Source: Candidatus Bathyarchaeota archaeon BA2 (GTDB lineage Archaea > Thermoproteota > Bathyarchaeia > Bathyarchaeales > Bathyarchaeaceae). Taken from it: a DNA stretch of 34,259 nt. The stretch is taken from NCBI GenBank assembly GCA_001399795.1, contig LIHK01000053.1:1-34259 (forward strand), written 5' to 3'. This document shows, one piece after another, positions 1-34,259 of this stretch (position 1 is the first letter of the stretch; every line of letters starts with the position of its first letter). Below the pieces are notes generated by a model. The model did not search any database, was not told the DNA's origin, and saw only the letters and a list, made by a program, of their open reading frames with translations. Both the position numbers and the translations under genes were made by a program.

Positions 1-768
1 TGGGGCATCTACCTCCTTCGCACAGCATACGCCTCAATAAAGGACCGCGACGTACATTGGGGTTACGACGAGAGAATGCACACGGTAGTGGGGGATGCTT
101 ATGTACGTCGCAGAATCCTACAGGATGCCCGGCTTAATCTAGAAAGTGAGATAGCTTTAAACTTAGTTCGTGACGCTGGTGAAAGCGATTACTTGCTTCT
201 CGATGGCGCTAGCTACTTCGGTGGGGAAAGGAAGTTTTGGGTTGATTTGTATGGAAAATGCAAAGAAAAGGGAATTAAACTTCTAGCAATAAGTAAACAA
301 TCTCCAGCGCTTCACGATGAGAAAGGTCGGGACCTGGTGGCTGCGACGTACATGCTTTCTTTTCATCCTCTATGGATCTATTATCCTGTCACAAGGGCGA
401 ACATACATGAACACCTGTATGGCGACGTGTCCATCATAAAATTATGTGAAGAAAGCTCGCGCGTTTTCCGTTGCGATATAATGGAATATTTAACCCATTA
501 TCGCGAAGTACCTGAGCTAATTTCTCCACTTATATCTATCTCAGAAGATCCAAGGTGTATTGGATATCCTGTCACCCTCTGGCTTGCTCACGATTTCTCT
601 ACACCATCCGACTCAAAGCTCCTCCACCATCATGACCAAGTTGAGGAAACGCTGGCTGACGCTGGATTATTAGATGTACTCCGCATAGAAGAACTCTCGT
701 GCAACTTTCCAGACGAACTTCATGGGGTAAAACATCCATTTGAGCGGGAGTGGATTGAACATGTCTGA
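1..768 (+). CDS. nurA: NurA-family nuclease, C-terminal part (5' end outside window)
   Basis: The frame is open from the first base, so the protein is cut by the window edge; the ATG at position 76 is internal. About 255 residues are visible. They include 'LLDGASYF', a 'YGDVSIIKLCEES' stretch and a late 'LAHDF' motif, the pattern I associate with NurA, the 5'-3' nuclease that resects DNA ends with HerA. The stop overlaps the herA start by 8 nt, so the two are translationally coupled; NurA-HerA pairing is a well-known archaeal arrangement and supports the call. The N-terminal nuclease motif cannot be checked because it lies upstream. No mre11 or rad50 is seen in this window, although they could lie to the left. 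Confidence 0.75.
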   Translation, partial: WGIYLLRTAYASIKDRDVHWGYDERMHTVVGDAYVRRRILQDARLNLESEIALNLVRDAGESDYLLLDGASYFGGERKFWVDLYGKCKEKGIKLLAISKQSPALHDEKGRDLVAATYMLSFHPLWIYYPVTRANIHEHLYGDVSIIKLCEESSRVFRCDIMEYLTHYREVPELISPLISISEDPRCIGYPVTLWLAHDFSTPSDSKLLHHHDQVEETLADAGLLDVLRIEELSCNFPDELHGVKHPFEREWIEHV

Positions 769-2314
769 GCCCGTAGGGTTTATTCGTGAAGTGAAGGGGG
801 ATGAGGTTTCCTTCTTCCTTAACCGAGGGGCTAACCTTTCGTTTGGTCAGATAGTGAGAGTAGACTCGGGCAATAGAAGCTTTTATGCGCGGGTCGTGGA
901 TGCTGGGAGTTCCTCTACGCTAAAGATGGACGAGCAACTTCGGGAAGCGGAGGGAAAGGAATCCTTCGGGCCTTACTCCAGCTATAGACACGTTGACGCC
1001 ATCCTCTTTCTTGAGAAGGAAGCCGGGAGAATCCGTTCTCCAACCTTCAACCCCAACTACATGGACAAAGTGTACGCCGCCAGCCAGGAAGATTGTTCGG
1101 TTTTGAGGCTTGGTGGGGATTTGGAAATAGGGCGTTTGCGCTCTGGAGAACAGGTGCTTGGCCCCGTGGGCATAAGTGTTGAAGCTATCCCCCTCATGAT
1201 GGGCATGTTTGGAATGACAGGGTCCGGAAAAACGAATTGTGAATTGATGCTTAACGCGCGGATTATAGATTCGAGTCCAAGTACTGTTGGTCTAATTTTC
1301 GACTTTGCGGGTCAGCTTCTTGAGGGTAAAGGAATAACACCTCAACGAGGTCTAAGGGATCATCCGCTCTTTCACACTAGAGTTCACTACTACTCAGCCA
1401 GAGAAAAGAAGATGCTCATTGGCTTGTATACAATTCAACCCCAAAAACTTTACACATTTTTCCCCGACATAACTCATCATCAAGTTAGGCTTGCTCAGAA
1501 GCTCTACAAGAGCTTGGGAGGCACTTGGATAGAACAGTCGCAAGAAGCCTATGGTAGAGAAGGACACAAGGGCGTGGCTGGCCTTACCGACTACAAGAGC
1601 AAAGCTGTGATAGACGCCCTTATGCTCAAACTTTCAAGTTTGTCTCCAAGCCTCTTTCCACCGTCCGACTACAGTTTCGTAGACGATGTGGTTCAGAATG
1701 TGAGCAAAGGCGTCACTTGCCTCATCGATATTTCAGGGATCAGTTTCGAGGAGCAACACCACGTGACATGCCTCACAGCTTCCAGCGTCGCCTTTCACTA
1801 CAAGCGGATGTGGGAAGGTAATTTTGAAGAGTGGAAAAAGCTTCCCACCCTTCTCATAACCTTGGAAGAAGCCCATGAGTTCCTTGATCCCAACATGCCT
1901 AAAACAATATTCTCCGATATCGCTCTGACGTACCGAAAGTATCGTGTTGGGCTGAACGCCGTGACACCGCGGCCTTCAAGAATAAACCCTAACGTCTTCG
2001 CCGAGCTTTGGACCAAGGTCATTATGAAGACGGAGCTGCGTCGCGACAGGGATTACCTCACCGAAAACACGCCTTACCTGGAGTACAGCGGCACTGAGAT
2101 AAAGATGCTTGATGTTGGTGAAGCCCTGCTCATCTCAGAACCGCAAATTCGATTCGCTGTTCCGATAAAGGTCATTCACTACCCTGACTACTTGGACGAG
2201 AGGGGGAGAGTCGAATATGATTTGCCGCCGTCAAAACCGCTTTCCGAAATGGATGAGAAGCTGAGGAGAATTCGTCAGGCTGGAGAGTCTCTTGTTGCGA
2301 AAGGTGAAGGTTAA
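761..2314 (+). CDS. herA: HerA-type hexameric DNA helicase/translocase
   Basis: This 517-residue protein has an N-terminal HAS-barrel-like region (residues ~5-60, 'VGFIREVKGDEVSFFL'). A RecA-fold ATPase follows, with Walker A GMTGSGKT at ~151-158 and Walker B 'LLITLEEAHEF' with EEAH at ~369-372. An arginine-rich segment lies further on ('TYRKYRVGLNAVTPRPSR'). This is the HerA/FtsK-like ring translocase that drives NurA in end resection. I chose ATG 761 over the TTG at 740 because GGGAG lies about 10 nt upstream of it and it overlaps the nurA stop by only 8 nt. The 3' end overlaps the convergent gene by 3 nt. Confidence 0.9.
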   Translation: MSEPVGFIREVKGDEVSFFLNRGANLSFGQIVRVDSGNRSFYARVVDAGSSSTLKMDEQLREAEGKESFGPYSSYRHVDAILFLEKEAGRIRSPTFNPNYMDKVYAASQEDCSVLRLGGDLEIGRLRSGEQVLGPVGISVEAIPLMMGMFGMTGSGKTNCELMLNARIIDSSPSTVGLIFDFAGQLLEGKGITPQRGLRDHPLFHTRVHYYSAREKKMLIGLYTIQPQKLYTFFPDITHHQVRLAQKLYKSLGGTWIEQSQEAYGREGHKGVAGLTDYKSKAVIDALMLKLSSLSPSLFPPSDYSFVDDVVQNVSKGVTCLIDISGISFEEQHHVTCLTASSVAFHYKRMWEGNFEEWKKLPTLLITLEEAHEFLDPNMPKTIFSDIALTYRKYRVGLNAVTPRPSRINPNVFAELWTKVIMKTELRRDRDYLTENTPYLEYSGTEIKMLDVGEALLISEPQIRFAVPIKVIHYPDYLDERGRVEYDLPPSKPLSEMDEKLRRIRQAGESLVAKGEG

Positions 2315-3021
2315 ACCTTAGCTTCCCTTTTCTTCAGAATTTTCAACATCTCTTCTTTAAGGCGGTATGTGTACGGCATTTTTCTTGTATCCCTCTCCAA
2401 ATAACCATCTCCATAGAGCTTTTTCATAAGGCGGGCTGTGTGCTCCCTTGTAAGCCCTATCCTTTCTCTTATTTCAGGGGCCGTCTTTCCCCCCTCTTTG
2501 GCAAGGATCTCAAGTACAGCTAGTTCGGTTTCCGTTAAGGGAGCCAAGGCCTTTTCCTTTTTGATTGGAATAGCCGCCTCTATTTTTGCTTCAGATATTG
2601 GAGCTTTATATCCCACCTTTTCAATCTTCACGATCCTTTGAACTAACCGTTCTTGCGACGCTATTAAGCCGTTAACCTTCTTGTCCACCTTCTCGATTTG
2701 CGTAGATAAATTCTGTTTAATCTCGGAAACGGCTTCAATTTTACCCGCAAGATCTGCTAATCGTCTATCCTGTTTCTCCATTTTATCCACAATTTTTTTC
2801 CCTTCAAAGGAAACTACCTCTGTTTCGTGGATGGCAATACTGAGCCTATCCTCTTGCTTCTGAAACTGTCTGTTAAAACTTATGACAATGTCATCAACGA
2901 CGCCCTTTGCTTCTTCATATTCCTCACTAACCCTTCTTATCCGCCTATAGTATAAGACAGACGCACCCATCGTTATGAGCAATATGGTGGCTACAACCAT
3001 CAGAAGAAGATCAGAATACAC
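2311..3021 (-). CDS. Membrane-anchored coiled-coil winged-helix regulator
   Basis: The 236 residues fall into three parts. There is one hydrophobic segment at ~5-24 ('LLLMVVATILLITMGASVLYY') followed by RRIRR. A long charged helical/coiled-coil region spans ~30-145. A C-terminal winged helix lies at ~160-236, with 'LTETELAVLEILAKEGGKTA' leading into a recognition helix and 'LYGDGYLERDTRK'. It looks like a DNA-binding domain tethered to the membrane by a coiled-coil stalk. The start is GTG 3021, preceded by AGGAGGG at 7-9 nt. A T-rich TATA-like element (about 3088-3098, minus strand) adjoins the first GTGAT box cluster, so that cluster could control this gene. Ligand and targets are unknown. 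It converges on herA with a 3-nt overlap. Confidence 0.7.
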   Translation of the reverse strand: MYSDLLLMVVATILLITMGASVLYYRRIRRVSEEYEEAKGVVDDIVISFNRQFQKQEDRLSIAIHETEVVSFEGKKIVDKMEKQDRRLADLAGKIEAVSEIKQNLSTQIEKVDKKVNGLIASQERLVQRIVKIEKVGYKAPISEAKIEAAIPIKKEKALAPLTETELAVLEILAKEGGKTAPEIRERIGLTREHTARLMKKLYGDGYLERDTRKMPYTYRLKEEMLKILKKREAKV

Positions 3022-3098
3022 TGTTTGCCCTCCTCTAAACTGTTAGATTGAATGAAAGAAGTAGATCATGCAAAATGAAATACGGGAGTAATAAAATT

Positions 3099-3148
3099 GT
3101 GATGCGAGTGTGATCTGCTGTGATCTGCATAACGTGATCACATATCAC
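3099..3148. repeat. GTGAT box cluster A (helically phased)
   Basis: GTGAT occurs at 3099, 3110, 3120 and 3134, and its complement ATCAC at 3137 and 3144. The first three copies are 11 and 10 bp apart, about one helical turn. TGTGATCTGC is a perfect tandem decamer (3109-3118 and 3119-3128). GTGATCAC at 3134-3141 is a perfect palindrome. The cluster lies directly upstream of the TATA-like element of the membrane-anchored regulator. Confidence 0.8.
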
Positions 3149-3212
3149 ACTTTCGTGTGGTTTAACTTAAGTTTTATGTTTAATTAAGAGCAATTTGCCG
3201 TTATCTAAAATC

Positions 3213-3229
3213 GTGACATCACAAGTCAC
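3213..3229. repeat. GTGAC dyad related to the GTGAT boxes
   Basis: The arms are GTGAC (3213-3217) and GTCAC (3225-3229), with an ATCAC at 3218-3222 between them. It lies between clusters A and B and reads as a variant of the same box. Confidence 0.6.
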
Positions 3230-3420
3230 AGTCGTACCGCAAAAACTACTAGACTAGAATGCCTTGGGATTTAACAGGAAACTCCTTTGACATTACCCTT
3301 TTCTTGTTTTTATCTGCTTGACGGAATCAGCGTGTATGATGCCTCGTTATCAAAAAGGAGTTAAATTTGAGCTTGAATTCAATGTAAGCTGTATGCTGCG
3401 TTAATTATCGCCTTTATTGC

Positions 3421-3484
3421 TGTGAGACTTGCTGTGAAATTAACAGACATTTGGTCTGTGAGACGTTGTGATTTGTGATATCAC
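3421..3484. repeat. TGTGA/GTGAT box cluster B
   Basis: TGTGA occurs at 3421, 3433, 3457, 3467 and 3474; the octamer TGTGAGAC is repeated exactly at 3421-3428 and 3457-3464. The cluster ends in GTGATATCAC (3475-3484), a perfect 10-bp palindrome that includes the stop codon of the neighbouring minus-strand gene. Confidence 0.75.
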
Positions 3485-3957
3485 AGGTTCTTCGACATGG
3501 TTCCTGGTTTAGATAATTGTTCTAAATTTGACTCTAGTTCTTCGCGAAGCGTGCTTATTATTCTTAAATATTCGTTTATTTCTTTTTTTCCTTTGATATC
3601 TCTGTAGGCTTTCATGTAAGTTTGCAGTTTGTTTGCAACCTCCAGATAAGGGTCGAGACCTGCGTCCTCGAAAACTCCCAAGTATCCGAGGAGGAGAATC
3701 GTATAAATAGATTGAATGACGTTTCGCCTAGCTTGCCTCAAAGTTCTGTTAAAAGCACCCCGACTTACGGCTGAAAGCCTTAATTTGGCTTTTTGGTCAT
3801 ATTTTAATGATTTTCCGGATATATTTTCTGCTAAAACATCAATTAAAAGCGTTTCCAGCTGCGTTTTCGTTAAATTGCTATTTTTTGCCAGTATTTTTCC
3901 AATCGGATCATTTAATGATTGTTTTATCCATTTTTGGGCCTCTTCCTTCAGGTGCAA
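3481..3957 (-). CDS. Unrecognised helical protein between GTGAT box clusters
   Basis: I do not recognise this 158-residue protein with certainty. It is predicted to be all-helical and fairly basic, with 'VSRGAFNRTLRQARRNVIQS' followed by 'IYTILLLGYLG', a hydrophobic helix that could be structural rather than membrane-spanning. The only usual start is TTG 3957. However, the same frame stays open to about 4025 and reads like protein (KDWFEAKLLHLKEE), without any ATG/GTG/TTG. A TATA-like element (4040-4047, minus strand) would place the transcript start near 4018, inside that extension. The true N-terminus is therefore uncertain. The gene is isolated, with boxes at its 3' end and a second set about 420 bp upstream. 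A DNA-binding role in the same system is only a guess. Confidence 0.6.
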   Translation of the reverse strand: MHLKEEAQKWIKQSLNDPIGKILAKNSNLTKTQLETLLIDVLAENISGKSLKYDQKAKLRLSAVSRGAFNRTLRQARRNVIQSIYTILLLGYLGVFEDAGLDPYLEVANKLQTYMKAYRDIKGKKEINEYLRIISTLREELESNLEQLSKPGTMSKNL

Positions 3958-4516
3958 TAGTTTTGCCTCGAACCAGTCTTTAAAGGATACATTTTTGTAT
4001 ACTGGTAAAAAAGACTTACGGTTTTATTCCTACAGGTTATATAAATTTGTTTAACTTTCATTGCAAAAATTGCAAAAGTAAATATTTAGATAATATAAAG
4101 ACACAAATTTGCAGGAAAATATATGTTGTTAAAACATTTTAAGAATGACAGAAAAGCATAGAGACATCGCGTCACCCGGTGTTCGCGCTTTCTCACAAAG
4201 TACAAGTTATTCTAAAGGGGGCATTAACTCGGAATTGGTAATCTGAATTTTACTTCGCCTAACAGTGTTCAATAGGTAGCTTAGAAAATGTGGATTAGGT
4301 GGAACATATTCGTTGATGGGGGGTGTTTCATGTTCTTGATTCCATGTTTGAGAGTAATAATTAAGGTTAATGTCCAACATCGTGATTTCTGTGATTTGTT
4401 GGAATCACGGACAGATCACGTGTGATTATCACAAATTTTCCCCTTTTCAAGAAACCTTTTTAGTTCTATTTCCATGTCCTCATTCTTTTTGGCATATAGT
4501 CTTTTCCAACAGTTCT
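3958..4516. other. AT-rich gene-free stretch
   Basis: It contains the possible N-terminal extension and promoter of the preceding minus-strand gene (TATA-like 4040-4047). A very A/T-rich tract spans about 4021-4145. A near-palindrome with CGCG ends lies at 4168-4187, and box cluster C is at 4382-4432. I see no other gene; an untranslated RNA cannot be excluded. Confidence 0.6.
4382..4432. repeat. GTGAT/ATCAC box cluster C
   Basis: Six boxes lie within 51 bp: GTGAT at 4382, 4391 and 4422; ATCAC at 4404, 4415 and 4428. The motif is the same as in cluster A, but the orientations alternate more. The cluster lies 3' of nadE and far upstream of the orphan gene's promoter, so it is not placed like a simple operator. 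Confidence 0.8.
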
Positions 4517-5317
4517 TTATTCAAGTTCTGCTACTAGGGGCAGTCGCCTCTTGTGTTCCGTTGCTAGCCATCGTCTTTTAACGTCATTAACAATCTTCAC
4601 GGGGAGTTTTAGTTGTTCAGCGATTTCTTCAGAAGTCATTGAGTGTTCTAAGCCGAACAGAATCAAATCTAAGGTCTCGTACTTAACGCCCAACTCCTCC
4701 TCTGCTAATTGATCTGGCCAAAGTCTAGGCGATGGTGGCTTCGCAACAATCTCGGCGGGAATACCTATGTGTAAGGCCAGCTGCCTAACTTGGGTCTTGT
4801 AAAGGTCCATGATGGGTGAGATGTCTGCAGAAGCGTCTCCCCATTTTGTGAAGTAACCCATCATGGTTTCAGACTTGTCTGAGCTACCGCACACTAATCT
4901 ATTAAGTTTGTTGGCGTAATAGTAGAGGTAAACCATTCTAATTCTTGCCTTTACGTTGCCCTTACTAAGCTTATCTGCCGTATCATAGATTGGAAGCGAT
5001 TGGAAGCACGCTTTCAATGTTGATGAAATGTCAATAACCTCTAGGTCAAAACCAAATTTTTGTGCAACTAGTTTTGCGTGTTGAATATCTATGGCATTAT
5101 ACGTCTCTTCTTCAGGCAACACGAGGCCCAACACCTTACGACCACCCAAAGATAGGGAGGCGAGAGCTGCTACCGTGCAACTGTCAAGTCCCCCAGATAC
5201 TCCCAAAACTACACCACTCGCTCCACTTTTTTCCACATAATCTGTGATAAATCGCTTAATTCTAGCCTCAACCGACGGCAAGTCCAGTTTCAAAGAGTCG
5301 CTCGTCAACTTCAACAT
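4517..5317 (-). CDS. nadE: NAD(+) synthetase (ammonia-type)
   Basis: This 266-residue protein makes NAD from deamido-NAD, ATP and ammonia. The PP-loop SGGLDS is at ~41-46. The family's 'FTKWGDASADISPIMDLYKTQV' region and 'PSPRLWPDQ' are present. There is no glutaminase domain, so the nitrogen donor should be free ammonia. A GTG at 5323 lies two codons upstream; I prefer ATG 5317, which is preceded by AAGGTG at short spacing. A TATAAA-like box at 5350-5356 implies a leaderless or near-leaderless mRNA. It stands alone on this strand, divergent from the Elf1-like gene. Confidence 0.95.
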   Translation of the reverse strand: MLKLTSDSLKLDLPSVEARIKRFITDYVEKSGASGVVLGVSGGLDSCTVAALASLSLGGRKVLGLVLPEEETYNAIDIQHAKLVAQKFGFDLEVIDISSTLKACFQSLPIYDTADKLSKGNVKARIRMVYLYYYANKLNRLVCGSSDKSETMMGYFTKWGDASADISPIMDLYKTQVRQLALHIGIPAEIVAKPPSPRLWPDQLAEEELGVKYETLDLILFGLEHSMTSEEIAEQLKLPVKIVNDVKRRWLATEHKRRLPLVAELE

Positions 5318-5349
5318 GGCCACCTTGCACTTTATTATTGACTTCCCAC

Positions 5350-5356
5350 TTTATAA
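5350..5356 (-). promoter_or_regulatory. TATA box of nadE
   Basis: TTATAAA on the minus strand lies about 33-39 nt before the start codon, so transcription should begin within a few bases of the translation start. Confidence 0.5.
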
Positions 5357-5512
5357 TTTCACACTTCATGGTTATTAGATAGAGAATGACAGCTTAGCAA
5401 CAGCGTCGCTGAGATGTATCAGTTTAGGGCAAATATTTAAGCTATAATGATATACTTGGACAGTGGTAAAACGGCTAATCTTAGCTGTTGTGCTGGTGAC
5501 AAGGGAATTAGT

Positions 5513-5755
5513 ATGGGTAGAAGGCGAAGAAAAGTAGTTCGTATCCCCAAAAAGCGGCTACCTAAGGTTTACTTATGTCCGAAATGCGGAAAAGAAGCTA
5601 TTAGTGTCGAGATATTAGAGGGTAGGGCGTCCGCTAGGGTGCGGTGTGGAAGCTGCGGCTTGACGGATGAACTGTCCATTAGGCCTGCCTTCCGAGAGAT
5701 TGACGTGTACTGCCAGTTCACCGACAAATTTTATTCCGGAGCATCCAGTGCATAG
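5513..5755 (+). CDS. Elf1-like zinc-ribbon transcription elongation factor
   Basis: The 80-residue protein begins with a very basic tail ([15 protein letters not shown]) and continues with a four-cysteine zinc ribbon (CPKC ... CGSC). This is the layout of eukaryotic Elf1 and its archaeal homologues, which associate with RNA polymerase during elongation. A longer in-frame ATG at 5447 falls between the TATA-like element (AAATATTTAAG near 5430-5440) and the expected transcript start, so I chose ATG 5513, preceded by AAGGGA. The GGGP synthase gene follows 11 nt after its stop, likely as one transcript. Confidence 0.75.
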
Positions 5756-5766
5756 TGGGATCACGT

Positions 5767-6537
5767 ATGGTTGGACCTGTGGAAAAATATTTACTGGATA
5801 AAATTGGGCAAGATGGAGCGGTTCACATCACTCTTGTTGATCCCGAGAAGGTAACTCCCTCTTCCGTATCCCACATAGTTCGTGAAGCCGAATCCTGCAA
5901 AACAGCGGCTATCATGGTCGGCGGGTCAACCGTTGTTTCAACATCTCGTTTGGACAGAGTTGTAAAAGCCATAAAGAAAACTGTGAACATTCCTGTAATT
6001 CTTTTCCCAAACAACATAACCGGCATCAGCAAGCACGCTGACGCCATATGGTTCATGTCTCTCCTCAACTCCTCAGATCCCTACTTCCTCACGGGCGCTC
6101 AAGTCTTGGGTGCACCCACCATCAAAAAATTCGGTTTGGAACCCATCCCTCTCGGCTACATAGTTGTCGGAGAGGGCGGTGCAGTGGGCGTTGTAGGGAA
6201 GGCTGTTCCAATTCCATACGATAAACCTGAACTTGCTGCCGCACACGCCTTAGCGGCGCAATATTTTGGTATGCGATTCGTGTACCTAGAGGCGGGATCC
6301 GGCGCCAAACAACCAGTGCCAAACAGTATGATAAAGGCCGTGAAGAACGCCACTAGTATCTCCTTAATTGTAGGCGGAGGCATAAAAACCAGTGAACAAG
6401 TAAGGGAAATAGTAAGGGCTGGAGCAGACGTCATCGTGACAGGCACCGTTGTAGAAGAATGTGGTGTAAAAGGCAAAATTATGGAACTGGTGGAAAATAC
6501 GAAATGCCGTGGGAAGGGCGTGCGAGGACCTACTTAA
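5767..6537 (+). CDS. Geranylgeranylglyceryl phosphate synthase
   Basis: The enzyme joins sn-glycerol 1-phosphate to geranylgeranyl diphosphate, the first ether bond of archaeal membrane lipids. The 256-residue TIM barrel shows the family blocks: 'HITLVDPEK' near the N-terminus, 'MVGGST', 'LFPNNI', 'YLEAGSGA', and the phosphate-binding 'VGGGIKTSEQ' plus 'GADVIVTGT'. The start is ATG 5767, with GGGATC 7-8 nt upstream; GTG 5755 is possible but overlaps the preceding stop. It is one of the clearest archaeal markers in the window. Confidence 0.95.
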   Translation: MVGPVEKYLLDKIGQDGAVHITLVDPEKVTPSSVSHIVREAESCKTAAIMVGGSTVVSTSRLDRVVKAIKKTVNIPVILFPNNITGISKHADAIWFMSLLNSSDPYFLTGAQVLGAPTIKKFGLEPIPLGYIVVGEGGAVGVVGKAVPIPYDKPELAAAHALAAQYFGMRFVYLEAGSGAKQPVPNSMIKAVKNATSISLIVGGGIKTSEQVREIVRAGADVIVTGTVVEECGVKGKIMELVENTKCRGKGVRGPT

Positions 6538-6643
6538 TCAAAACTGCTTGACAACTCGAACAATTGGCTTCTCTCTTTTGTCTGTTTTGTGTTAGAAAAA
6601 TTCAATACTTGCCTCATGAAACCCTACCTGAAGGGGGACTATT

Positions 6644-9600
6644 TTGGTAGTCAGGATGAGTAAAGAGTATCAGCAATACGCAACTGCTTTAGAAAAAGGA
6701 CTTGAAAGCATATACGAGGTTGCGAGAAAGGCAAGAGAGAAGGGATTAGACCCAGCCATTAGCCCCGAGCCTGAAGTAGCAAAGGATTTAGCCGAACTTG
6801 TTGAGGGACTTGTTGGTCCTCCCGGGGTTGCTGAAAGTATACGGGATTTGGGCAAGAAGTTGCCGCGCGAAGAGCTTGCCTTCAAGATTGCTGAACAGAT
6901 CATTTATGGAAAGTTTGGGCACATGGACGCGCGTGAAGCAGCCGAGCAGGCGATAAGGACAGCCCTCGCCATATTAACTGAGGGAATTACCGCTGCTCCT
7001 TTGCAAGGTGTGGCGCGAGTAGCCATCAAATTTAATCCTGATCGAACAAGATACCTTGCAATTTACTACGCCGGTCCAATACGTTCTGCAGGTGGCACTG
7101 AGCAGGCCTTAACATTAGTGATCGGAGATTTTGTTCGCCGCCTGCTCGGTTTAGATCGTTACAAACCAACTGAGGAAGAGATTAGGCGTTTTATAGAAGA
7201 AGTGCGCCTATTTGAGCGGGCGGTGGCTCGGTTCCAATATCGTGTTTCTGACGAGGAGTTAAGGAGGACTCTTGAGTCCATTCCAGTGGAAGTTACTGGC
7301 ACAGAATCAGATCCGATTGAAGTCTCATCCTTCCGTAACCTGCCCCGCATCGAGACAAACCGAGTGCGAGGAGGAGCGCTCCGCGTTGTAAACGATGGGG
7401 TCGTAGGGCGCTCCGCAAAAGTGTGGACGATCGTTGAGAAACTAGGAATAGAAGGATGGGACTGGTTGAAAAGAATAAGGGAAATTGAGGAAAAAAGAAC
7501 GGCGGGATTTATGGAAGACATCATCGCCGGCCGTCCCATCTTCTCATTTCCGTCTAGACGTGGAGGCTTCAGGCTTCGCTACGGGAGGGCTAGAAACACA
7601 GGCTTGGCAGCGGTGGGTATTCATCCGGCGACTATGATGGTTCTTCAACAATTTCTAGCCGCAGGAACGCAGTTGCGCATCGAAGGGCCGGGAAAGGCTG
7701 GGGTTGTCGTTCCCGTAGATGCGATAGAGCCTCCAGTTGTACGATTAAAAGATGGGTCTGTCGTCCGCGTTTCAATTCAAAATTTTGAAAAGATAAAAAA
7801 TGTGGTTGACAAAATTCTATTTCTTGGCGACATTCTCATAGGATTTGGCGACTTCTTATATAACAATAAAACCCTCCTTCCGTCTGGTTTCACTGAAGAA
7901 TGGTGGCGTGAAGAGTTCCGCTCTGTTATCAAAAAGAATTTTAATGACGATTTAGAAGAGGCCGCAGCAGCCGTGAAGATTCCTGCCAGTCGTCTTGAAG
8001 GCATGTTGAACGACTCATTTAAAAATAAGCCGACCGCCAAAGAAGCGATAACGTTAGCCTTAAATTTCCAAGTGCCTCTTCACCCGTCCTTCACGTTTTT
8101 CTGGTCCAGTATTTCCTCTGAAGATTTCCAAAAGTTGCGGAAATGGCTCTTAAGTTCAAAAAGTCAAGTTGAGGATGAGGTTGTCCAAGAAATAACTGGC
8201 GTGAAGAACGAGGAGATAAAAGGGCTTCTTGAAAGGATATGTGTGCCGCATAAAATCGTTGAAAACAAAATTAAAATAGAAAACGATGAAGCATATATCT
8301 TCGCTTTTTGCCTTGGTCTACATACCCCTAAAGCGAGGATAGTTCGCACAGAAACCGTCTTTAAAATCATTAGAAAGCTTACTGGTGTTGTTATCAGAGA
8401 AAAAGCTCCGACTCTTGTCGGCGCCAGGATGGGGCGCCCGGAAAAGGCTAAGAGACGGGAGATGAGGCCGCTTGTTCACGTGCTTTTCCCTGTTGGGCTG
8501 GCTGGTGGGTCTCGCCGAAACATTTCAGAAGCGTTGAGCAAAGTTTCGATTGAAGTTGACCTTGTTAAGCGGCAATGTCCAGACTGTAAAACATCAACCT
8601 TTAAAATAAAGTGTCCAAATTGCGGCGCGGAAACTACTTTGGAAAAATCTTGCCCTCAATGTGGGAGGCGTCTAAATCAAGGCTTTTGTCCAGTTTGTAA
8701 AGTACCAACAAGAAGCTACGGGAAACAATCGATTAATCTTAAGGAGTTAATGGATGAAGCTTGCAGAAAGCTAAATCTTCCCATCCCTGACCTTGTTAAG
8801 GGCGTAAAGGGTTTAACAAATGAAACAAAGACAGTGGAGACTCTTGAAAAGGGGATTCTGCGGGCGAAACACGACCTATCCGTTTTCAAAGACGGAACAA
8901 TAAGGTTCGACGCCACAAATGCTCCATTAACGCATTTTAAAGCAACTGAAATCGGCGTGTCTGTTGAAAGACTTCGACAGCTTGGCTACTACTACGACAG
9001 CAATGGAAACAGCTTAACCGACCCCGATCAGATATGTGAACTTAAGGTGCAGGACGTGGTTATTCCACTAAAATGCGCGGAATATTTTGTTCGCGTAGCA
9101 AACTTCATAGACGAACTTCTGGAAAAGGTGTACGAGTTACCCCCATACTACGAAGTTAAACGGGTTGATGACCTAGTTGGGCGTCTGGTTGTGGGCTTGG
9201 CTCCCCATACCTCCGTAGGCATCCTCGGGAGGATCATAGGTTTCACTCGTCTTAACGTTTGTTATGCTCATCTCTTATGGCATTCGGCGAAGCGCAGGGA
9301 CTGCGACGGCGACGAGGATACGCTGATGCTGGCTTTGGACATGGTCTTGAATTTTTCTAAGGATTATTTGCCTGCTCAGATAGGTGGGATAATGGACGCG
9401 CCTCTGTTCATTATTCCTGTGGTGAATCCCTTAGAAGTGCAAAGGCAAGCTCATGAGGTCGATGTTGCTGCCGCGTATCCATCACTGTTTTATGAAAAAA
9501 CTTGGGAGAAGGCGGCACCCCAAAGAGTAAGCAAGCTCATAAACCTGATTGGGCACCGATTAAACACTGAGGCTCAGTTTCAGGGCTTCAAGTACACGGT

Positions 9601-10057
9601 TCCGGTTTCTGACATCAACATGGGCAACGATGAAAGCATGTATAAGAGATTGAAGCGAATGGTTGACAAGCTGAACAGTCAGCTAGCTTTGGCGGAAAAA
9701 ATTGAGGCTGTGGATGCTGGGACTGTTGCTAAAAAGGTTTTGACCACGCACTTTGTTCGCGACATAGCTGGCAACCTAAGGGCTTTCACCACTCAAAACT
9801 TTCGATGCAAATCCTGCAACAAACGGTTCAGAAGACTACCTCTCCGAGGCAAGTGCCCAGAGTGTGGAGGTGCCATAACCCTAACCGTCTATCGCGGGGG
9901 GATTGAGAAATACTTGGAGGCGGCGCATCAACTTATTCAGAAGTACGGTCTTTCCGACTATTACGCTCAAAGACTTTCCCTAGTTGAAGATGAAATCAGT
10001 TCATTGTTCGAGGGCAAGAAACCAAAACAAATCAGCCTCGCAGACTTCATCGCCTAA
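6644..10057 (+). CDS. polC: DNA polymerase D large (catalytic) subunit DP2
   Basis: The 1137-residue catalytic subunit of the archaeal replicative polymerase PolD acts with DP1, whose gene is not in this window. The invariant acidic motif DCDGDED lies at ~886-892 within 'HSAKRRDCDGDEDTLML'. One cysteine-rich zinc region begins at residue ~645 (CPDC, CPNC, CPQC, CPVC) and another at ~1055 (CKSC ... CPEC). The tail ends in QISLADFI (1129-1136), which fits a PCNA-interacting peptide. There is no intein: length and motif spacing are ordinary. TTG 6644 has AAGGGGG at good spacing; ATG 6656 is the alternative. It is followed by a small winged-helix gene. Confidence 0.97.
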   Translation: MVVRMSKEYQQYATALEKGLESIYEVARKAREKGLDPAISPEPEVAKDLAELVEGLVGPPGVAESIRDLGKKLPREELAFKIAEQIIYGKFGHMDAREAAEQAIRTALAILTEGITAAPLQGVARVAIKFNPDRTRYLAIYYAGPIRSAGGTEQALTLVIGDFVRRLLGLDRYKPTEEEIRRFIEEVRLFERAVARFQYRVSDEELRRTLESIPVEVTGTESDPIEVSSFRNLPRIETNRVRGGALRVVNDGVVGRSAKVWTIVEKLGIEGWDWLKRIREIEEKRTAGFMEDIIAGRPIFSFPSRRGGFRLRYGRARNTGLAAVGIHPATMMVLQQFLAAGTQLRIEGPGKAGVVVPVDAIEPPVVRLKDGSVVRVSIQNFEKIKNVVDKILFLGDILIGFGDFLYNNKTLLPSGFTEEWWREEFRSVIKKNFNDDLEEAAAAVKIPASRLEGMLNDSFKNKPTAKEAITLALNFQVPLHPSFTFFWSSISSEDFQKLRKWLLSSKSQVEDEVVQEITGVKNEEIKGLLERICVPHKIVENKIKIENDEAYIFAFCLGLHTPKARIVRTETVFKIIRKLTGVVIREKAPTLVGARMGRPEKAKRREMRPLVHVLFPVGLAGGSRRNISEALSKVSIEVDLVKRQCPDCKTSTFKIKCPNCGAETTLEKSCPQCGRRLNQGFCPVCKVPTRSYGKQSINLKELMDEACRKLNLPIPDLVKGVKGLTNETKTVETLEKGILRAKHDLSVFKDGTIRFDATNAPLTHFKATEIGVSVERLRQLGYYYDSNGNSLTDPDQICELKVQDVVIPLKCAEYFVRVANFIDELLEKVYELPPYYEVKRVDDLVGRLVVGLAPHTSVGILGRIIGFTRLNVCYAHLLWHSAKRRDCDGDEDTLMLALDMVLNFSKDYLPAQIGGIMDAPLFIIPVVNPLEVQRQAHEVDVAAAYPSLFYEKTWEKAAPQRVSKLINLIGHRLNTEAQFQGFKYTVPVSDINMGNDESMYKRLKRMVDKLNSQLALAEKIEAVDAGTVAKKVLTTHFVRDIAGNLRAFTTQNFRCKSCNKRFRRLPLRGKCPECGGAITLTVYRGGIEKYLEAAHQLIQKYGLSDYYAQRLSLVEDEISSLFEGKKPKQISLADFIA

Positions 10058-10109
10058 CAGAACTGGTGAAACTTTTTCTGTGTTAACGGATAATTTGTTT
10101 TGAGGAACC

Positions 10110-10388
10110 ATGTTTAAGATAGCCCACCATCCCAAGGCTTTTTTAACCCTGAAGAGAAACGTTCGAAAGGGCTTACTTGCCAGAACGAAGATAGTTTTAG
10201 TCCTTGAGAAGAAGGCTTCAAACGCCAAAATCGTCGCGCAAGAAACCGGTTTAAGCTACGTGTCGGTTCTTCATCATCTTCATCTTCTCGAGACTGAAAA
10301 CATTCTCACGTGTAGGGGCAAGAGACCGTACCTTTGGGAATTAACTGGCGCTGGACAGCAAAGACTGACAAACCTTAAGGAAACTTAA
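10110..10388 (+). CDS. Small winged-helix DNA-binding protein
   Basis: The 92 residues form little more than one winged helix: 'RTKIVLVLEKKASNAKIVAQ' leads into the recognition region 'TGLSYVSVLHHLHLLET' and a wing 'CRGKRPYLWELT'. This resembles ArsR-like regulators without metal-binding cysteines. TTGAGGAACC precedes the ATG. It lies 52 nt after polC on the same strand and may be co-transcribed. Its 3' end overlaps the convergent MazG-like gene by 4 nt. Target unknown. Confidence 0.75.
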   Translation: MFKIAHHPKAFLTLKRNVRKGLLARTKIVLVLEKKASNAKIVAQETGLSYVSVLHHLHLLETENILTCRGKRPYLWELTGAGQQRLTNLKET

Positions 10389-10672
10389 AAGGAACACCTG
10401 CATGGGATTTCTTGACACTTGGGGCACTTATTATTGTATTTTATTAATGCGGCTTTCTCCAAATCTATGTTAACAACGTTTGCTAGGGACGCCAGCCAGG
10501 CGAGAACATCGGCAAACTCGTCTTCCATAGCCTTCGTATTCTTTTCCTTTAAAGCCTCCCCCAACTCCTCTATTTCCTCCACAAGCCAATCGAATGTTCC
10601 AACCGCTCCGCGCTCATAATCTCGGTGAAAATAAATCCGGTGCATCATATTCTGAAACTCACGAACGTGCAT
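10385..10672 (-). CDS. MazG-like nucleotide pyrophosphohydrolase
   Basis: The 95-residue all-alpha NTP pyrophosphatase has the two metal-binding helices EEIEELGEAL and 'EDEFADVLAWLASLAN'. It probably hydrolyses non-canonical or excess nucleoside triphosphates. The C-terminus adds CPKC..PCRC, a short metal-binding knuckle. ATG 10672 is chosen because a TATA-like element (TAATATA near 10713-10719, minus strand) would start the transcript around 10690, past the TTG at 10693. The DUF488 gene lies upstream on the same strand. Confidence 0.8.
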   Translation of the reverse strand: MHVREFQNMMHRIYFHRDYERGAVGTFDWLVEEIEELGEALKEKNTKAMEDEFADVLAWLASLANVVNIDLEKAALIKYNNKCPKCQEIPCRCSF

Positions 10673-10712
10673 GTCTCCCAATCTCTCCAACAATAATAGC
10701 CTACATCTCTTT

Positions 10713-11156
10713 CTATATTATGCCTTTAAATTTCATAAGGCCTACCTGTCCTTTCTCAAGGATATGTATCACTTCCACACACCTTCTTTCTAAGTAGGCG
10801 GTGAGGAAACGGCGGTGGCAATATTTCGGATTCTTCTCCATGCACATGACGCATACACGCCTTTCCATCGCATGGTCAAGAAGTTTCTCTACGCCTTCTC
10901 TAAACAAATCAGTTTCCATGTGGGCCTCGTATCCGCCTCGGCGATATCCACCCAGTTCCTTTCCAAGCCAAACGTACTCGACTCCATGCTCTGGCAACCA
11001 ATTTTCCATCTTCTCTCTCTTAAAATGCTCAATCTTGGATGTTGGAAAACTGCGAATGTCGACCAAAACCTCGATGTTATGTTCTGAGAGTAAGGCTAGG
11101 AATTTTTCAATAGATGTATTACTGTGTCCCACGGTCCATACCGTAGTTTGCCGCAT
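10713..11156 (-). CDS. DUF488 family protein
   Basis: The 147 residues match the DUF488 pattern: N-terminal 'WTVGHSNTSIEKFLALL', 'VLVDIRSFPTS', 'WLGKELGGYRR', and the C-terminal cysteine block 'CVMCMEKNPKYCHRRFL'. The biochemical role of the family is not established as far as I know; the conserved cysteines and CHRR suggest a catalytic or nucleotide-related function. A TTG two codons upstream (11162) is an alternative to ATG 11156. Confidence 0.85.
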   Translation of the reverse strand: MRQTTVWTVGHSNTSIEKFLALLSEHNIEVLVDIRSFPTSKIEHFKREKMENWLPEHGVEYVWLGKELGGYRRGGYEAHMETDLFREGVEKLLDHAMERRVCVMCMEKNPKYCHRRFLTAYLERRCVEVIHILEKGQVGLMKFKGII

Positions 11157-11476
11157 TTTCAAGGCAACAACACACCCTACGTTAGCCTTTTCTAAGTTTC
11201 GCCATGCCCCTTTTCACCTTTTCTCACCCTTTTGCACACCAACCTGTTCAGCAAAAGCCGTTTCAACACCGCACAATGGAATAAGGAGAAAGGTATCAAG
11301 CTCACCGCGACTGGTGGCGAGAATGTTGGATAGTATATACTGGTCTAGCTAGGGGGTCTATCTACAGAGAGAAGAAACAAAGACCTTTAAGTGTAAAAGA
11401 TTCGCATCTAAACCATAACCACAGAAGATTTTTATAGAATTCTTTTCTCTTCTAATAGACTGGAAAGGTGAAAGTT
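11157..11476. other. Intergenic region between divergent DUF488 and Hsp20 genes
   Basis: It holds the Hsp20 promoter and leader at its right end. A short palindrome GTATATAC (about 11333-11340) lies in the middle. A minus-strand frame near 11207-11347 reads loosely like protein but has no start codon. I see no gene here. Confidence 0.5.
11427..11437 (+). promoter_or_regulatory. TATA box of the hsp20 gene
   Basis: GATTTTTATAG lies about 45 nt before the chosen ATG, predicting a transcript start near 11458 and a short leader that contains the AAAGGTGA ribosome site at 11464-11471. Confidence 0.5.
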
Positions 11477-12103
11477 ATGTCTTGGGAATACTTCCCAGAA
11501 TGGTTCAGAAGGAGAATGAGACGTTCCCCATTCTTCAGAAGCTGGTTCTTCGGAGACATCGACGAAATGATGAGAGACATAGAAGAAATGATGGAAAGAG
11601 AATTCAGAGAATTCACAACTCGCGTCCCAAAGGACATGGTTCGTGAACGCAAACTCCCAGACGGTTCGACCGTACATGAGTGGGGGCCCTTTGTCTACGG
11701 CTACAGTATGACCATTGGACCAGACGGAAAACCAAAAATAAGGGAGTTCGGCAACGTCAAACCCTCACTAAAACCAGAAGCCTTTGGACTAACCAGACCC
11801 AGCCTTGATATGAAGGAAGAACGTGAACCCCTAATAGACATCGTTAGCACCAACGGCGAAATCAAAGTCGTAGCCGAACTACCCGGGGTTGAAAAGGAAG
11901 ACATCAAGCTGCATGGAACAGAAGACACGTTAACAATCTCAGTCGACACTCCGAAACGTAAATACTTCAAAGAAGTTGAAATGCCAGCGAAAATCAACCC
12001 CAAAGAAGTCAAAACCAAATACAGGAACGGTGTTCTAGAGGTTACGATGCCTAAAATCAAAGAGAAAAAGAAACCCAAAGGGGAGCCAATAAAAATCGAA
12101 TAA
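11477..12103 (+). CDS. hsp20: Hsp20/alpha-crystallin small heat-shock protein
   Basis: This 208-residue chaperone binds unfolding proteins in the cytoplasm. The N-terminal region is unusually long (~110 residues) and rich in aromatic and charged residues ('WFRRRMRRSPFFRSWFFG', 'MMRDIEEMMEREF'). The alpha-crystallin domain follows ('VVAELPGVEKEDIKLHGTED', then 'YRNGVLEVTMPK'), and the tail ends in the IKI form of the I-x-I oligomerisation motif. ATG 11477 is chosen over GTG 11468, which itself lies in the AAAGGTGA ribosome site. Confidence 0.93.
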   Translation: MSWEYFPEWFRRRMRRSPFFRSWFFGDIDEMMRDIEEMMEREFREFTTRVPKDMVRERKLPDGSTVHEWGPFVYGYSMTIGPDGKPKIREFGNVKPSLKPEAFGLTRPSLDMKEEREPLIDIVSTNGEIKVVAELPGVEKEDIKLHGTEDTLTISVDTPKRKYFKEVEMPAKINPKEVKTKYRNGVLEVTMPKIKEKKKPKGEPIKIE

Positions 12104-12201
12104 GTAATCGTCCTCGATTACCATCCATTCCTTTGACTGAACGTAATAGACCTTTTTACATTAGACTGACCCCATTTTTTTAATCAATTTGGAGAGAACC
12201 C

Positions 12202-12612
12202 ATGAAAAAACCTACAGAAATCAATGTGCTCGAAAACGTTTGCAAGGAAGCGAAAGATAAGGGTCGGCTAACAGGCGCTCATCTAACCCGGCTTTCCATG
12301 GCTTTTGGCTCACGCTTTACAAAGGCTTGGGAAGCACTGAAGGAGGAAAGAGTCAAAAAATACGTTTTTAAGCCGAGTGGTAAAGTTGTTTGGATCGTGG
12401 TCGGAAGAGAGCGCGATTACCTTGTCATGCCCGTAGCTGACTTTTGTTCATGCGACGACTTTTACTTTCGCGTGATGGATAAGGAAGTGCACCTGTGTTA
12501 TCATCTTATCGCGCAAAAGATTGCAGAAGCTTTAGCGTGGTATGACAAGGTGGAGGCAAATGATGATCTCTATGATTCCTTGATGGAGGAGTGGAAAAAA
12601 GTTACACCTTAA
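12202..12612 (+). CDS. SWIM zinc-finger protein
   Basis: The 136-residue protein has a C-terminal SWIM-type metal site, C-S-C ... C-Y-H ('FCSCDDFYFRVMDKEVHLCYH'). It is preceded by a helical region with 'LTRLSMAFGSRFTKAWEAL' and a beta segment 'VWIVVGRERDYLV'. SWIM fingers occur in archaeal and eukaryotic proteins linked to nucleic acids, including partners of Rad51/RadA paralogues; whether this one acts in recombination is not shown. GGAGAG lies before the ATG. The gene stands between hsp20 and a tiny membrane protein. Confidence 0.75.
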   Translation: MKKPTEINVLENVCKEAKDKGRLTGAHLTRLSMAFGSRFTKAWEALKEERVKKYVFKPSGKVVWIVVGRERDYLVMPVADFCSCDDFYFRVMDKEVHLCYHLIAQKIAEALAWYDKVEANDDLYDSLMEEWKKVTP

Positions 12613-12651
12613 ATAATCCATCTCTCAAATATAAAAAGGTGAGGACGCCTC

Positions 12652-12777
12652 ATGGATCCGGAAACATACTTCATAATGATTATCTTACCTCTCCTAATGG
12701 TGTTAACCTTCATAGCCCTCATCCTAGGCTTTCTATACATAATTTACGGTAAAGAAAAAGAACCTGAACCTGACTAA
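12652..12777 (+). CDS. 41-residue single-pass membrane protein
   Basis: It begins MDPETYF, continues with ~25 hydrophobic residues ('IMIILPLLMVLTFIALILGF') and ends in a short charged tail KEKEPEPD. The N-out, charged-C layout fits a small bitopic membrane peptide. GGTGAGG lies 7 nt before the ATG, which argues for real translation. I do not recognise a family. It converges on the DUF131-related pair. Confidence 0.6.
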   Translation: MDPETYFIMIILPLLMVLTFIALILGFLYIIYGKEKEPEPD

Positions 12778-12793
12778 TTCAAAATATTTTCTA

Positions 12794-13195
12794 TCAGGTT
12801 CGTCTCCGCAACATAATAAACAGAATCAGAACAATTGCTAAAGCAACGGCTAACAAAATCGCAAAAAATGCATATTGTCCGGCGCCAAATCCTATCGGAG
12901 GAAGAGGTGGTATAAAAACCACGAATCCAGCGCCGGCGGGCACTCCAAAGAAGACAGCTGCGATCACCATGAGGATCATTCCTATGAACATGAGGATGAA
13001 ACCCAACAGAAATAGTTTAAACGGAGCTGGCCATGGGAAAGCCTCCACTTGAGCTTCCCGCCTGAGATGGTTATAGCAATCTAGGCAAACCCATGTGTTT
13101 GGTTCAAAGCAAAACTGGCAAACCTCGTGGCCACATTCTTGGCAGACATATCTAGCCGCTCGCTTGCCGCAGATCTCGCATGTTCTGATCCGCAT
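12794..13195 (-). CDS. Zinc-finger membrane protein with DUF131-like C-terminus
   Basis: In this 133-residue protein, an N-terminal cross-brace-like zinc finger (~6-40; CEIC, CQEC, CQFC, CLDC) resembles B-box/HIT-type fingers. Two membrane segments follow ('LFLLGFILMFIGMILMVIAA' and 'FFAILLAVALAIVLILFIML'). The linker between them, 'VVFIPPLPPIGFG', mirrors 'VIIGPLPIVFG' of the next gene upstream, suggesting the C-terminal half is a diverged DUF131 copy. GAGGGAAG precedes the ATG, and it lies 15 nt downstream of that gene, so they form an operon. Confidence 0.65.
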   Translation of the reverse strand: MRIRTCEICGKRAARYVCQECGHEVCQFCFEPNTWVCLDCYNHLRREAQVEAFPWPAPFKLFLLGFILMFIGMILMVIAAVFFGVPAGAGFVVFIPPLPPIGFGAGQYAFFAILLAVALAIVLILFIMLRRRT

Positions 13196-13210
13196 GCCAG
13201 ACTTCCCTCT

Positions 13211-13474
13211 TCACTTAAACGCATAGTGAGAAAACGCTACGACAATCAGTATAAGCGTAATTAGGGCTATGGATAAGAGGAGGAGAACTTTAACCGATTC
13301 TTTATCAGTGCCAAAAACTATCGGGAGGGGTCCAATGATCACCGCGCCTCCGCCCCTAACTTTTCCCTTCCCTCTAATAGCGGTAAAAGCTAGGAGGATA
13401 ACAGCAGCGAAGGTTATGACAAAACCGATGAAAAGTAGAATGGCTCCCGCGTTGAACAATAATTGTTCGTTCAT
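13211..13474 (-). CDS. DUF131/TIGR00304 family membrane protein
   Basis: The 87 residues contain two transmembrane segments flanking the family signature 'GGGAVIIGPLPIVFGTDKES'. This small archaeal membrane family has no known function. It is the first gene of a two-gene operon with the zinc-finger relative that follows. It diverges from the RPA gene, with 95 nt between the starts. Confidence 0.8.
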   Translation of the reverse strand: MNEQLLFNAGAILLFIGFVITFAAVILLAFTAIRGKGKVRGGGAVIIGPLPIVFGTDKESVKVLLLLSIALITLILIVVAFSHYAFK

Positions 13475-13569
13475 CTAGACAGTCACTTCTTCGATAATCA
13501 AAAGAAAGGGGATTTAAATAAACCTTAACGCAGTATCTTACTCGTTCCGACAACCCACAGTGAAGTAAA

Positions 13570-14427
13570 ATGAGTTTAGAGGAGATCATTAAACAAATCC
13601 TGTCGTCTAGACCAGACCTCACACGCGAAGAAACCCTCAAAATGATTGAAAAGAAAAAGAAGGGCGCGGGAGAATTTTTCACAGATGAGGCTGCGGCGCG
13701 CATTGTCGCTTCAGAGTTGGGAGTTGAAATTTTTCGCGAGCCTCTTCGACTCGAAGTTTTGATTCGAGATCTTGTTTCTGGCTTGAGTGACGTAACGGTA
13801 TCTGGACGCGTCATCATGCTTCATCCTCCAAAAACTTACACTCGCTCAGACCGCACTGAGGGAAAGTTTGCTCGTTTGCTTATCGCAGACAAAAGTGGAA
13901 CGTTGAAGCTGATTCTGTGGGACGATAAGACAGACTTGGTAGAGACTGGAAAAGTTAAACAAGGGCAAATCATCAAGGTTTCGCATGGATACGTACGCGA
14001 GGGGTTGGATGGAAAGCTGGAGTTGCATGTTGGGTTACGCGGAGACATTCAAATTTCTCCACCAGACGCCGTGGATAGCGAATACCCTCTCATCACACAA
14101 TTCATAGAAAAACTCAAAGTGACTGAAATAAAGAAAGAAGATGGTCCAGTAGTCGTTGAAGGAACCATTGCAACGACTCCTGTTATAAGGGAAGTTGTCA
14201 CATCGCGAAATGAGAAGGTCGCGGTTGCCTCCTTCGAATTAAGGGATGAAACTGGAGAAATCAGGGTTTCAGCGTGGAGGAAGTTGGCAGAGGTTGCGAA
14301 GGATTTGACTGTTGGAACTCGCATTAAAATAAGAAACGCCTATGTAAGGAAGGGTTTCGCCGATCAGTTAGAATTAACCTCTCGCGCTTTCACATCAATA
14401 GAAGTCTTGACTGAAACGGGGAAGTAG
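13570..14427 (+). CDS. Replication protein A-like single-stranded DNA-binding protein
   Basis: The 285-residue protein has a helical N-terminus ('EEIIKQILSSRPDLTREE') and two OB folds at about residues 75-160 ('VTVSGRVIMLHPPKTY', 'LLIADKSGTLKLILWDD') and 185-275 ('VVVEGTIATTPVIREV', 'ASFELRDETGEIRVSAW'). No zinc finger follows. This is the archaeal RPA layout, which protects single-stranded DNA in replication and repair. A TATA-like ATTTAAATAA lies near 13511-13520. It converges with the aminotransferase, whose stop begins at the next base. Confidence 0.85.
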   Translation: MSLEEIIKQILSSRPDLTREETLKMIEKKKKGAGEFFTDEAAARIVASELGVEIFREPLRLEVLIRDLVSGLSDVTVSGRVIMLHPPKTYTRSDRTEGKFARLLIADKSGTLKLILWDDKTDLVETGKVKQGQIIKVSHGYVREGLDGKLELHVGLRGDIQISPPDAVDSEYPLITQFIEKLKVTEIKKEDGPVVVEGTIATTPVIREVVTSRNEKVAVASFELRDETGEIRVSAWRKLAEVAKDLTVGTRIKIRNAYVRKGFADQLELTSRAFTSIEVLTETGK

Positions 14428-15789
14428 TTATTTTTCTTTCTCAACTTCTTTGATCACGTCTTCCATTATTTCTAGACCCGCGTCTACGAGTTCTCTAGTT
14501 ATGACCAGTGGCGGCGCTATCCTAAGCGTGGAGGCACCGCAAGTTATGATGGATATTCCTCGTTTCCAACACCTCATCATGATCTCCCTCACCTTATCCA
14601 CCCCTGGGCTCTTAGTTTCTTTATCTTCTACAATTTCGGCGCCTATCATCAGGCCCTTCCCTCGAACATCCCCAACGATCTCGCATTCTTCTTTCAGGTC
14701 TTGCAGCCGCTTCGTAATGTAGTTGCCCTGTTTTTCAGCGTTTTCAAGAAGTCTCTCCTCTTTAATCACATTGATGACTGCCAGCGCTGCGACGCAGGAC
14801 AAGGGGTTTCCTCCAAAGGTGCTGGCGTGGGAGCCACGCTCCCAATCCATCAGGCGGGCTCGTGCCACCGTGGCGCCCAGGGGAAGCCCCGACGCTATGG
14901 CTTTGGCTATGCAAACGATGTCGGGTTCGACCTTCCAATGTTCAATAGCGAACCATCGTCCAGTTCTGCCCGTGCCTGACTGAATTTCGTCGTCGATTAA
15001 AATGAAGCCATATTTGTCGGCTAGCTTTTTGAGGTGTTGGAAATATTCTGGAGGAGGAACTATGTATCCACCCTCTCCCTGGATGGGTTCAAAAACAATG
15101 CCAACAACCTCTTCTGGCGGCACGTAACTTTGCAAAACCAACTCATCGATGAAGTCTACACACCAATAATCACATTCTGGATAGGATAGTTTGAAGGGAC
15201 AGCGATAACAGTAGGGATAGGGGACATGTGTTACTCCAGGAAGCATAGGGAAGAAGTACCTTCTTTGAACAAGTTTGCTCCCTGTAAGGGACAGTGCCCC
15301 TAACGTTCGACCGTGGAAGCCGCCTACAAAGGCAATGAATCGATGCTTGCGAGTGTGCCACTTCGAAAGCTTGACAGCCGCCTCCACAGCCTCTGCTCCG
15401 CTGTTTCCAAAGCATACTTTTTTCTCAAATCTCCCCGGGGTTATTTCAGACAATTTTTCAGCCAAGTCCACAACTTCTCTATAGTAGAAGTCGGTGTTAG
15501 AGTAGTGTAGAAACCTGTCGCATTGGTTTTTTATTGCGTTGACAACCTTGGGGTGCCTATGCCCCACGTTTAGGCAGGCTAACCCGGAGTTGAAGTCGAG
15601 GTACTCGTTTCCATCTACATCCCTTAAAATGCAATCCTTTCCCGATTCTATAACAAGTGGATAATAACGAATGTAGGAAGGTGAAATACAAGCCTCGTCT
15701 CTTTTAACGAGTTCTCTCGCCTTCGGACCTGGTGGACGAACAACAATCCTTGGATAGCCACTCATATGTCCCACCATTGGAATACTCAT
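14428..15789 (-). CDS. Class III PLP-dependent aminotransferase (GabT / amino-acid racemase-like)
   Basis: The 453-residue fold-type I PLP enzyme has 'FGNSGAEAVEAAVKLSKWHT', the Asp motif 'LIDDEIQSGTGRTGR', the PLP lysine in 'CIAKAIASGLPLGA' and 'HASTFGGNPLSC'. The N-terminal 'YPRIVVRPPGPKARELVKR' closely resembles Thermococcales enzymes of this family that act as omega-aminotransferases or broad amino-acid racemases. Substrate specificity therefore cannot be assigned: transamination of GABA/ornithine or racemisation are both possible. A Cys-rich loop ('YPYCYRCPFKLSYPECDYWC') is also characteristic. The TATA box at 15803-15812 makes the mRNA practically leaderless at ATG 15789. Confidence 0.88.
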   Translation of the reverse strand: MSIPMVGHMSGYPRIVVRPPGPKARELVKRDEACISPSYIRYYPLVIESGKDCILRDVDGNEYLDFNSGLACLNVGHRHPKVVNAIKNQCDRFLHYSNTDFYYREVVDLAEKLSEITPGRFEKKVCFGNSGAEAVEAAVKLSKWHTRKHRFIAFVGGFHGRTLGALSLTGSKLVQRRYFFPMLPGVTHVPYPYCYRCPFKLSYPECDYWCVDFIDELVLQSYVPPEEVVGIVFEPIQGEGGYIVPPPEYFQHLKKLADKYGFILIDDEIQSGTGRTGRWFAIEHWKVEPDIVCIAKAIASGLPLGATVARARLMDWERGSHASTFGGNPLSCVAALAVINVIKEERLLENAEKQGNYITKRLQDLKEECEIVGDVRGKGLMIGAEIVEDKETKSPGVDKVREIMMRCWKRGISIITCGASTLRIAPPLVITRELVDAGLEIMEDVIKEVEKEK

Positions 15790-15802
15790 TAATAACGAAG
15801 CA

Positions 15803-15812
15803 TATTTTATAG
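15803..15812 (-). promoter_or_regulatory. TATA box of the aminotransferase gene
   Basis: CTATAAAATA on the minus strand is centred about 19 nt upstream of the ATG. Transcription would start at or just inside the start codon, i.e. leaderless. Confidence 0.55.
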
Positions 15813-15898
15813 CTATCTACGCTGCGTTGAGAGGTAAAAGGTTAGAAGTACCTTTACAATGAACTAAGCTTAAAACTGAATTCAGTCACTGAGAGAAA

Positions 15899-16243
15899 CT
15901 ACTTGGACCCGGCTTTGGCTGCCGTTATTTCCATTGTTGAAACGTTTGATTTTCGACCTTCCCTAACCAGTTCCTCAGTGCCTATGTCAATCTTTTTTAC
16001 TTGTAAATCCTTGACAAAGGAATGTCGAAGCAATTCAACGGTGTCAACTGCTCTACTGATCGCCCGCCCTCTCGCTTTGACCACGACTTGCTTTTCGCCC
16101 GCGTTAAAGAAAGTTATGCAGGCAATCACATAGTTCATTACCGGTTTTCTGCCAATGAGAACAACGTTTTCGCCTTTGGTTCCTTCTTTAGCTACTTTCT
16201 TTTTTTCGGGTTTTTCAGGTTCCGCCTGTTTTTTTTGCGCCAA
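15899..16243 (-). CDS. albA: Alba chromatin / nucleic-acid-binding protein (copy 1)
   Basis: The 114-residue protein carries the Alba fold: '[20 protein letters not shown]', '[20 protein letters not shown]', and the C-terminal 'KSNVSTMEI'. It binds DNA and RNA without sequence specificity. The N-terminal tail is lysine/glutamate-rich and longer than usual. I chose TTG 16243 because GAGGTG lies 7 nt upstream; ATG 16261 and TTG 16270 would sit almost on the predicted transcript start. A second Alba gene is at 24902. Confidence 0.9.
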
Positions 16244-16286
16244 GTTCACCCACCTCTTCATTGACAACAACGTTTGTTATGAATTT

Positions 16287-16297
16287 AAATTTATAGG
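16287..16297 (-). promoter_or_regulatory. TATA box of alba copy 1
   Basis: CCTATAAATTT on the minus strand predicts transcription from about 16267, leaving a ~24-nt leader that carries the GAGGTG ribosome site of the TTG start. Confidence 0.5.
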
Positions 16298-16429
16298 AGT
16301 TGTAGTTTCTTATAGTTTTTCCAGTGATTTATTAATCTAACGCTGAAGTTCGTTGCTCGTCGCGTAGACGGTTTTTCTCCACCGAGACCGTAGGCCTAGA
16401 TCAAAGCCTTATGGCACTAATTGGGGAAT

Positions 16430-16709
16430 CTATCCTCCTGGGGCACCGTGGAATGGGACGTTTTTCCAGAGGACGTCCCGCCAGTCTTCTTCTGTTATGG
16501 TTTCTCCTCGAACGAGAATTTCTAGGACTTTCTTTAAGAGTTCGTGGTGTCTTTTCTCATCTAACAATATTGCGTACTGGTGCCCCCAAAACTCCCTTGA
16601 CAGTTGGATTTCCTATGTCCGTTAAGGCGCTATTTAACGATTCCACAATCTTGTTTTCAATCTTAATTTGCTCCTTAAGAAAAACTACTAATTCATCCTT
16701 TGAATTCAA
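16430..16709 (-). pseudogene. Decayed ferritin-like gene (frameshift plus internal deletion)
   Basis: A TTG at 16709 follows GGGGAGG and opens a frame reading 'MNSKDELVVFLKEQIKIENK' and then IVESLNSALTDIGNPTVKGVL, which stops at 16557. From about 16640 a second frame (+1) reads HQYAILLDEKRHHELLKKVLE, then ILVRGETITEEDW, and ends VPFHGAPGG at 16430. Both halves look like one ferritin-like archaeal protein (EN..VES and DEKRHHELL metal-type helices). The central helices are missing and the halves are out of frame. An opposite-strand open frame here is only its shadow. That the two halves are one family is my recollection rather than a search result. Confidence 0.65.
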
Positions 16710-16876
16710 AACATTCGCCTCCCCTCTCAAGAACAGTCAAATTCGAAGCATAAATTTTCGGCATTTTTTCCTCCAAATTCTCTGCGCACAGCGACTCTAA
16801 GTGTTGCGGCAATTTCATATTCTTTTTAGAAAAATGTATATGTCGGGTTTTTCAATTAGGTTGAAAAGGCTTTACG

Positions 16877-17449
16877 GTGGAAAATGCCTTGAAAAAAATG
16901 TTAGAAGTCAGATGGCACGGCAGAGGCGGTCAAGGAGTATGGACAGCCAGCGAACTTCTTGCACGAGCAGCAATCAGCGAAGGAAAATACATTCAATCAT
17001 TCCCAGAATTCGGTCCAGAGAGAATGGGGGCACCAATACGTGCCTTCACAAGAATTGGCAACGAACCAATCCAGATGCACTGCGCAGTTTACAATCCAGA
17101 CGTAGTAGTTGTTATAGACCCATCATTACTGAAGGCTGTTCCAGTGACAGAGGGACTAAACGATGAGGGAATCCTTATCGTTAATTCTAAAGAACCCCCA
17201 GCGGAAATACGTGAAATGTTGAAAGTAGAAAGAAGAAAAATTTGGACAGTTCCAGCCACAGAAATCGCTATCAAGATTCTAAACAGTCCCATCACGAACA
17301 CGGCTATGTTAGGGGCTGTTGCCCGAATAACGGGAATAGTTAGTTTAGAAAGCGTTGAAAAAGCTGTTTCGGAACTTTTCAGCGGAAGTATCGTGGAAAA
17401 GAATATTGGTGTCATAAAAGAAGCCTACAAGGAGGTAAAATCAGAGTGA
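16877..17449 (+). CDS. porG: 2-oxoacid:ferredoxin oxidoreductase, gamma subunit
   Basis: In this 190-residue protein, 'WHGRGGQGVWTASELLARAA' is the hallmark of the gamma subunit, followed by 'FPEFGPERMGAPIRAFTRI'. It belongs to the CoA-dependent oxidoreductase that converts pyruvate (or a related 2-oxoacid) to acetyl-CoA and reduces ferredoxin. It is first in a gamma-delta-alpha-beta operon. The start is GTG 16877, with AAAGG about 10 nt before. The stop overlaps the next start (GTGA). Confidence 0.93.
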   Translation: MENALKKMLEVRWHGRGGQGVWTASELLARAAISEGKYIQSFPEFGPERMGAPIRAFTRIGNEPIQMHCAVYNPDVVVVIDPSLLKAVPVTEGLNDEGILIVNSKEPPAEIREMLKVERRKIWTVPATEIAIKILNSPITNTAMLGAVARITGIVSLESVEKAVSELFSGSIVEKNIGVIKEAYKEVKSE

Positions 17450-17733
17450 CAACTCAAGAAAAAGTGTGGAAAGAAATTCCTATGGCTGGCGTCTGCTGGA
17501 AACCTAGCACCCAGTATTTGACTGGAGACTGGAAAACCTACAAGCCAATACGGGATTTAGAAAAATGCACGCGCTGCGTATTATGCGTGCTTTTCTGTCC
17601 AGATGGAGCAATCCATTGGAAACCAGAGAAAGAAGACATAGAGTTTGATTTTAATTTCTGCAAAGGCTGTGGGATATGCGCCAACGAATGTCCAGTAGAT
17701 GCCATTGAAATGAAGCTTGCCGAGGAGACGTGA
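17446..17733 (+). CDS. porD: 2-oxoacid:ferredoxin oxidoreductase, delta (ferredoxin) subunit
   Basis: The 95 residues carry two [4Fe-4S] cluster motifs, 'CTRCVLCVLFCP' and 'CKGCGICANECP', which pass electrons from the catalytic subunits to soluble ferredoxin. The GTG start overlaps the porG stop by 4 nt and is preceded by GGAGGT. The porA start follows 4 nt after its stop. Confidence 0.95.
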   Translation: MTTQEKVWKEIPMAGVCWKPSTQYLTGDWKTYKPIRDLEKCTRCVLCVLFCPDGAIHWKPEKEDIEFDFNFCKGCGICANECPVDAIEMKLAEET

Positions 17734-17737
17734 GAAA

Positions 17738-18967
17738 ATGGCTGTTGCTAAACAGAAAATGTTAGCTTTAAACGGAGACGAAGCAGTTGCGTATGCCGTG
17801 AAACAATCAGATGTAGATGTTGTAGCGGCGTATCCAATAACGCCTCAGACTATAATTGTGGAACGATTCAGTGAATACGTAGCCGACGGAGAAGTTGACA
17901 CAGAATTTGTTTGTGTTGAATCTGAACATAGCGCGTTAACCGCATGTTTAACAGCGGCAGCCACAGGTGCGAGAGCTTTTACAGCAACAGCTTCCGCTGG
18001 ATTAGCCTTAATGCATGAAATTTTATACGTAACCTCAGGATGTCGCGCACCCGTAGTAATGGCAATTGTTAACAGAGCTTTATCAGCACCACTAAACATT
18101 CACTGCGACCATTCAGACAGCATGGTTGAACGCGACTGTAGCTGGATACAGATTTATGTGGAAAACTCGCAAGAAGCATACGATTCTATAATTCAAGCTT
18201 TCAAAATCGCTGAAAACCAAGAGCTCTTGCTACCAGTAATGGTAGGACTAGACGGTTTCACATTAAGCCACACATTAGAAAACGTGCAAACACTGCCAGA
18301 TGACTTAGTGAAAAAGTTCGTTGGAACGCGCAAATTTCCACTTGTAACCAGCCATGAAGGAAAAAATGTGCCTTTCAAACTTGACCCAAAAAAACCCATG
18401 ACAATTGGTCCTATAGACCTATATGATTACTATTTCGAGCATAAGAGGCAACAAGAAGAAGCCATGCAGATTGCCCCTAAAATCATCCAACAAGTGCATA
18501 AAGAATATGCCAAGATAAGCGGGAGACGTTACGGAAACGGATTAATTGAACCATACCATCTTGAAGATGCTGAAATGGCAATAGTCTGCGTAGGGTCAAC
18601 CTCCGGAACAGTCAAAACCGTCGTAAACGAACTTAGATCAAAAGGAACAAAAGTAGGTTTGCTCAGGCTTCGCACTTTCAGACCATTACCAGTAAAGGAA
18701 ATAACCAAAGCATTAGAAAATGTGAAAGCAGTAGCTGTTATGGATAGAAGTCTAAGCTTTGGAGGACACGGCGGAGCAGTATTCCATGAAATACGCCACG
18801 TTTTATACGACGCGTCTAAGCATCCCTACGTAGTGAACTACATTTACGGGCTCGGTGGAAGAGACACAAGTCCAAACCTTATACAAAAAATCTACCGAGA
18901 CCTGCAAAGAATACTAGAGACTCAACAGATTGAGAAGCCAGTGCAATTTATTGGATTAAGGGAGTGA
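17738..18967 (+). CDS. porA: 2-oxoacid:ferredoxin oxidoreductase, alpha subunit
   Basis: The 409-residue protein begins 'MAVAKQKMLALNGDEAVAYA' and contains 'VAAYPITPQTIIVE', 'CVESEHSALTACLTAAATGA' and 'NRALSAPLNIHCDHSDSM', the conserved blocks of pyruvate-type alpha subunits. The C-terminal part ('VGSTSGTVKTVV', 'LRLRTFRPLP') is the transketolase-like domain. The substrate is most likely pyruvate, though close relatives use 2-oxoisovalerate. ATG 17738 is preceded by GAGGAG. Confidence 0.93.
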   Translation: MAVAKQKMLALNGDEAVAYAVKQSDVDVVAAYPITPQTIIVERFSEYVADGEVDTEFVCVESEHSALTACLTAAATGARAFTATASAGLALMHEILYVTSGCRAPVVMAIVNRALSAPLNIHCDHSDSMVERDCSWIQIYVENSQEAYDSIIQAFKIAENQELLLPVMVGLDGFTLSHTLENVQTLPDDLVKKFVGTRKFPLVTSHEGKNVPFKLDPKKPMTIGPIDLYDYYFEHKRQQEEAMQIAPKIIQQVHKEYAKISGRRYGNGLIEPYHLEDAEMAIVCVGSTSGTVKTVVNELRSKGTKVGLLRLRTFRPLPVKEITKALENVKAVAVMDRSLSFGGHGGAVFHEIRHVLYDASKHPYVVNYIYGLGGRDTSPNLIQKIYRDLQRILETQQIEKPVQFIGLRE

Positions 18968-18981
18968 AAGGAGGAATGGAA

Positions 18982-19950
18982 ATGTTTTCCGAATGGAAAT
19001 TCGCTGCAAAAGACATAGCTGAAAAACCAGATTTGTTCACGTCTGGACACAGAGCATGCGCAGGCTGCGCATCCGCAACAGTTCTCAGACTAATCATGAA
19101 GGCTACGATGGGACCGACAATAGTGACAACCGCAACTGGATGCATGGAAGTGGCTTCAACCATTTATCCTTACACATCGTGGAAAATTCCTTGGATACAC
19201 ACTGCCTTTGAAAACGCAGCAGCAAACGCTTCAGGAATCGAAGCTGCCCTCAAGATATTAAAGAAGAAGGGACGAATACCACAGGAACAGGTGGATGTCA
19301 TTGCTTTCGCCGGTGACGGTGGCACCTACGACATCGGCATTCAAGCCCTTTCAGGGGCAGTTGAAAGAGGACACGACTTCCTTTACGTACTATACGATAA
19401 TGAAGCCTACATGAACACGGGCATACAGAGAAGCGGAGGAACACCTCTCGGAGCCTCAACAACTACTTCACCAGCCGGCACGGTCATGCCTGGAAAACTA
19501 GAACCCAAAAAGCCAATAACAGAGATTATAGTCGCCCATAACATACCTTACGCTGCAACAGCGTCACCCTACTATTGGAGAGACTTGATAGCAAAAGCCA
19601 GAAAAGGAATTGAAGTAAACGGTCCAGCATTTCTGCATGTATTTGCGCCCTGTCCAAGAGGGTGGCGAAGCGACATAAGCAAATCAATTGAGCTTTCATG
19701 TCTAGCTGTAGAAACCTGCGTCTTTCCGTTGTGGGAAGCAATAAACGGCGAATACCAACTGTCCGCACCAAGCAAAGCGATAGCTCTAAAACCGGAAAGA
19801 AAGAAGCCAGTAAGAGAATATTTGCAAATGCAAGGACGCTTTAGACACTTGTTCACCCCGAAATTCGAAAAGGTAATTGATGAAATCCAACGCATAACAG
19901 ACGAACGATGGCAACGCTTACTCAAGAAATGTAGTATGGCTCTAAATTAG
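18982..19950 (+). CDS. porB: 2-oxoacid:ferredoxin oxidoreductase, beta (TPP-binding) subunit
   Basis: The 322-residue protein has the cysteine motif 'GHRACAGCASA' and a later 'ATGCMEV', which bind an Fe-S cluster. The thiamine diphosphate site GDGGTYDIG ... NEAYMNTG is also present. It completes the four-subunit enzyme. ATG 18982 has AGGAGG 8 nt upstream; the GTG at 18964 and ATG at 18976 are less well placed. Its 3' end overlaps the convergent DUF2070 gene by 9 nt. Confidence 0.94.
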   Translation: MFSEWKFAAKDIAEKPDLFTSGHRACAGCASATVLRLIMKATMGPTIVTTATGCMEVASTIYPYTSWKIPWIHTAFENAAANASGIEAALKILKKKGRIPQEQVDVIAFAGDGGTYDIGIQALSGAVERGHDFLYVLYDNEAYMNTGIQRSGGTPLGASTTTSPAGTVMPGKLEPKKPITEIIVAHNIPYAATASPYYWRDLIAKARKGIEVNGPAFLHVFAPCPRGWRSDISKSIELSCLAVETCVFPLWEAINGEYQLSAPSKAIALKPERKKPVREYLQMQGRFRHLFTPKFEKVIDEIQRITDERWQRLLKKCSMALN

Positions 19951-21795
19951 AAACATGAAAAGGAGAATCAAAAGAACACTAGCCACCGAGAACAGAGATA
20001 CGGCAAGTCTTTTGGCTTGTTTCGCTGTTTTATCAGCTACAAGGCACAGCTCCTCTATTTGCTTCTCCCCAATGACGTTGACGTTATGTATTATTTCTGT
20101 GCGCCACGATGCCTCTACAGGTTCCATACTGTCTAACGCCTTTACCGCAGCTTGCCTAATGTAATTAATCAGCTTTGATTGATTTATAACCTCGCCTATG
20201 GGGTGATAGCCACGCGCTGTTCGCACGACACCGCACACCGAGTGGGTGTCGGTGGTGAGAACCTCTCCGTCAACGATGCCGACTTCTCCAAGCTCTGAGA
20301 GGATTTTTTCTCGCAGTCCAGATATCATGTTGTTTCCATCGATGGTTACATAAGCTGCTTTCTGGTCGCCGACCCCTGTTACAATCACGCTTATCCCTCC
20401 ATGCCCCATGCCCTCTTTCAAGGCGAACTCCTTAGGAACAACCGTTGCCGCTCCTACTTCGAACGGGAAACGTTTATAACTCAGCGCTTTTTTGAGGCTA
20501 GCCATAGCAGCCTTTCTAAGGGAGACAACAGCTTCGTTAACGTTGAAAGAACCCTCGATACTGTTGTGAGCGTCTATGACAAGGGCGGAAAGCCCTTGCT
20601 TTTCAGCCTCTTTGACAATGAACAAATCTAACTCTTGAGGAAGATCTTCCATGCTTTTTGGCGCGATAGTTAACGTAAGAAGGGCGCAGTTTCCAAATAT
20701 TTGGCAGTTCGCCGTTGCCTCGTTTTTTCTGGTTCGCACGAAGGGAGTAGCCTTAGAATAGATAGGTGAAGAATCAATAAAGCCAAGTATGCCTTCCACA
20801 ACTCGTTGACTTTGAAACTGAGAAGAAAGGTCGAGTTCGTGTCCAACCAATCCGTGAGGAACAGAAACTACGCATTGAAGTTTGTTTTCTAGCGTGGTTT
20901 GAATTAAAGAGGGGAGGAAGCTGCTTCCAAGATTTTTGAAGGGCCCCGGATGCAAAGCTGGAACAACCATCACCGCCTTTATCCTTTTGTTGGCTCTGAA
21001 GGTCAGCATGGAAACCCTTACGTTTTGTTCGTTGCCAAGCTTTTCAAAGAAGGCTTCAAGGGGCGCATTCAAGCCTTCTGTCCAATTGGCGAAAAAGGCC
21101 TTGAACAGGGAGGAAGAAGGTATTCCAAGGGTTCTTTTACCAACGCGATCTAGGAAGTAGGTGAAAAGAAACATTGTCAGCACAGCTATGACGATTGAAA
21201 TTAGGAAAAAGATGGGAAGTTGTGCCTCAGGATCGTATCCAATTACGGAACCCATAAAAAAGATGGGAATGGTGCACAAAGCGGGTTGTAAGAGTGAGGA
21301 AAAAAATATTCTTCCGAAGTCAGCGAAGGATATTGTAAAAAACACTAACAAACGAAGCATTAGTACTCCGCAAAAACCCAAAAAGAAAAATCTAACCCAA
21401 AGATTTTTTTGATTTTCAAGAAAGACGCTTATTAAACTGCCAAGAAAAATAACCCCAAACCATATCAAGCAGGAGAAAAGGGAAAGGGCAGAGCAGCGTC
21501 TCAAATTGAAAATAGGATCCCTTTTCATAGAACTGTGACTAATCACAAAGTCGGATGATAAGGTGACGAAAAGGAAGATTCCACCGAACATTAAGCTTAG
21601 AATAAGCCCGTAGTAAGAGAGATGAAATGGTAGAATCGCCAGAGTACCACCGAGTACACACAATGCGCAAAGTAAGAAAACGATTCTAGCGTGGGATGGA
21701 AGCGTAAAGAGTGACGAATAACGCTTCAATGCTTTGCTAATGTACCCGTCCAATGAAACGCCGTAGGCCAACCATATCTCCTCGCTTATATCCAT
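19942..21795 (-). CDS. DUF2070 polytopic membrane protein
   Basis: In this ~617-residue protein, the N-terminal third has about six membrane segments. A large soluble domain follows, with the conserved blocks 'ALHPGPFKNLGSSFLPS', VIDAHNS, 'GMGHGGISVIVTGVG', 'IDGNNMISGLR' and 'VLTTDTHSVCGVV', and one C-terminal membrane segment closes the protein. These blocks define the archaeal DUF2070 family. The histidine/aspartate-rich pattern hints at a metal-dependent activity, but none is known to me. I prefer ATG 21795; TTG 21813 is possible. Confidence 0.88.
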   Translation of the reverse strand: MDISEEIWLAYGVSLDGYISKALKRYSSLFTLPSHARIVFLLCALCVLGGTLAILPFHLSYYGLILSLMFGGIFLFVTLSSDFVISHSSMKRDPIFNLRRCSALSLFSCLIWFGVIFLGSLISVFLENQKNLWVRFFFLGFCGVLMLRLLVFFTISFADFGRIFFSSLLQPALCTIPIFFMGSVIGYDPEAQLPIFFLISIVIAVLTMFLFTYFLDRVGKRTLGIPSSSLFKAFFANWTEGLNAPLEAFFEKLGNEQNVRVSMLTFRANKRIKAVMVVPALHPGPFKNLGSSFLPSLIQTTLENKLQCVVSVPHGLVGHELDLSSQFQSQRVVEGILGFIDSSPIYSKATPFVRTRKNEATANCQIFGNCALLTLTIAPKSMEDLPQELDLFIVKEAEKQGLSALVIDAHNSIEGSFNVNEAVVSLRKAAMASLKKALSYKRFPFEVGAATVVPKEFALKEGMGHGGISVIVTGVGDQKAAYVTIDGNNMISGLREKILSELGEVGIVDGEVLTTDTHSVCGVVRTARGYHPIGEVINQSKLINYIRQAAVKALDSMEPVEASWRTEIIHNVNVIGEKQIEELCLVADKTAKQAKRLAVSLFSVASVLLILLFMFLI

Positions 21796-21854
21796 CTTGG
21801 GAAGAGAGTTCAAAAATCTTGAGGTACAAACCGTGACTTAACGATATCTAATGA

Positions 21855-21962
21855 CTGACGCGTCTTTATGAAGAGAAAGAAGACAGAATTTACAAAATCC
21901 CGGACGATACGAACAAAATGGCACAGGTGTTTTATGATAAAGTAGCGAAAAATAAAGATTAA
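21855..21962 (+). other. Protein-like open frame without a usual start codon
   Basis: From a CTG at 21855 to TAA the frame reads 'LTRLYEEKEDRIYKIPDDTN' and KMAQVFYDKVAKNKD, with a plausible amino-acid mix. It has no ATG/GTG/TTG near its 5' end. It could be a gene remnant or chance; it lies between the DUF2070 and LSm-like genes. Confidence 0.25.
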
Positions 21963-22017
21963 GGTGATCAAAAGGACCTACAAAAGGTTGGTTGGTCGGT
22001 CTGAGAGGCAGGGACAA

Positions 22018-22031
22018 AAGTTTTTATGCTT
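22018..22031 (+). promoter_or_regulatory. TATA box of the LSm-like gene
   Basis: The T-rich TATA element AAGTTTTTATGCTT lies ~35 nt before the ATG, giving an expected leader of about 10 nt. Confidence 0.45.
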
Positions 22032-22059
22032 TAATTATGGTAACATTCTGTAGAGGATC

Positions 22060-22338
22060 ATGTCTAAAACTGGTCCGCCTCCAACAGTGTTTCATATTCT
22101 CGAGCGGAGCATAGGTCGAAGAATGGTGGCAATCTTAGATCCTGCGTACGGATTTGAAGGAACATTAGTCGCCGTTACGCGAGAACCGCCTGGAATCTGG
22201 CTCTCTAACGCTGAAGTTGTAACGTTACGGTCGACGATAGCTCAGCCAATACCTCAGGTGGTTAGTAAGGAGCAGAGGAGTGAGGTTTTCATTAACCTAA
22301 ATTCTGTTCAACGTATTGAAGTTTTACACGAAAGTTGA
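22060..22338 (+). CDS. LSm/Sm-fold-like small protein
   Basis: In this 92-residue protein, the pattern 'GRRMVAILDPAYGFEGTLVA' followed by 'GIWLSNAEVVTLRS', then 'EVFINLNSVQRIEVL', matches the Sm1 and Sm2 arrangement of LSm proteins with a longer middle loop. A role as an RNA-binding ring is therefore likely but not certain. ATG 22060 lies at the expected distance from its TATA element. It converges with Sec61-beta, with only 6 nt between the stops. Confidence 0.6.
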   Translation: MSKTGPPPTVFHILERSIGRRMVAILDPAYGFEGTLVAVTREPPGIWLSNAEVVTLRSTIAQPIPQVVSKEQRSEVFINLNSVQRIEVLHES

Positions 22339-22344
22339 CGCCTA

Positions 22345-22521
22345 CTAGAAGAACATTTGGGCTAAAATGCAGACCAGCACTAACGCCACTCCCATGATTA
22401 CAGCTAGTTCGGGTTTTACCCTTATGCCCCTAGTCTCTTCCTCGAAGAATCTTAATAAACCAGCGCTCTGGGCAGGCATAGGTGATCTCCTTTCTCGTTT
22501 CTTCTCTCTTCTTTTGCTCAT
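22345..22521 (-). CDS. Preprotein translocase subunit Sec61-beta (SecG-like)
   Basis: This 58-residue protein is easily overlooked. The basic N-terminus (MSKRREKKRERR) is followed by 'PMPAQSAGLLRFFEEETRGI', the typical cytosolic part of archaeal Sec61-beta. A single membrane helix follows ('LAVIMGVALVLVCILAQMFF'). It associates with SecY/SecE in the protein-conducting channel. A clear TATA box lies at 22542-22552, ~25 nt before the ATG. Length and layout match the family. Confidence 0.9.
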   Translation of the reverse strand: MSKRREKKRERRSPMPAQSAGLLRFFEEETRGIRVKPELAVIMGVALVLVCILAQMFF

Positions 22522-22541
22522 GGTTGTGGTTTCCTAAGCTC

Positions 22542-22552
22542 TATTTTATACC
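22542..22552 (-). promoter_or_regulatory. TATA box of the Sec61-beta gene
   Basis: GGTATAAAATA on the minus strand lies 21-31 nt before the ATG, a near-consensus archaeal TATA box giving a leader of only a few bases. Confidence 0.6.
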
Positions 22553-22611
22553 TCTTAAAGTCTTGTTAATTAAAGTTGTGTTGTCGTTTATTTGCCTCTA
22601 TTTCTCTCTAG

Positions 22612-22641
22612 CCCCTCTAGGGGTAAGGGTATATATATACC
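22612..22641. repeat. Tandem palindromes upstream of Sec61-beta
   Basis: CCCCTCTAGGGG (22612-22623) is followed by the perfect 14-bp palindrome GGTATATATATACC (22628-22641). They lie between the end of the metallophosphoesterase gene and the Sec61-beta promoter; the second could act as a TATA element in either direction. Confidence 0.6.
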
Positions 22642-22687
22642 ATCAACATTCCTAAGCGCATTCGCGGTCATAATTCCCCTTCAGTGG

Positions 22688-23542
22688 TTAGCTTAGGGTT
22701 TTTAGCTGGTTAACGGTTCCTAAGAAGGTTCCGTCGAGGAGGTATGTTTCTGCATCGTCCATGTTAATGCTTCCTGAACGCAGAACCGGACCGATGAAGG
22801 CTCTGGACCTCACGTCTTTTCCTAGGCTTTTTTTGTTAATTGGCTGGCCTCCGAGGGACTCGTTGAAGGAGGGCATTATGACAAGCCGTGAGGTTCTTAG
22901 CCTTACTTTGAAGTGGTCATGCAATAAAGCGGCAGGGTCAGCGTTAGCGTCAACTCTAATGCCTAAGCGTTCAAGCAAGGATTTAGCCAACAGCACACCG
23001 TTGCATTCGGCTTTGACCCAAACCTGCCTCGTTATTCTGAAGCCCATGGGGTCGCGGAAGGCAACCATTGGATGGACGTGACCCGTAATGAGGCTGCGAC
23101 ATCCTAGAAGCTCTGGTGCTGGCCAAGCATGTCCATGGAAGAGCCCGACGTTCCCGAGAACAACGCCGGTCGACGGCAGGATTTTCACGGTTTCGGGCAG
23201 GAGGGGCTCGAGGTTTCCATCGTGGTTTCCAAGAACCACCTCAATGTTTGACACCTTTCTGCCGAGGGCTTCAAAGAAGTCGGGGATGTCGCGCCACTCC
23301 TCCATCTCCACCCTTGCGATCGTGTGTTTCACGTCGCCCAAGAAGATTAAGCGTGTTGACTTGCACAATTCGATCAGTTGAAGCATCTGTTTCAAAATTT
23401 TTGGCGTTTGAGATGGAACATGAACTCCTTTCTCGGCTAGCGCTACTTCCCAGCCTATGTGGAGGTCTGCTACCACGAGGACTCGTTCAGAGTTTCTTCG
23501 CAAGAATAGAGCCGGATATGGTCTTATCGGCTTTATCGGCAT
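22688..23542 (-). CDS. Calcineurin-like metallophosphoesterase
   Basis: In the 284-residue protein the metal-binding motifs appear in order: 'VVADLHIGWE' (D-x-H), 'FLGDVKH', 'LGNHDG', 'FHGHAW' and 'ITGHVHP'. This is the set of the MRE11/SbcD-like phosphoesterase superfamily, of the small archaeal type lacking a capping domain. The substrate is unknown; nucleic acid or a phosphodiester metabolite are possible. TTG 23545 is the alternative start. It lies downstream of the inositol-phosphatase gene (22-nt gap) and is probably co-transcribed with it. Confidence 0.85.
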   Translation of the reverse strand: MPIKPIRPYPALFLRRNSERVLVVADLHIGWEVALAEKGVHVPSQTPKILKQMLQLIELCKSTRLIFLGDVKHTIARVEMEEWRDIPDFFEALGRKVSNIEVVLGNHDGNLEPLLPETVKILPSTGVVLGNVGLFHGHAWPAPELLGCRSLITGHVHPMVAFRDPMGFRITRQVWVKAECNGVLLAKSLLERLGIRVDANADPAALLHDHFKVRLRTSRLVIMPSFNESLGGQPINKKSLGKDVRSRAFIGPVLRSGSINMDDAETYLLDGTFLGTVNQLKTLS

Positions 23543-23564
23543 CAAGTTGTGAGAGTTCTCCTGT

Positions 23565-24371
23565 TTAAGCCAAGAATTCTTTTATGGTTCTGTAGATTTT
23601 TTCGTTTGCGGCTGCGATGAATGCCGCTCTCTGGTCAGCGGCTAGTGGAACATTTAGCTCAGTTCCTTCAGGTGTAACCATGATGCCTCCTGCTTCAAGT
23701 AGTATGAGGTAGGCGGCGGCGAAGTCTGTGACCCGGAGTTTGCCCCGTATGTCGATGAATGCGTCTGTGGTGCCGTCTGCGACGTAGCAGATTTCTAGGG
23801 CGTTTGCCCCGAAGTGTCGAAGGTGTCTCGTTCTTACGAGCACCTCTTCCAAGCTGGCGACAAGTTCTCCTAGCCTAAGGGTGTTAAAGTCAACGCCGAG
23901 GACAGCCTCTTCAAGTGAGGATGTGGTGGAGGGTTTAATTTTTTCCCCGTTTCGAAAGGCACCCTTATCCATTTGCGCTGTGTAGTTAACGTTGTGAAAA
24001 AGGTCGGCTACGAGGGCTGTTTCCACATCTTGAAGATAGGGTGCTTTCGAGACTGCGATGGATGTAGCCATGAAAGGTAGTCCGCGAACCGCGTTGGCTG
24101 TGCCATCTACGGGATCAGCGGTGATGTAAAACTCAGAGGGTTGGGTTCCAATCTTTTTTGTTCCAGTTTCCTCGCTTATGAGGGTACACGACGCCTCATG
24201 ATCCTCCAAAACGTCTATCAAAACCTTTTCGGCAACCAAGTCTATTTTCTTCATAACGTCGCCGCCAGCGCCTGTACCAAACCCGATGGCAGCATCTGGT
24301 GACCCAAAAAAGGGAAGAACCTCCTTCCTCATTCTTCGGGAACATTCTTTCAGTAAGTCTAACCAATCCAT
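23565..24371 (-). CDS. Inositol monophosphatase / fructose-1,6-bisphosphatase family enzyme
   Basis: This 268-residue protein has 'ISEETGT' and 'ITADPVDGTANAVRGLPFMA', the metal-binding motifs of the Li+-sensitive phosphatase superfamily. 'RVTDFAAAYLILLEAGG' is the C-terminal motif. Archaeal members often hydrolyse both inositol-1-phosphate and fructose-1,6-bisphosphate. The promoter probably uses the CACTTTTAAAAGTG palindrome ~40 nt upstream. Confidence 0.9.
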   Translation of the reverse strand: MDWLDLLKECSRRMRKEVLPFFGSPDAAIGFGTGAGGDVMKKIDLVAEKVLIDVLEDHEASCTLISEETGTKKIGTQPSEFYITADPVDGTANAVRGLPFMATSIAVSKAPYLQDVETALVADLFHNVNYTAQMDKGAFRNGEKIKPSTTSSLEEAVLGVDFNTLRLGELVASLEEVLVRTRHLRHFGANALEICYVADGTTDAFIDIRGKLRVTDFAAAYLILLEAGGIMVTPEGTELNVPLAADQRAAFIAAANEKIYRTIKEFLA

Positions 24372-24407
24372 AAATTACACGGCCTTACATTAATAGATGC
24401 CCTCTTA

Positions 24408-24421
24408 CACTTTTAAAAGTG
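24408..24421. promoter_or_regulatory. Palindromic TATA-like element between divergent genes
   Basis: CACTTTTAAAAGTG is a perfect 14-bp palindrome 37 nt upstream of the inositol-phosphatase start (minus) and 66 nt upstream of the tRNA (plus). Being symmetric it could be read in both directions. Confidence 0.45.
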
Positions 24422-24487
24422 AATATTGCTTGGGATAAAAGGAAAGCGAAAAGAAACTTAAGGAAGAGTTACGATGTGAAAATACGG

Positions 24488-24595
24488 GCGGGGGTCGCCG
24501 AGCCAGGTCAAAGGCGCAGAGCATCAACAGTGCGCGTTGGCTTCAGGAGCCTGTCCCGTAGGGGTTCGTGGGTTCGAATCCCACCCCCCGCACCA
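24488..24595 (+). tRNA. tRNA-Leu (anticodon CAG) with intron, CCA encoded
   Basis: The acceptor stem GCGGGGG (24488-24494) pairs with CCCCCGC (24585-24591). The discriminator A is at 24592 and CCA is encoded at 24593-24595. The T arm GTGGG-TTCGAAT-CCCAC spans 24568-24584. A long variable arm (TCCCGTAGGGGTTC) makes it type II. The anticodon stem CAGGC/GCCTG closes only when the 20-nt intron 24520-24539 is removed; the loop TTCAGGA then gives anticodon CAG (24544-24546), leucine. Confidence 0.93.
24520..24539 (+). other. Non-canonical tRNA intron (between positions 29 and 30)
   Basis: This 20-nt intron lies inside the 5' strand of the anticodon stem. A full bulge-helix-bulge can be drawn. The outer helix is AAG/CTT (24511-24513 with 24541-24543). 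The central 4-bp helix is GCGC/GCGT (24514-24517 with 24534-24537). The bulges are AG^A and TG^G, and the intron hairpin is GCAT-CAACA-GTGC (24521-24533). The predicted cuts are after 24519 and 24539, the usual splicing-endonuclease geometry. Confidence 0.88.
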
Positions 24596-24901
24596 ATCAT
24601 AAAAAATTCATGATTTCCTCACGTTATTTATTACAAGAGAGACATACGAATAATGCCTTCACCGAACGGCAACTGAGTAAGGTTCTTTTAGGCTTTGGAA
24701 TTTCAAGAACCCTTGCTTTTAAGTTAATTCGGTTCATTCCAGACTTGTCTCCAATCCGCGGTGTTTCACTTTAGCCCTATCGAGTATTGTTCTCCTTGGT
24801 GCCCTTGCGCGCGCAAACTGGTTTCTTCGAGGACGCGTTTGGGTATGGAGAGTTGGGCGACCTCGTCCTCCTTGACACTTTCATTCGCATTTGACTCGTT
24901 C
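24596..24901. other. Intergenic stretch with two doubtful reading frames
   Basis: On the plus strand 24610-24774 could encode 54 residues (MISSRYLLQERH..., with 'RQLSKVLLGFGISRTLAFKL'). No family is recognised and no ribosome site is seen. On the minus strand 24766-24897 reads 'VKEDEVAQLSIPKRVLEETS' without a start codon, just after the Alba stop. Either could be a gene remnant near the tRNA; I see nothing else. Confidence 0.35.
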
Positions 24902-25183
24902 CTATTTACGCGTTAACGTGATTTCGATTGTTGAAACGTTTCTTGTTCCGCCTTCTTTTTGCCGTATTTCTTCGGTTCCTATGGTGATTTTGCCTACGTT
25001 CAGTTCTTTCATGAACCTGCGTCTGGTTATCTCAGCCACATCAACAGCCGTTGTTATTGCTTGTCCCCTTGCTTTCAAGGTAACCTCTTTAGCGTTGGAT
25101 CCGGTGAAACTTGTTATGATCGCCAATACATAACTCATCGTGGGCTTTCTTCCAATGTAAACGACGTTTAACTCTCTAGACAA
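24902..25183 (-). CDS. albA: Alba chromatin / nucleic-acid-binding protein (copy 2)
   Basis: The 93 residues contain only the Alba domain: '[20 protein letters not shown]', '[19 protein letters not shown]' and '[11 protein letters not shown]'. Unlike copy 1 it has no charged N-terminal tail. The two paralogues could form hetero-oligomers that alter DNA packaging, as known for other archaea with two Alba proteins. The start is TTG 25183, with GAGGGA ~10 nt before it. The leader may be long, since the clearest TATA-like site is near 25310. Confidence 0.9.
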
Positions 25184-25371
25184 ATCACAGTCCCTCTTCT
25201 ACTCGTGTTGCTTGCATTGAATGTAAATTAATGTGATTTATCATGTTGTTTGCGCTCCACCTTATCATTCTTACCGTTGTTTATGCTTGGATGAGGAAGG
25301 TTACGTGCGAAACCTATTTAAAGGTGTCTAGAAGAAAATTCAAAGTTATCATAAACGCTAAAATTCTCATC

Positions 25372-25560
25372 TTAAGTTTTTAGGTACTCGTTCCTCCTTA
25401 GCCATTCAGCTTGACTTCTTTTGTATCGCCATACGATGTCGCCCCGCTCGTCGGACTGAAAATCCCACGGAGAAACCAAAACAATGTCTCCCAGCCTTAT
25501 CCACATTCTTCTCTTCATCTTCCACGTATTATACAGAGACGTTCGTAATCGTCCTGACAG
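25372..25560 (-). pseudogene. Broken translation initiation factor aIF1A
   Basis: A frame from ATG 25518 reads [20 protein letters not shown], then [20 protein letters not shown], to TAA: the C-terminal half of an aIF1A OB fold. Upstream, in the +1 frame, [13 protein letters not shown] is the expected preceding strand. The junction reads GGAAG where GGAAAG would keep one frame, so a single base appears lost. The ~35 N-terminal residues of the family are absent, replaced by a TATA-like sequence and the end of the next gene. It is probably a non-functional second copy. Confidence 0.75.
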
Positions 25561-25598
25561 CCTCGGCTATAGGTTTCGATAGATATAAATGCTTAAGT

Positions 25599-26276
25599 TT
25601 ATTTCTCAGGTTTCGCTTCTGGTTTGTAAAGCCTTTTTTCGAAGGCTGGTTGCGGCTTGAACTTGCCACGGTGCCGTTGCATGGAAAGTTTCCTGCGTTC
25701 CACGTTTTTTAGTCGAGCCCAAGCTTTTGCTATTCTGGTCTTAGAAGGTCTTCTTCTTCGGAATGCTGGGGGTTTGGGTGGTCGGAAAGGTTTTCCAGCC
25801 AGTGCAGAAGTGCGTTTTCGGCGTTTTTTCCCCTTTTCCATTTCAGGGCTTGCTACTTTCCTGAAGGTTACGTTTCTGTCGTTCAAGTTCACGTCGTGCA
25901 CCCTCCATCCTACGTCCAACCACGCTTGGGCTTGAACACGACTAGGCGCGTTGTTCCACCAATGCGTGTCCAGTGAGGCTGAGGAAGGGAGGCTGTCTCC
26001 GATTATGCTTTCAATCTTGGCAAAAGTAAGGGTAGCAAAATCTGTATATTGTGCCCTCCGCGCCAAATACTCACTAAGGGGGCTATATTTGGTTCCCAGT
26101 CTCTTCGCTGAAACAAACCTCCTTGCACAGTTTAAACAAGTAGGGACGTTTCTGAGAACATTTTTGTCCCAGGTAAAAATAACGCAGTTTCTACAGTACA
26201 GTTTTCCACATCGGTAACAACGCCTAAGATAGTAGTAGGAGAATATCTCACCGCACAAGGAACACTCTTCTTTCAT
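25599..26276 (-). CDS. Zinc-finger protein with DUF7662-like domain and basic tail
   Basis: The 225-residue protein has an N-terminal multi-cysteine finger (~5-50; CSLC, CYRC, CRNC, CLNC). A domain at ~65-140 follows ('YSPLSEYLARRAQYTDFATL', 'IIGDSLPSSA', 'WWNN', 'AWLDVGWRVHDV') with the LP-SA and WW-N signatures I associate with DUF7662. The C-terminal ~80 residues are strongly Lys/Arg-rich, suggesting nucleic-acid binding. No enzymatic motif is evident. No clear operon partner; aIF1A debris lies at its 3' side. Confidence 0.65.
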   Translation of the reverse strand: MKEECSLCGEIFSYYYLRRCYRCGKLYCRNCVIFTWDKNVLRNVPTCLNCARRFVSAKRLGTKYSPLSEYLARRAQYTDFATLTFAKIESIIGDSLPSSASLDTHWWNNAPSRVQAQAWLDVGWRVHDVNLNDRNVTFRKVASPEMEKGKKRRKRTSALAGKPFRPPKPPAFRRRRPSKTRIAKAWARLKNVERRKLSMQRHRGKFKPQPAFEKRLYKPEAKPEK

Positions 26277-26374
26277 AATCCAATACTAGCCACACGGCTT
26301 CAAATGATTTTTGAAATCTCATGCGTGTCCGGATGGACATTAACTACAGAAATAGGGTTGCTAAAAGGTTGCTT

Positions 26375-26623
26375 TCATTCTCGTTTGTATTCCTTAGCCA
26401 CGATCATCGTCGCCGTTAGGAAGATGTCGGGCAGCGCTCTAAGCTTGTCTGTCAGGAATTTGTCTAGCTGCGCTAGGTCTTCGACACGTACCTTCATTAT
26501 TGCGTCGTATTCTCCGTATAACTCGCCTACTTGAACGACTTCTTCGAAACTTGAAACTTTCTTGCATACGTCTCTTTCAGCACCTGATTTCAGCGTAACC
26601 AAAATATAGGCAAGGACAACCAT
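26375..26623 (-). CDS. Stand-alone Lrp/AsnC-type RAM domain protein
   Basis: The 82 residues match only the ligand-binding half of Lrp/AsnC regulators ('VVLAYILVTLKSGAERDVCK', 'VGELYGEYDAIMKVRVED', 'IFLTATMIVAKEYK'); no DNA-binding helix-turn-helix is attached. Such stand-alone domains form ring oligomers and may sense amino acids or partner with full-length Lrp proteins. It lies between the MoaE-like and zinc-finger genes on the same strand. Confidence 0.85.
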   Translation of the reverse strand: MVVLAYILVTLKSGAERDVCKKVSSFEEVVQVGELYGEYDAIMKVRVEDLAQLDKFLTDKLRALPDIFLTATMIVAKEYKRE

Positions 26624-26679
26624 TTTCTCATCTCTCCAGAATAACAGTTGAATGTTCCTTTACAACTTAAATATATCGA

Positions 26680-27147
26680 TTAAGTCAGCGTGTGGTTTTC
26701 ACGTTCACTGACCCAGTAGGATTTTGGTGCACCAGTTTTGTCGATTATAAATTCCTTTTTAAATATTGGAGTCTCCTTCTTGTAGCGTTCCACAGCTTCC
26801 TCCAGAACTGGGAACACGTCCTGTCTGTGGACTCCAGCGACTACAACGTAAACTAAATCCTCTCCAATGCTGAAGTCTCCAACAAAGTGGTGAATCTGCA
26901 CGTCAACCACACCTTCTCTTTTTCGAAGCTCTTTACAGATGTTGCCAAGAACCTCGTTGGCTTTTTCCTCGTAAGCCTCCAATTCCAACTTTTCCACGGT
27001 TTCACCATTCGGAGTTTCGCCCCGAACCACGCCTATGAACATCGCCAACGCTCCAGCTTTGTGAAAATTCGGGTTGTCTCTAACGGTTGTCAGCAGTTCT
27101 GGAAGAGACAGTTTTCCTTTTTCATGAATACCAACATAATCAACCAT
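26680..27147 (-). CDS. moaE: Molybdopterin synthase catalytic subunit MoaE-like
   Basis: In this 155-residue protein, 'GALAMFIGVVRGETPNGETV', 'LELEAYEEKANEVL', 'VVVAGVHRQDVF' and 'YKKETPIFKKEF' follow the MoaE pattern, including the lysines near PIFKKE that hold the substrate. The family adds dithiolene sulphur to precursor Z together with MoaD; no MoaD is nearby. An N-terminal extension of ~25 residues ('VDYVGIHEKGKLSLPELL') precedes the usual start of the fold. ATG 27147 has a near-perfect GGTGATT site 5 nt upstream. Confidence 0.85.
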   Translation of the reverse strand: MVDYVGIHEKGKLSLPELLTTVRDNPNFHKAGALAMFIGVVRGETPNGETVEKLELEAYEEKANEVLGNICKELRKREGVVDVQIHHFVGDFSIGEDLVYVVVAGVHRQDVFPVLEEAVERYKKETPIFKKEFIIDKTGAPKSYWVSERENHTLT

Positions 27148-27286
27148 ACAAATCACCAATTAACATTTTAGTCAACGTATGTACTTCCTCATATCTTTAA
27201 TCACTGCGCGCGTAACACGTGGAGAGCGCCAAAAGAATTAAAAATCCTAACCTTAAGCCGAATATAATCCTATGTGGTGAAAACAG

Positions 27287-27784
27287 GTGATTGTAGGTAT
27301 AATTGCTGATACACACGACCGTTTGCCCCTCCTTGACGAGGCTGTGAAGCGTTTAAACGAAGAAAAGGTTCAACTGGTACTGCACGCAGGAGATTACGTC
27401 GCGCCCTTTGTCGTACCACACTTCAAATCGTTGGAAGCCAATTTGATCGGAGTTTTTGGCAACAACGACGGCGACCGAGAATTACTCAAGAAACGATTCA
27501 CGGAACTGGGCGCTGAAATCCGTGGAAAATTCGCAGAAGTGAAAGTTGATAGGTTACGGATTGCATTGTTGCATGGCGACGAAGCGGAGCTTCTTCGATC
27601 CCTAATCGATGTGGAAGGCCACGATGTGGTTGTATATGGCCACACGCACGAGGCGAAAACTTACAGAAAAGGAAAAACCCTTGTGATAAACCCCGGCGAA
27701 GTCTGCGGCTATCTAAGTGAAAAACCAACCATGACCATACTAGACACTCGGACACTAGATGCGAAGATAATTCATTTAAAATAA
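27287..27784 (+). CDS. MJ0936/YfcE-like phosphodiesterase
   Basis: The 165-residue calcineurin-like enzyme has metal motifs ADTHD, HAGDYV, FGNNDGD, LLHGDE and YGHTHEAK, and the conserved 'VINPGE' loop. Archaeal members hydrolyse phosphodiesters with Ni/Mn; the physiological substrate is unknown. The GTG start lies ~25 nt after AATATAATCC, so the transcript may be leaderless, or GGTGA at 6 nt may serve as the ribosome site. Confidence 0.9.
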   Translation: MIVGIIADTHDRLPLLDEAVKRLNEEKVQLVLHAGDYVAPFVVPHFKSLEANLIGVFGNNDGDRELLKKRFTELGAEIRGKFAEVKVDRLRIALLHGDEAELLRSLIDVEGHDVVVYGHTHEAKTYRKGKTLVINPGEVCGYLSEKPTMTILDTRTLDAKIIHLK

Positions 27785-27818
27785 GAAACATTAATATCGT
27801 TAAGACGGTGGCGACAGA

Positions 27819-27866
27819 ATGTTTAAGACTAGAATAACCGAGTTGTTTGGCATCAAATATTCAATC
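27819..27866 (+). pseudogene. First ~15 codons of a nitronate monooxygenase-like gene
   Basis: The ATG at 27819 begins MFKTRITELFGIKYSI, nearly identical to the usual start (..TRITELFGIKYPII) of nitronate monooxygenase / 2-nitropropane dioxygenase proteins. The next expected block (QGGM) is absent and the frame soon ends. The homology stops where the HD gene's C-terminus begins on the other strand (27853 onwards). It looks like a rearrangement scar that kept the promoter and first codons. Only ~15 residues support this, so it remains tentative. Confidence 0.45.
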
Positions 27867-28554
27867 TTATTTGCCTTATTTTTTCCACAGTTTTCTTGAC
27901 TCCATCCCAACCTTCGACAACCTTCGAGTGAACTATTTCGAAGGCTTCCTTCGAGGAGACGATTTCTATTTCCTCTCCTGTGGCCTCCTTCGAAAGATAT
28001 CTTGCCGCCCTAAGCACTTCACCGTTTAGTCTGGAGTCTGTGATGTCTGCTAGATGGCAAACTAGGGCTTCTATTGTTCTGGGCCATATTGGGCCTGCCT
28101 CGCCGCCATGGTGAGCACAAACTATGTGGATTAGGTCTAGGGGGAAGCCTCTTCGAACCATTTCTGAAACCATAAGCGTTAGGTGGTCTAGTCTTTCGGC
28201 TAAGGGCGTCGCTCCGTAGGTTCCGTTTTCCTCCACTTGGTAGGTTAGAGGCTTGAAAATGTCGTGCAAAATTGCTCCGGAGATGACTAGGTCTTCATCC
28301 ACTTTCCCATGGTAAACCCTCTTTACGATGTTACATAAGTTTAGGGCGATTTCTGTTGTCGCTACAACATGCTCAATAAATCCGCCCGGATAACTGTGAT
28401 GACGAGACAGGCCAGCTGGCGAGCTGTCCAACGGCATTCCCGTGTAAACTTTTCCATCTATTTCAATCGTGGGGTTTTCAAGGAACTGAACCACCTTTTC
28501 TCGAAGAGTTTCATCTTCAATCTTATTAACAAGTTTCTCCAGCTGAGGATGCAA
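27853..28554 (-). CDS. HD-domain metal-dependent phosphohydrolase
   Basis: The 233-residue protein has metal ligands in 'SRHHSYPGGFIEHVVATTEI', 'AILHDIFKP' (the HD pair), 'VCAHHGG' and 'HLADITDSRL'. It resembles archaeal HD hydrolases, among them the pterin-pathway cyclic phosphodiesterase MptB, but I cannot assign the substrate. The start is TTG 28554, with GGAGG 7 nt upstream. A TATA-like AATATAAAAAG lies near 28595-28605. Its C-terminus overlaps the nitronate monooxygenase remnant. Confidence 0.8.
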   Translation of the reverse strand: MHPQLEKLVNKIEDETLREKVVQFLENPTIEIDGKVYTGMPLDSSPAGLSRHHSYPGGFIEHVVATTEIALNLCNIVKRVYHGKVDEDLVISGAILHDIFKPLTYQVEENGTYGATPLAERLDHLTLMVSEMVRRGFPLDLIHIVCAHHGGEAGPIWPRTIEALVCHLADITDSRLNGEVLRAARYLSKEATGEEIEIVSSKEAFEIVHSKVVEGWDGVKKTVEKIRQIRLNI

Positions 28555-28647
28555 ACCGGTTCCTCCGTCAACCTAACAAACCATCATAGGCTCTCTTTTT
28601 ATATTATTTGGTGAAAATCGACGTTCCACACAAAATCGTGAAACCTT

Positions 28648-29328
28648 CTATCTGAGTTTTCTTTTTTCTTCATTTGCTAACATGTGGGCTCTTCTAATGG
28701 GCTCCGGGGTTCTGTAGGTTCGTGTACAGCTCCTAACTATATCTATAGCCCTTTTTAACGATACCCGATGACCAACGCTTACGTATATCGGCCGCGTTCC
28801 AGGTTTTGTAACAACTTCGGCACCGACAATTTCTCCTCCATCCATAACCGGTGACCACCCATACTCGCCAACAGGCCCTACCTTCCCGCACAATAGACTT
28901 TTCGCGACACCAATAGTTGGTCTGTCTATTGCCAAGCCTAGATGCGTGGCGAATCCTAGGCGGTAAGGATGGGCGAACCCTTGCCCATCAACGAGAAAGA
29001 TATCCGGCATCGTTCGCAGTTTTTTTATAGCCGAATAGGCTGGCGGGATTTCTCTGAACGACAGAAGGGTGGGTATGTAGGGAAAACGTGTTTTGAGGCA
29101 AACTACCTGAGAATCTTTGAGGGATAAGGAGGCGAAGTCAAGGACAGCCACCGCGCCAATGGATAGTCCTTTCGCATACGCAACGTCCACCCCGGCTACG
29201 TAATTGATTGTCTCGGGTAGTGTATCTTCATGTACAACTTGTTTAGACAAACGCAACTGTATGGCATGCGCTTTCTCTACAGAAAACCTTGGGCTGAGCC
29301 TAATCGGCAATTTCTCTTCGAACCCCAA
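28648..29328 (-). CDS. nfi: Endonuclease V
   Basis: The 226-residue repair enzyme nicks DNA (and in many organisms RNA) one base 3' of deoxyinosine. Active-site blocks: 'AGVDVAY' with D48, 'PYIPTLLSFREIPP' with the catalytic Glu, and 'LVDGQGFAHPYRLGFATHLG' with Asp. The C-terminal 'YVSVGHRVSLKRAIDIV' is also typical. The start is uncertain: the TTG at 29328 is the first available, and another TTG six codons on is possible. It lies 14 nt after translin, forming a nucleic-acid-processing pair. Confidence 0.93.
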   Translation of the reverse strand: MGFEEKLPIRLSPRFSVEKAHAIQLRLSKQVVHEDTLPETINYVAGVDVAYAKGLSIGAVAVLDFASLSLKDSQVVCLKTRFPYIPTLLSFREIPPAYSAIKKLRTMPDIFLVDGQGFAHPYRLGFATHLGLAIDRPTIGVAKSLLCGKVGPVGEYGWSPVMDGGEIVGAEVVTKPGTRPIYVSVGHRVSLKRAIDIVRSCTRTYRTPEPIRRAHMLANEEKRKLR

Positions 29329-29342
29329 TCTTCAGAATCTTT

Positions 29343-29999
29343 TCAGGGGCTAGTTTTTCCAACCTTCCTTTTCTTTCCGATAGTTTTTTCCAGTTTTTGA
29401 ATGGAGCGTTCCAGCGAGCTTCTCCGAATCTCGATGGTGACGTCTCCTCTGGTAGTTTCGATGACGTGTCTCGCAACGTCGCACTTTCTGCGAAGCCCGT
29501 GGATGAGGAGGTAGGCGTCGTCCATAGCGGTTAGTTCAGAGTAAATGTGGTCCATCGTTTCTAGGCATTTCTCAGCCGTTTCCACATTTCCCTTCCGAAG
29601 GGAGTCAAGGGCTCTACGCCTTAACTCCCCAATAACATCGCCCAGCGCTAACGCGCAGGAAACCACGGGAACATCAAGTTCTTCAGGACTGATGAAACGG
29701 TCTTCCTCAATCAGCACAAGTAGGGTATGGGCCTCACAGTATTCCTCAAACGCGGCGCTAACCAAACCACTATGATATAAATCCGGATAATCTTTTGAGA
29801 CTTCACGGAGCTTGGCGAAAAGTCCACCTGCCTCACTAAGCAACTTCTTTGCATCTTCAAATCTTTTCTGATGCGTAAAAAGAATGGCTTGTTTGGACAA
29901 GCGGGTTGCCCGACGCGTGTCTTTTTGAACTTCCTCCCGAACCTCTTCTCTCCTCCTTAATTCTTCCTGAATTTTATCGAGAATTGATTTCAACGACAT
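29343..29999 (-). CDS. Translin-family RNA/DNA-binding protein
   Basis: This 218-residue all-helical protein has the translin layout: 'RRATRLSKQAILFTHQKRFE', 'YPDLYHSGLVSAAFEEYCEA' and 'VVSCALALGDVIGELRRRAL'. Archaeal homologues assemble as octamers and, like eukaryotic C3PO, can degrade RNA when acidic catalytic residues are present. ATG 29999 is chosen because the TATA-like TATTAAACC near 30045 puts the transcript start around 30020, before the upstream TTG (30026) could be used. It is first in an operon with endonuclease V. Confidence 0.85.
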   Translation of the reverse strand: MSLKSILDKIQEELRRREEVREEVQKDTRRATRLSKQAILFTHQKRFEDAKKLLSEAGGLFAKLREVSKDYPDLYHSGLVSAAFEEYCEAHTLLVLIEEDRFISPEELDVPVVSCALALGDVIGELRRRALDSLRKGNVETAEKCLETMDHIYSELTAMDDAYLLIHGLRRKCDVARHVIETTRGDVTIEIRRSSLERSIQKLEKTIGKKRKVGKTSP

Positions 30000-30089
30000 T
30001 TTGCTCACAGCCAGAAATGCTTCCAAAATGAAACTTCAAGCGGGTTTAATAGGTTTTTGCATACGGGATTATACCAAATTAACTATTTG

Positions 30090-30530
30090 TCAATATTCCA
30101 TGTCGTAAGGCTTGAGCCTGAATAATTTGACGAATTCTTTTGGCGTTATGTATTCCTTTATCTCAGCTTCTTCGTAATCCTCGTCATAAGCTACAAGGTA
30201 TTCTAAATTTTCATGCCTAACCGCGGCCACGTTTTCCAGGTCTTTCGCTTTGATTTTCCCTCTTAACTCATTCATCTCTATCTTAATTTCGTTTCTTCTA
30301 ACGATACGCGAAGATAATTCCTCAACAAATCTTCGAGATACGTACCCAGCTTGCCTCCCAAAATTCTCTCTAAAGAATCTTTCCACTTCTTCAATCACCA
30401 ACTCGGATGTAACTACCTCAAACTCGCCCAGCTGAGCCAAAAAGAGAACAAGTCTAGAATTGCACTCTTCTAGTCTGCCGAAAATGAAGATCATGGAATC
30501 TAAGTAGACCCTCTTAGGTTTCTTGCTCAA
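30090..30530 (-). CDS. PIN-domain toxin (VapC-like)
   Basis: The 146-residue protein has 'VYLDSMIFIFG' (first Asp), 'SELVIEEVERFF' (Glu), 'KAKDLENVAAV' and 'LVAYDEDYEE' (distal acids), the PIN ribonuclease pattern. The centre is longer than in compact VapC toxins. The TTG start overlaps the upstream ribbon-helix-helix gene by 17 nt, the usual coupling of antitoxin then toxin. It probably cleaves RNA when freed from its partner. Confidence 0.75.
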   Translation of the reverse strand: MSKKPKRVYLDSMIFIFGRLEECNSRLVLFLAQLGEFEVVTSELVIEEVERFFRENFGRQAGYVSRRFVEELSSRIVRRNEIKIEMNELRGKIKAKDLENVAAVRHENLEYLVAYDEDYEEAEIKEYITPKEFVKLFRLKPYDMEY

Positions 30531-30771
30531 GCCGCATTAGAGCCTCCACGATTTCGTCATGCGTCATCTGTTTGCCAGTTCTCTTAATTTCTTCACCCAA
30601 TTCTCGCCAGTAATGCATAGACGGCTTGAACAAACCGAAATTCTCGCCTAACCTCAAGATTCCCACACGTATAGCTTCAGACTTCGTGGCGAAGTATCCT
30701 CTTCTAACAAGCTCGTTCAAGATGTCAGCGGCAACGCCGCTTAACCTAACTAGCAATTTTTCTTCAACCAT
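30514..30771 (-). CDS. Ribbon-helix-helix antitoxin (VapB-like)
   Basis: In this 85-residue protein, 'EEKLLVRLSGVAADILNELV' followed by 'RGYFATKSEAIRVGILRLGE' is the classic ribbon-helix-helix dimer. The C-terminal half ('HYWRELGEEIKRTGKQ') would wrap the toxin. It is first in the operon. A TATA-rich region (30795-30821) precedes it and contains an imperfect dyad around AACGTT. Confidence 0.8.
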   Translation of the reverse strand: MVEEKLLVRLSGVAADILNELVRRGYFATKSEAIRVGILRLGENFGLFKPSMHYWRELGEEIKRTGKQMTHDEIVEALMRLEQET

Positions 30772-30982
30772 GTAGACACACCATTATGCTAACAAAAACA
30801 TATAAAAACGTTATTTTATAAGCCTTCCTCCTAACGGAAGATAAAAGAACATAATTAATGATAATAGAGCGAATAATGAAGAAAATGCACTCTAATAATT
30901 TATCAACGACGCATTAAGCGAGCTTGATAGGCTTTTCCAAACGGCTTAACAAAACCACCTGGCTCTCTGAGGCTTCATCGAG

Positions 30983-31031
30983 AATTTTATAACTATCCCC
31001 CTAAAGTAAGGGGGCGACCCAAATTTTATAA
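30983..31031. repeat. Hairpin between AATTTTATAA direct repeats
   Basis: CCCCCT-AAAGTA-AGGGGG (30997-31014) can form a 6-bp G/C stem. It is bracketed by identical decamers AATTTTATAA at 30983-30992 and 31022-31031. It lies just 3' of the DUF91-like gene, so it could be an RNA end structure; the bracketing repeats also resemble a small target-site-like duplication. Confidence 0.5.
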
Positions 31032-31038
31032 ACGCAGA

Positions 31039-31881
31039 TTAGAGCGTGTCTTGATAAGCTTTCCTAATCATTCTTAAGGCAACATCGATTTCGCCTTTGT
31101 CTGTGAGGTTTAGATGGCAATGTTTTCTTTTAGGAGAATAGAGGGAGAACGTGTCCCGTTCCTCTGGCATCTCTTGAAAATTTAAGTGCACGGTTATCTT
31201 AGTCTTCTGAAGCTCGATCGATGCAAAGTTCCTCGTTGTTCTGTATGAGACTACGGTTTTGGCAACAACCCGGATAATGTCATCAGAAATCTCCTCTATC
31301 TTTCGTGTCAGTATTTCGAAGATTTTAGTAATCTCCTTTCTCGGTTGCCTCAACCGAATGTAGCCTTCGATGTCTGTGGGCATTACCTCCCGCTTTTCTT
31401 TCTCCTTCATGATCAAGTCTTTGAGGTAGAGCCTATTATCTTCGTACAGTTTATACGTTTTTAACTCGATGTTTCCACCCATCTGCTGGACCGCGAACTT
31501 GTCCCACTTGTTAAATTCCTGGGCGATTACTATCACCCTTGGATTCGACCAATCAATCTTAACACTTTCCTTCAATTTGTTTCTGCACAGTAGCTCGAAA
31601 TCCGCTCTGTGATCGAGGAGCCAGTTCTTATAAAACAAGGCTTGAAGAATCACCTCACTGCTTTTCGCCTTTTTGTATTCCACAATAACGGGGAAGTTGT
31701 TTTCGTCTATTCCAAGGGTGTCTATCCTCCCGTCGCTAAACTCATACTCAGAAGCAAGAAACTTCACGCCCAAAAGAACGTCCAGATTATCAGCGATTAA
31801 CCGATGTATTTCTCTCTCGTCCTTAACCCTTTTAAGCCTAACCTTTCTCACGGGGGACTGGTTTAAGTCAAACAGCGGCAT
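31039..31881 (-). CDS. DUF91/NucS-like nuclease-fold protein with DUF5655-like C-terminus
   Basis: In the ~280-residue protein, the N-terminal region has a PD-(D/E)xK-like core, 'GRIDTLGIDENNFPVIVEYKK' (D ... E-x-K). The C-terminal region ('YRTTRNFASIELQKTKITVH', 'YSPKRKHCHLNL', 'DVALRMIRKAY') matches the DUF5655 style of domain. Such proteins are often accessory or defence-linked, with no firm function known to me. ATG 31881 follows AGAGG; GTG 31887 is the alternative. It lies between toxin-antitoxin modules. Confidence 0.7.
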   Translation of the reverse strand: MPLFDLNQSPVRKVRLKRVKDEREIHRLIADNLDVLLGVKFLASEYEFSDGRIDTLGIDENNFPVIVEYKKAKSSEVILQALFYKNWLLDHRADFELLCRNKLKESVKIDWSNPRVIVIAQEFNKWDKFAVQQMGGNIELKTYKLYEDNRLYLKDLIMKEKEKREVMPTDIEGYIRLRQPRKEITKIFEILTRKIEEISDDIIRVVAKTVVSYRTTRNFASIELQKTKITVHLNFQEMPEERDTFSLYSPKRKHCHLNLTDKGEIDVALRMIRKAYQDTL

Positions 31882-31993
31882 GTCCACAGCCTCTAAACTC
31901 TAAAAGGTACGGGTAATGTAAATAGATTTTGTCAAGCACCTTGACATATAACCCTAAAACTCATAAAGCAAATAATGTAAATCATACTAGAAG

Positions 31994-32019
31994 AAACTTT
32001 ACTGAGTAAAGTTTTTATC
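31994..32019 (+). promoter_or_regulatory. Promoter and putative operator of the MNT/HEPN operon
   Basis: AAACTTTAC (31994-32002) and GTAAAGTTT (32006-32014) form a perfect 9-bp dyad around TGA. The right arm overlaps the TATA-like GTTTTTATC (32011-32019), ~32 nt before the start codon. A protein bound here would block the promoter; the wHTH-containing first gene is the obvious candidate. Confidence 0.6.
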
Positions 32020-32050
32020 TTATGTTGTCGGTTACTTGTGTTGGTGGTTT

Positions 32051-32686
32051 ATGTTGGAGTTGATTTCTTTGACGTCGGAGGGTAAGGTTTTGGCGACTTT
32101 GTGGCATGGTAGGCATTCCTATAGTGAGTTGAAGTTGGAGACTGGTTTGAGTGATAGGTGGTTGACGGTTAAGCTTAATGAGTTAATGAGTAATGGCGTT
32201 GTCAAGAGGGATGGTAAATGGTATCTTTTGGCTGGCGGGCTGGATGTTTCTTTTTATGAATTAAGTCTGTATATGATTTTTCAAGCCAAGCATGTGGCGC
32301 GTGAGCTTGCTAAGTTGCGTTCTGTTTTGGCGATTTTTCTTTTTGGTGGTGTGGCTCAGAAAAGGGCGCATCAGTATAGCGACTTGGACATGGTGGTTGT
32401 TGTTGGTGGAGCTGTTAATGATGTGAAAGAGGAAGTTTTGTCGAAGATTTCGGAGCTGGAGTGGAAGTATCATGTGGCGGTTGAATCTTTGATCTTGGCT
32501 CGGAAAGATTTTTTGGATAATATTTACTCGCGTGAGGGCGGCATTATTTATGGGTTGGCTGAGGGTTATGAGGTTTTGATTGATAAAACCGGTGAACTGG
32601 GTAAACTGTTGCGCAATAGGATTGAGGAGATTAGGTGTAGCCATGAGTTTTTGGAGGAAGCGAGGATTTGGCTGAAGGTAAAATAG
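32051..32686 (+). CDS. Winged-helix nucleotidyltransferase (MNT-type antitoxin)
   Basis: The 211-residue protein has an N-terminal winged helix (~5-60; 'HSYSELKLETGLSDRWLTVK'). A minimal nucleotidyltransferase domain follows, with FGGVAQKRAHQYSDLD at ~98-113. The acidic pair D111/D113 is kept, but the usual GS of the nucleotide-binding turn is GG (99-100). MNT proteins neutralise HEPN toxins, often by modifying them. GGTGG precedes ATG 32051. The stop overlaps the HEPN gene by 19 nt. The coding strand is strongly G/T-rich compared with the housekeeping genes. Confidence 0.8.
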   Translation: MLELISLTSEGKVLATLWHGRHSYSELKLETGLSDRWLTVKLNELMSNGVVKRDGKWYLLAGGLDVSFYELSLYMIFQAKHVARELAKLRSVLAIFLFGGVAQKRAHQYSDLDMVVVVGGAVNDVKEEVLSKISELEWKYHVAVESLILARKDFLDNIYSREGGIIYGLAEGYEVLIDKTGELGKLLRNRIEEIRCSHEFLEEARIWLKVK

Positions 32687-33090
32687 AAGTTTTGCTGAGA
32701 GTTGCTGATGTGAATCTTGCTCGGGCAGAGAAACGTTTTCAGGCTGATGAGTACGATTCTGCGGTTTTTCATGCTTCGTTGGCTGTTGAAAGCGCTGCTA
32801 ATGCGTTGATTCTTGAGCTTGGAGGCGTTGAGGCTAAGGATCACAGAGCACTCAGTGGTTTGGCTGCTGTTCTCAGAAGGGTGAAACCAGAATTGCTTAT
32901 GGAAGGGAAGTATGTGCAGTTGATTGAAAGGGGAAGGGAGATACAGAGGGAAGTTGTTTATGCTCGTTATCCTCTTAAGGTGGGTGGTAAGTGGGTGACT
33001 CCCATGGAATATTATACTCGGGAAAAAACTAGGAAGATAATTGACGATGCAAAGTTTGTGGTCGGGGGAATCAAGGCATATTTCATGTAA
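32668..33090 (+). CDS. HEPN-domain protein (toxin partner of MNT)
   Basis: The 140 residues contain 'YDSAVFHASLAVESAANALI' and 'DHRALSGLAAVLR', the four-helix HEPN pattern. The C-terminal 'YARYPLKVGG ... EYYTREKTRKIIDDA' signature is that of the COG1895/COG2250-type partners. The classical R-x4-6-H ribonuclease motif is not evident, so it may be inactive or act differently. The only upstream start is TTG 32668, inside the MNT gene, implying coupled translation. Confidence 0.8.
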   Translation: MAEGKIEVLLRVADVNLARAEKRFQADEYDSAVFHASLAVESAANALILELGGVEAKDHRALSGLAAVLRRVKPELLMEGKYVQLIERGREIQREVVYARYPLKVGGKWVTPMEYYTREKTRKIIDDAKFVVGGIKAYFM

Positions 33091-33238
33091 AAAAGCTGTT
33101 TACTTATGTTTTATAAAAGGCTGTGTAGGATCAAAGGATGTATTCTTTCTCTTGTGGGGCGACGAATGTGTAGCTCCAGTCTTCGCCTGGGCAGAGTTTT
33201 CTGACTGTTTTGTTGATTTCTATAGGATTTAATGGTTT

Positions 33239-33307
33239 CGCTCATATAAAGCTGATCGTACATGGCTCTCCTTCTATGTGTAGGGAGGGATCAGCTTAAT
33301 ATGAGCG
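33239..33307. repeat. 19-bp inverted repeat with 31-nt loop
   Basis: The left arm 33239-33257 (CGCTCATATAAAGCTGATC) and right arm 33289-33307 match 18 of 19 bases in reverse complement. The loop holds ACAT...ATGT and CTCC...GGAG pairs that could extend the structure. It lies between the HEPN gene and vapB. Confidence 0.85.
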
Positions 33308-33411
33308 TTAACTTTTTCTGTTAGCATTAGCAACCTTTTCCCATAAGGTTCACAAACATAAAACGGATCATAAAATCAAGTCAACAGTGACATGTTTACT
33401 TTGCGGGTCAA

Positions 33412-33433
33412 AGAAAATATTGTATTATTTTCT
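33412..33433 (+). promoter_or_regulatory. Putative operator of the second vapBC operon
   Basis: AGAAAATA (33412-33419) and TATTTTCT (33426-33433) form a perfect 8-bp dyad with a 6-nt spacer, a few bases upstream of the TATA-like TACTTAAATATG (33441-33452). This placement fits autorepression or activation by the VapB protein. Confidence 0.45.
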
Positions 33434-33474
33434 GTGGAAATACTTAAATATGTGATTTATTTAAATGAAAAGGC

Positions 33475-33756
33475 ATGGTTAACATAACATTCTCAATTCC
33501 CGAGGAATTGTATAACAAGATGAAAAGGTATTCTGAGGTTAAATGGAGCGAGGTTGTGAGAAAGGCTTTAGTGGAGTATATTAGGCGTCTTGATGTTGTT
33601 GAGCATGGTGTTGTTTCTTCTGATGTATTAGCTGGGATGTTGAAGGAATACGATCTGGATGTGAGCTCTATAAGCCTTGAAAAGGCTGTTGAGTGTTATG
33701 AGAAGGTGAGGGAGCTTGAATGGAAGAGGTTGTCTATGACACAAGTGCACTCATAA
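33475..33756 (+). CDS. vapB: VapB-type ribbon-helix-helix antitoxin
   Basis: The 93-residue protein has 'MVNITFSIPEELYNKMKRYS' followed by 'VKWSEVVRKALVEYIRRL', a ribbon-helix-helix DNA-binding domain. The C-terminal part (~45-93) would bind the toxin. The TATA-like element at 33441-33452 predicts a very short leader. The 3' end overlaps vapC by 37 nt. Codon use is G/T-rich, like the MNT/HEPN genes. Confidence 0.85.
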   Translation: MVNITFSIPEELYNKMKRYSEVKWSEVVRKALVEYIRRLDVVEHGVVSSDVLAGMLKEYDLDVSSISLEKAVECYEKVRELEWKRLSMTQVHS

Positions 33757-34055
33757 ATCTTCTTAAAAGCGGGAAGAAAATTGCTAAGGGTTTTACGACT
33801 GTGTTTAATGTTATAGAGTTCCCGAAGGCTTTGAGTCTTAAGGAGTTAGGTGTGATTTATCCTATTGTTGAGGATTATGATGAAGCTTTGAAGTTGTCTG
33901 TTTCTCTTCTTAAGGTGGGAAAGCCCCTTCCGGCGGTTGATGTTTTGATAGCCTCTATGTGTATAAGAAGAGGTTTAACGCTTTTGACCCTGGATGAGCA
34001 TTTTAGACATGTCAAGTCTGTGAGAAAAGAGTTCAAAATTAAAGTAGTTAAGTAG
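33720..34055 (+). CDS. vapC: VapC-type PIN ribonuclease toxin
   Basis: The 111-residue protein contains all four acidic PIN positions: D7 ('VVYDTSALINLL'), E33 ('VFNVIEFPKA'), D74 ('PAVDVLIASMC') and D92 ('LLTLDEHFRH'). It should cleave RNA with Mg/Mn when VapB is degraded. ATG 33720 follows GGTGAGGGAG within the vapB coding region. Confidence 0.88.
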   Translation: MEEVVYDTSALINLLKSGKKIAKGFTTVFNVIEFPKALSLKELGVIYPIVEDYDEALKLSVSLLKVGKPLPAVDVLIASMCIRRGLTLLTLDEHFRHVKSVRKEFKIKVVK

Positions 34056-34259
34056 GAAAGCGGGACAGCGTTTTCAAATCCGTGGGTATGGATTCATAAA
34101 GTGGAAGCGTCATAGTTGGCTAAGTCGAGAAGAGATCTACCTTAAGGAGAGAGAGGTTCACATAATTTATACTAACTTTAGAAACGACTGGCTGAAGAGG
34201 TTGCACAAGCTATGCTCAGTTTCATTAAAAGAAAAGTCAATAAAAGATTTAGGTAAGCA
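34048..34259 (+). other. Open frame running off the window, no start codon
   Basis: From the TAG at 34045 to the window end the frame stays open and reads 'RFQIRGYGFIKWKRHSWLSR', then EEIYLKEREVHIIYTNF and RNDWLKRLHKLC. It is protein-like and basic, but has no ATG/GTG/TTG before an internal TTG. It may be the remaining part of a truncated gene continuing to the right; family not recognised. Confidence 0.3.

Follow-up and report, generated by a model that had tools for sequence, protein, structure and literature searches.

Three dense clusters of a TGTGAT/ATCACA box surround a small conserved gene, p158, in the genome of Candidatus Bathyarchaeota archaeon BA2, and form an array that is conserved among relatives, linked to the replication origin and co-occurrent with a neighbouring winged-helix gene, without depending on the promoter of that gene. 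The odds are estimated at about one in two that this is a dedicated array which, when bound by the neighbouring, putatively membrane-anchored winged-helix protein, tethers or organises the origin-proximal chromosome, a reading built on comparative sequence data. The window, i.e. the whole stretch of 34,259 nucleotides analysed, is contig C51 of a MAG.

Cluster A (3099-3148) lies between the p158 and winged-helix genes, is kept in relatives and contains six GTGAT/ATCAC boxes, starting at 3099, 3110, 3120, 3134, 3137 and 3144, so that the first spacings are 11 and 10 bp; a tandem decamer, TGTGATCTGC, occupies 3109-3128 and is accompanied by the palindrome GTGATCAC. Cluster B (3421-3485) consists of TGTGATTTGTGATATCACA, which overlaps p158 at its 3' end, and three degenerate TGTGA sequences (3421, 3433 and 3458), with GTGAT/ATCAC starts at 3468, 3475 and 3480 (GTGATATCAC). 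Cluster C (4382-4433) is found approximately 0.43 kb upstream of the p158 start, past the NadE stop, and its six boxes start at 4382, 4391, 4404, 4415, 4422 and 4428. No strand is assigned to any of the three. An earlier, sequence-only reading had placed three clusters here with five to six boxes in A and C, and six were found in each; the 10-11 bp first spacings, tandem decamer and palindromes that it described were likewise confirmed in the sequence. Its estimate of about one box per 500 bp by chance was close to the measured background of 0.85 per 500 bp. Counted per ~60 bp, A and C contain six boxes each and B three (plus the degenerate copies), and the densest 60 bp holds six; dinucleotide shuffling of the whole window, repeated 200 times, never gave more than three, and outside the clusters the window itself reaches two at most. 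Throughout the 1.46-Mb genome, the pattern TGTGAT-n-TGTGAT-n-ATCACA occurs in these three clusters only; equally dense clusters all over the genome, which would have counted against the earlier reading, were not found. Rfam and tRNA scans gave no match, and an ORF on the forward strand (3716-4054) was rejected as a gene, being the opposite-strand shadow of p158.

Conservation of the boxes near p158 homologues had been suggested as a check, and was observed. The window is bathyarchaeial, the relatives named by a scan of genome contigs being Candidatus Bathyarchaeota/Bathyarchaeia, with Candidatus Bathyarchaeum tardum among them. Of the 27 family genomes, 20 have the dense pattern, at a single locus with two or three clusters ~1.2 kb apart; only one of the 27 (G026) has an extra single match, on another contig, and the reversed control pattern had no matches in the family genomes. 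The dense pattern also flanks p158 in 88 of 163 genomes of the order, with a handful of control matches, and is found in 22 of 79 further genomes of the class, other orders included. The core of cluster B recurs at the 3' end of p158 in a family (f27) of another order. Among 110 loci, boxes on the same strand are most often spaced by 7 bp (264 pairs) or by 10-11 bp (172 pairs), then by 21-22 bp, and convergent boxes by 7 or 14 bp, which gives TGTGAT-n-TGTGAT-ATCACA as a unit that recurs in helical phase. Relative to the p158 start, boxes in the 110 loci peak at about -500, +470 and +700 bp, with depletion across the gene body; the upstream peak spans -400 to -600 bp, comparable with cluster C, and the position of cluster A abuts the winged-helix gene start in most genomes. 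In two near-complete genomes (G027 and G141), and in the less complete G100, p158, the winged-helix gene and the boxes are all missing. No paper describing the array or the p158 locus was found in the open-access literature.

The candidate box binder is encoded at 2311-3021 on the reverse strand, and combines a predicted N-terminal transmembrane (TM) segment and a coiled coil with a C-terminal MarR/TrmB-like winged helix-turn-helix (wHTH) domain (Pfam matches to MarR, 3.1e-07, and TrmB, 1.9e-06). All 27 aligned members have the hydrophobic TM segment, which is called by hydropathy only, and TREHTARLMKKLY is near-invariant in the protein. Loci with this gene carry a mean of 11.8 TGTGAT boxes within 1.6 kb of p158 (3.2 kb), against 1.25 expected, whereas loci without it carry 1.8, against 1.2 expected; at least three boxes in 100 bp occur in 112 of 119 loci with the gene and in one of ten without. 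The co-occurrence is significant by Fisher's test (5e-9 at locus level, p ~0.011 at family level), with the provision that loci are phylogenetically non-independent and that, on the Orc1 tree, two to five changes explain the gene-less, box-less loci. The winged-helix gene was undetectable genome-wide in seven families (f11, f12, f13, f15, f16, f17 and f22), in which box clusters were also not found and in most of which p158 and Orc1 were. The exception among the ten gene-less loci is L167 (G216), with weak boxes around p158. Conversely, seven loci on the tree possess the gene and no TGTGAT cluster, with families f10 and f14 among them, in which the gene is divergent, and in families f35 and f39 a short TM-winged-helix gene stands beside p158 with no clear boxes. 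In four loci of the latter two families (L248, L252, L253 and L255), p158 and the short gene overlap or abut, and there is no Orc1 within 10 kb. Three f10 loci (L155-L157), with weak TGTGAT boxes and a divergent winged-helix protein, show enrichment of AGCTTG/GCTTGA-type hexamers around p158, which are possibly a changed box.

The gene p158 itself (3481-3957, reverse strand) had been described as an orphan of 158 aa, a description that does not hold, given that it is a single-copy core gene of the class with homologues across the phylum Thermoproteota, including Nitrosopumilus, although weaker in a family fitting Nitrosopumilaceae. A profile search, confirmed on a subset, detected it in 213 of 257 class genomes and in 113 of 120 near-complete ones, usually as a single copy, and identity among family members is 60-80%. 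Sequence and fold comparisons of p158 with Pfam, NCBIfam and the PDB found no family. An AlphaFold model from 97 sequences (pLDDT 89.5), used in place of a poor earlier model from 16 sequences (pLDDT 69), is all-helical, and its central segment appears helix-turn-helix-like by eye; the sole fold match of DNA-binding kind was sigma region 4 (1ku7), which at E 7.9 is not significant. An 18-bp palindrome without assigned strand, GGATACATTTTTGTATAC, is situated at 3985-4002, 28-45 nt upstream of the p158 start, and is a probable p158 operator, which the sequence-only reading had not mentioned. This single-copy palindrome can also be written GTATACAAAAnTGTATCC; its core ATAC-N6-GTAT is there in 135 of 140 loci, and matches to a degenerate form elsewhere in the family genomes were at control (chance) level. 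The palindrome is also upstream of p158 in Nitrosopumilus-like genomes (Nitrososphaeria), and a TACA-N4-TGTA form occurs there in several other lineages. The TACA-N4-TGTA palindrome is probably an operator to which p158 itself binds.

To our knowledge, no replication origin has been mapped in Bathyarchaeia. In almost every genome of the family, the main orc1/cdc6 gene is close to the clusters. Of 140 loci, 116 include Orc1, at a median distance of 4.6 kb from p158 (range 1.5-7.6 kb), and in 112 of these 116 it is downstream of p158. Scanning with the published common ORB motif (PMC4164010) identified at least two ORB-like sites in 91 of 101 non-redundant loci, with canonical, G-string-bearing ORBs beside orc1; 250 of 262 matches are less than 4 kb from Orc1, centred 2.4-4.9 kb from the p158 start. 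The motif (TCCA-GAAA with a G-string) is absent at the clusters, consistent with the earlier observation that the box is unlike the known archaeal ORB (TGTGAT as against TCCA..GAAA..GGGGT). For the genome from which the window derives (G000), three ORBs at positions 1779, 1984 and 2168 of contig C3 (C3:1779-2187) precede Orc1 (C3:2421-3503), and are likely to constitute its conventional oriC, which would be located beyond the left end of the window, synteny pointing to a junction of C3 with C51 there. In the family, the HerA helicase gene (740-2314, forward strand) is a syntenic marker between the array and oriC, and the gene for the PolD large subunit DP2 (6644-10057, forward strand) is a further marker; both were identified by Pfam, as the sequence-only reading had proposed, but the NurA that it also named is a guess from position only. 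In one genome (G004:C1), a single contig carries the array and orc1 at a great distance from each other (407 kb compared with 1437 kb), with no ORBs near the array, a separation attributable to rearrangement or assembly error.

The AT-rich tract upstream of p158 (4021-4145, no strand) has an AT content of 79%, practically the highest of any 125-bp stretch in the window, which bears out that part of the earlier description. In relatives, however, the most AT-rich stretch is usually at the ORBs and not at the boxes, and the tract was consequently rejected as a DUE. Skew analysis was uninformative: GC and AT skew in a single-contig relative (G024) gave a noisy curve that, apart from a weak AT-skew maximum, did not reach an extreme at the locus, and over half of the Nitrosopumilus maritimus chromosome nothing clear emerged. 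Box clusters are missing from loci that lack the winged-helix gene and keep Orc1, ORBs and p158. With the ORBs beside orc1 and the AT peak of relatives tending to fall at the ORBs, the clusters are linked to the origin without being origin boxes.

The arrangement extends beyond Bathyarchaeia. In a genome taken as N. maritimus SCM1 (1,645,259 bp), p158 and the winged-helix gene are adjacent and accompanied by clustered TGTGAT boxes; the pair is ~1-2 kb short of the record's end, and orc1 (1385-2560) is across the record junction. Two ORB-like sites are near this junction and at least ~0.7 kb away from any box, and reviews report a single mapped origin for this organism. Nitrosopumilus-like genomes share the layout, with boxes, and box enrichment near the p158/winged-helix pair was also noted in families f58, f61, f71 and f38. 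GTTAAC/TGTTAA repeats surround the ORB-like sites beside orc1 in N. maritimus (end of L261 and start of L268).

The main rival explanation is that of a local transcription operator array, in which box binding by the winged-helix protein would serve no purpose beyond the control of p158 and of the gene encoding that protein. Binding to repeats at their own locus is common among MarR/TrmB-like regulators, and the MarR/TrmB-type domain of the protein, the abutment of cluster A on its gene start in most genomes and the lack of a second dense site in the genome all speak for such control. This reading is nevertheless regarded as rather unlikely. In eight loci the winged-helix gene is separated from p158 by 1.4-3.5 kb. 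The 5' end of that gene is free of boxes in all eight, and an array persists at p158 in six of them, largely in the usual positions; as the array stays with p158, it is not simply the operator of the winged-helix gene's promoter. Moreover, operators are not usually placed as B is, over the 3' end of p158, or as C is, ~0.43 kb upstream; p158 already possesses a palindrome of its own, and the protein is predicted to be anchored in the membrane. The earlier suggestion of an operator array for this protein stands insofar as the boxes track its gene, but not as a simple promoter operator. Binding of the boxes by p158 rather than by the winged-helix protein is improbable, even though the boxes always surround p158, and remain there when the winged-helix gene moves, and p158 has a helix-turn-helix-like core, itself a weak finding. 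Ten loci have p158 without the winged-helix gene and nine of these are without box clusters, on which grounds p158 was largely rejected as the binder, and the palindrome tracks p158 far better.

That the clusters are themselves a replication origin, or its recognition boxes, was the main proposal of the sequence-only reading, and their phasing, the AT-rich tract and the proximity of orc1, DP2 and HerA are in keeping with it. It is now very improbable, considering that canonical ORBs are elsewhere, beside orc1 (on contig C3 in this genome), that the ORB-like sites of N. maritimus are at a distance from its boxes, and that boxes are missing from lineages in which orc1 and ORBs persist. The structural half of that proposal fares better, and fits the data better than a simple operator does. 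A functionless repeat cluster, produced by chance or mutation, is practically negligible as an explanation and is refuted by conservation: short boxes can cluster randomly, and nothing of weight adds to this, but shuffles never reach the observed density, the position is kept across orders and the family genomes have zero control matches.

Several known systems resemble the array in part. Archaeal origins of the Orc1-1 type with ORBs (Sulfolobus oriC1, Pyrococcus, haloarchaea) also have repeated boxes in two orientations near orc1 and replication genes, although the boxes described here track the winged-helix gene and not Orc1, and the real ORBs are separate. Bacterial ParB/parS is similar in having several sites for one site-specific protein within a few kilobases of the origin, but the candidate binder of the array carries its own membrane helix; no ParB, ParA, SegA or SegB was found among the ten proteins scanned (window positions 1-11.4 kb). 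MarR/TrmB-type autoregulated repressors share with the winged-helix protein the type of DNA-binding domain and repeats near the gene, and differ in that the latter is predicted to be membrane-anchored and that the boxes do not follow its promoter. A WhiP-defined origin would have the Cdt1-like initiator WhiP at the site; the Pfam matches of the winged-helix protein are to MarR and TrmB. In Sulfolobales, the sites of the partition protein SegB of the SegAB system are enriched near oriC1, and possible membrane tethers have been proposed (PMC12284271); SegB sites are scattered over the chromosome as well as lying beside segAB, in contrast to TGTGAT arrays, which occupy one locus. The Sulfolobus origin motif ucm (PMC12141716) is a similar case of an additional origin-linked element next to ORBs that has a protein of its own, the nucleoid-associated UBP. 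However, ucm is located within the DUE that separates the ORBs, and the genomic sites of UBP number in the hundreds, whereas the array boxes are kilobases from the ORBs and dense at one locus.

In the preferred reading, that of an anchoring array, clusters A, B and C would form one nucleoprotein array, separate from the ORB origin a few kilobases away, and the TM-coiled coil-winged-helix protein encoded next to the array would be its binder. The phased boxes flanking p158, in 7-bp and 10-11-bp steps, could accommodate several dimers of this protein, which may tether the origin-proximal chromosome to the membrane or loop it there, in the manner of a centromere or anchoring site; location at the membrane is proposed because of the N-terminal membrane helix. 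A part in segregation or in positioning of the origin would follow from such anchoring. The array possibly also tunes p158, which would be a second DNA-binding protein of the locus and may control itself through the TACA-N4-TGTA palindrome.

The positioning and segregation of chromosomes in archaea without a characterised SegAB is an open question, for which the locus is a concrete candidate, with a conserved oriC-linked array, a co-occurring DNA-binding protein with a putative membrane anchor, and a second probable DNA-binding protein with its palindrome. Its presence in the cultivable N. maritimus, with a single mapped origin, makes the idea directly testable, and the analysis also locates a conventional bathyarchaeial oriC. 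Tentatively, p158, the membrane-anchored winged-helix protein and the TGTGAT array may represent an undescribed origin-anchoring or partition module of Thermoproteota, which would have been beside oriC since before the split of Bathyarchaeia and Nitrososphaeria and would hold the origin region at the membrane. The findings suggest that Bathyarchaeia and their ammonia-oxidising relatives may hold or organise the origin region of the chromosome at the cell membrane.
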